Notes under the pieces: model-generated
The model's input: the letters and a program-made list of their open reading frames with translations, nothing else
The model's database searches: none
What the model was told of the DNA's origin: nothing
Source of the DNA: Aspergillus flavus
Lineage: Eukaryota > Ascomycota > Eurotiomycetes > Eurotiales > Aspergillaceae
Assembly: GCF_009017415.1 (NCBI RefSeq)
Contig: NC_092409.1
Location: 434,001 to 498,000, forward strand
DNA: 64,000 nucleotides
Direction of reading: 5' to 3'
Position numbers and translations under genes: made by a program
Shown: in pieces, positions 1 through 64,000 of the stretch
How positions within the stretch are numbered: the stretch's first letter is position 1
How the letters are laid out: each line of letters begins with the position of its first letter

Positions 1-44
1 AAAGACCATATTTATCTGACTAGCCATCTTCAAATGTTTTAACA

Positions 45-458
45 GTATTGATATTCGAGAGCCCTTTATTTCCATCCAACCTAGGCTTTGTCGGCAGACG
101 AATCAAGCTGTTCGACTTTGAGACAGCAGTTCAGATGTATTCAGTGGATATCATCACGATGGAGACGGTTAATCCAGACATGTATCCTCTGCCCTCCATC
201 GAACTGTTGAATATGCAGTTTGCATTCGCTCGTGCATTGCGTTTGAGGGGTGCCGCCGATCTTGGCCAGGAGGAGGTGGATAGCAGTGACTCTGAAAAAG
301 AGGAGGATGTACTGGTGGCTCAACCTCGAGGTCGAGCATACAACCTTCAAGAGAGCCAGTACCCTTCGAGGGTCTCAAGTCGAACGTCCACCAAAGGAGC
401 GCCAGGCTCCCGTGATACTTCGCGGAGCTTCAGCCTTTTTGCCAGAAGCCAGCATTAA
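45..458 (+). CDS. 3' terminal exon of an HNH-endonuclease-type protein (partial)
   Basis: This is the last exon of a gene that begins before the window. Bases 1-44 look like the end of an intron: a CTGAC branch site at 17-21 and an acceptor ending AACAG at 44. The exon reads through to a TAA at 456-458. Around residues 20-70 it has the pattern FETAVQMYS, then YPLPSIELLNMQ, then LRLRGAAD. This resembles the C-terminal end of fungal HNH-nuclease-domain proteins, where a 'YPLP..LL.MQ' stretch closes the domain. The tail is acidic then serine-rich and looks disordered. The catalytic His-Asn-His part would lie upstream and cannot be seen, so the family call is by resemblance only. Confidence 0.55.
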   Translation, partial: VLIFESPLFPSNLGFVGRRIKLFDFETAVQMYSVDIITMETVNPDMYPLPSIELLNMQFAFARALRLRGAADLGQEEVDSSDSEKEEDVLVAQPRGRAYNLQESQYPSRVSSRTSTKGAPGSRDTSRSFSLFARSQH

Positions 459-1199
459 TTAGCTGGAATTGAATTCCGTTGTCGAGCTAGACTTTTACAT
501 GCTCATGCAATGGTAGAAGGTTTGCCAGTAGCATGTCCTCGTTAATCTACTGTCCCACTGAGAGTTATCCATTAATCTAAAAGGTTATATGCACAATCCT
601 ACCCAGAACAACCCCAAGGAGAAACAAGACAAAGACGACCAGTGCCACCACGGATACCATTCGAGGTCAGCTAGCGGTGCGGCCTGGAGGCCATATTGTC
701 TACCCTTACTATATAGTAAGAGACCAGTTTAGAAATAATAATTGAATCACTATAGCCGCGTTATTTTAATGTTACTACCCAGGAAGTATTCATCTTAATA
801 CAAAGGATTCTATTTCAATTCAGTAAAAGTGTAAAAAAAAAGAAGAAGAAGAAGAAGAAGTTAGTGAAAGTGTATACATTTGAAGTGCCTCGTAAATGTT
901 GTGCTACGCGGAGGTACATTAAGGGCGACCGCTGGAACCACTTCTTGAATATCGAGTTTTGGCGTGGCCCGACCAAAGCATAACAGGTTCCATTGAGAGC
1001 CTGCGTGAAAATAGCAAGAGCAAAAAGACCATGCTAAGGCACGCCAGTGAGAATTCCACCGTCGAAGGGTAGGGCTCAACGCCGTACAGGATGACAAAGG
1101 CAGCCTTGCCAGCGGATAAATAGGGGTGCCACCCACGCTATTCTCGGCCTTCTCACAGGTCAGTGTAGAGTTAAACCGAGTACAACTACCTTTGCAGCC
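459..1199. other. intergenic region
   Basis: I see no convincing gene here. It holds the HNH gene's 3' flank and the promoter of the transporter at 1200. An AGA/AAG repeat lies at 833-860. Confidence 0.6.
833..860 (+). repeat. A-run followed by (AGA)n microsatellite
   Basis: Eight A residues run directly into about seven AGA units. This is a simple-sequence repeat in the intergenic space, about 340 nt before the transporter start. Confidence 0.9.
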
Positions 1200-2871
1200 A
1201 TGGGTTCATCTGATCATTCGGTTCTTTCCTCTATTCGCCTCAGCCTGGTTATGGTTGCGCTATGCCTTGCTGTATTCCTGACTGGGATGGTAAGGAGTCC
1301 AGCTTTGTAACACTAGCTGAAATTGCAGATGTTAACATCGTCTTTTAAAGGACCAAACAATCCTCGCGACAGTGACCCCGTCATTAACGAGCGAGTTCCA
1401 CAGCATCGATGATCTGGGGTGGTGGACTGCCGCATACCTGACCATGCTCAGCGTATTCCAGATTCCGTATGGCAAGCTCTACAGTCTGTTTTCAATCAAA
1501 ATCGTCTATCTTTCGGCGATTGGGATTTTTGAAATAGGCTCTCTAGTCTGTGCTACGGCGCCTAACTCCATTGCCATGATTTTTGGTCGCGCGATTGCCG
1601 GCGCTGGAGCGGCTGGCATTTTTACCGGTGGAATCATGATCACCACAAAGATTATCCCGCTCGATCGCCGTGCCTCCTACCTGGGTATCATGTCCGCTGC
1701 CTTTGGTGTTGCTGCCATCGTAGGACCTTTCATCGGGGGCGCCTTTACGGACAGATCTACATGGAGATGGTGCTTCTACATCAACCTACCACTGGGGTGC
1801 TTGAGCATCTTGGTATGTTTTTTGCTCGTGAATACGCCGGTGGACTCTTCAATCGCCTCACTGTCATTGCGCAATCGAGTCCGCCAGTTTGATTTCTTTG
1901 GGATGGTCAGCATGATGGGTGGCATCGTTTGCTTGCTTCTGGCACTCCAATGGGGCGGTACCCAATACCCCTGGAATAGTGGCAGGATCATCGCATTGCT
2001 GGTGGTGGCTGTACTCCTCATGATGGTATTTGTTCTCCTTCAGATATTTGTCCCCGGGTCCAAAACCATCCCCCGCAGCGTCTCGAGACATGCGTCGGTA
2101 TGGCATGCCGTCGGATACGCCATGTGTATCACGGGAGGGATCTACGTGGCCATCGTCTACATTCCAGTGTGGGTGCAGGCGGTACAACACAAATCAGCCC
2201 TGGATTCAGGGATCATGCTGACTCCACTGATCGTTGGTTACGTCGTATTCTCCGTGATCGCTGGAGTCCTCACTTCCAGGGTGAGCTATTACAACCCACC
2301 AATGATCCTGGGGACCATCCTGGCGAGCGTTGGTGCTGGGTTATTATCGACCCTGTCCACCAACACCTCGAACGGGTGTCTAATTGGGTACCAGGCATTG
2401 TACGGTATTGGTGTCGGACTAGGTTTTGGCCAGCCTAGCTACGTCGTGCAAACCGTATTATCTGAGGCAGATATCCCGATTGGTGTGACCTTAGTGACTC
2501 TTGTTCAACACCTAAGCTCGGCTATCTTCGTCGCGGTCGCTCAGGGAGTCTTCCAAAACACCCTTGCGCACACCGTCCGGTCACTGGCGCCAGGTGTTGA
2601 CCCTGCGAAGCTAACAAAGCTGGGCGCGACGCAGCTGAGTCAGTTCGTAGACGATCAAGACATGCCACACGTTCTAGAGGCGTACAGCACCGCAATTGCA
2701 CGGACGCTCTACATCCCAATGGCCCTCAGCTGTGCATCCGTGCTAGGGGCCTGTCTCACACCATGGATTTCAATGAAAAAAGCCAAGCCACAGCCAACAG
2801 AAAAACAGCCGACAGAAGACGAGCTGACAAAGGAAAAAGACGGTTGCACATCAGGGGTTAACGAGGCCTAG
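1200..2871 (+). CDS. DHA2-type MFS multidrug/toxin efflux transporter
   Basis: There are two exons: 1200-1289 (30 codons) and 1351-2871, giving 536 residues. The intron at 1290-1350 joins LTGM to DQTILATVTP, the conserved first-helix motif 'LD.TIL.TALP' of DHA2 drug:H+ antiporters. Next come the 'GW..AAYLL' segment, a motif A-like loop between helices 2 and 3, and 'GRAIAGAGAAGIFTGG' with motif C-type glycines ('GVAAIVGPFIGG'). About 14 hydrophobic helices are expected, which is usual for the family at this length. The C-terminus is charged and cytosolic (KKAKPQPTEKQ). Such pumps often export fungal secondary metabolites. It converges on the acetyltransferase at 2936, with 64 nt between the stop codons. 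The substrate is unknown. Confidence 0.9.
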
Positions 2872-2935
2872 ACTTACTCTCGTTGTCGATCATTTCTTTG
2901 TTATTCGTTATAGACTCAATTTCATTTCTTTATTC

Positions 2936-3765
2936 CTACAACTTGATGCGTTTTGCCCTTCCTTCCCATGGGAGCACCGTCTCTCCATCCCTGTATTCGC
3001 CCCCTGCCGGCCTCCACATAATCCAGACGGGATGCGCCTGAACCTCGTGTATTAATCTCCTCCCTTGCGTACTCCGTTCCTTGTGCTCCGAGAACCTCAT
3101 TCGTGGTCGCGCGATAGCCACAAATCCATACCGTTGATACAGTGCAAACCCCATCTCCGTAGCCTCGAGATACCCTTCCATGCCCAGTGCATCCATATGG
3201 CGGACGAACTCGTCCATAATAAGCTCCGTCGCGCCCCGCGAGCGATACTCGGGCAGTGCCCAGAGCGCATTCCCACCTATACCGACGTCAATCGACAAAA
3301 GAAAAATAAAAATAAAAATAACAAACACTAGGCAGACAAAAGAAAAGACATACAAACATGTCTATCCCCCATCAACCTCCCCCTCCACGCCCACAACTGG
3401 GCATAAAACTCCTCAGCCAATAACCTCATCTCACTCCCCTCCGGAAACCACTTCGCCTCAACCCTGGGTGCACCCGCGCGGTACGGATTACTGTGATGAA
3501 TGTGGTACATTCCTCCGGCGACAATCCGTCCGGATTCAGTATCGTAGCATTTCAACCAGATGATGTTCGGGTCGGATTCAGCCGCTTGACGTAAGGACTT
3601 TTTCACATCCGCAAGGGCTGTCGCTTCAGCCTCGTTGCCTTCCCCAAGGTGGGCGAACGTTAATTCCCCAACGGCTTGGAGGGGAGAGCTCCACGAGGTC
3701 CAGTAGCTGGTTATTAGCTCGTCCCAGTCTTGGGTTAGATTTGCGCGTGAGACTATGAGGGGCAT
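2936..3765 (-). CDS. GNAT-family N-acetyltransferase
   Basis: There are two exons on the minus strand: 3765-3354 and 3276-2936, 250 residues. The intron is 3277-3353 (donor GTATGT, acceptor TATAG). Splicing joins DRHV to CGNALWALPEYRSRGATELIMDE. 'LPEYRSRG' is the acetyl-CoA binding motif A (Q/RxxGxG/A type) of the GNAT fold. 'LYQRYGF' near the C-terminus is the usual last-strand motif of these enzymes. The N-terminus starts MPLIVSRA with an acidic helix, a common fungal GNAT layout. It is tail-to-tail with the DHA2 pump. The acyl acceptor cannot be deduced. Confidence 0.85.
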
Positions 3766-4004
3766 TTTCGTTTAGTTCGTCTTATCCACCGTATTCTGTG
3801 AAAGTTGGTATTCTATCCTTCAGAGGAAACGACAGTCATGGTCATGGTCAAAGAAGAGGGGCATGTCACATTTCTAACAATTAATCCGGGGTACGAGCAA
3901 AGATATACGAGGCATCTAAAGCAAGTCGTAACACATGTATAGCAAACGCACCAATAAAACAAAAAAAAACCCATTTCCCAAACTCCCCGAACAAAGCCGT
4001 GTCA

Positions 4005-5411
4005 CTACACCATCGTCCTCGGCTCCTGGATAACGACCGAGCTAGACTTATTCGCATCCACCGACGACGTCCCAGTCCCACCCTCTGATGTCCGATCACC
4101 TATGGATCCAAGCTTTCGACTCCACCGTCCCGAAAAGCCCTTCTTTCCTTCACGAAGCAGCCAACCTCGTGCGGAGTAAACCAGGGGACGGAGGGTGGGT
4201 AAGCACGCGGCGATCAAACCTAGACTGACTTCGATCATGCTCCACCAGAGCATTGTGGTGACGGTTTCTAGACCGTTAGACATAACCCTCTACGAGGTAA
4301 GGTAAGGGAGACTCACGATCGGGATCATATCCAGCCTCGTACCCAACCAGAAAGACGATCAGGTAAATGGCCAATCTCACGACAGAGGCTGACAGCGCCC
4401 TAGTGGAAACCGTATCAGCGGTGGATGACAATTAGAATTCCAACAGGGAGCGTTACATCAACCCCACCCCGAATATACAACTCAGGGCAATCTTCCGTCT
4501 CACAGACATTTGAAGCATCCAAATCTGCATGTCATCGTCAGCCTAACTAGCATCATGTCACATGATCAACCCATACCTTCGGAAAGGGCAATAACAGTAT
4601 CGCCAAATCAGTGATCAGGTCCGAAATGACCAGCGCCGATTCAGCGGCAAGGGGGTCTCCACATTTCTCCCTTACTTCCTGGATAGGCGCCCAATGGAGG
4701 TAGATCTTTGTCTTGCAGCCGAATAAAAACAGGAGAAAGAATGCCACGGCCCATACCACCGTTACAGCGAGGCAGATGTTGGAGACAATGGTGAATCTGG
4801 ATTTCGTGTTCGAGACAAAGATCCGGCGGTAGAAGAGGATGATACTCGCCTTGATGAAGCCGTATGCTGCGATCATGAAGAGTTGGAAGTAGAATTCAAT
4901 CTTGGCTTCGGTTTCGTAGGCGCGGTTGTACTTTGCTAATGCCTTTTTGGGATCGTCGCTTATGGGGTAGGGCGTAGGGTATCCCATTACGTGAACGGAG
5001 TAGCCTTGCAGATCTTCGTGAGCGGTTACCATATTGGGTGTGAGGTGCTGGTACTAACCATAGATGAAGCATATGCCCATTCCAGTCACCATAATCTGAG
5101 TCATGGGAGACGTGTCAGAGGCATGCCTTATCTGCAACGTAGGATGGGGGGTATACCGCTGCGGGCACGAGCAGCCAGTCATCCAGTCCAAGGCGAACCT
5201 TTTGCTTTCCTCGAGCGAGGAAACGAAGCATTACACATGCTAGACAGACGATGGGGAGGACTATACCGGCTGCTAGCACTTCGCCGGCTGAAGCAAGCGC
5301 AAATGAGAGGTGCGTCCAATGTGGACTAGATTCCATGGTGGGCCTCTTTGGGTGAGTGGATTGGGTGGACCTTAATGGATCTGCGGGTTTGTGAGTTGTA
5401 AAACTTTCCAT
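4005..5411 (-). CDS. rhodopsin-domain (PTH11-like) seven-helix membrane protein
   Basis: I place six exons: 5411-5157, 5095-5059, 5004-4577, 4524 to about 4450, about 4390-4316, and 4267-4005. Joins in frame give the family hallmarks in order: a first helix, 'GLDDWLL' after helix 2, 'GICFIYG', 'YFQLFMIAAYGFIKASIILFYRRIF' (helices 3-4), 'GCKTK', 'DLITDLAILLLPFPKIW' (helix 5), then 'RLAIYLIVFLVGYEAGYD' and 'MLWWSMIEVSLGLIAACLPTLRPL' (helices 6-7). The cytosolic tail is Ser/Lys-rich. The start could instead be Met26 at 5336, which looks like the more usual N-terminus. The role of this large fungal family is mostly unknown; some members act in surface sensing. Confidence 0.85.
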
Positions 5412-5805
5412 GAGGATTCATGCTGCCTTCAGTGAACCGCTTATATGTTCCCTCCCCTCTCGTGTGGAGGTCAGAAATATTTTCTTTAAGCAAGGATGAG
5501 GCTGACATGGTGCATGACTACCGCGTGTATGTTATAATTGGGTTATCGCGTTGACTTTGGTGTCCAGAATGTCCAGTCAGCCTCGTAATTTTAGAGCACC
5601 TGCATAACTGGGAACCGAGTGACGAGGCGGGGTAGAGGGGGCCTGACTACGAGAAATGTGGCCTACGTTTTCACCTGTTTTGGTTGTCCTGTAGGCCCTT
5701 GCCCTCATCTCTTTCTCATTAGCTTGTTCTCTATGACGGGCGATTACTGATATCCAGACACGCCTGGAAACTAAGGATTGCAGCGGTATACTGGAGCAAC
5801 CGAAG
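5412..5805. other. divergent promoter region
   Basis: About 390 nt separate the divergently transcribed rhodopsin-domain gene (minus) and the UstYa-family gene (plus). I see no other feature. Confidence 0.5.
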
Positions 5806-6704
5806 ATGGGACACGCAGAAGAAGAGGAATATGAATCGCTTTCTTCAGAACATGGCACTCAAAATACATGGGAGGCACGAGAAAGAGCGGGCTTTCTGGC
5901 TTGGTTGAAACCCCATTTTCTACTTGGACTACTCTTTCTTTCTATATTGTTCAATGTTCTGTTGATTCTTGGCTGGACATCAAGTCGAGATGAATTATCT
6001 GCGCCTAAGCAGCCCGTCTGGGTCGGTTCTAGTTACAGACGGGAAGAATTGAAACTAGGATTCACGAAGGAAGACACAATGTGGTGGAATACCAAGTACA
6101 GCGGCTCAAATGAGAGAGAAGTCAGTGATCTCTGGCACAACGAGATCCCATGGGAAAACGGGATCATCGCAATCGACAAACAAGAGGCAAGTTCATTGGG
6201 ACTGCCCGAGTCGCAGTCGTTCCCGTGGGACGTGACAAAAGGGATCTATATCCTGAATGCACATCATATTCTCCATTGCATTGTAAGTCTTTCAGCATGC
6301 TTCATCCGATTCTCGCATGTTGAGAACTCTAGCGCAATTTATACATTTCCATTGAGGAATACCGGTACAATCGTCCTCAGAGCGTTACTTATCCTCATAT
6401 CTTGCACTGTCTAGACAGTATCCGGGTGGAGACCATGTGCGCGGCCGATGATACCCTACGATATGTTCCTTTAAATAATATGTCCGGATTCAAGCCCGGA
6501 GATGGACAGAAGCGCATGTGCCGCGACTGGCATCAGATACAGTCCTTTGTCAAGAAGCATGACCCATGCTATCGGTATGTTTTTCCTGGGGATGACAGTG
6601 TCTCTAATTTGGAAAGATTCAAATATTGTCCCAATGATTCGCCTTACATACCCAAGATTCGAGAGTACTTTAGGTATAGTGATGATTGGCTACCGTTTCC
6701 ATAG
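5806..6704 (+). CDS. UstYa-family (DUF3328) oxidase
   Basis: Two exons, 5806-6282 and 6333-6704, give 282 residues. The intron at 6283-6332 (GTAAGT to CTCTAG, 50 nt) restores 'HHILHC' + 'IRNLYISIEEYRYNRPQ' + 'HILHCLDSIR'. These are the two HxxHC motifs that define the UstYa family. One membrane helix lies at about residues 36-56 after an acidic N-terminus, as is usual. C-terminal conserved pieces are present (MCAADDT, RMCRDWHQI). Characterised relatives (ustiloxin, asperipin, phomopsin and cyclochlorotine loci) perform oxidative cyclisation, dehydrogenation, hydroxylation or chlorination of peptide-type products. It lies tail-to-tail with the small secreted peptide gene at 6858. Confidence 0.9.
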
Positions 6705-6857
6705 AAGCTTTTTGCGTATATAGTAAAATGAGAAAAGCATCGTTTAACACCTATACTCCATAACATGATAAGATCATAATGGCATCCGTTATCATCCAAA
6801 TGTCAAATTAAGCTTTCCCCCGCGTACCCTATTTCATCCTCATCTTGATCCTCCATA

Positions 6858-6989
6858 TCACAGGCAACAATACTTGGGTTCGATGACGGCCATGTCGGGG
6901 TTTGCATTAGGCTCGGCCTCGGGGATTGGAATTGGATTGGCCATTGCGGTGGCTGCAACTAAATAGAGGACGTAGTGAGAGAACTGCAT
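6858..6989 (-). CDS. 43-residue secreted peptide ending Tyr-Cys-Cys-Leu; candidate RiPP precursor
   Basis: A single exon on the minus strand starts at ATG 6989 and stops at TGA 6858-6860. It begins MQFSHYVLYLVAATAMA, a signal peptide with a likely cleavage after AMA. It continues NPIPIPEAEPNANPD, a Pro/Glu/Asn-rich spacer, and ends IEPKYCCL with two adjacent cysteines. No basic Lys-Arg repeat is present, unlike ustiloxin or asperipin precursors. It sits between a UstYa-family gene (154 nt away, tail-to-tail) and a GliT-like oxidoreductase (divergent). That context makes a peptide natural-product precursor plausible, but this is inference. The alternative is an unrelated small secreted protein or a fortuitous ORF. 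Confidence 0.55.
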   Translation of the reverse strand: MQFSHYVLYLVAATAMANPIPIPEAEPNANPDMAVIEPKYCCL

Positions 6990-7724
6990 GTTTTGGGCTT
7001 TTGAGATCTATATCGATGAGTCGAGGTCAGCCTACTGTTCCTTAGTTCGAAGTATCATTGAAAGGAGTAACCGAACCAGTGTGATTTGACTATACGAGGC
7101 TTGGAATGCTCTTCGCAGGTTTCTGCTCCAGAGATTTATGCGTATGTCTCCAGCTAGACTATATATGTGCAACCCTCTAATAATTTCGTTATTTTATATG
7201 TCATGACTCGTTCCAGCATCAGATGATCATTCCTGCAGCAAGGATGAAGAGCTACCGATGCTATGTGCCTCGTGTTATTAACTTTTAACTTCTTCTATTT
7301 ACTCTGTTTATTTAATTGCCTTTCTAAAACGCCTCGTTGGTTGCATTTCTATTTTTATTGGATCTGCATTCTGCGACGTTGCAGGACGGACACCACCTAA
7401 AATAGGGCAACGTCCCGTCATCCGCTCCGTTTCTTTGTCTGTATTTGGAGCCTTACCTGTATCGAATCCCTGTTGTCTTGTAACACCGACTCGGCAGCCA
7501 GTCAGAAGATGATCATTGTGCAGGTGGTGGGGTAAGACACATTCACTACCATACGTTCCCCTCCTTTGCAAATTGCGTGTAACGGGTATCGTTGCCTAAT
7601 TGCCTCACTTGCCATACATAACAGACCTGCGGCTCCCCCTCCTTATTTCACTTCTTACTTTAAACTCCCAATTCCAACGATTATCCCAGAAAGTATATCC
7701 AATACCTCTTGATTTCTCAACACT
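6990..7724. other. divergent intergenic region
   Basis: About 735 nt lie between the divergent peptide gene and the FAD oxidoreductase. I see no further ORF with splice or family support. It probably carries both promoters. Confidence 0.5.
7156..7165 (-). promoter_or_regulatory. possible TATA element of the small peptide gene
   Basis: An ACATATATAG stretch on the minus strand lies about 170 nt before the ATG at 6989. Position and sequence fit a TATA box, but AT-rich strings are common here. Confidence 0.25.
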
Positions 7725-8740
7725 ATGGACTCGGTGGTAGATGTCCTGATTGCCGGCGCCGGTCCAGCCGGTCTCACCGCTGCCCTCACACTGGCCCGCC
7801 AACTTCATACAGCCGTCGTATTCGACAACAAAAGCTATCGCAATGCGAATATCTCCCACATGCACATGATTCCAACATGGGACCACAGAGATCCTGCTCA
7901 ATTCCGCGCTGAAGCTCGCGACGAAGTTCTCCATCACTATGACACGATTAAGATCGAAGACGTGGACCTCAAAACAGCGGAGAAGACTAGTGATGGACTC
8001 TTCCAACTTGTTGATGCCAATGACAAGGTGTGGAAAGGAAGAAAATTAATTATTACTACTGGTTCGGAAAATGTCTTCCCTGATATTCCGGGATACGCAG
8101 AAGCGTGGGGTCAGAGAATGTATACTCATCATCAACCCATTATTCATTGGAAGATCGGCGATCCTAGCTAACACAGTCCAGTTTCCACTGCCTCTTCTGC
8201 AAAGGATATGAAGACCGCTCTACGGATAGAGCTGGCGTGCTCGCCATTCAATCTGCCGGGAATGTCCCGATGGCAATGCATCAGACGGAATCAGCCGCTC
8301 AGCTCGCCCGAAAAGTGACCATCTACACCAACGGAGCGGAGGAACTTGGTGCTCAGATTTTCTCAACCCTAACAGACAAGGACAAGACCCGCTTCACAGT
8401 TAACAATACCCCGATCAAGAAGCTCACCCATACCGGCTCCTCTATTCACCTAGAGCTCGCGGACGGCACGACTAAGGAAGAAACCTTCCTGGTCCATAGC
8501 CCTAACACTACTGTCAAAGGCCCGCTTGCCAGTCAGCTTGGTCTGGAGCTTACGCCCATGGGCGACATCAATGCCGCACCACCGATGCATCAGACCAGCG
8601 TGCGCGGTGTCTTTGCGGCGGGTGACTGCATCACTCCGTATAAGGTTATCGCGGGCGCGATTTCGAGCGGTTGTAATGCAGCGGTGGCTGCTTCGGCGCA
8701 GTTGTTGGCGGAGAAGCATGGTCATCAGCCGCTGTTTTAG
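7725..8740 (+). CDS. GliT/thioredoxin-reductase-like FAD disulfide oxidoreductase
   Basis: Exons 7725-8119 and 8182-8740 give 317 residues. The intron at 8120-8181 (GTATAC to GTCCAG) joins QRI to FHCLFCKGYEDR. The N-terminus has the FAD dinucleotide motif VLIAGAGPAGLTAA (residues 7-20). The redox-active CLFC lies at about 135-138, in the FHCxFCxGYE setting of GliT-type dithiol oxidases. The C-terminal FAD motif is GVFAAGDC. The NADPH-binding glycine motif is poor, as in GliT, where oxygen is the electron acceptor. Such enzymes make or break disulfides in small metabolites (gliotoxin, holomycin). Its neighbour encodes a peptide with vicinal cysteines, a tempting substrate. Confidence 0.85.
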
Positions 8741-9442
8741 CTGCCTTGTAATGTTGCAAGGAGTCTTGAGCGATGGTACTCGTTGCGACCGTGTTCCTTA
8801 CGGTGAGGCTCTTTATCAATCACGCGCTTTACTTCAATTAGGTGTTAGAATGCCCTTGCAGTTAATGCTTGTCTCTCATCGTCATCGGGATGCTAGTGTA
8901 TGTTCGTCGCGGGCGAAGAACAGCCTGGTGGATGGTTGACAATTGACCGAATAGTTTGCGACCAGGATATCGTGAAACAAAGATCTTAGTTCTTGCATCA
9001 AGTGATATTTCTCTACCGAAGAGCAATGTGTTGAAGGTGAAGTTGAAAAATAGTACAGTTGCAGTAATAGTAGACAACACAAGTCTTGGTAACTGGCATA
9101 TGGTGAAAGTAGTACTAAGTAGTTGTATGTTTGGTGCGGATGTCGAATGCAAATATATAAATCCAACTCCCCTAAATGACTCCCCACACGGGAGAAACAA
9201 GAACCTCAAGTAAAGCAAATGATTACTTCTCCATGTATATTTATAAAGTATATGAACAGATATACACATATGATTGTTATAATTGTCTTTTTTGAAATTC
9301 TGGTAGTACCCGGAAAGAATTGCGTATTGAGTAGGTACTGCTGTTCATCAGTGCAAGCAGAACCTTCTGACTTTCGTTTCTGATTTTGGCAGGAAATTAC
9401 TGCTAGAGTATATATGCATTAAGCTAAGCTGATTGACAACAA
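8741..9442. other. intergenic region
   Basis: About 700 nt of AT-rich DNA with no supported gene, between the FAD oxidoreductase and the tRNA. Confidence 0.6.
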
Positions 9443-9513
9443 GGCCGGCTGGCCCAATGGCAAGGCGCTTGACTACGAATCAAGAGATTGCAGGTTCGAC
9501 CCCTGCGTCGGTC
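9443..9513 (+). tRNA. tRNA-Arg (anticodon ACG)
   Basis: A 71-nt cloverleaf. The acceptor stem GGCCGGC pairs with GTCGGTC (two G-U pairs). The D arm is GCC/GGC. The anticodon stem CTTGA/TCAAG carries the loop CTACGAA with ACG at 34-36, and the T arm is GCAGG-TTCGACC-CCTGC. There is no intron. A run of T residues follows at 9517-9521, a pol III terminator. ACG (read as ICG) decodes CGU, CGC and CGA arginine codons. Confidence 0.93.
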
Positions 9514-9516
9514 AAT

Positions 9517-9521
9517 CTTTT
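9517..9521 (+). terminator. pol III T-run terminator of tRNA-Arg
   Basis: Five T residues lie four bases after the tRNA 3' end, with a second T-run just downstream. Confidence 0.6.
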
Positions 9522-10878
9522 TGGTTTCGATTTTTTCTCCCTCGCCAGCAAAAGCGGTGTCAGGATGGATCCACTCCACAAACCAACCCTAAGTAAAGAT
9601 GAGTGGAGTTCACCCGCTGACCCTTCTCCGCTTATTTTGCTTTTTCTTGTTATCATTCCCATGAGAATTCCATGGGGTCATATTTATTTCTCAATATTGC
9701 AAATTGGGTTTACACTGTGAAATAAGACCTAGCCAACTCTTTCTAGCCTGATAGAACATGTCATCTGAGCTGTGCAGAGAACAGCCACAGACCGATCGCG
9801 CAGGAGACTTCAGAGCAAGACCCTGTGTAATTGTATATTTAATAATCATTGGAACAGGACAAGCATCGGTATTCGCGCGGTTTGTTTTAATCGAGAGGAC
9901 AGAGAGGTTGCGCATTGTAGCTGGTAAGGCAGCATTGCTATCAATATACGGCTTAATGCATAGGATATTTTGCGTCCTAACTATCACTGGCTTTGTTCTA
10001 ATGTGTTGGGTGAGGTTCCATGGCCGACAGGAGCTGAGGCCCAAGACTAGGGCCATCTTGGGCCGCATGGATTATACCCCAGAGTCCTCGGACTTGCTGT
10101 CGTAGACAAATCGATAGTAGAGGTACGTTGCGCCAATGAAAGAGGTTCACAATAGATATAAAACGCCGTTGGCCGCTTTCTTCGTTTGAAGGCAGGAGAT
10201 ACGTTTGACGGAGAGTCGCGTGGCGTAGAATGCTCTGGACTCTAATCCATGAATATAAATCCAACCACTGCCAGGAAAGAATAAGAAGAGCAAAGTGAGG
10301 CGGAAATTGCGACGTCGGAAAACCCAAAAACCAATAATGAAACGATCTAGCAATTCAATTGGCTTGTTTGGATCGATGGCTGAGTTGATCACTTATCAAC
10401 GCTGAGCAAACACCTCCGAGGCGGCAAATTATAGGTGCTAGGGAAGCCCCCTCTCAAAAAGTGGCGGATGACAGCTCTATTCTCGCTACGACTATGCAGG
10501 GGATAATTTGGCCCGCCTTGAGACGTCATACAAACAACGTGGACACCATTATTGGCTTTGACGTAGTTCTGCACCTGGGTTGATACCGGCATGTTGGAGG
10601 AGGATGGCACATGGACATAGTTGGGTGACGCTTATTATCCTGGTAGTCGCTATTGTATATCCTCATCGATTATTGATTGATTAGAATACATGGATATGCA
10701 AGGTCTCAATAGTCTAGTAATTGCAGAACTAATATATGGACACGGGGAAGCAATTCGAATATTATCCGAGCCTGTGCGAGCAAGGTGGGGTTGGAATATC
10801 ATGAGAGGAACCAGCGCCAGTAAATAGCCTAATGCCGAATAGAGTTGGTTCAGCAGTGTGTAGAGATCCAGCGGACAA
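9522..10878. other. intergenic region
   Basis: Several random-looking short ORFs overlap on both strands. None has family motifs, splice logic or length support, so no gene is called. Confidence 0.5.
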
Positions 10879-13053
10879 TCAAACCATGTTAACAACGGAC
10901 GAAGCATATGACAATATCGTCTTACCAAACTCTTCAGGTCTCCTTAAGCTGGTGAAAGTGACAGAGATCGAGCGGCTAGACTTCTGCGCAATGGCCGAGA
11001 AGGTGTTATAGAGATAATCTTTGACATCGTCAACCGACTGGGGATCTCCACTAAATGTCCCCCAGTTTTCAATTTCGGTACTGTCGAACGGCACGGTCTT
11101 CAGCTTGCGTTCTAACTTATCCATTTTATGGATAAACAGAACTATCTCAACATGGTTGAGTCTTTCAGTAGAGCATACGCTGTTGAACAACGTCAACTCT
11201 TCCGCCAGACGATTTGCATTATGTTCTTCCGTTAAGCACTGGTCGTAAGATCCTGCGTCTACGAAATATAGGACCTTTGTTGCTCCGTCAAATATGCGGT
11301 CCCATTTCTTTCTTTCCCCACGACTCCCGGAGGCATCACAGAAAATTACCTCCGACGGCCCGTTAGTATACCGCGCCATGGTGATTCCTGTCGATTTCGT
11401 GTAACACCACATTGTATCCTCTAAGGTGGGTATATAATTTGGTTCCGTGATGCGATCAAGAGAGTTTAGGAGGCTGCTTGGTCAGTTGGCTTAGGACTTT
11501 TGTGATAGAGATCGAGGGACCGAAGCACGTACTACTCAGCTCCATCATCTATACACTCAAGTTTCACTTCATCCAGGAAACCACATTTCTGTACATACCC
11601 CCATATGTCTGTCATATCCGTGCATATCTCGGCCATTCTGCCCTGTCCTTGCTTGACAGGTAACACATACAATGACTCTAGTAACTGAGCGACAGAATCA
11701 GAGGTCTCGCGCATAACTGCGTATTCTTCATCAACACTATCTCTAGTATCGTAACGTCCTTCTCCTACTTCTAGGAGCTGTCGCAAATGATTGCTGAGTG
11801 ACTCGAGGACAGTGACTTTCGACTGAAATAGTTGAGAAATGTCTGACGGACCCCCAACAAGGAGGTTTAACACATTCAACGCCGTCGACTTGCCGCTTTT
11901 CGAGGAGCCGAGAAGGAGGACCCTTTGCGAGGTTGGTACCACGGGTGTGTTTTTCAGGGGACTGGTCGCCTCAGAAGGATATGGTGATGTTTCTCCGCCC
12001 CATAAGTCCCACAGAGCTATTGAGGAGAGCCACTGGCTACTTCTCTTTGCTTGTCTCACACTGAGAAGACTTGTAGCCCGGCTGCGCTGCCTGGTAGGAA
12101 ACATGGCCGAGACTAAGCTGGGGGCAGTGCGAGGTCGGCTTAATCCCTCTCTCAGACTCCATGCTCGCCCTGCATTGATACTGTGGGTGGGGTGTTTATG
12201 ACCTGATCTGTATTCCGTGGGTTTCCAGACGCTGCTGGCTTCTTCATTGCTCATTATTGAAAACGCTCTCTCTGTAGCATTGTCGTCAGAGATTATACTA
12301 GCCTCCCCAGGCGATGGCTTCACTGTGGTCCCTCTGAGGGCGTGAACCATGGTGGATCTGGCTGCTGAGCAATAAACCCTCGAGCTGAAGAGATCCGTGT
12401 CAAAGGCGAATCGTGTTTCTATCAAGCTCAGGTCTTCTGGAACGGTGCTTTTCTTGGTCATCTCCGAATCCGAGTCCCTAAGCCAGAGTAAAGAGGAGGT
12501 ATCATCTTTAATGCGGTTGAACACGACCCGACTTTCGGATCTTTGCAGAAAAAGGCTTTGTTCGATAATAGATTTACTAAATAGGGATTAGTGATATAAA
12601 ATCAATGTTCTGCGGTCGCAACGTACCACTGAAGCGCGGTTAGAAGAAGATTCAACGCATTAACTTGATTGTTCAGCAGGGATTGAAAATCGGTAGTTTC
12701 TTTCTCGTGCCACAAAATGCCGGTTTTATCCCGCATCGTGAGATGATCTTGCTGCATCCGAGACAGGCGCTGGTCCAGAAGCGACATGATTGCCTCGCAG
12801 CAGCTTAGTGAAGTTGTGATGTCGATTGTGAATCTTCTCCAATAGGGTTACCTGGGCCCAGAAGGTCGAGCACTTGTTTGATCTGGCCAAGGGCAGCATT
12901 GAGAGTTGATAGCTGCCCAATAAGGATTTTTGCTCTGAGACCGATACTCGTATAGCGGCCTTGCAAGTCAGTTAAGGTCTTGATGCTTCGGGTCGCCAGG
13001 TCGATGATCCCCAATATCGACCCGACTGCACCGACCACCGATAAGGGGTCCAT
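10879..13053 (-). CDS. G-alpha-like GTPase domain fused to a STAND-type helical N-terminal domain
   Basis: The N-terminus (from 13053) MDPLSVVGAVGSILGIIDLA then LTDL..RY is the helical domain found at the front of fungal STAND/NLR proteins. A serine-rich linker follows, then a G-alpha domain. This has a P-loop GSSKSGKST, 'YIPTLEDTMWCYTKSTGI' (switch I region), 'DASGSRGERKKW' in place of the usual DVGGQRSERKKW, and 'LFNSVCSTERL' with 'LFIHKMDKLERKL' (NKxD-like). Visible introns include GTACGT to TATTTAG near 12630-12580 and GTAGTA to AGCAG near 11535-11465. The switch II Gln needed for GTP hydrolysis is missing. Near 12838 the frame shifts by one base and no good intron fits, so the gene may be broken or mis-sequenced there. 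The last exon boundary is also uncertain. Confidence 0.65.
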
Positions 13054-13773
13054 TTCCGTAAATCAGATAGCGTGCACTGGTACAACCATGTACTACCCCG
13101 ATACGTATCCAGAGTTCATCTTCGAGGCGGCATTGCGGGGTAGTTAATCCTGGTTGTGAGTGGGGGATGATCAGCCGTGCCAGCTGGCAAACACAAACGA
13201 GGCTGAGATGCGCACAGCCTCCCTCGGATTGCCTCGTCACAAAAAGCAAAGAAAGGCCCGGTAGCTGGACATCATAACACTCATACTCCTATATCTTATT
13301 GTAAACAGATCCTTGACCATATTACAACCCTCTTGAAAAGACTTCCCAGTAATGACTAGAGTTAATGTTGGCCAGGGATGGGCTGGTTTTTAAGGTTAAG
13401 GGGCGGCTAGGGCTTATCTCGAGAGAGACTACGGATGAGACTACAAACTGGTAGATCGACAAGATGTGCCTTCAGAAGAAGATCTCCATCTGGATCACAG
13501 TCAGGATGAATAGGCGGAGTTGGAACGATGCGATGAGAGCTCGCACAACTAACTGAAAAGGAAGGAAAGGTCAATAGAAAGAGAAGAGTAAGGACCAAGG
13601 AAGTAACAGAAAGCGGAAGAGAAGAAAAAAAGAAGAGAGAGACAATTTTAAGATCCACTCCGGATTTCCATCACGTTAAGAGGGGCAAAACCAGACGCAG
13701 TCCCCAGGCAGAGCGAATACTTTCATTCGGACCCCGAAGTTTGAATGAAGAGTTGCAAAACCAGCTTTATCAC
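13054..13773. other. intergenic region with purine-rich tract
   Basis: No gene is supported. A long purine-rich stretch (mostly A/G on the plus strand) runs from about 13550 to 13645. It explains the hydrophobic frame on the opposite strand. Confidence 0.5.
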
Positions 13774-15120
13774 TCATGTGGTCCGTCTTCTCATTGGAGG
13801 TCCATAGACAAGCTCTTCTCCATCAGGCGCCGGACGGCAAAGTGCGTTGCCTTTGGATACATTAAAGGTAAACGGTGGCGAAGCAACAAGCTTTACTAAG
13901 GATGGGTATATACAAACCATCACTTCAGCGCCACTGCCTTGATTAAGAGATATTGCCGCCTGCTGAGGCTCGTGAGGCAACATAGTCTCAGGATCATAGC
14001 GACCCTTTAATCGTACAAAGTAATAAATACTTTGCTGTTCCTGCAAAAAGCTTGCTAAATTGATACCACTGTCAACGAGGCCATAGAGAACACTTCGCAT
14101 TTCAGAGGAACTATCGCGGGTCACAAAAAGCTGACACAGTTCACGCAAGATTCGTTGTTTCGTAAGATCCCTACCATGAGGGGCAGACTTGGAACGCGCT
14201 ATGTGCAGAGCTGTTTTGAGTCGCCATTCCTCTGCATCCTTTAACCGAGCCATGGAATCTAATTCTCAGAGATATGGTTATATTTCGCACATAAACTGAG
14301 GTAAGCCTGTCATACCTTGATCTGATGTCTGATCCATTTTGATGTCGGAGAGTAACCATTGAAATATGCTTTTGAATGCCACATTCTCATCTGGCGAAAT
14401 GCTGGCTGAGATATTCCGTGGTGAAAAGGCCCATCGCTCGAAGGAAAGAAACACGATCATGGCGACACTCGATCGATACAGCGCTTTGCTATACGATGAG
14501 GATCTTATGAGACTCAATAGCATAGTCAACTGAAGTGCACTACTTTCGTCCTGATGGACGTTGTGTTCCAATTTTCTCATGGCGCTGATTGCGTCGCAAA
14601 GGATCCCAGAATCATATCCTAGTATATCGCACATTCGCCAAGCGGTCTGCTGCACACTGTATATGAATCGTTGGTATTCCCTATCAATCACCGTGTCCGG
14701 GTACTGGTGATCAGCGTAAGGGTCCGTCTGGAGGCGGAAAAGCAAGATCTCCTGTCGCCGAATCTTAGTGTGAGCCTCGCGAAGCTTACGTCGGAGCATT
14801 ATCAATTCATCTTCGTCCCCTTCGTGCTGTCCGTGGATAAGGCGCCTAGCAGAGGGAACTTCATTAACAGCAAAACTTCCTCTTCTTCGACGAATGGTAT
14901 TTCTCGGACTGAATGACCGCGAGTCACTGTGTTCGCTGCTTGAAGAAATGCCGTCCCCGCTTAGATGCGAACTTTGGCTCGGAGGGAATGTAATTGCCCG
15001 TGCTACCATACTTCCGCTGTTGTCCATTGTAGAGCGCCTACGATGATGTTTGCTTGTGTTCTCCTCCTTAGTATGGGAGCGTTGAGGATGGACCCCAAAG
15101 AAAGACAGCGCTGAGTTCAT
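13774..15120 (-). CDS. uncharacterised fungal protein with a coiled-coil segment
   Basis: Two exons, 15120-14316 and 14258-13774, give 429 residues. The intron at 14259-14315 (GTATGA to GAATTAG) keeps the frame (SDQ|DSMARLKDAEEW). The first 120 residues are Ser/Arg-rich and disordered. About residues 120-150 have heptad-like charged repeats (RRKLREAHTKIRRQE), a short coiled coil. The rest is helical and contains LLSLIRSSSYSKALYRSS and a C-terminal EVMVCIYPSLVKL strand. I do not recognise the family. I preferred the ATG at 15120 over one at 15246 because the extra N-terminal residues look non-coding. A fragment of this gene's 5' region recurs at about 21297. Confidence 0.6.
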
Positions 15121-16198
15121 TTGGGAAACGGGCGCTCCGGGGATGTGCGATAGACACACATCCCGACGGTACAAGCAAAGGGTGGTCGGCAGGTTAACAT
15201 ATCTGAATGCGATCAGATGAACAGTGTTCAGGGGATGGTGACACAAAACCTTACAAATAACGCATTATGTAGGTGAACGTAGTCGACTGGTCATCTTAGT
15301 CGTCCCAGATGTCCGGAAGCAATTTAGGCCACTGCAGGCGTTTGGAAGGCGCTTCATAGCGCCCTAAACCCTGCAGCCATAAGGTTACACTATCTGCTGG
15401 CAGGTTTAGATGACATCAGTATATCAAATCAATGAACGTTCAAGCCCGCACCGATAATATGCTTACGCTGGGAAAACCTGCGTCAACGTACGGAAAGAAT
15501 TCGCAGGGGCATCCGATGCTCCCGAACGGCTTCCTGTGCTTGCTGAATTGGCAGCTGCCGATAACTGGGCTACACGTAACTCATATTCCCCTATTAAGAG
15601 AGACAATGCAGGGATATCCTGGATTTGGCTGCATATGTAGCGTTGCTGTCTCAAGAAGCCGGCCACTCAGCGCGTTTCCTGGTAGTGGTCAGCTGAGCCC
15701 ATTTCCACGATTCGGAATTACTTCGTGTTGTAAGACAGGATGAGCCGATTGGCTTTAAGCTGGATTGCTTTCGGACTTGTCTTTGCTATGGCGTGTTCCA
15801 TCCTCTACTATTTGTCAATATAAATAGGTAGGCAACGTTTGTATCCGCGACACGAAGTCTGTGTTACGATGGACATGGAAATGCTCGGAGACCAACAACA
15901 TAACAACCTAACAAGTGTAACGAATCTACCATGCAGGATAATGTACAACGGAACGAGGATTGCAAAGAAGATGCATCCTAGAGTCAACGCGAGGCTTCTC
16001 GAAACCAGCTGCGGGGCTGACGACTGCGGAGCCTCATGTAGAACACATGTCTTTTTAAGCCAGCTAAACTATCGTAAGATGTTTGTCCGTTTATGATGCT
16101 ACAATATCCAAATGTAGTGACAATTCACTCCTATCCTTTACACTGACTCAGTTCTGGTGAAGTCCGAAACTTTGTGCCACCAGGCGCGGCAGATAGAG
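15121..16198. other. divergent intergenic region
   Basis: About 1.1 kb lie between the coiled-coil gene (minus) and the Hsp70-like gene (plus). Bases 16127-16198 are about 89% identical to 21349-21420. No further gene is supported. Confidence 0.55.
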
Positions 16199-18641
16199 AT
16201 GGCGGGAGTCAATGACACTCTTATCGTGAGTATACTCAAAATGAATGTATCAAAGTGAGAGATATCGGCTTATTTCGTCGATATTACTTAGATTGCGATA
16301 GACTTTGGCACCACGTACTCGGGAATTGGGTACATACATGCGGCTGAAGATCGTTTGCCCGGTATACAGGTCAGTATAAGAAGGCGGACGAAGGTATCTC
16401 GCTAATGTTGACATTAGAATCTTGTAACTCACTGGCCGCCAAGAGTTGGGACAAGCGAAAAGACACCAACGTCAGTACCCGAAGGAATCCAGTAGGAATA
16501 CAGACTATATCTAAGTACTTCCCTTTAGCGAGATAGTTTACGACGACAACCAGAACACAATACTATGGGGATTTCAGGCCCAAGGAGAGATTAGGGCCAT
16601 AAAATATTTCAAACTGTAAGTGGAAAGCTTGATGACTTCCTCAAAAGAACATACTGATGTAGAGGTTACTATAAAGGGAGCTGGATCCGGATGCCAGATC
16701 CAAGCTTGAGGCACTCCGATCCGCTACAGAATCTACTCGCTCTTTCGGGAGGACCCATAGAACTACTACGGGTGCAGTCGTCGGAGAATATGAAGTAAAC
16801 CGCGACGCTAAGGCTCTTTGTACGGATTACCTCAAGGCTATTTACAGAGCCAGTCTAGAGCACATGAGACACCGGATTCCGGGTGAGTCTGCCATAAATG
16901 TTAGCCGTTTTGGGCCAACTGACTCCGTTACCAGATTTCGCTAGGAGAGCCCCAAAAAGATTCATTTTGACTGTCCCGGCGATTTGGACCGACCAAGCAA
17001 AGAATGCCACAAAGCAGTGCGCCAGGAGAGCTTTGGGCCAACACGCCAATATTGAACTAATTGCAGAACCACAGGCTGCGGCGGTGTATACCCTTAAGCA
17101 AGGGCACATGGTAGGCTCAGTACGACCGGGAGATCACTACATCATCTGCGACGCCGGTGGAGGGACAGTGGACTTAATCACCTATTGCGTCAAGAGAATA
17201 GACCCTTTGGAGTTGGTCGAAAGCATCCCTGGGACTGGCGAAGCGTGCGGGTCAATCTTCCTGAACCGCGCATTTGAAGCCTTTTTAGAGGATAGGCTGG
17301 GGAGATACTACAGCGGCCGTAGAACTGAATCGCTAGAGAAATGGCTGCAACGTGTAAGGTTCAAGCCATCAGTATACTCGGCAGAGCACTAACAAAGTCA
17401 ATAGACGCGCCAAAGCTTTGAACTTGATGTATGCTTGAATTCAACCCATGTTCTGACCATTACTGAAGACAATAGATAAAACAACAGTTTACTGGAGATC
17501 GGAACGCTAGGTGGGACATTTGGCGTATTGCTTTCCAACCTAGGACCCCGCTGCGCAGACCGGCTGACTGACTCTTAACAGTTCCACCCGAGTTGTACGG
17601 CGCTCAAATACATGGCACAGAAGAAAACTGTCTGATCATCACCGGACGAGACGTCATTGAGATGTTTAAGCCTACTATTACTAGGGTACTCAGTCTGATT
17701 CGCGAGCAACTCACAACCCTTCTCGGTCGGAGGAGTCAACGTCCTCGATTAGCGGGAATTCTGTTAGTCGGTGGATTTGGCCAAAATCGTTACATATACA
17801 AGAAAGTGAGGGACGAATTTCAGCAGCTAACTCAAGTAACGCAGCCTCCTGACGCGTAAGTACATATCTAGATATACATCACCGGCGTTACGTTTACTGA
17901 TAGTACCTTAGGTGGGCATCGGTGGCCCTAGGGGCTCTTTGCTGGGGAATGAGCAATAAGACCGTTACGGCGAGAAAGCTAACGCGGTGTTACGGTCAAG
18001 AGGTCCATCTGAAATACAATCCCGATTGTGGATACCCAGTGTAAGTCATCCCATCGGCGAGCTTATCTGGGCATGGGGAAGCAGAACGTTGATTCCTTAG
18101 CGTACCCCATCCCGTCACTGGTGAACGATCTCACAAGGCCATGCAATGGTTCGTCGAGGCAGTATGTTTCTCATAATTTACAATTGTCTTCCTAGCTCCG
18201 TCGAAGACAGACTAATTTCACCTGAAACAGGGCGACGAAGTGTCTGTTGACCATCCTCTGGAATTCCTTTTGGTGGCTTACTGTGATCCATCGGGAGAAG
18301 CAAAACTGCCAATAGACCTGTGGGCGTGGAGCCCTTCCCGCGAAGGGGAGAGACCACCCAAAGTGTGCACTCGAGGTATGGCTTATACCTCATATTCTGA
18401 CGAGAACGACTGATTGAGTTGATTAGAATGCTACAAGGTGGGAGACATGATCATTGATCTACAAGAGCCACGGAGAAATGCCCCTCCACCACGTCGCAGG
18501 TTAGATGGGCAGGGATATTACCAAGTGTTAGATTTCACGATGCAACTGGTTTTTGCAAATGAGATTGTTTTCCGAGCAGTATTTCATGGTGAGTCTACCT
18601 GGCCGGACTATGGGCTTACCGAAGGCAGAATCCTGACGTAA
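16199..18641 (+). CDS. fungal Hsp70-like protein (actin-type ATPase fold), about 13 exons
   Basis: The gene starts MAGVNDTLI (16199-16225) and is spliced to IAIDFGTTYSGIGYIH (16292-16369), the phosphate-1 loop. Next are exons 16418-16470, 16529-16615, 16677-16882 and one starting at 16935 that carries RFILTVPAIWTDQAK, IAEPQAAAVY and ICDAGGGTVDL (phosphate-2 loop). Short exons give IKQQFTGDRNARWDIW. The exon at about 17582-17857 holds LAGILLVGGFGQNRY (adenosine loop). The last exons carry WASVALGAL to a stop at 18639-18641. All joins keep frame, so the gene looks intact. It lacks the long substrate-binding and lid region of true Hsp70. This expanded fungal family has no firm role. Confidence 0.85.
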
Positions 18642-18869
18642 AATCTAGGCACCTCGCAGTATGCGCGCGTTGATTACACAGATTAAGCATGGCAGGCTCG
18701 TGTTCTGTATGGCTTTTCGTTTCGATCGCTATGATTATCTCTGATACATACGTTATGTGACTGATTACGCTGCCTGAAAGACTGGCCACTTCATCGAAGT
18801 TCAATAGGATCATAAATATTCTAAACTATTAATATGATGCTACTATGTATGTAGGTTTCATACCTACAC

Positions 18870-19289
18870 CTACTCCTCTCTTAGCCCCACTACTGGCACA
18901 TTGGGCTCTGTAGATCTAACACCAACAACAGGTTGGGGACGCCGCGGAAATTGAGGGCCTGGAGAAGGCGCAGACAGTGACACAGAAGGGCGCCTGGAAC
19001 GACTTCTCCCCCGCTCCACCTGTTGCGCCAGTCTCGGTACCACGAAATTCATCCAACAGACGCAGCATATCAGCAGAATGGCGCCTGCTATGCCAAGCCC
19101 TATTCCCAGTGACTCTGCTGCATTCAGACTACTGACGAGCATTAGCATCTCATTCAAATCTGTTATCAGCAGGGGGTGGAAATGAAGCTTACCTGGAGCG
19201 ACGTTGTAGGGCGGCGGATCTCGGAAAGTTGTTGTGTTGGCTAGATAGTTGAATGAGCGACAATGGCGACATTGAACGTTATTGCCCAT
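18870..19289 (-). CDS. small single-pass membrane protein with proline-rich tail
   Basis: It starts MGNNVQCRHCRSFNYLANTT, with a CRHC pair. One clear membrane helix is SLGIGLGIAGAILLICCVCW. The cytosolic tail is Arg/Ser- then Pro-rich (RSRSRRPSVS, PRRPQPVVG). An intron of GTAAGC to a CAG acceptor (19193 to about 19126) would remove a segment in the middle, which otherwise also reads open. This layout (Cys-rich ectodomain, one helix, basic/Pro tail) is common in fungal cell-surface proteins. I do not recognise a named family. Confidence 0.5.
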   Translation of the reverse strand: MGNNVQCRHCRSFNYLANTTTFRDPPPYNVAPGKLHFHPLLITDLNEMLMLVSSLNAAESLGIGLGIAGAILLICCVCWMNFVVPRLAQQVERGRSRSRRPSVSLSAPSPGPQFPRRPQPVVGVRSTEPNVPVVGLREE

Positions 19290-21295
19290 AGGGATTCTGG
19301 GCTAGAGCTATTGTCTTAGCCAAACAACGCATGTGCAGTCGGTGTCATGAATCAAGAGGTTCCCCCACCTATTCTTTCAGCGGGGTGGTTTATCCACTCT
19401 ATGGGACAGCGTGGACGCTGACGTGATATATACCAGGTCTCTAGGCCTGATGATTAGAGGACGCCCTGCCACCATTTAAATTGCGAAGTACGACTATCTG
19501 GCTTCTGTGGTCATCCTACTGTTACGGCTGACACCTCGTAGCAGCTCCACCATGGGAACTCTAGGCGTATGTAAGATAGGAGAATTGCTTGCATCTAATG
19601 AACTACACCTTCAATAATAATGCCCCACTGATCTTATTATCATGGTCTCTGGCTCTCTGTAATGACCGTGAGTCTCCAGTATTTGAAAAATGAAGAAACT
19701 TTCATTAGATCCTCATTCTATTCCAAGCCTCAGTTTTTGTTTTCTTTTGATTAGGACCAGTCCAGATGCACACTTATGTGATTCCAGTAAGTTTGATATG
19801 CTGGCCAGCCACAACCACCACTACAGCTTACCGGTACAGGGACCTACCTGGTACGACAGCAATCAAATGATAAGAGTAGTGTCACGCATAATCATCTTTC
19901 TCGGCTTTCCTGGATTCCTACCTTGGCGAATAAGTTTAACTGTGTGGATCGATCTTTCGCAGTGACCCTTTTGCTTATTCTCGTGTATGCAGCCCAATTT
20001 GCGATAGCTGAGTTCACCAAATACCACTAATTGGCAGATATCCCTAGGAATTATTCCATTACCCATGGTTATCTTCCAATGACGCAAAAAATGTTTGCTG
20101 TCTTACTAGAACCTGGACGAAAACGGAAATCAGAACGCGGAACTACCGTTCCATTAGTACTATTTACTCCATTAACCACAATCAACCCCAAAGGCATTGA
20201 TGTGTGTACTAATTGGTCAGCAGATTTAGTTAATGGACAGGGATAATACAAAATTTGTCATTATCTGTAAATGGGTAGGAGTGAGAATGCTACTCCGTAC
20301 TATCTTATCTCCCTTCTTCTCCACATCTTTTTTGCTTGTTTGAATTTCCAGCGGGGTTTTTTTTTTTTTTTTTTTTTTTTCTTGTTATTAATGCCTGCGT
20401 TACTTTTATTTAGTTAAAATTTTTTTTTTCTTGCATTCCCCTCCGCTCAGTCCTAGTATAGGACACGCGGTGATTCATCTTCAGCCACATTCTGTTTATA
20501 AACCATCGCTTTGCATTGACTGCATCCAGGTTTATGCGAGCTGAGCGTCGGTGGTTCCAAACGTAGCCCACTCCTTGCCTGACCTGGCACATCATTCACA
20601 CTTTGAAATTATATCACATATTTGCAAATATGTGCATTTGTATGTAAGCTTTGATTATACTACTGAATGAAAGCTTGTTAAACATAAGCTATATGTGGAG
20701 TACAGCCATGCCTAAAACGGCAAGGCTTTGCGTGTAGTGTTAAAGAATACGGTATCTTGGGCCACGCGTTTCTTTCAATGACTCGAGTTTGCAAGGCATT
20801 ACTCAAAATGGGAAAAATAGCGTTAATAATTGTACGTCGGCCAATTGGATATAGACTTCAGTAGCTTAAATAAGCCCTCGGCGGCAGGGCACTTTACTAG
20901 TTTTTATATTAGACTTTAATCTTGACATTTTACATAGATAATAGCAAAGATCTTTACTAAAGTATTACTTTCAGATCTTTTATCTAGTACAGGAACACCA
21001 ACCTGTGGTGGGAGATATCACTACCCGAAAGGATTATTATTCTTGTTTATGGATCCTGTAAGCTAGATATATTATTTACTATTCAGCGTATGAGTATATT
21101 ATAGATAGCTTTACCAATTTCCATGATGGCGAGCTGGTTAGGTTACTTAACTGTGCTCTTTCTCGAATTAATGAATAATAGAGAGCAGACAATACAGCGT
21201 GTTATACGGGATGAATATAATGTGGTATTCAACGTGGAATAACTTAGAATGTGAGTCAGGGTTCGTGCAGCCCAAACAATCTGACTTGCCCCTGC
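19290..21295. other. long AT-rich intergenic region, probably decayed repeat DNA
   Basis: Two kilobases have no supported gene. From about 20280 to 21260 the sequence is strongly AT-rich with long T tracts (around 20357-20380 and 20419-20430) and many TA steps. This resembles RIP-decayed transposon DNA, but I cannot identify a parent element. Confidence 0.45.
20355..20382 (+). repeat. poly-T tract
   Basis: A run of more than 20 T residues follows GCGGGG, with a shorter second run about 40 nt on. It could be the A-tail relic of a retroposed element on the minus strand. Confidence 0.8.
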
Positions 21296-21420
21296 GACTA
21301 TGGTTCCGCTGTTATCTGTTGTAGAGCCTCTCCGATGATGCCTGCCCTACTCGTATCCTTTACACTGACTTAGTTCTGCTGAAGTCCGAAACTCTGGGCC
21401 ACCAGGTGCGGCAGGTAGAA
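21296..21420 (+). repeat. composite relic copied from two nearby loci
   Basis: Bases 21297-21349 resemble 15003-15055 (5' coding part of the coiled-coil gene, about 75-80%). Bases 21349-21420 match 16127-16198 (promoter of the Hsp70-like gene, about 89%). Both are in the same orientation. The two sources lie 1.1 kb apart but are directly joined here, so this is a deleted or shuffled duplicate. Confidence 0.7.
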
Positions 21421-21933
21421 CCACCCGGCAAAATCGCGGGTTCGGGCCTCGGAAGTAGGATCTAGCTGATCTGCAACCACTAACTAGTTTGTGCCCGGCT
21501 CCATACTGCCCCATACTTGACTCTACATACCCCGGACTCCGCAAAGTCCGCCTTTCCCCCCCCCCCGGACATGGGTGTAAAGACACTGACCAATGAATAC
21601 CCACAACCGGGGTCCTGCGTTATATACCGAGTAAGAGCCTCAGCAGGTGAGGTTTCTCGTAATCCGGCAATCAGTTGAATTCATAAAATTATTCCTCTTC
21701 ATAGATTAGGGTATATGCAGACTTTGAGAGCACGTAGCATCTTATAGGCAATCTCGGGGTATCTATCAGCGATTGTGGAGCTGGCACTGCACTCTCTTCC
21801 TCAGATTAACACTTAGCTTAAACGTGAGGAGGGCTTGTCTATAGATCCTCGCATCATATCGCGGATTGCGTTGCTGATTTTCCCCACAGTGAGTAGCTAC
21901 TTCCCACCTTTCTTCATTCAGATCGGCATTAAA

Positions 21934-24900
21934 TTGCGATTAGATGCAATCATAATCCTGGGGCTTTGCATTTTGCTTGGCACCCTCGCGGAGGCCTTGC
22001 CACGCACAGATCCCCAGGAGGATATTGGCACTTTTACAAATCCGGGAGTTGCTAGAAGACCAAGATATAGATACTGGTAGGTGGATGCTGTCCTTTTCTT
22101 CGCAAAGTGTTGGTGCGGAAGATTCATTGTCAACAATCAGACTCCCAGATGCTAGTGTTGATCCGGAATTGCTCGCCGACGATATCGTACAATTAGCTGC
22201 ACGAGGAGCCGGTGAGATTGAATTTTTGAATTACTCAACTACGGCGGCTCTGCTGTAACTCTATGGCTCCCAGCCCTTTTAATCCTCTTACTGATATCCC
22301 GCTTCAGCCGGAAGGCGTCGATTGGAATATATATGGGTACGGTACGTCGGCATATCGCAAGGTCCTCAAGGCCGCCTTACAAGCACACAAAGACCATGGC
22401 CTACTCATGGACTTCTCAATGGGTCCACAGTCGGGTCAAGGGGTCCCTGCTGAACCAGATAATCCCGGCCTTGTCTGGGAACTAGTGAGTCACTGGCTCT
22501 CTCGTATATTGTGATTAAGAAAAAGCTAACATCTGGAACTGGTTTCCTTCAATACGATTGCTGAAAATGAAACTTACAGTGGCGAGGTTCCTGGTTGGGG
22601 TAAAGGCGATCTCGTGTCTGCTGTCACGTTTGCCGTTCTCAACACGACCATTGTCACGTAACCGCCACCGCAACCGCAAACGCCTTTGCCCTTGAGCCCA
22701 AACGATGTTTCCGAGTCCCTCTTTTCTTTGGAATCCTTGACGGAGTTAACAGATTCCATCAGCCAGGATGGCAAAATGACAGTCAATGTTTCTTCCGTGA
22801 AGGAAGCAACTTCGTACATGCTTTATGCTTCATATGCGCGACGGTCTTACGCACGAGCTTGCACCGCATCGAGTGAAAATCATCAGAATATTCTCCAGAA
22901 CGGCTCATTCGCAGTCGACCACTTCTCTGTTATGGGCGCCAAAGTTACTACTAGCTTCCTTAAGGAGTATATCTTTATTGATCGTATCAAAGAGCTCATG
23001 GAGGAGACTGGAAACCTTGTTTGGGAGGACAGCGTTGAGATTCCGTCTTATACATATTGGACACTATCCTTACCGGAGATCTTCAAAAAGCAGCATGGCG
23101 TAAGCATACCAATGTGACAAGTGCCTCAGGATACAATCATCTAACTATACCATGTTCCAGTACGCCATGACACCTTACCTGATGTTGCTATCAGGCAATG
23201 AGGGCTATCAAACGGGTAACCAAGGCCCCATCCAATTTATTTCTGATGGCAATGATCAAGGTGCTGGATTTGTGGCAGATTATCGATCCACGATGACAGG
23301 GCTTCTCATGGAGTACTTGGAGTACCTGAACAAATGGACGCATGAGACCCTAGGTCTTAAGTCCTCCCAGCAGGTTGGATATAACCTTCCGGTCGACATG
23401 CTGGAAGCCATCCCCTCTGTCGATATTCCCGAAACCGAAACATTGTCGTTCTCGAATCTGATTGCTGGTTTCCGGCAATTTAGTGGACCTGCCAATCTTG
23501 CCGGAAAGAATGTCATCTCTATCGAGTTAGGGGCTAATTTCGGACAGGCATATTACCAGACATGGACAGAGCTTCTTCAGGAAGCTAAGCATGCCTTCGT
23601 GGCGGGGGTCAATCAACTTGTTATCCACGGTGAAACATACTCGCACACATATGACAACACCACATGGCCTGGTTTCACTTCGTTTAACTACTAATTTGCC
23701 GCACAGCACTCACGCCACCAGCCAGGTTGGGATGTGGGATATAAACAGGCAATGGACTATTCAGCACGCTGCCAGTTCATTCTGCAAGGGGGCATTGCTA
23801 AGGTGGATTTGGTTTTCTGGGACAAGCAGACAGCCCAAGACGCGTACCCCGGTATCTTGTACGAGCCAACAGACCTGCAAGATGCAGGGTATACTTACGA
23901 GTATCTCTCTACCGAGAACTTTGATTTACCCATGGCTTAAGTCGAAAATGATGTTCTCGCACCACAACAGCAAGCTTTCAAAGCCATGATTTTGCGAGGC
24001 AACGACACTTTGACTGTTGCCGGACTTAAAGCCCTCGTGAAATATGCAAAATCAGGTCTTCCGATAATTTTATCAGGTGGACTATCGTCAACATGGGCTT
24101 CAAATGATGAACAGGCTATCTTACAGTCTGAAAAAGCATTAAAAAGCATCTTGGATCTGGATAACGTGCATCAAGTTCCATATGGAGGACTTGTTGATAT
24201 TATCAAAAAAAATTGGCATTGTCCCAAGGCCCACAACTGATTGCAATGGCACGTGGTATACTCGATGAAAAAAGACAACAGATAGCGATGTCTATGTCTA
24301 TGTCTACAATGATGGAGATTTCAGCACTGGCAGCATCTCTTTTCAGGCCACTGGATCTCCCTTTGCTCCTGATGCTTGGACAGGCGAGGAAACCCCGATT
24401 ACCGAATACTCCGTGAGCCAGGGAAGGACAAACATCTCTTTCTCTCTGAAAAGCACCGAGACACGCATTGTTAAGTTTTCAGCATCGAGAAATAGCGCTA
24501 ACAATGAATCACACGTCATCTGGAGCTCCGACTCTGTGTTGGGTTACTATGTTGACTCCGGCAAGGTGTGGGCCAAGGCTGCGGCCAGTGACTCGGCCAC
24601 GAGTGTCAAGTTATCGTCTGGAAAGACAGTAACTCTTGACCAACAAGGGCAGTCGCAGATCAGTCTTGGTAACTGGTCCGTTGTCCTCGAGCAGTGGTTG
24701 CCCCCAGACAATCTCTACGACGTGGAGACAGTGGCAAACAAGAAGAACGTATCTTTGTCAGTTTCTGGCTTTAGTATTTCCTCGTGGAAGGATCTCGGAT
24801 ATCAAAATTCGTCCGGCGTTGCGTAATACACCAGTAGCTTCTTCTGGCCAAAGGAAGAAACGGGAGCTACTGGTGCTTATCTTGTCATTCCACCAGTTTC

Positions 24901-25189
24901 CCACGGGATTAGAATCAGCATCAACGGGAACGAAGTACCTGTTATTGACATAACCAACCCCACCACCGATGTGTCGACATACCTTGTTCAGGGAGATAAC
25001 ACGGTCGTGATTACAGTTTCATCGACTCTTCATAACGGTCTTATGCCGATCTGGGATCAGCTCCTAACGGGAGGGGCGGCACCATCGTTGAATTACTCCG
25101 CACTGGAGGATATGGTCTTTCAACCGCAAGAATATGGCATCTTGGGTGAGGTTCGGGTCGTTCCTTATCAGCTGATGAGGATTATTTAA
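21934..25189 (+). pseudogene. broken GH106-like secreted glycosidase (alpha-L-rhamnosidase type)
   Basis: The order of conserved pieces is that of fungal GH106-like secreted proteins. A signal-peptide-like LRLDAIIILGLCILLGTLAEALP opens the frame, its Met apparently lost. Then come RYRYW, LPDASVDPELLADDI, DHGLLMDFSMGPQSGQGVPAE, the YAMTPYLMLLSGNEG exon, VISIELGANFGQAYYQTW, INQLVIHG-type and PGWDVGYKQAMDY, and C-terminal beta-sandwich sequence. Lesions: a frame break near 22240; in-frame TAA at 23692, 23938 and 24824; TGA at 24266; and a one-base shift in the A-run at about 24207-24214. At least one intron (GTAAGC to TTCCAG before 23161) still fits. With six lesions it cannot make the full enzyme of about 1000 residues. 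Confidence 0.8.
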
Positions 25190-26615
25190 CACACGAGCAA
25201 GCTAGAACTGTATGGGCTAGTATGTACTCATAATGAACTAGATCAAGAGGAACCAATTGAGGATAAGAACATTGATCGATCGAAGAGAATATCACGCGAT
25301 TGAGGGCAGGTTGAAATATGAGAAGGTATTTTCAATACTAAATAGACGTATGCTGGCTAACATGGTGTGGTGCAATCGCCGTCCTTATGTACGCAGGCTA
25401 GACGACTAGGGGCTGGGCAGGGAAATGCCAATAATTCCAAGTTGACGTGTGTTTTGCTTCGCTTCGCGGTGCTTTACAAACGTGGTTCGGGCTAGGCTCA
25501 GTTGAGTCGGATACTGGACAGTATCGGGGAATATGTTAACTAAGTAGACATAACGGGTTCAAGAGGCTGTCACAATCCCTCTACAGCATCAAGTTAGCGA
25601 TGTTTCAATTCGAATTTTGAAACGTACCATGGTGCAGAGACTCTATTTCGCTTTATCTTTACAAGACCTGGTTTTCTCTGCATGGTGTTTGAGCGATCAA
25701 GGTATAAGTCCGTCGCCATGAGTCAGGAGCTTTAGATACTCAACAGTTTGAGCAGATTCAAAGCAAGGTATAGGCCCAGGCATGATTTGTAATAACTACC
25801 AAGGGACTACCGCATTGGGTAGGATGTTAAATCAAGACTGTGACATTCGACCCGAATGTACCTTGAGGAGTATGTGATAATACACTTCAGGGGGGCATCA
25901 GACAAGTCGGCCGTCCGTATTTCTGAGTTTGAACGGGAAATAGACAAGTGTCTTGTTGCTTTCATCATTCTGTAATAAAAGGAGCATTCATTGAATGCCA
26001 CCCAAGCACACCGCTACCCTCCGCAGGCTTCCCTGCGGAGGTTCCGACAAGAATGTGCAAGGGCAAGGGAATGCGACATAATCCATACGGAAGATTCACA
26101 ATAGTGGACCCCTTCTTAAGATGGCCCGGACAAATCCAAAAAGGCGGTATATGATTCCAACATGCCCCAGACTTCTCCACAACTCCATGCTACCTACTGT
26201 CTCCAGGAGTCTATGTGGGGGAGAAGCCACAGCCTCTGGTTGGATAAGTACAACGTGTCAACCATGGGCCCGCATGCCATACCACGGTGAGGACCAAGGC
26301 TCGTCCCCCGGGGTATGTAACAACAAGCCCTCATTCGGAGTAAAAAAAGGTTACAACGGGGCGACGTCAATGACTCAACTGTCATGAACGGAACTAAGCC
26401 TTACTATGGAAGTGAAAATATATTTTTCTAAGAGTACTGATGAAAGATATCGCCAGATCCAATATTAACACCTTCCCATTCGGGTTACAGTACAGGAAAA
26501 CCTAATCCACACAAGAAAATGAGGGAAAACCCGCACCAAGGCTAATTACACAATTACAATTATTATCCTGGGAAATATCCCATTTTTTCACTTTGTATGG
26601 TCCATCCTGGTTTAC
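25190..26615. other. intergenic region
   Basis: No gene is supported over 1.4 kb. The only feature is a perfect GC-rich hairpin at 26018-26041. Confidence 0.55.
26018..26041. repeat. perfect 10-bp inverted repeat with 4-nt loop
   Basis: CCTCCGCAGG and CCTGCGGAGG are separated by CTTC. The stem is GC-rich and would be very stable in RNA or single-stranded DNA. It is not followed by a T-run. Confidence 0.85.
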
Positions 26616-26950
26616 TCAGAGCCTGGCATATGTTAGTTTCAAGGGATTCTAGCGCAAGCGTAATCTCTGACTTACCACCGGTGCCAGGCGACATCGTCAT
26701 CGTCATCGCGGCGGCATGGGTCACGGAAAGCACACTTCACAAGGTGTTAGCCGGTATTCAAGGGTTGTCACCGCAAAGGTCCATCACTTACCACTCCGGG
26801 GGCGCCGGGGAGACCAGCGTGGCATGAGACACATGTAAGGCCTTCTTCACAGAAGGCGCCGGGGTAGGGGGCACAAATTTCACCTGGCCCCCGTCCGGCA
26901 GCGACCAGAGCTGGAGCGCATGTGGCGATGAGTAGAGCGAAAAGCTGCAT
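26616..26950 (-). CDS. small cysteine-rich secreted protein, 74 residues, three exons
   Basis: Exons are 26950-26792 (53 codons), 26734-26676 (59 nt) and 26622-26616 (7 nt including the stop). Introns have GTAAGT donors, CTAAC branch sites and AG acceptors. The product starts MQLFALLIATCAPALVAA (signal peptide). It then has six cysteines spaced EICAPYPGAFC, EEGLTCVSC and CAFRDPC, an acidic RRDDDDDV run, and ends WHRWL. Small size, a secretion signal and even cysteine number fit fungal effector-like or antimicrobial-type secreted proteins. I cannot assign a family. A TATA-like element lies at 27064-27071. The 7-nt terminal coding exon is unusual. Confidence 0.65.
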
Positions 26951-27063
26951 TTTGCGTGGTTGCAGGAAACGGAATTTCTTTCGTAGAGAGTTCAATGAGT
27001 CGATAATATGAATTGCATTAAAGAACAAAAACTGGAATCGAACTCGGGGGAGACTCACGGAGA

Positions 27064-27071
27064 TATTTATA
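27064..27071 (-). promoter_or_regulatory. TATA box (TATAAATA) of the cysteine-rich gene
   Basis: On the minus strand TATAAATA lies 114 nt before the ATG at 26950, a usual distance for a fungal core promoter. Confidence 0.5.
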
Positions 27072-29351
27072 CCCATCGCGCTCCCTGTGATGATAACATC
27101 ATTACATTGATTTTGGCTGTTTTCGGTCCTTATTCTTCATATGCGGATCTATGACCACTTGATCACTATTCTGACTTCATGACTCTCCATACCTTGTGGC
27201 TACAAGGGATTCACAGATGTTGTATCCAACTCTTCATGTTCTTCCGAACCACATTCCAATATCTATGCACGCTACGGATGATTGATAGCAAGAAGTGAAC
27301 GCAATACCCGCGAATTTGTGGTATACCCTATTGTGTAGTAATCGATATTGCTACCAAATCCCTAAAGAAGACGAAGGGCTTCGAGTAACGGGTAAGATTA
27401 TCAGCGCATCATTCATATAAGAATCACTACTTCCGCTTCTGACTCCGGCAGAGCCGAAAGGTTAACGGACCGTCGGATCCGAACTCCGCAGCTTCCGTCA
27501 ACCTTAGTTTGATGACTTCAGTGGCCGCTTTCGGTACCTTCTAATGATCCGTACACTGTGTGGAAAGCGTTCTGAGAGAGTAGGATATCACTCGGTATCT
27601 GTCAACAGTAAACGGTCTTGATCGAAATAGAGATAAAAAGGAAAAAGGAGAAAGGAAAGGGACAAAAGAAAGAATGTACTGGCAATAGATCAAGCATATA
27701 TTACATGGCATTGAGTCCCATTTTTCTCGTTGGAACTCATTTCGGCTTATAGCTGAGAAAATATGAGTTTAATTTTTGTATCTATATAAACATTGTTGAT
27801 CGATGAAATACACTATTAGACAGACCACTTCAAATGCTTAGACACTCAAGGTCTAAGTTAATACATTGTGCGATTGTCTGTCTATTCTAACTAACCGTTA
27901 TATAAATTTCTGGATGAACTGTAGACTATTATTTCCCCTGTTCACTTTATTTTGGCCTGAGTTATTACAGGCGTAACGTGGTTGACAAATTAAGAATGCG
28001 TATGGAATGTGTAAGTCAAGCTGAAAATGAAGGTTCGCGCGCCAGGCTTGCGCTCATCTGTTCCATAAACTACTTGGACACCATAATTTATACCTTACTT
28101 TACACGAACGAGAGCCCCACCACTCCTGGTCATTGTGTTTGATTGTTTGTAATCGATCGACATGCAGTTACCAGACGTGGAAGCCTACTGTGGAAGACTG
28201 AATTGGATGAGGGTGGGCCCCAGCCACACGCAGACCACGACGGGGTGAGAAGTATAACCTCCAACGAAGTTACAATATGATAGTACGTCCTGCGGCACAT
28301 ATGGACATATGAAAAGGCTATAGCCTATTCAGGATACCATAATTCTCGGCAGAAGATGCATATTCCTGTTCACCGTGTGCGAAGACAAGCCCGTTTCGAC
28401 TGATAATCCTACGATACACCACCATACAGATGTCAAATTCCTTATGAACTCCTCCAGCAAGGGATACTATAATTGTGACCCGTTATTCCAGTTGGCAAGT
28501 AGTAAAGCGATACAGATGGTAGCCGGTTTTTTAATTGCGTTACAGAACTTTGGCACTATCTACGTGGGTATTGACCAACCTCTGTGTCAGAGATAGGCGC
28601 GCTGGTCTTCCATTACCTGACGGTGTGAAAACCACGCAAGGATAGATTGAGGATTGTGTGCGTCGGCATGACATATATGAAAAGAATTTGGAACCAAGAG
28701 TGTATCCAACACGACTACTTTGGATAGAAGACGACACAGTACGCCTCCTTCCTGTCGGATAGAAAAGGGCTTTCCGGGCCCTATGCGACTTGGAGTTGCT
28801 GGTGGGGTCCGAAGGAAACGCATACATAGCCGCGTCTATCAGACAGCAGTTTCTGAGCTTTTCGAAGAAGGTATCATTATTGCCAATCTACCCATGGTAT
28901 TTAGGAAGCCTTCGAGTTTCTCAAGTGTTTATCCATTCAGGACTTTCCTGTATCATACCTTTAAAGAGTAAAACGATGTATATCCCTGTTTACCCAAACA
29001 AGATGGTAGATGTATAAAGTGGTTATGCGGGCACGACTACCACAAAGATACCATGAGAACCCTGTTCGGACCTTGCGTCATACATCTCAGCTACGATCGC
29101 GACCATTAGCGAACACTGCGGAGAAAGGAAATCAAGTTATTGTCCTTGTGTTAGTCAGGAAAGCTTACCCCACCCGGGTAAGTATTCCGACTCGGATCTG
29201 TTACCGACCTGCTGGCTATATCAACAGCTGCAACCCACCAAGCGATCTCGCCGTCCACACTTTCAAATAACCCGAAGGTATCGGAACAAGACACAATCGG
29301 ACAGGACACACCGTCGGCGCTCCTCAACGGACATCACATCAGCTGGTCATA
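27072..29351. other. intergenic region
   Basis: About 2.3 kb with only short overlapping random-looking ORFs, between the cysteine-rich gene and the cupin. No gene or RNA is supported. Confidence 0.5.
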
Positions 29352-30020
29352 ATGGTCGAGGTGAGGCAATATCACCTTTCTCCTACGGATCTTATCCCCA
29401 ACTCGCCCAGACCACTCCTCCACTACAAGAATGTCCTAGCCAAGCCCAACAACACGCATTGCGACCCAGTCGACGTGTGGGACTTGTTTACCAGGAATGA
29501 ATGGGACGTTCAATGGATATTCCGCTATAGTCCTACCCAAATCTCTCACTACCATTCCCAGGCACACGAATGTATGGCCGTCCTTTCCGGTACTGCCAGT
29601 ATCCGGTTTGGTGTGGCGGACACCTCACCAGATATGGAAGAGAATACACACGGCTCTGCTTGGGAGGACGGCGGCGTTCTACTAGAGGCGGAGGCTGGCG
29701 ATGTGTTTATTATACCAGCCGGTGTGGCACATAAGACGCACAACACTAAGCCTGAAGCGGACTTCGCGCTTTTATCACCGGGGAACGGGCACGGCATCAA
29801 GGCAGATGATAAGAAAGCGTTGTCTGAGATCAAACTGGATGGATTTACTATGATGGGCGCTTACAGCGGTGGTGACTGGGATTTCGTCGCAACGGGAGGT
29901 GATTTCGAGAAGGTGTGGTCTGTTCCGAAGCCCAAATATGATCCTGTTTTTGGAGCTTCCGAACGAGGGCTTTGCAAGACATGGCGTGGGAGTGATACCG
30001 AGTCGAAAGCCCATTTGTAG
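29352..30020 (+). CDS. cupin-domain protein
   Basis: A single exon of 222 residues. It contains a typical cupin pair: HYHSQAHECMAVLSGTASIRFG (motif 1, metal-binding His, His and Glu) and then GDVFIIPAGVAHKT (motif 2, final His). The C-terminal region (MMGAYSGGDWD, KVWSVPKPKYDPVFG) is characteristic of the YjlB-like fungal/bacterial cupins. These are small cytosolic beta-barrel metal proteins of mostly unknown reaction. The length is normal, there is no signal peptide, and the gene looks intact. Confidence 0.88.
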   Translation: MVEVRQYHLSPTDLIPNSPRPLLHYKNVLAKPNNTHCDPVDVWDLFTRNEWDVQWIFRYSPTQISHYHSQAHECMAVLSGTASIRFGVADTSPDMEENTHGSAWEDGGVLLEAEAGDVFIIPAGVAHKTHNTKPEADFALLSPGNGHGIKADDKKALSEIKLDGFTMMGAYSGGDWDFVATGGDFEKVWSVPKPKYDPVFGASERGLCKTWRGSDTESKAHL

Positions 30021-30953
30021 GCCTTGTGTGAGCTTGTATGTTGATAGAAACGACAGAGTTGCTCCTCGCGGTTTAATAATACTGTGCATCTTGCAAGATC
30101 TGAGATGTACGCTCGTTGGGCCTTCCGTTGGGAGACCAATGCATTGTGAGATTCGTGTATAGTCTGTTATTGACCCACTCCGTATGTAAGTTGTGATCAA
30201 CGATCGGAAGCCATCCCGAGCCGCGCAGTCGCCTTGGTTATTGGCTGCCTAAGCTCCTCAAACTGGTAAAAGTCTAATTAGAATGCGACTTTGATAGAGA
30301 GAGAATGTCACCATACCTCTCATATAAACGCTAGATAAACCAGGAGCACGAGTTTCAACAAAGATGGAGACCTCGGCTCGGAACTCTCTCCCGAGATCGC
30401 AAGTACACATGCCTTGCTTGGTTGTCTGATATTATGTGTCCCAACGAGATTCAGAATATAAGCTTGACTTCGAGAGGAGAGCAGTCGTCCAGAGCAGGTA
30501 AAGCTTGTATTGGATGCCCACCAAGACGAACTTTACCTTGTTGTATTTACATGAAGTTATACTACTAAGATGTACTGCTGATGATCGACTGGTGAGGGAT
30601 CTCTTCCCGGGTTCTGAACAAATGATGACCTCGAGAACGCCTTGGCTCATGGAGAGGTTCCATCATTGGGTCATGGCTTGAACGATAAGCCGAAACAAAC
30701 GAGGTGGAATTCACCACTTAATGTAACAAATGCTCCAATAACAGGGCGGGCACAGAGTAATCACGTGGCTCTGGAGTGAATGATTATCAGGTATAAATAG
30801 TGTGTACCTTCTCAACGGTCTCAACGAGAGACCTCAACGCGCTTTGCAAGGTGACCATACTCCCCGCGACAGCAATCCTCACATCGCGCTGCCCAGAAGC
30901 TCATAGACATTCCTTCCATTCTATTGACCTGCCCACTGCATTAGACACAAACC
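30021..30953. other. intergenic region
   Basis: About 930 nt with no supported gene. It carries the TATA element and a pyrimidine-rich leader for the RBR locus. Confidence 0.55.
30792..30799 (+). promoter_or_regulatory. TATA box (TATAAATA) upstream of the RBR locus
   Basis: TATAAATA lies 155-162 nt before the ATG at 30954, followed by a CAACG-rich leader. Confidence 0.5.
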
Positions 30954-32373
30954 ATGGCAGCGGAACGCGTGACTCCGCCACTGCGAGCCGATGAGACAAA
31001 CACTGATGATGAAGTTGTGGCTCTTTTGCAGCAACTGGAGGAGATCGATCTGTTCGGTGGAAAACAGAAAGGAAAGGGTCGAGCTGATAAGCCTTTGGGC
31101 ATTGATCTGGCTATGACATTTTTTCGAGACGAGGTGCAGGCCCACATTGGTTTCTTGAATGACCTCAAGCTTGCCCACAGTATTGGTCATGCGGTGTTCA
31201 TGGACGGTCCAGCTATCGCAGGCGTCATGCAAGAGAGTTGCAAGCCCAAAGTGATAGACAAGTAGCAATGAGAATCAGTGCCAACGATCCGGAACTTCAG
31301 AACCCTCCACGGGGACGCGTGTCTAGCCAGTCTTATCATTTACATATACCCAAAGGCCTCCTCGATGGAAAGGGTGATATTGATCGTGATTCCGATGAAG
31401 ACAAAGGTGGTCCATCAAAAACATATGCGGAGCGCCAGAAGGACGCGATGGAGAGACTATCCCGTGCTAAGCTACAGTGTTGTATATGCTTCGAGCGCTA
31501 CGAGTCAAGCGACATAATTCGTTTGGAATGTGGTGACCTCTACTGCACCGATTGTCTCAAGAGTCTTTTCATGAGAGCCACCAAGGACGAGCAATTATTT
31601 CCTCCGAGATGCTGCCGTCAGCATATTCCCTTGTCCCTCATAACGAAGCAGATGACCACTGAGGAAAAGGATGCATTCCAGAGGGCAAAAATTGAATTTT
31701 CCACGAGCAACAGAACCTACTGCAGCAACACCGTTTGTGGCAGGTTTATCATCCCGAGCAACATATTCTCCGAGCAGGCGAAGTGTGAGTATTGCGGCTC
31801 CTCGACCTGCGCAATGTGCAAAAACCCCTTTCACTCAGATGATTGTCCAGAGGACGCCGCTCTTCAGGAAATGCTAAAACTTTCCACAAGCCAAGGATGG
31901 CAGCGTTGCCTCTCTTGCAAGGCAATGGTTGAACTCACAATAGGTTGCTACCACATGACGTATGACTTGCTCCCTCTCCTAGGCTCTTAGCTTCATCTTG
32001 CAGCAATGCTGACCCGATATTTAGGTGCAACTGCAAGGCCGAATTCTGCTACCTGTGCGGCAAAAAGTGGAAGACCTGTCGCTGTGCGATGTGGGCGGAG
32101 CGGAGACTGGTCGCCAGAGCAGAAGAAATTGTTGACTGAGAATTGGACCATCCATTGCCTCTGCAAGAACGCCAGCACCGCATCGCACAACTGCGCGATC
32201 ATTTGCTCGAGACCCATCAATGTGACCACGTTGAACGCTTCGAGCGCATTGCGGGCGACACTAGAGCCAGATTCGCATGCGAAATGTGTGGAGCGCATCA
32301 TTGGAGATTTATTTTGCGATGCCCTTGTTGTCATTTCCAAGTGTGTGAGGCCTGTCGGAGGCATCGTATGTAA
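30954..32373 (+). pseudogene. RBR-type (RING-IBR-RING) E3 ubiquitin ligase with a frameshift and a premature stop
   Basis: The N-terminal helix region starts MAAERVTPPLRADETNTDDE. The RING1 is CCICFERY...LECGDLYCTDCL. The IBR region has YCSNTVCGRF and CEYCGSSTCAMCKNPFH. RING2 is RCLSCKAMVELTIGCYHMTCNCKAEFCYLCG, spliced across the intron at 31960-32024 (branch GCTGAC). Two lesions are visible. One base appears lost near 31232, where MQE is followed out of frame by LQAQSDRQVA. An in-frame TGA at 32137-32139 lies before ELDHPLPLQERQHRI and the C-terminal Cys-rich segment. The TGA could be a C-to-T change in CGA. If only the TGA were real, a shorter ligase could still form. Sequencing error at the frameshift is possible. 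Confidence 0.65.
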
Positions 32374-32663
32374 TCATGTATTCATGACCCAAGATTGTGC
32401 ATTGTATTGTGAGCTATACTACATGCACCCGCAATGTGTTACTGCGCTAGGAGGGAGGCCGCTCCAGAGATTGGTTTGAGACCATGTGCTCTATTGTCAA
32501 TCTATGAGAACGCCTGCTCAGACGATAGCCCATTAGAAGAGGTTTAAGAAGAGTGGGAGTTATGCTTGGTCATGTATGTAAAAAAGAATGAAGATCAGTT
32601 CCTAAGTACTAACGTATTCAATTTGACAACGTATATTCCCCGATCCGAACACGATATCATTAT

Positions 32664-34963
32664 CTACAGGAGCGTACATTTCTGCGGGCTTCCTCGCACA
32701 GGTCTTGGAGTGTTCATATATGCTGGAGGTAGTACACCTTCCAGAGACGCCTTGATCTGCAGGGCTATTGTCCGCGAGTGCCACCGGTGCTGTTGCGTAT
32801 AGCCACCCGCGACCCAGATGTTATCAAGGCGCGATTGACGCTTCCACAGACCACGTACCTCGCCCTCGGCATCAAGACCCCATGTCGCGTCAAGACGACC
32901 AGCGATTTCACGAGCGCCAAGCTTATGCGTAGTCCCATTGTCAGCCTCTCGACTGCAGGACTGTCCGCCGAGGATTCGGAAGGCATTGTCGCGCACGTCC
33001 TTGTCGGCAAACCCTGTGCACCAAATTACTGCATCTGCATCGACGGAGGTTCCATCCGAAAATCGTAGTCCAGTCGCTGTGTACGCAATGGGCTCGACTC
33101 CGGCTTTCACCCCCGCTTTACCATCCGCCAGCAGCTTGGTACCACCCACATCCACGTAGTGACCACCCGCTCGCTCCAGCAAGTTGTGCATTAATGCCAT
33201 GTCTGGGTCCCGACTGTCGATAACTGGGAACCCGGCGGCTGCGAGAGCGTCGTAGCGATGCGGCTCCTGTGCTGCGAACTGGGTCATCAGACCTCGAGCG
33301 AGCTGGGCGTCTACATATGACGGCAGCGTCAGGAAGAGTCGATCAGCTATCTCGACGCCCATGTCATAGGCACCAAGACTGTGGTTGTCGCAGAGGTACT
33401 CGACCGGGACAATGTAGGTTGGAGATCTAACGACCATTGTTGTCTCGAGACCAGCGGCGTGGCAGTCTTCGAGAACGTCGAAAGCAGTATTGGCAGATCC
33501 AACTACTAGGACGGACTACGGTGAATGCATTGTGGTTAGCAACACCACCTAGGTATGTGTGGAACTTTTGAGGCGATGTGAAGAACACTCACCTTGGCTC
33601 CCGTCTCCGCCAACTGCTTTGCATTCCGGTACTGAGCCGAATGGAGACTGGTTCCTTGGTAGAAGTCACTATCCGCCACGCTTGGCAGATAAGGCTCCTG
33701 GGACGAGATGCCAGTCGCAAGCACCAGATGTTTAGAGTGGGCCGTTTGCTGGCCAGCAGGGGTTTTGATCTTGACCTCCCAAAGTCTCGTAGATGGGTCG
33801 TACTTGGTGGACAGGATCTGAGCAGAGGTGATCATATTCAGCTTGAAGGTCTCGACATATCGCCTGACCTGCGAAGCCAGCTCATCCCTAGTTAAAAGGT
33901 GGGGAGCTCGAAGTTCCTCATCATAAGCTAGTTGGTTAACATGGTGTTAGTCCACTCTTCTTGACCCTTGGGACTTGCTGATGCTTACACATGTAGGGCA
34001 AGTCACAGAATGATGTTGGGATGTGAAACCGCATGCAATCGTAGCGCGAAGCCCAGTTGTCGCCGGGTCGCGGATTACGCTCGGCCATGACGCTCTCGAC
34101 TCCCAACGCCTTGAGACGCGCTGCGACTGTGACAGCACTATACAGTGTCAACTTCGTCAAGGTCGGGGTCTTCACATAACTCACGCGTTGCCTCCTCCAA
34201 TAATAAAGACATCCGTGTCAAATGTTGCAAGGCCATCCAATTCCCTCCCGGGAGAATGGAGCAACGCTTCATCCTCTTGCTGTAAGTCCAAACTCTCGAG
34301 GAAGGTGCTCAGAACCCAAATCTTCCACTCAATTGTCTCATCGCGGTTTTTAACAGGCAGTAGAACCACCTTTCCTTTGCACGTCGCACCGGGCGACCCG
34401 GTTCGGAAAATAATCCCACAGTCGATAAATTGCTGTACCCACGAACGATTAGCTACATGATCCAGGTACTTGAACTTTAATTAAAGGCTCACAAGCGTCG
34501 GCGTGGCTGGGAGGAAGACAGCGCCTCCATCGACAGCAACCCCCCCTGCAATCTCCCTCAAGTTCTTTGTCTCGAGTAAGCCCGCCGCAATTACGCTAGG
34601 GCCGCTGAATGTGCGCAGGTGGTAGGTGAGCGCCAGCTGATCCTTCCAATATGCCTGACTGGCAAAGAAGCAACTCTCGAGGGCGATGGCATCGTCGACC
34701 GCCAGTGCAGCGCTCAGACGATCCAAAACAGCGCGCGCCTGCTTCACCGGCTCATCACCAGCCATGGAAGCTGGATCTATCGTTCCGGCAGGGATTGTAG
34801 GAAGTGGTCGCTGCCCCATCATCTGACGCAGATCTGCTCTTTGCGGGTACTCATCGTGTAACGAGGATGGGAAGTTGTCTGTACAGTACAATTGTTATGC
34901 GTTAGACCCTGCATCCTTTGGACTGATCATCTGCGACATCCTGGAAAACTCACTGGAAGCCAT
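32664..34963 (-). CDS. NTF2-like/flavin-containing monooxygenase (class B)
   Basis: Six exons keep frame throughout: 34963-34954, 34878-34493, 34432-34185, 34137-33989, 33927-33593 and 33515-32664, giving 659 residues. Residues 1 to about 190 form an NTF2/SnoaL-like N-terminal part (ARAVLDRLSAALAVDDA). The FAD motif is DVFIIGGGNAAVTVAARL, followed by RYDCMRFHIPTSFCDLPY. The NADP motif is SVLVVGSANTAFDV, and VIWCTGF is the C-terminal ATG-type motif. This layout is shared by YUCCA-like flavin monooxygenases that oxygenate soft nucleophiles or ketones. The first coding exon is only 10 nt. The substrate is unknown. Confidence 0.88.
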
Positions 34964-35903
34964 GGTGTAAGTTGCAGTGTATGAGGTGCTGAATCCTGCG
35001 GCGGGGAATGGCAGCATTTAGCAGGGGCCTCGCATCTGTATGACAAGGCTATCCGAGTCCAAGCGTCTGATTAATCGCCAGATATTCACATCTCGCCATG
35101 CGGAGCGAACGCCGCTCTGTACAATTATTGGCCAGACATGGTCTTGTGAAAGTCTAGCGCGACGACGGAGCTCAGCCGGTGCTCACTAGTGGTGAAGAAG
35201 ACTCGTAACTCAAATCTTAACTTTGCGAGATGCATCGCGAGGCTTCCAAGTATTTTCATGCCGCCTCTGGCAACTTTCGTGGCAACCGTGCCGTTATATG
35301 ATCCAAGCACCTCGTCCATTCCAATCAGACGAGGCATCAAGCCCCTTAAAAGAGCTCGTAATTGCTGGGTAGATTTTTGACAGGGGAAAGCCGACCGCTG
35401 GACCCACTAGCGGCCACTGTGCAGCATACCCTGCCATACACGTCCGATCATCACATTGAGAGCAGGCCCTAGCGCAGTGACAGGTCATCCCGCAACGAGA
35501 TAGCAGCCTATGGGAGCTAACACAGGTGGGTCAACTGGGATCTGGTTGGAAGTTAGACGAAGCTAAAAGGAACGGGTTTGTCGTTCCGGCCCCTAGCGTG
35601 AGGGCATGTTATCTTGGCTTGCCCTAAGAGCTGTCAGACTGACACACCATTTTTTTGTGGGTCATCTGTTTATTTTAGAAAAAAAGTACCGACTATGGAG
35701 CAAATAAAGCCTTTGTTTGTGAAACTGGCTAGGGAAGCAGCCTTTATTTTATCGAGGGCTTTTGGCCGGCTTGGCAAAAACTGACCCTAGGTCAATTCCT
35801 AATTGACAGGTCCAGGGTAGCTTTTGTTCCTTGTTATTAAACATCAACATGCCCAATTTTGCACGACCTATCTGGCCAGGTTCTGACGACGAAGAACGCG
35901 AAA
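34964..35903. other. divergent intergenic region
   Basis: About 940 nt lie between the flavin monooxygenase (minus) and the second rhodopsin-domain gene (plus). No gene is supported. T-rich and A-rich tracts lie at 35640-35690. Confidence 0.55.
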
Positions 35904-37354
35904 ATGTCACCTGAAGAGCTCGATGCCCTACTTGCAGCGCCAGCTCTCGCACCACCACCCGGGGTCACACCAAATTTCGACAATCCTTCCCGCCACAATG
36001 ACTATGCCTGGGGTATCACAACGGTCTGTATGGTCGTCGCCACTCTGTGCCTCTTTCTGCGCTGGTACGTCCGGATATGGTTGGATAGAAGAGTCCGTAT
36101 GGAAGATGGTACGTTGAATCACCTACCCAAAAAGCGTGGCTAACATCTTGGTAGTTTTGACGATCGGTGCATATGTGTGCCTTCCATTTCCAAAAGGCCT
36201 GTCAGATTCGAGTACTGATACGTGTTAGGGAGCCTATTGGGGTACTGCATACGCTGCCTATGGAATGATATATACTCCTGGCTACTACGTCCACACATGG
36301 GACCTTCGTAACCGAGATCTTATCAGGCCGCTCTATGTAGGTTTCTCAGCGATTGTGCAAAAGCCAGATCTGATCTAATCTCCTTGTACCATTAGCTCAT
36401 CTTAGTTTATGGCTGTTGCTACTCCGCAACGCTCCCACTGATCAAGACGGCCATTTTGCTCGACTGGTGTCGGGTATTTGTCTCTGTGAACCGATCAAGG
36501 AGCTTCTTTTGGTGGGGATGCATGGCTGTGTCATTCGTTCAATGCCTCTGGGGCATCCTATGCATTCTCCTGCTCAACTTACAGTGTCGCCCACACAGAG
36601 CCATCTGGGAATTCTACGTTCCAAGCAAATGTTACTCGCTCCCAGACGTAATGCTCTGCTCCGCGAGTGTACAAGTCATCTCCGACGTGTGCATGTTCTT
36701 GCTGCCGCAGAAGATGATCTGGAGCCTCCACATGAACTGGCAGAAGAAGATGGGGATTTCAATCATATTTGGTGTCGGTATTCTGTCAGTGCCTCCACCT
36801 ACCCCAATCCTCATTTAGGTATTGGCCACGTTCCCAAAGAGACCTAACAATGTCGCAGGGCCTCAATCGCAGCCTGTTTCCGCCTAGCCCACACAGTCAC
36901 CTTCGCCAAGTCAACCGACAGCATGTACTTCATTGGGCCCCTTCTATTCTGGGCCTGCGCCGAGATGACCTGTGGTTTCTTCATCTTCAGTGTGCCCTGC
37001 CTATCGAAGCTAGCGATGGAGTCTGGGCTCCGGAGCAGATTGTCCAGCGCTCTCGGCCTCAGCGGCAAGACCATCAGCGGACCTTCTGATCAGGGCGGAA
37101 ACTCCAATTCGGGGCCTCGCTCCAAGCCCAAGCCGTGGAGGATGTCAGAAACCAACTACTCAAAGATCGAGGAAGGTAGTGTTGTCCCACTGACAAACGT
37201 TTCAGTGTCACAGGATGATCCTGCCGAGGGGCGCCTTTCACGCGATGGAAACAAGTCTCCACTGGGGGTGATCCGGACAATGGATGTCGACGTCCGCTCT
37301 ACCGATGGTGCCGGTATTAAGCTCCAGGATCATCGCGTACCTTGGGAGCATTAG
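35904..37354 (+). CDS. second rhodopsin-domain (PTH11-like) membrane protein
   Basis: The ATG at 35904 begins MSPEELDALLAAPALAPPPGV. In-frame joins give helix 1 (YAWGITTVCMVVATLCLFLRWYVR), the VRMED.VLTIGAY acidic loop, GMIYTPGYYVHTWDLR, LPLIKTAILLDWCRVF, MAVSFVQCLWGILCILLLNLQC, ASVQVISDVCMFLLPQKMIW, and the last helices SIAACFRLAHTVTFA and MYFIGPLLFWACAEM. Clear introns include GTAGGT to ACCATTAG near 36337-36395 and GTCAGT to GTCGCAG near 36785-36858. The C-terminal tail of about 120 residues is hydrophilic and ends at 37354. It is paralogous in type to the gene at 4005 but not closely similar. Confidence 0.82.
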
Positions 37355-38321
37355 AGGTCCTGTTCGCAGTTTACGGTATCTGGCGTTTCGGGTGGAAAAC
37401 TGAATATGGTGGGAAGGAGTACGGAATATCTCGCACTCTCGGTTCTGGGTGTTCATTTGACAACTCCTTGAAGTCTTAAAAGCAACGATTTAGATCATAG
37501 TTCTATTTAATCCATGTATTCTCCTTTGTCTTATTTTGAGCAATATGCCTGAACTAATCACTGTGGTTGTTTCGCGCTGGTACCATAGTTCTCCGCCACC
37601 GGACAGCCTCCTCGCCCATAACATATACACACTGACCAAGTGAAGCCGTAGTACACAAATCCGATCTCTGATCCTCAGCCAGAGTGGGTTGCTGATATCA
37701 GATTTCCAGCAGTTGAACCAATCATAACCGCTTCACTGCTTATGTAATTGCCCACCACTCACTAAGCTGCATTGAGTAAGGTCACCATCCGTAAGGCAGC
37801 CAGGCAAGAGCGGGCTCAGCTGCACAGCCCTAACGATAACCTCGTCTTCTGTAGCCATCGTGTACGAGCCTTGGCATACTTCCCAATTTAGTGTTCGTCC
37901 ATCGAGGACGCGCTTTAATTGCGTCATATATGATATGGAAAAGATAATAGCTTTGTCGTTGATTTACGTATGAACCAACTGTAAACCATGCGGATGAGGC
38001 TTCCACGTTTCTCTCGTCCATTCGGGCAACGTAGCCAAGAAATGTCGGTAACTTCGGAGATGCTCGTATTCGGTTCAACCACTGATCTACACGGCTTCTC
38101 CATAATAACCATCACAATGCCGGATCAGGCAAGTCTCGTATTTCTATATCTTCGGAGCTGTTTCGATTCAGATATAAATATGATGTGAAGCTCATCTTGC
38201 AGATTGCATGACCGACAACACATTCGGAGCTGGTGAATATATATATCCAAGCTCAGGCTCTTCTAAACGTCTTATCCTGCATCCGCACTTTCAAGTTTCA
38301 AAAGTAGTTTACTAAGTACTC
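37355..38321. other. intergenic region
   Basis: About 970 nt with no supported gene. A TATATATA string at 38237-38244 lies 78 nt before the BBE-type gene start. Confidence 0.5.
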
Positions 38322-40408
38322 ATGTTCCAACACCTCCTCACAGCCGTAGGCATTCTGTCTGTTGCAACAGACGCACAAACCCAACCCCGGCGCCGATGTG
38401 CCTACGGAGACGACTGCTGGCCGGATACTCAAACATGGAATGACTTCAACGCCACCGTTGGAGGAAGACTGATTCGCTCCGTACCCTCCGCAGCAGTGTG
38501 CCACACTGAGCGCTACAATGCAGACAAATGTAGCGTGGCAAAGGACAGCTGGCTGGATAGTTTCTGGCGAACCAACCAGACAGGGGCATATTCTGCTACT
38601 GTATGGGAAATGGGACAGACTGGACAGTGTTTTATTAATACATCTGCCAGTGCCCCGTGTGACCAGGGGATAGGTATAGTCGTCTCCATGTTATATTAGT
38701 CCGCGGGTTATTTGTGAGCTGCTAACACTTGGAATGTGTCTGTCTAGTTCCATACTATATGGTTCGTGCGACCAGCGTCGAGGATATTAAGGCCTCTGTG
38801 AAATTTGCAAATGAGAAGGACCTCTTGTTGGTAACGAAGAATACTGGGCATGATCAGTGAGACAGTACCAGAGTGGAATGGGTGACTTTAGCTGACGAGC
38901 TTTATCGCAGCCTCGGCCGCTCAAGCGGAAAAGGCGCATTTGGAATCTGGACGCATAATCTCAAGGGCATTGAGTTCCAGAGTTCGTTCACACCTCAGGG
39001 CGCGCCGCCTGATTCGAGTGGTATACCTGCAGTAACACTACAGGCGGGTGAGCAATGGTTTGGTGGGTCAAGTCTAGAAGATGTTAGCGTATGACTGACA
39101 TTGACATGGCCATGTAGACGTGTACCAAGCCGCCGCGAAACAAGGTGTGCTGGTCGTTGGTGGTTCGGCGCGCACTGTTGGAGCTGCTGGAGGATATGTC
39201 CTTGGAGGTGGCCATTCCCCCTTTGCGCATTATTATGGTCTTGCAGCGGATAGTAAGTTGGTAGATATTTCTTGACGAGGGCACATAATCTAACCGCATT
39301 GGAGATGTCCTGGAAGTGACCATTGTTTCCGCTGATGGTGAGCACCGAGTGCTTAATACCTATACAGATCCGGATTACTTCTGGGCTGTTCGAGGTGGAG
39401 GTGGAAGCGCTTGGGGTGTGAGTGCAATTGGAAGGAGCTAGCTACAAGTAAATACAAGCCAAAGCTAACAATTATGATTGTCAGGTCGTCACATCGGTCA
39501 CCTACAAGACTCATCCGGTCCCACAGAATCTCACGATGGGATTAGTCCAATTAAACGCAACGAGCGAATCCAGCTTCAAACGCGTCATAACAGAATCTGT
39601 TAAGCTGCTACCGGCTGTCACAGAAGCAGGCTACACAGGATATGGGACGATAGAAAATGGTTTCGCTGCCATCTTTCTTAAACCTAACAGCACAATCGCT
39701 GATTTCAACCAAACGTTTGCTCCATTCTTCAATCTGTCTCGGGTTCCAGGGATCCAAGGAGTTGTCGCCGCGTATCCATCGACATGGGACGGATACTTAC
39801 AAAACGTCCTTCAAGACCCTAACATCGGATCTAATATTCAGGACACATCCCGGTTGTTGACACTCAAGGTGATGCAAGAGAAGGCGGACGACCTAGCAGA
39901 GTTCATAGTTGATAACAAGCAAGGGGCAGGGTTCAATTTCAGTAAGTCACTAGGTGCTCCAAAGACTGTTATTCGTCGTTCTCATTCCTCGATTTTTGTT
40001 CTAGTTGGTAAGGTCAACAACGATGAGCGCGATAATACGGCCGTCCATGACGTCTGGAAGCACAGCCATGGTCTTCTGAGCGTGTCTGTGGATTGGGCAG
40101 ATACCGCTGCAGACAGAGAAAAAGAGGCAAAGCGGCAGCAGACTGTGCGGTTGAGCAAACGACTTACAGAAATCGTCGGCTCAGGGGGAGGGACATACGT
40201 GAATGAAGCCAATCCGTGAGTATAGGAAGCATATAGCTTTTATTAAAAGCAGTTGTCTGACGAAAGCTCCAGGTACGAACCCGACTGGCAAAATGTGTTC
40301 TGGGGAAAGAAGTACGACAGGCTGCTGGCAGTTAAACAACGAGTAGATCCCACAACGTTGTTTGTATGCAACCGTTGTGTGGGAACTGATATTGTGATCC
40401 AGCCTTAA
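38322..40408 (+). CDS. berberine-bridge-enzyme-like FAD-linked oxidoreductase, secreted
   Basis: The product starts MFQHLLTAVGILSVATDAQ (signal peptide), then RCAYGDDCWPD. Introns were placed by frame: about 38672-38747 (GTATAG), 38859-38909 (GTGAGA to TCGCAG), 39047-39118 (GTGAGC to TGTAG), about 39251-39306, about 39418-39482, 39943 to about 40004, and 40219-40272. The join NTGHDHLGRSSGKGAFGIWTH holds the FAD-attachment-type 'GHD..GRSSG' motif. GGYVLGGGHSPFAHYYGLAAD and the FWAVRGGGGSAWGVVTSVT signature follow. The BBE C-terminal piece is YEPDWQNVFWGKKYDRLLAVKQ...DPTTLFVCN. Such oxidases act on alkaloids, polyketides or sugars. The bZIP-ankyrin regulator 3.7 kb away may be linked. Confidence 0.88.
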
Positions 40409-43208
40409 GACCTGTGCCGGTGATGTACGGAATATGGTTGAGAACGTTGGCCATCGTGGCATTGTACTTATCATGTGGTCTTTTCGAAGTGTTCCGGATT
40501 ACTGCAAAGATCGATTCAGACTTATATATGTGGCATATCTTCACAGTGGATCTAGTTAAATATATGCCTTCATAACCGATAACAAATCACTCACTATGTA
40601 GTATACGTCCTCCAAAAATGCCGACATAAGGACTAAAGACCCACTTGTATCTACCTTATCTAGACCCATAGAAACGGAACAGTCCACTAACCATGGTCAT
40701 CATGCCAAGGGTCTTGGCTAGTGGATCCAATAAATCAATACTTTCATCGAGTATACTCGATCTTTTCCATATGTAGGCATTGCGTTGTGTCCTAGAACAC
40801 CGTAAATGAGGAGGATGCGACGTGCCTCGACTGTGTATGACATCGGAGGGATATAGAAGGTAGCAGATGTCGTAGATCCACCTCCATTATGGAGGTATGG
40901 AGTATCGGTACTGAGCTCTAGCGACCACAAGGCCTTAAGTCACAGCATTAACGACTGTTCATCAAGATAAACATACCTAACACAATGCAAAGGGGACAGT
41001 TCTCATATAAACCAATCGGGGATGTGCTTGCTGGTTACCGATTATATCTCGTCCCTAAATGCCATTTCCCTGTAATGCATCATAATGACCAAAGAGCCTC
41101 AAGGCAAAACTAAGCTCAACTGTTTTTTGATTAGTCTGAAGGAGTTAATAGCTGAGATATCTCGCTGTTATGTAGGTGCACGAAGCGGGGCTGATTGACG
41201 TATAGTGCATATATCATAGCGCAGTTCAGGGCTCAATCGATAGCACGTATAGCTGGACTATATCAGAGGAGTCGTTTCCACGGACCACAACAGAAATATA
41301 TCAAGCCGATGTTACCACAGGCCCACTACGTGATAGAAATCCGGATAGCAACTGCCATTGCTGAAAGATGCCGCCTTCATTTCCTGTGAACCCCAAACTC
41401 GGACCACTGCTTTTATGTTAGGTTGGTACGCACCTCTAGAGAGAAAGATCAGAAACATGGTCAGGGACCCTTGTGTGAGATGGGAGTCAGATGAACAGAG
41501 CCCATTCCTAATCTAGGTCCAACGATGATACTGGTCTGACCTACCGGCCCCATCGGGGTCATGGTGATTGTCTATGATGTAGCCCGTCACACTACAGCAG
41601 CCTAGGGGTAAATGCCGCAACAGCTTTGGGGGGTCTATAGTTTGAACTAGGCTGTTTTGGCGAAGAAGCAGTCACAGAATCTGTTATAGCTAGCGCATAA
41701 TGTAGTTTATTGACTATATATCTATTTGCCTTGCTCAAGTGTATACCATACCGGGGCATATTCTATGTGGCTCCAGGGCTCTACCATTTCCTTGATTTTC
41801 TGTACCCTTAGCTGCCCTGCTTCAGCGTGCTTAGCCAGCAACTTGTGACAGCCTGATTGTGTACTTTGATTGGCATCAGCAAGATTCTAGACCAACAGTG
41901 GGCCGGTATAGGCGCGGCAGCCAGGCACTGTAGTCGGAGGGCATGCCAATGCTTCTCCTAGCGCAAGGAACCTCGGCCAATATCTCTCCGTGAGATCTCC
42001 GACCAGCGAGTATCCATGGAAATCTGTCATAGTTTCAAGGAGAGAGTACCCATGTCACATGGGCCGCTTAATGCACTCTGGCGGTTATGTGAGCCTTACG
42101 AACGCGCATAGTCACAGCCATGTGGATCTAGAGATTTTGTTAGTTACCAAGGTAATATCCACACCCAACGTATATACTCCTAATGACACAACCCAGCATG
42201 AACACAGTGGCCATCAACATTTTCCATTGGCCAGCTAAGCATGCTGACATTCATAAGATAAATCAAGGAAACTCGATAGAATCAGAGCGCATAGACCTGC
42301 AGTTCATTACCATTTCCAGGGATAATACGCGATTCAGCTGGGCAATGAATGGAGGGTGCCTCGTATTCAATAAATTTGCCATTATGCCTTTCCAAAACAG
42401 TGGGGACGATGCTCGTATGGATGTGGCATTGTTCTCCACCTTCGTACTTCTACTAAAGCCCTTCCAGTCTAGAACACTCTGCAGGGTGGAACAAGCCGCC
42501 TTGGCGGTGGCAGTGAGCCTCCAATCGCATTCGTGAAATCCATCAATTCTGTCCAGACTTTCTTCAGCCCCTACAGAACTGGCTCGCTAAGCGATTACGT
42601 TATATGTGAATCAAGTATAGGATCCGGAGGAATGGAATCCCGGAACTGCTGAGAACAGGTTTTGATTCGTCTGCTTCTTGTATTTTAGCATTTGATCTAA
42701 ATTCTAGTATCCTTCGCTTTCACCCTTTGGCTTTTTGTAATCTGATCTTCACGGGCTGCCGAAGAAATACGATTATCTGGATCATGATATATGCCAATTA
42801 TATACGTGAAAGTAGCGGCTCCTATGCTTCCGAGGTCTTCAACATTAGAGTTTCATTCGTTATTAGCTGTAGTGGTATTGAAGTCTGCATAATACCGTGA
42901 AACTCGCCATAACCAACCTCGATATAGGAATTTGCCTGATGTGAGAAACATACTGTCGGAGGTGAAACAGTTTCCCATATAGACTTGCACAAAGCTCATT
43001 GTAATTGTAATAGTACCCATGAAATCGCTCATCCTTGCACATGAATCTCCTTGTAACAGGGTTTTACGGTACATGCTAAATCACCATCCGATTCCGAGAT
43101 CGACCTCAGTGGGTCTAACCGGTGATCGAGGTAGCGATCGTAGCCAATAAGCCATAGTCTTCTGAGGGGAAACTCGGAATAGATCTCTTCCAGACGCGGT
43201 TCCGGATA
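40409..43208. other. long intergenic region
   Basis: About 2.8 kb with no supported gene. Short ORFs at 41.2, 42.0-42.5 and 42.9-43.2 kb lack motifs and look random. Confidence 0.5.
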
Positions 43209-43606
43209 CTGTAAAACCCCGATATAAGACCTACTAAAATATAGATATAGTATATAGTGATACAATTCTATAGTATTTTTAGTACAATTCTTTAGTATAA
43301 AGACTGATAGTAAAATAGAGTAAAAGAATCTGTGTAATTATATATATTTTTGTTATTCTTAGGTAGTAGGGGTAGGGCTAAGTTAATATTCGAGAAATTC
43401 ACACGCGATTTTTTTTTATTATAGTAAATTTTTTAATTGGTTAGCTGGACCCACTATACCTCATTATAAGCAATTTTGTATGGTAGGTTGAGCAGAATAA
43501 TGAAAGTTTCCTATATCGAGGTTTTCTGCAATTTTGTATGGGAAATAATAGGAGACAGCCTGGTAGATTGCTTATATCGGAGTTGCTTATATCGAGGTTT
43601 TACTGG
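43209..43606. mobile_element. MITE with about 20-bp terminal inverted repeats and TA flanks
   Basis: The left end is CTGTAAAACCCCGATATAAG (43209-43228). The right end, read inverted from 43605, is CAGTAAAACCTCGATATAAG. That is 18 of 20 matches. TA dinucleotides flank both ends (43207-43208 and 43607-43608). The interior is AT-rich with copies of TATCGAGGTTTT and GCAATTTTGTATGG near the right end, and no transposase frame. It looks like a non-autonomous Tc1/mariner-pogo type element. Confidence 0.75.
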
Positions 43607-44067
43607 TACCTCATATTACTAGTGCTTATGAGGCTCCACAATTACACTGTCGAATGTTGTTGAAGGAATGCTGAAACTGAGCTTCTTCCAAGCAAGTTTC
43701 CTGGTTATTGAGCTACGTTTATAACCACGGAAATTGCTGGAAGTCCGGAAGTACGCTAATGCAATGTTGGTGATTACACTTAGATTATGTAGTGCTTCAC
43801 GGCTAATTACTTTTCTTGGCTGGCTGAGGATGGCAAAATAGCAAACCAGTGAAAGTCACCCAAGTATCAACGCCAAGGCGAGGGGCAATTTCAGCTTGCT
43901 CATTACATTTTGTGATGTCTAAAATATTCGTGACGTGAAAAAGTACATACATGAAGCCTCCAGCCTAGAGCTCCCATGGTTTACTCGGGTAGCTCCAAGG
44001 GATAAAATCCTCAATTCGAGCTCCTGCTTAGTGTCTCAGTGCTCCTTTCCCCCGAAACCTTCGTGCT
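43607..44067. other. intergenic region
   Basis: About 460 nt downstream of the MITE and downstream of the bZIP-ankyrin gene. No feature is seen. Confidence 0.5.
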
Positions 44068-45061
44068 CTACTCCCCACCCGGCTGCAGCAAGACCCGTAA
44101 GCAGTTCTCATCGCCGGCCTCCGCGGCATAATGTAACGGTAGCCAGCCTGCCGCGTCAACAGCGCTCGGATCTGCGCCATACCGTAGTAGCTCGCGCACA
44201 ATGATATGGTGGCCGCTTCGGACCGCTGTATGAAGCACAGTGGACCCTTCTCCGTCAATGGCGTTAGGATCGGCGCCGCCGTCAAGGAGAAGGCGCACCG
44301 CTGTGAGATGTCCGCGGCTAACGGAAATATGGAGGGGTGTTGTCCAAGTTCTAGGTCCGACCCCACTAGCGCGGACCGTCTCAGGATTTTGATAGCAGCC
44401 TATCGGCCGGGTGGGCATATTAGCAGCGCATATGTCGGCGGATCTGGGGTCACTATGGGGGACTGCCTGTGGTTTGGCACCAGTATGGCAATTACCACAA
44501 AGGTTAGGAGGGGCATTGACTACAAAGCAACGTCAGGGAGATCCTGAAAAGTTTTATTGCTGTAGAGACACTTACATTTGCTTGGGCTTGTTTGGAATAT
44601 TGTGTCCATGGTAAAAGGGGAGATCCCCAATTGTTGCTCTTGATCCACTGGTGCCGTAGAAGATGCCAGATTCATGTGGCTGTATTCGTTGACATGCGGC
44701 GAGAATACTACATCGGAAAAGAAATTCTCTGCTGACAGGGGATCAATGTTGTAATCCAAGGCTGGGCCAAGAAAAGCCGAGAACTGTAGGCATTCTTGGC
44801 TATTGCTTCCTGAACATCTGGAGCTCCTGTTCGCCGTCTGCCCCGGTTGGCTATTCTGTTCAGATAGTGGTTTGTCGCTGTTCGCTTGTCTCGGCCTCCT
44901 CAACTTCGCATTCTCACCTGTGCTAAGTTAGCGGGATGGGTGCAGAGTAGGTATCGTGCACACATACGATGCTTCCGTTGTGCTAATCTATTCCTTTCCC
45001 TCCGCCGTTCGAGTGCGAGTCTCTCTTCCGTGATGGATATGCTATGTGTGGAAGATCCCAT
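44068..45061 (-). CDS. bZIP-basic/ankyrin-repeat transcription factor (ToxE-like)
   Basis: Three exons, 45061-44968, 44917-44576 and 44462-44068, give 276 residues. The first join restores RRRERNRLAQRKHRENAKLRR, a bZIP basic region with the NxxAQ signature, but no leucine zipper follows. The middle is Ser/Gln/Asn-rich. The C-terminus has about three ankyrin repeats (TPLHISVSRGHLTAVRLLLDGG, TVLHTAVRSGHHIIVRELLRYG, LPLHYAAEAGDENCLRVLL). This bZIP-basic plus ankyrin design is that of TOXE, the HC-toxin pathway regulator, and similar regulators of fungal metabolite clusters. No synthase lies in the window, so the target is unknown; the BBE-type oxidase is the nearest candidate. Confidence 0.88.
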
Positions 45062-46668
45062 CTTGAGTAACTATTGCCTCTTTGATACCTAACGTTCTGA
45101 AAATATTAGATGCAAATGGGAGCTTGAACCCTAATATATGGCTAAGCACTTGGCAGCGTGGCGACTAGATCCTTGATCTACCGGGCCGGAAATGGGATCA
45201 TGGATGGTAAGGATTGGCAATTGCTCAAACAATCACAATATGGTGCACTAGTGACGCGAGAAATCCTACCTGCCTGACTTGGCAGGGCCTCTCTCAGCCA
45301 TGTACTTGGACATATACCCACCACTTAGCTTTCCTCAGACATTATAATGCTGCAGAGGGCCGGGAAAGGAGGAGAATTTGGAGAACCCACAGCACAGCTA
45401 TACCAGACTAAGTATAGCGTAAGCAAAAAGGTCTGAAACCTACATTATAAACACAGCTCGTGCTTCATTATTCGATAATCTTAAAACGTGCGCAGCCTAG
45501 GGTTTCTTTAGAATAGTGTTTTCTAGTATCTGCCTCGGTATTGCCGATTCGTCTTAAGAGGATACGCAATGCGGCCGGCTTCTAAAACCTCGTGCTGCAG
45601 GGACTCTACGTAGCATAATAATTAGCAAATGGCGTTATGTGATGTAGATGGATGGCGCCTGGAGGAATCTTCATTGGCGTTAAAATATGCCAAGGTGCGC
45701 TAGGACCAACCAGTTTCGCTAGAGCATACTCCGTATTGAGATTTTGGAGGTTAATTAATTTTGAGCTCGGAGAAGAACTAGGGCGGCGCCTAGACGTAAA
45801 GCCAACTATCGGACTAGACCGTGTTATATATAGCTTGCATGAATACTACCTTGAACCGACAGTTTTCGTTACCTAACATTAACAGTTCTAATAGGCCAGG
45901 CGGATACCGATCCCAGCTTCATATGTATAAACTGCAACCATGCCAATTAATGTTCGTGAGGGGAATTAGGGCAGTTACTAATGAAGTGAAGGATTCTGAA
46001 GGAATACAAGCATACATGGCATGGAAGCTTCAATTGTCCGAAAGCCGCGGAGACCGAGCGGCGTTTGATCTTGCATTTTTGTCAATTCGTTTTTTTCATA
46101 AAATTCTATTCTGCAGGGCGTGTCGGACCTAGCGCCAAGCAAAGACCACTAAGCCACCTGCGAACGCCTGTATGGACCCTGTGCGCCATGGACAAGGTAT
46201 TAAGATTTGAAAATTAAGCTTAGATAAGGAAACGTACCATGTACTCTGCAGTAGTGCAGCTTCGTTTCTCGAGCAGAGTACTGTTCAAACTTTTCAATGT
46301 GTCGTTCGCACCATTGACCCTACAATATTGGAATCGTATTTCAAGTGAGTTCGTGGGTGATTACTGAAATTACATGCCTACTATCCAATAGCTTGAGATA
46401 TATACAAGCAGTGTCTGGGACGAGACCTTCACTAGCAGTTGTGTTATAGAAGGCTATATTTTCAAAAAAGGTTTGGGCATACCCTAAACGGCTACTCTGC
46501 ACATGGAGATAACCACACTGATTCGCGACTTTGTGTGTTCCGGCCCACTAATTTTGGCCTTTTGATTCTGGACCTCGTAGCAAAGCTGTGTACTATGTCG
46601 TAGATGGGTTTCGTTGCAGCGGTACTTTTGCTGGTTTTCTTTCCTTCTATTTGCTGTTCGTGTGCCTC
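45062..46668. other. long intergenic region
   Basis: About 1.6 kb with no supported gene. Open frames here are short and without motifs. Confidence 0.5.
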
Positions 46669-47640
46669 CTACTTTCCCCCGCTGTCTCTCCTCGATTGCA
46701 TGCCCGAGTCGCAGATTTCCCGTGGTGGTTGACCCCCTCTATCACCGTTCTCGATGCGTGCGGTCTTGTGTTGTGCCCTCCTCTTTCCTGCCCTCTTTAT
46801 CAGATCTTTGGCTTCTGTCCCATCAAATTCCATCTGTTACTTGGCGTCACGATCCTTCCACGAGTCGGTGAGGTACATCAGCTGATACAATCTTGGCGAA
46901 GCCTTAATCTGGGTGTCTTCGAAAATCCCTCGCCTGTGTGGTAGCCTTGGCGTAAAATCCTGCACAGTTACTTCTGTCGCTAAGGTCGAATAGTACACCT
47001 TGTCTGCACCGTCCGAACTGGTCGTGGTTAACTTTTCCTTGGAAGAGATCTTAGAGCAGCCGTCCGCGTGACAGACGACAAATTGTTAAAGGATGGACTT
47101 GGATCAGCAGGGTGGGGCGCTGCCATGACGGCATATTGAGTATTGTCGGGACGCTTTAGAGGAAATATATTGTTCATGCTGTTGCGCCGTATGTACTGGA
47201 AGATATTGGAAACATATGTTGGTAGGACGGTTGATTGACCTAGCTATCGCAGCATCCGTTGTCATTCCAAGCGTCCCTGTCAGTCCCTTCGATGCTATAC
47301 TTGTGAATTTCTGTAGTCACCCCCTGTTGGCCCTTGTACCGTAGGTGAGGTTGGCTCCCGAGATTAAGGTAAATGACGGTTTTAATGGCTCTGTACGGTC
47401 CGGACGGTGCTTGTCCTAAAGGTGTTGCTCATTGTCGTGAATTCGGCCTCGGTGGCTGTGGGTATGAGAAGCCTGCCGTCGTAGCCACCATGCTCCAAGG
47501 CAATGCTGAACGACGCCTGGGGACCAATGGTGAGAAAGCCGGATTGAAGTATCGATCCGGCGTATCCGCATATTCCTTGCCCTCTGAAGCGCTTTCGAGA
47601 TGTTGGTTTCGGAGTTGATCCTTTCTATCATCTCCGTGCT
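46669..47640 (-). pseudogene. possible decayed gene, unrecognised
   Basis: On the minus strand, consecutive protein-like open stretches follow each other in different frames. Reading 5' to 3', they contain FLTIGPQASFSIALEHGGYD, then VTTEIHKYSIEGTDRDAWND, then VSNIFQYIRRNSMNNIFPLK, then ATEVTVQDFTPRLP and SPRLYQLMYLTDSWKDRDAK. An in-frame TAA follows and then QMEFDGTEAKDLIKRAG continues. Composition is protein-like, with few rare residues and mixed charge. One-base shifts and the TAA suggest a broken gene. I do not recognise the family, and chance open frames cannot be excluded. Confidence 0.3.
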
Positions 47641-48645
47641 ATGTGACAATTGTGTTGTGTTTGTATTTAATCCTCTTTCATTTTGATTGTCTTGTCGGCC
47701 TATCAGATTTCTCGACCCGGGAACTTACCTATACTGCCATTGTTCTAGCCCTAAGACACGGGACTTCGGTATTGACGCCCAATTGATATTCAGGGTAAGG
47801 CACAGATCACGGCAGGTCGACGGTTCTAAAGTCATCAAGGCAGTGGTAAATATAACCCTTCGTAATTGGCAGAGGAGCTTCAGGTGGCCTTTGGGAAGTT
47901 CATATGTTGAATATATAGTTCGCCTTCGGGTTATGCCGAACCCTATATATACTGAGCCATCACGACAACACGCAGCGAAATTTGTCTGAACTGCCAGTTA
48001 GCAGTCAAGGTTTAATAGATCCAAGTCAGAGAGAGGAAACGAAGGACAAATACTCTACACTAGATGTGGACTCGACACTACTATTGTACATGTCTCCTGA
48101 GGGTTACATTGCGAGCCTCAGGTATCAAGAAGCCATACAACAGGGAATGACTATACCGTAAGAAGCAGGCGGAAGGGGTGATTCGGGAGTGGTGTGGTCA
48201 TTGAGACGAGGTACGGCAAAATTGCGGAAGCTGCGGAAGGGCCGCGGACAAGGTAACGGGCCGGAGCGGTTATTGCGGGCCGAGAACAGCAGGACCCACT
48301 TCTGCAGATGACGAGGACCGGTAACATTCGTAACATAAATACGCTGACAGTCACTGCGCCTTTGACTTCAGGATTTGGTGCAGGTGGATCCGTCGCACCT
48401 TAGCGTGATGACTGCAGATAGTGGATCTCAGTGACAGGATCAGTCCGTGGCTGGACTCGCGGGGCTGCTGAAGCTTCCCCATGTGAAGTAGTTATGAGGA
48501 CATATTTGGCGCTTCTATCTCCCCTCGGTTTGAGGACGCGTGGTTCAACAAGTGTGTTTTACGAGAAGAATTGACATATCCGGTCTTGCTTTCTTGACCT
48601 AGGCCCAATTTTCATCTTTTTTAATACCTCATTCTAATTGCTACC
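47641..48645. other. intergenic region
   Basis: About 1 kb before the CMD-family gene. No gene is supported. Confidence 0.5.
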
Positions 48646-49144
48646 ATGTCCACTGATCCGAAACTCAACGACTTGCATCGAGAACTCCTCGAAGAGGGGC
48701 TCAAGATGCGCCGGGCCGTCCTCGGCCACGAGTATGTCGACCGAGCGTGGAACAATGCTACGCCGTTTACGCGGCCAGGACAGCAGCTCATCACCGAGTA
48801 CGCTTGGGGCAATGTGTGGCAGCGCCCCGGCCTCGACAGAAAACAGCGCAGTCTCTTAAGTAAGTCTTTGTCTGTGCCCTCGGTGATCGAGTTTGGCACC
48901 TGTTAATCTACGTGTAGCGATTGGTATAATTATCGCACAGAAGGCGTGGCTGGAGCTGGCACTACACACTCGCGGCGCGATCAATAACGGTGTCTCGGAA
49001 CTTGAGATTAGAGAGGCAGTGTTGCACTCAACAGTGTACTGTGGCACACCTGCTGGTGTGGAAGCGATGATGGTAACGGAAAGGACGATTAATGAAATGA
49101 TTGAGAAGGGTGAATATAAGCGACCCGAGGAAACTGGGCTTTGA
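48646..49144 (+). CDS. carboxymuconolactone decarboxylase (CMD)-family protein
   Basis: Exons 48646-48859 and 48918-49144 give 146 residues. The intron at 48860-48917 (GTAAGT to GTGTAG) joins KQRSLL to [43 protein letters not shown]. That stretch is the CMD/AhpD core, with the helix pair and 'E..E..LH...YCG'. Length is close to bacterial PcaC. There is a single Cys in the YCG motif, so it is not a CxxC AhpD peroxidase. Relatives decarboxylate 4-carboxymuconolactone in protocatechuate breakdown, or act in fungal polyketide pathways. No other catabolic gene of that route is in the window. Confidence 0.9.
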
Positions 49145-49652
49145 TTTATAGTACTAGATAGTGTGGCTGAGTCCATTCTCTGTATACCTTTCGGAGTCCA
49201 CCTTGTATGAATGTCACGAAATAGACAGTTTTCACAATTTTGTCACGGCTTTGAGGCTCTGTGGAGCATGTTCCTTCCCACCATATTTGCTTTTGATGAC
49301 AATTTGTGCACACAATTAAATCACCCAAATATAAGCAAATATTTCCATAAGAAAGCGCAAGTTTACTCTCCGAACGTTTGGACCCCTTTACGATAATTGC
49401 GACGTAACAAGATAACGAAACCAGAAGACAAGAAGGTAGATAAGGTACTTCAAGCAAGACAACCGATGCACGGGCCAGTCAATGGGAGGATATCAGTACG
49501 ACAGTCTGGAAGATACAAGTTCTAGCAAGTCCAGCCATTGCGACCTCGTTGAAGCAGAACTAAGGTTTTAAGAAAAAGTTTCATTCAAATTCATATCTAA
49601 CATGCGCCAGAATTTTAAACCCAAATTGTAGAAAATTATTAACATTCTTGAT
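49145..49652. other. convergent intergenic region
   Basis: About 500 nt lie between the 3' ends of the CMD gene and the FAD/NAD(P) gene. No feature is seen. Confidence 0.6.
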
Positions 49653-51602
49653 TCAAACTCCAACCTCCAGAACAGTAACCTCCGAAACTTCTACGTTCGG
49701 CCACGCCTTGACTTCAGTCTGGCGCTCCACGGCGGTATTTCCACTGACCGCGGCAGACAGGGCAGCTCGAGCCACAGCATCAGTGTCAGATAGAGTAACT
49801 GAGTTCACACCTGGTCTTGCTCCTGCTGCAGTAACCCAGTGGACACCTTCAGTGGGGACACCAACGGCGAATCGTCTTTCATGTGCACGACCTTGGGAGT
49901 CGATAATACGGTACGGGCTGAGCGTGATATCAAGACCTCCAGTCTCGTAGCCGTCAACCGTGTGAGGGCGGCACTGACCCGTCTTAAGCAGATGTGAAAG
50001 AAGCTCGTCGGCAGTATGTCTAAGACTTGGCTCCGGCAGACGCGCCTCAATGAGAGTGGTAACACGGACCTTAAGTCCGGGTACTTCGGGGGAGTACACA
50101 GTCCAGGCTCCGTCCTCAGCACGGGCCTGTGGTCGTGGGCCAAGAACATCAAGTATTCCGGCCTCAATCAGAGCGATCATTTGCTCAATACGCTGACGAG
50201 GGGGTCCGATGGACAGGAAGGCGTTCAGTGGTGTGTACCAACGGTCCAAGTGGTCCCTGTGTGAAAGACCAGACAGTCCCGCATGGTCCACAATGAGTCG
50301 CAACTCGTTGCGCAGATCGCGCATCACATCCAGGGCTGCCTTCAAAGGTCCGTTGACGTTACCAAGGGAGGCCTCTTTAGCATCCTCCCGTAGGTACTCC
50401 AGCATCCAGTCCCTCCAGGCACCGGCTGTGAAGGTACGTTCACCGTATGGTCGGGAAATGCGGTCCCAGGACCAGCGGTTCTCTTCAGTAATGCCGAAGT
50501 CAGTGAGCACCTGGGCTTCTTCGAGGCTCTTGTGTGCAGTGGCGAGGAAGCGATCCCTGAAGTCGCCGAGCTCGAATCCATGTTGTCTCAACAGGGCTTC
50601 GTAGTAGACGGTTTCCACCTCCTTCGAGACAAGCGGCCAAATTTCCTTCAGGAAGTTCGGCGCGTTGCCAGAGTCGGCGCGCTGGCGAAAACCATCAATC
50701 ACCTCCTCAGTAAAAATCAGTGGCATGTGACGGCCGTATGCACCCTTTGCATTGTCACCACGTGCTTGGTACGGAATCCCGCGACGTGAGCCAGCATACA
50801 TACGAGGCTCCCTTCCAGAGGGGTGGTAGCGTAATCCGTTGGGCGTACGGCTAAACCGACCACCACGACCTGTAGTCAGCAAAGCCATGTAGTCGAAGAA
50901 ATTGAGACCGAGACCACGCAAGAAGACTGGCTCGCCAGGTTTGAGAGAGGATAGGTCAACATCTGCCGGATTGGAGGGCGTGATGTGGCGCAGGCCATTC
51001 TGGTCAGCATATGCAGTCAGCTGCTGTAGCTGTGCATCTGCGACTAGCGGTAGATGGCCCTGAGCGAGAACCACAGCAGACAAACCGGATAAGGTGCGGC
51101 CGGTAGACAGGGTGAGGGTTTGGCGGCCATCTGGCGCATCGTCGAGGCTAACTGCGCGGGCAGCGTGGACCTCAATCTCAACCCCGGTGGGAGCGTTGCG
51201 AACTACCTCGCGGAAGACCCATTCTAGGTAATGGCCGTACTGTGCGCGGGTTGGGTATTCGTCGGGACCCAGTCCAAGTTTAGCATCGGTTGCCCATTCA
51301 TACAAACTTGGTCCCTCGCGTATCGGTCCCGAGCAAACCACACTCTTGTCAGTGTACAAGGTAACTTGGGAAGTCACCGTGTTCATCAGTAACTCCGATG
51401 ACTGGGCGGTGCGCCAGACACGGCCTGCTCCTGGGGGCGAAGGGTCGACGACGTGAACCGTTAGTCGCGCACCAGGCGCGAGAAAGTCGGTTGCAGAAGC
51501 ACAGAGACGTTCCAGCGCGCTGGTTCCGCGCGGTCCCATGCCGACAATGGCGACGTGGGCATGAGTGGTCCCGGAGGGCGTGGCTGGAATGGAGTACTTC
51601 AT
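49653..51602 (-). CDS. bacterial-type FAD/NAD(P)-binding protein (NAD_binding_9-like)
   Basis: An intronless frame starts MKYSIPATPSGTTHAHVAIV (649 residues). An upstream in-frame Met would add 33 residues that look like leader sequence. The dinucleotide motif is HVAIVGMGPRGTSALERL (about residues 15-32). VHVVDPSPPGAGRVWRTAQS, MNTVTSQVTLYTD and VVLAQGHLP follow. The middle has RGLGLNFFDYMALLTTGRGG and the C-terminus YRIIDSQGRAHERRFAVG and VHWVTAAGARPGVNS. This order is that of the large FAD-NAD(P)-binding family common in actinobacteria. Lack of introns and the visibly GC-rich coding sequence, amid intron-rich AT-richer neighbours, suggest transfer. The reaction is unknown; relatives are proposed flavin oxygenases. 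Confidence 0.85.
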   Translation of the reverse strand: MKYSIPATPSGTTHAHVAIVGMGPRGTSALERLCASATDFLAPGARLTVHVVDPSPPGAGRVWRTAQSSELLMNTVTSQVTLYTDKSVVCSGPIREGPSLYEWATDAKLGLGPDEYPTRAQYGHYLEWVFREVVRNAPTGVEIEVHAARAVSLDDAPDGRQTLTLSTGRTLSGLSAVVLAQGHLPLVADAQLQQLTAYADQNGLRHITPSNPADVDLSSLKPGEPVFLRGLGLNFFDYMALLTTGRGGRFSRTPNGLRYHPSGREPRMYAGSRRGIPYQARGDNAKGAYGRHMPLIFTEEVIDGFRQRADSGNAPNFLKEIWPLVSKEVETVYYEALLRQHGFELGDFRDRFLATAHKSLEEAQVLTDFGITEENRWSWDRISRPYGERTFTAGAWRDWMLEYLREDAKEASLGNVNGPLKAALDVMRDLRNELRLIVDHAGLSGLSHRDHLDRWYTPLNAFLSIGPPRQRIEQMIALIEAGILDVLGPRPQARAEDGAWTVYSPEVPGLKVRVTTLIEARLPEPSLRHTADELLSHLLKTGQCRPHTVDGYETGGLDITLSPYRIIDSQGRAHERRFAVGVPTEGVHWVTAAGARPGVNSVTLSDTDAVARAALSAAVSGNTAVERQTEVKAWPNVEVSEVTVLEVGV

Positions 51603-54310
51603 CGTGAAAGGAACTTTTCGGATTTGATATGAAGTTTTGAATTGTACTTTTATGAAAAACAACCGCTCTGCAAATGAGATTCTGCTGGTGAAGATTGTCA
51701 AGGGTATCTATGTGCTGGAATCGCTTTTGTGTTTGATGATTTTAGAAGTTGGTGCGAACATCTAACTCTTGATGTCTACGGTTTATATATACAATCCAGC
51801 GTTGTAACAATTCCCAAGCACCTTGAGTTGCCATTGAGTCTGGGCCACCACGATGTCATACTCCCTGTCACAGCTCAGCCATTGTGGTTGGTACATCCTT
51901 CACAACATCACCCTCATGCACGTTTCCAATTGTGTGATTTGACATTGACGCTCCAGGAGCCATCTAAGGATCAGCTTGAAGCAGATCAAAAGGGAGGATT
52001 GTGACAATGCAGCCGTCATGTTTGACATGCACTGTCAAAATCACATACAAACCCGATTCATTGGTGGATGTATGAGGTAGGAAAAAAAGAAGCCTGCAGT
52101 GGTATGCTGAATTAGGGTCTCCGGCTCAGAGCATCAACAGCGGGCATGGCTGCGGGAGGAAGCAGCCAATCTATGACAATGCATAGAGACTATGACACTG
52201 CATAGCGTGACACTACATGAAACATTTTCAGTGCAGATCCTACGCAGTCTATGATCTTCAGCGCCTTTGTGCAAAATGGATGGGAACTTTCGAGATCCAG
52301 AATGCCTGCGGCTGTACGCAAATATCCTTGGCAGACACGAGCCAAGTCATCCTTGAAAAACCGTTATGCATAACAGCAGTTCATTAATTACACCAACGAC
52401 CCACTCTTACTAGTAGGATTTTTTTCGTATGGCGTGAAATAAGACCTAATCTGTTCTAGTGTCTCGTAACAGCGCCCTACTCAGGATGCAGCGCGCGCAT
52501 CTGCATCTCAGCCCCAGCAAGGGCTTTTGCCACTAGTCACTTATATCTTCACGGAATTAAAAGCCGACTCCCTGCATTAGTCTGCCCTTTTGGCTTTGTA
52601 CTTTTCTGTAGCGTTTTCCTTTTTTTTTTTTTTTGCAGGTTTTTTTTTTTTTTTTTTTTTGTATGTATTTCCAACTTCCCACTTGAGTCGGGACTCTAGT
52701 TGGGCACCCTGCATTGCTCGGTGGGTACAGCAAGGCAACATCCTTCCAATGATAATACTTAGCCTGTATATGTCGTTAGTTACGACCTACCTCAATTGGC
52801 AGCTAGTTGCGACCGTGAAATACGTCTGTGATTGCGTCAGAAATTCAGAATCGGAGATGCAGCGAGAATTCATGATCAATCCCCGCCAAGGTCCTTTTGT
52901 CCGAGCTCTACGAAAGCACATTGGGAGAAGGGTTGACCCCAGAAGAATTAATTCCTTGTTTGATGGTGGGAGTCGACATCTATGCTTTTGTCCTTTCCAT
53001 ATTCGCTAGATAGTAGGGCTAGTGGGTTCCGTTGTATTTGACAAAAATGCGTTTACTGTCAGCTAGATTCTCTTTACCAATTCTACTACCTGTATTCCAG
53101 AGCATTTTGCACATATACGTGTAGATATATGTTTATTTAACTTGTTCAAATTTGCGGTTCGCTTTTGGTCTATTATACTTCAATGTTCGCTAAAAATACT
53201 GCAAGCTTGCGTTATACATAATCATGACCCTGTTCTATATTCATTATTGTAACAACATCAGGAGCCGCCAGTATCCCACATAATACAATAGATATCCATA
53301 ATCATTCTTATTTGACCAGAATGGAAAGCAAAGATGAGAAGAGATACTGGTTGCCCATGTAGCAGCTGATGTGGAAGATTCCCTGCACAAGTCGAATAGT
53401 TGGGTCGTGGAAAGGATTACACCGCAAAGCACTTCAGCGTGTGGAGGGCACTTTGCAATCTAATTTATTCTTCTAGGAGTAAGCCCTCCTCGGCCGTCTC
53501 TAATTTCTTTTTGTTATTTCCGCTCCGCGGGCACCAGAGGGTATTATCGCATGTAAAGGGTATCCTACGTTTGTTCGCTTTCTTAGCCGGATTATCAACA
53601 GACATTTCTTATGTAACCAAGATGACTAGTAGATTAAGTGTTCCATGAAGATACTGTTCAGAGATTGACCCTCTGCCTTATAAGTTTCCGAGATTTCCTC
53701 ACCCACTCACTTGAGAAGCGGGCTGAGACTATTACAGCGACTAGGGAAGCAAGGACTACAGTAATCGAGTTACTGTGGCTTTGTCGGACAATCATTCTTA
53801 TACTGAAACTGAACTATCGCCGCTAGATGGCCTTGATGCTTTAGTATGAGCTGCGATGTGACTTTGTGCGTGTTTATAAACATATAACTTCGAATGCTTG
53901 GACTATTTTGTCCTATGCACGACCTTTCAACGAGATCTATCGGCTATTGCGGAGGTCCAAGAAGAAAACTGTGCCGAGGCCATGTCGCATATGAATCATG
54001 ATCGACCAGGACGTCCGAAAGCGACACCAGTCTCAGCATGTCCGCAATACCCGATACCTCCGCGGTGTCAGCTTCGCGTCTGGAATGTGAAGGCAATTTC
54101 TTATAGGGGCCATGCGCTTGTCCCAAACAATATAGTCTGATGTATTTTGCCCTATGTCTCGCGCAGTCCTCCTTCGCCACCGCCTTGCTCTCTGTTTGGC
54201 TTTTACGTCACTTTTGTGTTGCTTAACCAACACACGAGACAGAGTCAGTATCTGACGGCGTTTATACTCCCGGGGCGTGGCCTAGAGTATCGCCAACAGC
54301 GCCACGCAAA
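51603..54310. other. long divergent intergenic region
   Basis: About 2.7 kb lie between the FAD/NAD(P) gene and the DHA1 transporter. No gene is supported. Two long T tracts lie at 52619-52634 and 52641-52660, separated by GCAGG. Confidence 0.5.
52619..52660 (+). repeat. paired poly-T tracts
   Basis: Two T runs of about 16 and 20 bases are separated by GCAGG. This is simple-sequence DNA, which also explains the Phe-rich frame that crosses it. Confidence 0.85.
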
Positions 54311-56109
54311 ATGAGTCTCCCACTATGGAGCGAGAGCAGTGAGAGAGGCTCTCAGACAGATAACACTGTGGAAATCAGCGACATCGAGGCGCAGGTATAC
54401 TCGAACCCCAATCCAAATTGCTGGTAACCATACCAGACTAACTGATGACCCGACCTAGAGTAATATTTCCGAGAAGAGGTCAGAGCCAAGTAGACCTTTG
54501 TCGATGGGAGAAGGGAAAGCTTTCCCTCCACTATTACCAAACGAAGATGATTATATCGTCACATTCGACGGCCCGGACGACCCGGAACATCCGTTTAACT
54601 GGAGCTTTACAGTGAAGTACGTAGATCACCTACATTAGTTGAGATTTGGGCTAACCCTATTTTTCATTTACATAGGCTCTATACCTCGGTTATGGTGTGC
54701 TTTGGCACATTTATCTCATCGTTTGCTAGCGCGGTGTTTGCCCCAGGGACCGCTGGCGTAGCCAAGGCATTTGGAGTGAGTACCGAGGTCGGGATTCTTG
54801 GTACCACTCTTTTCGTTCTCGGGTTTGCATCGGGCCCATTGATATGGGCGCCATCTTCAGAATTAATAGGACGGCGGTTACCCTTGACTGTGGGCATGTT
54901 CGGTGTTGCGGTTTTCAGCATTGCATCGGCTGTGGCGAAAGATATTCAAACTGTTATCATCTGTCGCTTTTTTGCTGGGCTATTTGGCGCCAGCCAGCTC
55001 TCGGTAGTTCCTGCCGTTCTATCGGACCTTTTCAATAATATTCATCGTGGGCCTGCTATCACGGTTTACTCGCTGGCCGTGTTTGTAGGCCCCTTTAGCG
55101 GCCCATTCATTGGGGGGTTCATCTCCTCCAGCTTCCTCGGCTGGCGATGGACACTCTATATTCCTGCTTTCATGGGCTTCGCATGTTGCAGTGTATTCGT
55201 ACTTTTCTTGAAAGAAACATATGCTCCATGCATCCTCATCCCAAAGGCAGAAGCTCTCCGGCACCAGACCTCCAATTGGGGGGTCCATGCTAAGCAAGAG
55301 ATGGTTAAAGTCGACTTTCAAGAGTTGCTTGAAAAGTATTTTACGCGGCCATTGCGAATGCTGGTCACCGAGCCGATTATCTTGGTTGTCTCTCTCTACA
55401 TGTCCTTCATCTATGGACTCGTGTACGCGCTGCTGGTAGCCTATCCTTACGTATTTGAGTCAGTCTACGGAATGAATCCCGGACTCAGCGGCCTCACCTT
55501 TTTTGGGCTTATCATTGGTCAAGTGCTAGCATGCGGATTTGTTCTGTCTCAACAGTCCATCTACGTGAAGAAGCTAATAGCAAACAAAAACGTACCTGTC
55601 CCCGAATGGCGGTTGCCGCCTGCCATTATCGGTGCTCCAATTTTCACCGTGGGAGTATTCTGGTAAGTAGTCGCCTGGAATGTTGGAAACGAGCTAGATC
55701 TAATATCCCGTTTAGGTTCAGTTGGACAGGCTTTACGTCGTCAATTCACTGGCTTGCTCCAACTGCCTCAGGAGTTCTGATCGGGTTCGGGATCCTGTGT
55801 ATCTTCCTTCCCTGTTTCAACTACTTGGTCGATTCGTACCTTCCGCTGTAAGTTACAAGCCGATATGTCGTGAGGCCTCAAGATACTGACTATGTTGGTA
55901 GCGCCGCATCCACCGTTGCTGCGAATATTATTCTCCGATCTAGCGTCGCCGCCGGGTTTCCCTTGTTTGCCAAGCAGATGTTTAAGAATCTCGGGGTACA
56001 GTGGGCAGGTACCCTGATAGGATGTTTGGCGGCCATTATGATTCCGATCCCTGTGGTGTTCAAGAAGTATGGGCCGCGACTGAGGGGAAAGTCGAAACTG
56101 ATGCCCTAA
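54311..56109 (+). CDS. DHA1-type MFS transporter (polyamine/drug efflux family)
   Basis: Five exons keep frame: 54311-54394, 54459-54616, 54676-55662, 55716-55847 and 55902-56109, giving 522 residues. The cytosolic N-terminus is acidic and ends 'DYIVTFDGPDDPEHPFNWSF', the usual prelude in Tpo/Flu-type DHA1 pumps. 'GTAGVAKAFGVSTEV' and 'GPLIWAPSSELIGRRLPL' (motif A region) follow, then 'FAGLFGASQLSVVPAVLSDLF', 'GPFSGPFIGGFI' (motif C type) and twelve helices. The end GPRLRGKSKLMP is basic. It lies 200 nt upstream of, and in line with, the Zn2Cys6 regulator, which may control it. The substrate is not predictable. Confidence 0.92.
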
Positions 56110-56309
56110 CGGTGTATGTACATATGTTTTCCATCGGAATAGAGATTCTCATAGACATCACATGCCATAAATGATCACGTGGTAGGGTTATAAGAGGCTC
56201 ACATAAGAAGAATAAGAATAGCCGCTCCCGCCCGCCGGTTCTGCCGCCTTCCGTCTCCCCGCCATCGCTTTTTAACCCTGGCTGCGTATCGCTTGACTAC
56301 TCCCTCTCA

Positions 56310-57944
56310 ATGTACACGGCCATGGCTAGTAATCCTGGCCCTTCAAAGCGTAAGAGATCGCGCTTTGCCTGTGAGCCCTGTCGTGAACGGAAAAGGAAAT
56401 GCAATGGAGAGTCTCCATGTTCAACCTGCAGCAGTTGGGGCTATGATTGTTACTACCAAAATGAGCGTCGCATGAAACCGAAACCCACTGGAATGATGGT
56501 GGATTTGCCTGCCATTCCTGGGCCGAGTCCTGAGCATGCGGGCTCGTACACCGAGTCACTGGAAGCGAACTCGGGAGCAGCATTTGTCAGAAAGATTGGT
56601 CTCAAGATGGACCCGGCAAACGCGCCCAAATTGAATCTCTTCGGCTGGAATGTGGGTAGACGCAATCCCCCGTCCGGTCTGGCTACTGGCACAGTCTTGG
56701 CTGTACCGCTCGTCGATATTCTCTCGCTGAACCATATGAAGAACCTGGCCAATGTCTACTTTACCAAGGTAGATCCATGCTATGGCTTCATCGATTCTGC
56801 GATGTTCTTTCGCCGCTTGGAGGCGCGGTGGCAGTCATCTGCAGAGGGCGATTCGTATGACGGCGTGCTGGCGGGCGTTGCTGCTCTCGGGGCGCTCTTC
56901 TCCGAGACTACTATCAACATTACCGAAGCCCACCTGGTGGAACTTACACGCTCTATAACAGACACACACATTGGTTCTGCAGCCCCATCAGTAGAAGTGG
57001 TGACCGCATGGGCACTCCGAGTGATTTATATGCGCATGACCGCCCCACCATACCCGACATGGATTGCAAGCTCCACCTTGATGCATCTTATTGAAGCCTC
57101 TAAGCTCCACCAGACCTCCTCCTGCGAACCCTATGATCTCGACATTCGGCAACGACTAATTGGAGTAGCCCAACATCAAAATCTTTGGATCTCCTACGAC
57201 CTGGGCCTGTCAAGGGTCTCGTTCCCCCATGAGGCTGTAGCGTTGCCGTCGCCTAGACCAGGCGATTTCACGGTAGAGCTTCTCGGTCTCCTACCCCTTT
57301 CCACCAGCCTGGGCCCTGAGAATCGACGACAGGACGAAGAGATAGAAGAGTTCTTGCTGCAGACGCTAAGCCGTAACCACACGCAGCCACCATCTATCCT
57401 CGCTCAATGTAATCTTGTCCTCTGTCTTCTCCGGCGCTTACATATGAGAAACCTCATGACCTCGCCGGCTACGATGGAGCGAGTTGTGGAACAACTGAAG
57501 CGAAGCCTCGGTGCCGCGCGTCGGATGGCCTCGGATTGTTCACCGTGGCAACATGTCGCCAATGTCCCATTTCAGATGATTAGTATCCTCCTTGAAATGG
57601 ACACGAGTGCATCATTAGAGCTTCTTCCAGAAGCGATGGAGACACTGAAACTGGTTTCTGCAACCTACAATACCGAGACTATGAGGGAGGCGTACGGCAC
57701 CGCGCGCCTACTCATTCTTCTCTACCAGCGCCGCCGGCGTTCAGACACCAGGTTGCTCAGCGGGCTATTAGAAGATCATCACGAGCCGTCCACCACTGAG
57801 TCACCGGTTCAACCAATGATTCCCACATCCGATGAAGTATCATGGCTGGAAGGGTTAGTCGCAGATGTACCGAGTTTGCACGGCCTTGACTTCGGTCAGT
57901 TTTTACAACTGTCGCCGAACACCCCGGGAATGTGGGGTCGATAG
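56310..57944 (+). CDS. Zn2Cys6 fungal transcription factor
   Basis: An intronless frame of 544 residues. A basic lead PSKRKRSR is followed by the binuclear cluster CEPCRERKRKCNGESPC.TC and a final Cys (C-x2-C-x6-C-x5-C-x2-C-x6-C) at about residues 21-47, near the N-terminus as usual. The rest carries a fungal-specific transcription-factor middle region (VYFTKVDPCYGFIDSAMFF, TAPPYPTWIASSTLMHLIEA, AQHQNLWISYDLGLSRVSFP). The C-terminus is acidic. Met5 (56322) is an alternative start. It follows the DHA1 transporter in the same direction, consistent with a pathway- or pump-specific regulator. Confidence 0.92.
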   Translation: MYTAMASNPGPSKRKRSRFACEPCRERKRKCNGESPCSTCSSWGYDCYYQNERRMKPKPTGMMVDLPAIPGPSPEHAGSYTESLEANSGAAFVRKIGLKMDPANAPKLNLFGWNVGRRNPPSGLATGTVLAVPLVDILSLNHMKNLANVYFTKVDPCYGFIDSAMFFRRLEARWQSSAEGDSYDGVLAGVAALGALFSETTINITEAHLVELTRSITDTHIGSAAPSVEVVTAWALRVIYMRMTAPPYPTWIASSTLMHLIEASKLHQTSSCEPYDLDIRQRLIGVAQHQNLWISYDLGLSRVSFPHEAVALPSPRPGDFTVELLGLLPLSTSLGPENRRQDEEIEEFLLQTLSRNHTQPPSILAQCNLVLCLLRRLHMRNLMTSPATMERVVEQLKRSLGAARRMASDCSPWQHVANVPFQMISILLEMDTSASLELLPEAMETLKLVSATYNTETMREAYGTARLLILLYQRRRRSDTRLLSGLLEDHHEPSTTESPVQPMIPTSDEVSWLEGLVADVPSLHGLDFGQFLQLSPNTPGMWGR

Positions 57945-58773
57945 AACTACTATACTATCCCCCTTACCCCTTGACGTGCTTTTGGTTTTTCACGAACCCC
58001 ATAGCCGGTCTCGTTACCCGAGAGTATCATTATCCTAATACAAATGTGCCACATACTCGGTGCATAACAAAAAGTGGACTTGGCTAATTAAACGGCTCTG
58101 CAACCCGAAAGACGTTATGCTATCTCCGGGAGTTATCATAAGAACGAAGCCACGAAGCGAGAGAGCCCAAGCACGGAACGCCCTCCCTCATCGTTCCATC
58201 CCATTTGGTATGTGAACCGCTCTATCCTCGGTCCAGATACAGCACGAGCTATTGTGTCAATCGCCAACACATATATTGTTGATCATCATGTGCGATCGAC
58301 CTTTCATTCCAGTTTCACTCACATTGATACCCGGAAAAGCGAATCAACACGCCTGTACAGACAGTGCTACTGCAAAAGAAGCCTATGCAAATACCCTAAA
58401 CCTCTCTAGTTTCATATCATTGACTCAGTGAGCTACCTGAAACTAAATTCTGTACCGAAATCAGAGTCATTCATGTACCAGTACCAACCTTGAATATATG
58501 ACTTCAAACGATAATAGTTAAATTAAGATCCATTATCAAAGTGACAAACTCGCGGGGATCGAGATTCGGTATTCAATGTATCGATCGGCTTTTTGCTATC
58601 TTGAAATATTCTTGATCCACTTTGCATAGCATTCAATTCCTAGCATAACCCAGCGACCACATTAGATTAGTTAGGGTTAATGTCCAGAGAATCGAATTGC
58701 CGAGCAGGTTTACGGAGGGGCTAAGGAGAACTGGATCCTTATATCCGACCCTTAATTCCACGCATAAATTTAC
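57945..58773. other. intergenic region
   Basis: About 830 nt of AT-rich DNA. No gene is supported. Confidence 0.55.
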
Positions 58774-60320
58774 GATGAACCGGACGATTCCCACTTTTCT
58801 CTATTTGATAACTCTTGTTGGAACTGAATTCAAACCCCATGCCAAGCACAAGGTTAATTTCGACGCTAACCCAAAGTTTGGTCCATTCTTTGCGGCACGT
58901 CCGATATACAGGTTAGCTCATTTTCTTTTCCGACGCTTCTCCACGTTCAAATCGAGATCCAAACATGTATCGATGATGGTATGAAACACCCGTCTGACGA
59001 CCTGTTGTTTTTCATCTTGGGTATTGGTGTCAACATGATCCAGTATCCAACAATTCTCGACATGCTTCTGGCGCTCCCTGGGGGTGGGAGCCTGCAGAAA
59101 CGATCAATGCTTCTAAGATCGCCTTGAAAGCTGCAGGGGCCGCCGCAAAATCTGCAGATGGAGCTGAGTCCATTGCCAAGGCAGTGGAGGCTTCAGAATG
59201 AGCGGCCAAATTCGCCGATGCAGCCAAAGGCACAAAATATGAATCGGAGGATGCCGAACACGCAGCCAAGGCTCGGAAGGCCGCCGGTGATACACACTGT
59301 CAGGGGGGAGAACAGGCTCAATCGCCCAAACCAACGACCACCCTGTGGAAGAGGAATCCATAATCAACAACGATGCCACGACCGTCGAAGTTCCCCATGT
59401 TCCTAATGAAGGTGCAAAAATTGTGGAAGATGCCGGGCTCAAAGCGGCCAACCAAGACGGGCTTGATGAAGCGCTCGAGAGCACACGGAGTGAAAATGAT
59501 GCAGCCTCACAAGCATGCAAGCGTGCACCGGGGCTAAATTGTTTCAAAAATGGGGGTAAACCTCAATACAGGGTGCTTGATGATGTTCCGGCGCTTGAAG
59601 ACCTCGTGACGAATATACTGGAATATGGCCAAATCTGGAAAGGCGATGGCTTATTCGATAGTGGTCTTGATGGTGAGAATGGAGTTATACTCTCAGCTCG
59701 ACACTATAAAAAGTATATTCAGAAAAGTACACAACGCGAGGGTTTTGCGATTGATCGTGTTACGGATAAAAGATCGTCAAGGGCCCAAATAGGCAAATTC
59801 AAGACACTATCAATGATCGATCGGTTTGGACGTCGATTGTCTCAGGCATTTGCTGAGACTGCCCAGGGCGAAGTATACTTTTTCACCCGATCAGGGTTGG
59901 ATAGAACTGCTTTTCCAGGTACTACGGTATGGAGAGGTTGGGAATACCCTGCTCTTACTCGAAAGCCCCGAGTCACCAAGATCATCCAAGTGGACCCCTT
60001 CAAGGAGGGAGATCTGGGCCATACAATTTGGACTCCCGATCAGGGCCCATCTCGGAACCCCCCGAAGTCGGGGAATGTGGCGTGGAATAAGGTCTGGGGT
60101 TTGCGTTATTACGCACCACTTGTCAGCAATTGTGTTTGTCTTCCCTGCACAGGACTCATGGGGAAAGGACAGTTTTTTGAACTACAACGCTTTGGATCGG
60201 GTTGGTAGATCATACTCTGCGTTGAGTTTGCATTTACTGTGGATAGATTTGTCAGATATTTTTTCTATGATGAGTGCTTCAAACCCGCCCAGCCAAACCG
60301 CTCATTGCTGCCATTGAAAC
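58774..60320 (+). pseudogene. decayed gene with alanine/lysine-rich helical repeat region, family unknown
   Basis: An N-terminal MNRTIPTFLYLITLVGTEF looks like a signal peptide. A later frame (from about 59003) reads VFHLGYWCQHDPVSNNSRHA, then an Ala/Lys-rich amphipathic region (KIALKAAGAAAKSADGAES). An in-frame TGA lies at about 59199. The frame resumes AAKFADAAKGTKYESEDAEH and shifts at the G-run 59303-59308 into a frame ending near 60208. That part contains VLDDVPALEDLVTNILEYGQ, YFFTRSGLDRTAFPG and VTKIIQVDPFKEGD. An intron to CTGCACAG at about 60158 may restore SWGKDSFLNYNALDRV. A TGA plus at least one slip suggests a broken secreted protein gene. I do not recognise the domain. Confidence 0.5.
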
Positions 60321-60417
60321 AGACAAAGCGAAGGCACTGCATCCTGGGCTTTATATAATGATGATATAGACATTATTGACAAGATAAGACCGAAAACACG
60401 CAAAAACTAAAACAAAA

Positions 60418-60536
60418 ACATACAACAGGAGGGATTCGCTGGTGGTCACCCACCCAACTACTAACCTCCCGGCGTGTGGCTTAAGTACGGCTGAGCGGAC
60501 GGGAAGCCCTGTTCTCCACACCCTATGGTCGTATGT
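60418..60536 (-). rRNA. 5S ribosomal RNA
   Basis: A 119-nt match to fungal 5S rRNA on the minus strand. It starts ACATACGACCATAGGGTGTG and continues with the helix II/III region (GAACAGGGCTTCCCGTCCGC) and the internal control region TCAGCCGTACTTAAGCCAC. It ends with GGTGACCACCAGCGAATCCC and a terminal pairing to ATGT. 5' ACATACGAC... pairs with 3' ...TTGTATGT. A T-rich tract follows as pol III terminator. Dispersed single 5S genes are normal in Pezizomycotina. Confidence 0.95.
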
Positions 60537-60680
60537 ACTGATTGTCTATTTATCAAGACTTATATAGGTTGCCAAACCATATCACGGGTATATATGTAGA
60601 CCATGCTTGACTATAGCGGCGTTCTCGCATTCTGAAGCTGATCGTTTATTCAAAATAGGTTGATTTGTTTCCAACTACTA

Positions 60681-61612
60681 CTATATGCTCACTTTTGGTT
60701 GTTCATAGTCAAACACGAGCCTCAGACACAAGTATCGTCCTCCAGCATTGGCAACAACTATCCGGCGTGTGAAGTGGCGTTTGTTGTCGATCAATTCAAA
60801 ACCCCAAATCTGAAGCCAAATGCAAGTCAGTTCAACTGTCAGCAATATAGATTTCACCAGCTGTCGCTGGAGAATGAATAATGGGTCATCAAGATAACCA
60901 ACCTGCTCAGCTGTCCAGCCAGAAGAGACACTGCGTTCAAAAGTATGTACCCAAGCACCCTCGGAACCTTCATATATGAATCCTGTTCCGTCGGGAGAAT
61001 CGAGGTGATTCTCACCCCGTAGGAACGTCTTGACTTCTTGTGCGTTATCTACCTCGGTCTGCAATTCAAAATCTGGTCGGATGTGACCACCACTATCTGG
61101 AGAACCATGGACAAACTCGCTCTGACCTTGAACTTCACCAAAGATGTAGTCCTTGTGCTCTTTGATTTCCCAACTCAATGTCCGCTTCTCAGTCGTACCA
61201 CCCAGCTTCCCACCCGCGGTTTGGTTGAAGTCAATGTTTGTTACCGGCTCACCGGTCTCAGGCTGAGGTGTCTGGTACGTCGTGATGTTGATGTAAAGTG
61301 TTACGGCCGCCATTGCCTTGCGAAGTAGCCAGGGGACCCCTTGCTAAATGCGACCGTAGAACCATTAGCTATTCCCTTCGTCCCGCCTGCCAGAAAATGG
61401 ATGTAGACATCAAAAAGGGCATTTACCAGCTTCAGAATAGGGTCTATCTCGCCCGACAAACCTTTGTTCTGTATGATGTAAGTATACGTCGTCTCGATAA
61501 ACATGGCACAAACTGGGATCTGTAGGGCAAGAATAAATCACGTGTGGTGCACTCTTACCATAACCCAATTGCCGTTGAGGTTACCAATTGTTATATCTTC
61601 CGGTGTAGCCAT
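60681..61612 (-). CDS. lipocalin-like fungal protein
   Basis: Four exons, 61612-61559, 61468-61427, 61343-60903 and 60809-60681, give 221 residues with every join in frame. The product begins MATPEDITIGNLNGNWVM and continues NKGLSGEIDPILKL, QGVPWLLRKAMAAVTLYINI, NIDFNQTAGGKLGGTTEKRT, SWEIKEHKDYIFGEVQGQS and GWTAEQIWGFELIDNKRHFTRR. The GNW near the start and the eight or so beta strands fit a lipocalin-like barrel. The 'TEKRTL.W...H.D.IFG...G.S' core is shared by a widespread uncharacterised fungal family. There is no signal peptide. Genes of this family occur near metabolite clusters, but no function is established. Confidence 0.75.
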
Positions 61613-62920
61613 TGCGTAGTTAGAATTGGCCAAATAAGTTATTAACTCACGCCGGTTATCAGAGGGGAAAAAAAGAAGCAAGTGAGAAGGCTTTTAGCAA
61701 CAGCTAATGCTCGATGAAAGGAGTACATTAGTTTAGTATGATGCAGATAATCATTAGTAGATATTCTAAAAATGGTATTTGTTTGCCTCATGTGTATCCT
61801 AGGTAACCTAACATGATTCACCCCGATTGAGTATCACCGCTTTTCTCGTATCAACCTGGTGCTGCATGGTTTGGACAAAACACCTAGGTTTGGGACTCTC
61901 TATTATAGAGATGTACCACTGTAAAGGAGATGAAGATGTGACCAGTTACCTATCGTTGCCCTGCACCCCACGCAAACCGTATGTGACCAAGCTACCCGCG
62001 CTGAACATGTGAGGCTAGGCTTTGCTTTGACTGGCAATATTGGAAACAATTGAAAATACTTTAGCTTGACTTTTGTGGACTGTGGCTCTCCGCAAGGGAT
62101 ATCCCTTCTATGCAAGGGGTGTGGATCATGCATCGATCCACCGAACAATGGACGTCAGAATACGGGAAGTTTTCTTTTACCCGTCACACTGGGCCTTACA
62201 ATATGAAAGGGAAGCTGTAACGTAGCGCCCACCTCCAAACCAAAGCCTAAAACTGTAGTTAGGTAGGATGTATTTTACTATTTACTATTACCCCATGACT
62301 GCAATACAGTTTGACGGTTTTCACTGACTCCTTACTCGGTTAATCTGCAGCGGTCCTCCATGCATATGCTAGTGTTGGCCCCTGCCCATTAAGCAAAGAG
62401 GTCCGCATGCCCGCTCAGTGTGAAGACTTTGCATTGATTCCTTCTTTCTGCATGCAGTAACTTCTGTATCTTTCAGTGCACAGAAAAGAGGTGGACAAAC
62501 ACCTTGCTTCCCTGGACAGCAATGTGGCGTAGCATAGATCTTCCATCCAGTATCCGCTGGAGCACATTGACTAACTGTGACGAAAAGATTTCAGACCTGC
62601 ATTGTGATCCTTGACGGAAGTGATATCCGAGCGTTGTCATTCTGACACCAATTGTGCTTCGGAGACCTAATATCGCAAAGATGCCTTCAGACAAAGTTCA
62701 TTAGCCCCTATACCGCCCTTAACCATTTCTTTACCCAAAAAACCTACCTATCCAATTGTAGGAGCCATATGAGTATAGATACTGTTGTATACAATTCAAC
62801 AACACCGGACGTGGTCTCCTCGCTCTCTTACTTATCTGCTTGATCAACCGAATCTACTACCTCGTTTGTTTGTTATAACTAAGATTAACTTAGGCTTTAC
62901 CACTCGGATATTCCACCATC
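61613..62920. other. divergent intergenic region
   Basis: About 1.3 kb lie between the lipocalin-like gene and the microexon locus. No gene or RNA is supported. Confidence 0.5.
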
Positions 62921-63083
62921 ATGAAGGCCTTTTCCATCGTTGTTCTTCTCATGGGGTTGGGCATCGGAATGGCTGCACCCCCTTCCCCCCCTCAGGGTGA
63001 AAGCGACAACGTAGCAAGTAATCCCTCAAAGCGTTTACATACTTGGCTTTGTTCAGCTGTCAGTCCTAACTGTGTAATAGAAG
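62921..63083 (+). CDS. first exon of a secreted peptide precursor with a Lys-Arg processing site
   Basis: ATG at 62921. Residues 1-18 (MKAFSIVVLLMGLGIGMA) form a signal peptide. A Pro/Asn/Ser-rich spacer ends SKR at 36-38, a Kex2-type site. The sequence after it, LHTWLCSAVSPNCVIE, has two cysteines six residues apart. The exon ends in phase 1 at GAAG before GTATGT (63084-63089). Signal peptide, spacer, dibasic site and a short Cys-containing peptide is the design of fungal peptide pheromones and some RiPP precursors. It does not match the WCxxxGQxC alpha-factor core of aspergilli. The downstream structure is the microexon array. Confidence 0.7.
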
Positions 63084-64000
63084 GTATGTGGCTAGCCCTG
63101 CCGAAATACACTGCTAGCTGGATGCAGCGCTGACATGCCTTTAACGAAAGCTTCTAAGTGGGCGTTGTATACATTTTCTCGTTGATCGCAAATTTCTAAC
63201 ACTCACTAAAACTAACAGGCTGTAAGTCTCCAAAATCTCTATGAGCTAAATGCGGTCACATCATGATCTTAACATTTTCTTAGGGAGTAAGTAGCCCACC
63301 ATCCCCGGGACGAATCGCAAAATTGCTTGAGCTGACCTTGATTGACAAAATAGTTTGTGAGTACCATGTAGCCCTGCAGTCAGAAGCATTGAGGCTGATA
63401 CCAGATGATTGGTCAATACCAAAAGGATGTAAGTCATGTCTCCCTGCATGATTGAGAAAGAGATCATGGCTGACAAACTTTCACACGCATAGTTGGTGAG
63501 CACCCTTTGAAGAATAAAGGCTCGCTAAAATTAAGGTTAACCTGCTCGGTATTACAGGGTGTAAGCACCTCTCCTATGTGTTCCACAATACTTTAAAACT
63601 AACATTACTGTACAGCTTGTAGGTGCCATTAATATACTAGAGACGGGTTAATCCCTATCAACAGGGCTAATATGCCATTTCTTTTACATAGGATGTGAGT
63701 ACCCTGTTTCTTTCAGTTTAAAACGAAGAGATCTCTAACGACAATGCATGATATAGGTCGTGAGTCATATGTGCTATGAGGATGATTTACAGCTAAATAA
63801 AGAACCATTATTGACCACCAGAGCGTATAGATTGCGAGTGATGTTCTATCTACATTACAATAGTACAGAGCTAATCCTGCCTTAGGGAGTAAGTAGAATT
63901 GCGACATGAGAAATTCATGGAAGAATGATAGATGATAGCATAGCTGATACATGACACTGGGTTGGATAGCTTGTAAGTGGCTAGGTGAGATAGAATGTGA
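63084..64000 (+). other. array of twelve 3-nt microexons separated by complete introns, open at window edge
   Basis: Each unit is acceptor AG, three bases, then a GTRAGY-type donor. The three-base exons begin at 63219 (GCT), 63284 (GGA), 63354 (TTT), 63426 (GAT), 63493 (TTG), 63558 (GGT), 63616 (CTT), 63692 (GAT), 63757 (GTC), 63831 (ATT), 63886 (GGA) and 63970 (CTT). Introns 2-12 are 62, 67, 69, 64, 62, 55, 73, 62, 71, 52 and 81 nt. Each contains a CTRAY-like branch site before its acceptor. One donor is GC type (63834). Intron bodies are not similar to one another, so it is not a simple tandem repeat. Joined after exon 1 (phase 1) the frame meets TGA across the fourth microexon; the other two frames are open through all twelve. 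Confidence 0.8.

Follow-up and report, generated by a model that had tools for sequence, protein, structure and literature searches.

Near the 3' end of the window, by which is meant the whole 64,000-nucleotide stretch of Aspergillus flavus DNA analysed in the present work, the forward strand carries a chain of 15 consecutive units, each composed of an AG, three further nucleotides and a splice donor, which extends from 63081 to 64158 and runs past the window end into the sequence beyond it. The first-pass annotation had described "at least twelve" such 3-nt pieces behind a longer first exon, and all twelve (63219-63972) were recovered, each preceded by an AG and followed by a donor, although one of the donors, GTAGGT at 63619, is neither of the two forms, GTRAGY and GCGAGT, that had been assigned to them. 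The lower bound itself was borne out by three additional units: AAG at 63081-63083, ATT at 64096-64098 and GAG at 64156-64158.

Directly downstream of the chain, at about 64279-65501, lies a fatty-acid elongase gene (ELO, PF01151) whose start codon is apparently lost, and farther on come a reductase with a male-sterility domain and an MFS transporter. When the initial part of the elongase is taken as query, 99% of it matches an Aspergillus oryzae RIB40 protein at 100%; the A. oryzae protein has a different, upstream N-terminus. Of ten elongases from relatives, eight begin with MS at a common position and one with MA; the annotation of the tenth extends about 25 residues farther at the N-terminus. 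In this genome the start codon appears to have been lost, and intact copies exist in relatives in section Flavi. The notion that the chain is the 5' part of the elongase gene was rejected, since the elongases of the relatives mostly begin with MS at that same position. On the other side of the chain, a 5S rRNA gene (Rfam RF00001, 81 bits) occupies 60417-60536 on the minus strand, approximately 2.4 kb upstream of the putative micro-exon gene.

Predicted gene model and reading frame

The predicted model comprises 16 exons and 15 introns, all of the introns in phase 0, with a first exon, 14 one-codon exons and a short terminal exon. Exon 1 (62921-63013; 93 nt, 31 codons) begins with an ATG, encodes MKAFSIVVLLMGLGIGMAAPPSPPQGESDNV and ends at a GCAAGT donor at 63014; its product has an N-terminus that, as judged by eye, resembles a signal peptide, followed by a short proline-rich stretch. 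Intron 1 (63014-63080; 67 nt) combines this GC donor with a CTAAC branch site and a TAG acceptor, and leads to the one-codon exon AAG (K) at 63081-63083, which is followed by a GTATGT donor at 63084. The predicted one-codon exons that come next are GCT (A) at 63219-63221, GGA (G) at 63284-63286, TTT (F) at 63354-63356, GAT (D) at 63426-63428, which has an AAG acceptor, TTG (L) at 63493-63495, GGT (G) at 63558-63560, CTT (L) at 63616-63618, GAT (D) at 63692-63694, GTC (V) at 63757-63759, ATT (I) at 63831-63833, which has the GC donor GCGAGT, GGA (G) at 63886-63888, and CTT (L) at 63970-63972, the final one inside the window. Past the window end come ATT (I) at 64096-64098 and the terminal exon at 64156-64173, which reads GAGGCAAGTACAATGTAG (EASTM-stop) and opens with the unit GAG. 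The predicted spliced frame is accordingly MKAFSIVVLLMGLGIGMAAPPSPPQGESDNV-KAGFDLGLDVIGLI-EASTM-stop, a product of 50 residues without a cysteine, in which KAGFDLGLDVIGLI represents the chain residues K-A-G-F-D-L-G-L-D-V-I-G-L-I and the stop codon lies at 64171-64173.

The GCAAGT at 63014 is most likely the true donor of exon 1, as read from the sequence. It is of the weak kind, a GC donor with an A at position -1, and it brings exon 1 to an end in phase 0 and makes whole codons of the 14 exons that follow. A nearby alternative, GTAGCA at 63011, would also give phase 0 with an exon one codon shorter, and the weaker candidates at 62997 and 63018 would both give phase 1. The chain is free of stops throughout in phase 2 as well, a reading that would require another exon-1 donor. 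Because the frame is short and phase 2 is open too, an open frame is by itself weak evidence, and it is the phase of exon 1 that selects phase 0.

With the donor at 63014 every internal exon is a whole codon, and this strengthens the earlier proposal that any subset of the exons could be skipped without loss of frame. Skipping can never create a stop, because each one-codon exon is a sense codon; retention of an intron, in comparison, would meet an in-intron stop for 12 of the 15 introns. A skipping error would therefore go through as a shorter peptide, and a retention error would in most cases be ended by a stop. The predicted chain peptide contains two instances of the pattern G-[FLIV]-D-[FLIV], GFDL and GLDV (permutation p = 0.0014 for a pattern picked post hoc), and this repeat is possibly the trace of a duplication of a four-unit block.

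The introns had been given as 52-81 nt long, a range that holds for 13 of the 15; the other two, of 135 nt (63084-63218) and 123 nt (63973-64095, with 63973-64000 inside the window), each contain a degenerate unit. The one at 63151-63153 is a CTT with an AAAG acceptor and a donor-like hexamer that lacks the GT, and is probably an exon no more; it would divide the 135-nt intron into 67 and 65 nt. The other, beyond the window at 64030-64031, has the form CAAG-GC-GTAAGT, with a 2-nt unit in place of a codon, and would divide the 123-nt intron into 57 and 64 nt. When both are counted, there are 17 introns, all of them 52-81 nt long. These near-units are read, on the basis of their sequence, as worn units which would now be skipped, and with two of 17 unit positions degenerate the gene may be decaying. 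If the 2-nt unit were spliced in, the frame would be shifted after 64031 and the C-terminus altered. The 3' end is in addition ambiguous from the sequence, since the GAG at 64156-64158 is itself followed by a GC donor; the tails that lie 3' of an acceptor at 64198 have 24, at least 70 and 21 residues in the three frames.

Departure of the chain from chance expectation

The evaluation of the chain against chance relied on a scan for the pattern AG-N(0..9)-donor on both strands of the whole window and then of the sequence 3' of the window end. The donors accepted were GTRAGY, GTAGGT, GTATGT, GCGAGT and GCAAGT, a set chosen post hoc from the region and applied unchanged to the background. The background consisted of 23 stretches, namely 20 from elsewhere in the genome, the remainder of the window and two adjoining ones, and its 280,100 bases gave 55 AG-NNN-donor matches on the two strands. 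On this basis 0.117 units are expected in the 1,187 nt from 63014 to 64200, where 15 were found (Poisson 7e-27); the minus strand of the chain region contained no AG-NNN-donor unit in the same scan. Dinucleotide shuffling of the region, repeated 2,000 times, gave a mean of 0.21 units and a maximum of 3, compared to the 15 in the real sequence. The strict form YAG-NNN-GTRAGY occurs 10 times in the chain region, where 0.034 occurrences are expected from the background, and in the 64-kb window alone it has 10 matches, nine of them within the chain, compared to a mean of 3.2 and a maximum of 8 in shuffles of the window.

The distance from AG to donor is also strongly restricted. Eighteen pairs in the region have an AG and a donor separated by 0-9 nt, and in 15 of these the spacer is 3 nt; it is 0 nt in two and 2 nt in one, and spacers of 1 and of 4-9 nt do not occur. 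No hexamer of the donor set is left over in the region: the 17 present are the 15 unit donors, the predicted exon-1 donor at 63014 and the donor of the 2-nt unit. Of the 12 strict GTRAGY hexamers, 11 are likewise unit donors, and the one left belongs to the 2-nt unit. When the donor is defined more loosely, four to five hexamers in the region are not unit donors. The sequence AG-GGA-GTAACT, with GGA at 64174-64176, was considered as a sixteenth unit and excluded, as it fits only a looser donor.

A signal separate from the count of AG-NNN-donor units is provided by the enrichment of branch sites. A YTRAY branch site at a workable distance is present for all 15 unit acceptors, compared to 3,703 of 16,161 background YAG trinucleotides (23%; p = 2.5e-10), and the more restrictive CTRAY is found for 12 of the 15 compared to 1,819 of the 16,161, with TTRAY at the remaining three. 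For the twelve units known initially, a branch site is thus always present as had been claimed, but it has the claimed form CTRAY in nine and is TTRAY in three. The 30 candidate introns that served as a yardstick were filtered for canonical sites and are unvalidated. As a separate observation, RCC occupies intron positions +7 to +9 after six of the 15 unit donors, those of the units at 63354, 63493, 63558, 63616, 63692 and 64096.

Origin of the units and the search for other copies

The initial description had offered recent amplification as one way in which so regular an array might be maintained. Recent tandem amplification of the units is not supported, because no pair of introns scores above shuffled sequence: the score of the best pair was reached in all 60 of 60 shuffles. 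The mean score over intron pairs is raised, at 7.35 compared to 6.88 in shuffles (sd 0.12), and none of the 60 shuffles reached it. The raised mean speaks for some shared sequence; it is not counted as homology, because the branch sites were left in the introns compared. If the units did arise by duplication, the sequences suggest that the event is old, and that the splice signals were kept while the rest drifted.

Searches for a paralogue of exon 1 in the organism's own genome (37,736,778 bases in 8 contigs), conducted with both DNA and protein, each matched only the locus itself among the best candidates, which alone were scored, with common words skipped. In the 23 background stretches (280,100 bases) the only other chain-like arrangement is a single linked pair of units, and no third 3-nt unit was found within 6 kb of that pair. 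A model of two consecutive units, applied to 23 sequence sources, returned 17 rows, all at the chain locus; the lack of matches elsewhere carries little weight, since only five of the 12 pairs on which the model was trained are recovered by it over their full length.

In a search against 5.8 billion proteins the predicted peptide matched only the unspliced exon-1 frame, represented by four member sequences from 8 contigs, and a longer peptide bait had no match in the protein database at E values up to 10; the searches covered proteins of about 28-227 residues. They found no annotated protein containing exon 1, although the adjoining elongase is annotated in several relatives. From the 8 contigs behind the unspliced entries it would appear that DNA of other strains carrying the locus may exist.

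Interpretation and relation to known micro-exon genes

The interpretation that is probably correct is that the locus holds, in a member of the flavus/oryzae group of Aspergillus, to which laboratory and food strains belong, a micro-exon gene that codes for a small secreted peptide and would be spliced intron by intron. The anatomy of this gene can be read directly from the sequence; its splicing, translation, secretion and use are what we infer from that anatomy. The reading proposed at the outset, a chain of one-codon exons behind an exon resembling a signal peptide, therefore stands as the best one, with the boundary of exon 1 corrected.

Under this reading, each intron of 52-135 nt would be recognised as a unit (intron definition), its donor being paired with whichever branch site and acceptor lie closest. 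It is hard to see how an exon of 3 nt could accommodate simultaneously the acceptor machinery of the intron before it and the U1 of the intron after it, and adjoining introns would for that reason be removed one after another. Every splicing event would add one codon, and the outcome would be a prepeptide of approximately 50 residues. Since each exon is a codon, a skipped unit or a lost splice site would cost one amino acid only, and the design would allow the chain to grow, to shrink and to tolerate wear, of which the unit with the broken donor looks like an instance. Precedents for the individual steps have been reported: the 1-nt exon of CYP621A in Fusarium is spliced, with read support (PMC12940212), and for plant micro-exons the flanking introns are described as likely to be removed consecutively (PMC8831610).

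A related interpretation holds that the locus is a combinatorial generator of peptides, in which the one-codon exons would act as independent cassettes and up to 2 to the 14 peptides differing by single residues could be produced, the choice among cassettes being either regulated or left to the ordinary noise of splicing. As a description of the locus this is unlikely. Peptide diversity through skipping, which the initial description had proposed, is possible given the arrangement of the exons, and constitutive inclusion of all the units is at least as likely.

The remaining explanations differ in how much of the evidence they can accommodate. It is rather unlikely that the chain is a relic, a formerly working micro-exon gene which is now decaying in this lineage. 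Such a history would agree with the unit that has no donor GT and the one with a 2-nt exon, with the apparent loss of the start codon of the downstream elongase, which is intact in relatives, and with the absence of an annotated homologue from what was found in the protein database; but acceptor, branch site and donor are all intact at 15 of the 17 unit positions, even though no pair of introns exceeds shuffled sequence in likeness, whereas neutral decay of that extent should have broken most of the units, and the frame is open. A further explanation, which must be considered improbable, is a non-coding ratchet, in which the units would serve to remove 1.1 kb of intervening sequence stepwise and the 3 nt left over each time would be untranslated. 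Complex introns with consecutive splicing reactions do exist in fungi, among them the stwintrons (PMC7138796), but a ratchet leaves the uniformity of the spacer unaccounted for, since 1, 2 or 4 nt would do equally well and ratchet points need no spacer at all, and it does not explain why a frame resembling a signal peptide should be in phase 0 with the chain. The units, whose donor is complete and lies 3 nt past the AG, would leave 3 nt behind, which ratchet points and donor-type stwintrons do not. The uniform length of 3 nt instead favours coding, because the need to keep the frame explains 3 over 2 or 4, while a role purely in splicing or binding does not.

Very little probability attaches to the exon 1 of 163 nt that was originally proposed, in spite of the fact that the GTATGT at 63084 with which it would end is a good donor. 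An exon of this length consists of 162 nt of whole codons and one nucleotide more, so that the chain would be entered in phase 1 and read as GWI-stop, ending after three codons, with more stops further on; the exon would also contain within itself a further unit (branch CTAAC, acceptor TAG, codon AAG and donor), and neither the donor at 63014 nor the branch site and acceptor that precede 63081 would be explained. Least probable of all is the proposition that the chain arose by chance or is an array of protein-binding motifs resembling splice sites, against which stand the unit counts relative to background and shuffles as well as the separate enrichment of branch sites, and in favour of which nothing was found.

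The predicted structure can be compared with several known systems. The rule applied to micro-exon genes in tapeworms specifies at least seven exons, of which at least half are shorter than 70 nt and divisible by 3, and a run of at least four (PMC7653826); here 16 exons are predicted, among them 14 consecutive exons of 3 nt, and the structure as read would be classed accordingly. The micro-exon genes (MEGs) of schistosomes and tapeworms are described as signal-peptide genes in which series of tiny exons, mostly of lengths divisible by 3, permit in-frame skipping and are hard for gene finders (PMC10526429, PMC7653826), a layout that the gene predicted here resembles, with an N-terminus that looks like a signal peptide by eye. 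Their exons are reported as 6-81 bp long, with 15 bp the commonest (the abstract gives 3-81), in contrast to one codon each here, and their introns as 100 to almost 5,000 nt long, in contrast to 52-135 nt in the fungal gene. The bicycle genes of aphids are likewise putative secreted effectors with many micro-exons of the same phase (PMC9168663), but their internal exons are described as nearly all phase 2 and CYC motifs as the mark of their homologues, whereas the phase in the model preferred here is 0 and the predicted peptide has no cysteine, so that neither characteristic is shared.

The ultra-small exons compared here, two of the cases being from filamentous fungi (Fusarium and Dactylellina), are isolated or paired. 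The 1-nt exon of Fusarium CYP621A (PMC12940212) is a single one within a larger gene, the two 3-nt exons of lipS in Dactylellina (PMC5639578) are a pair in a larger gene and not a run, and the 3-bp exon of homothorax in Drosophila (PMC7392893) is isolated, again in a larger gene. The micro-exon of Xlr2 in Trichoderma (PMC11121469) is regulated and occurs in a filamentous fungus, but it is only one, in a transcription-factor gene. Fungal stwintrons share with the present chain the consecutive splicing across close splice sites, but are described as having one intron inside a splice element of another (PMC7138796), whereas the 15 units here have complete elements and do not correspond to the donor type. 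No run of 3-nt exons was recognised among the open-licence papers listed, which report isolated 3-nt exons and the one pair.

If the gene is spliced as read, single amino acids could be dropped from its product without loss of frame. With one intron per codon over 14 codons, the arrangement of introns would then be, to our knowledge, the densest. It would test the limits of intron definition in a case where the exons offer no binding surface, as well as how the order of splicing is set, and it would extend to a fungus the micro-exon-gene design of flatworms and aphids; were the combinatorial interpretation the true one, the locus would be a fungal parallel to the schistosome MEGs at the smallest possible grain. 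Exons of this kind are reported to be badly handled by gene finders and short-read aligners (PMC12940212, PMC8831610), a blind spot in which similar genes may be hidden in fungal genomes that are otherwise well studied.
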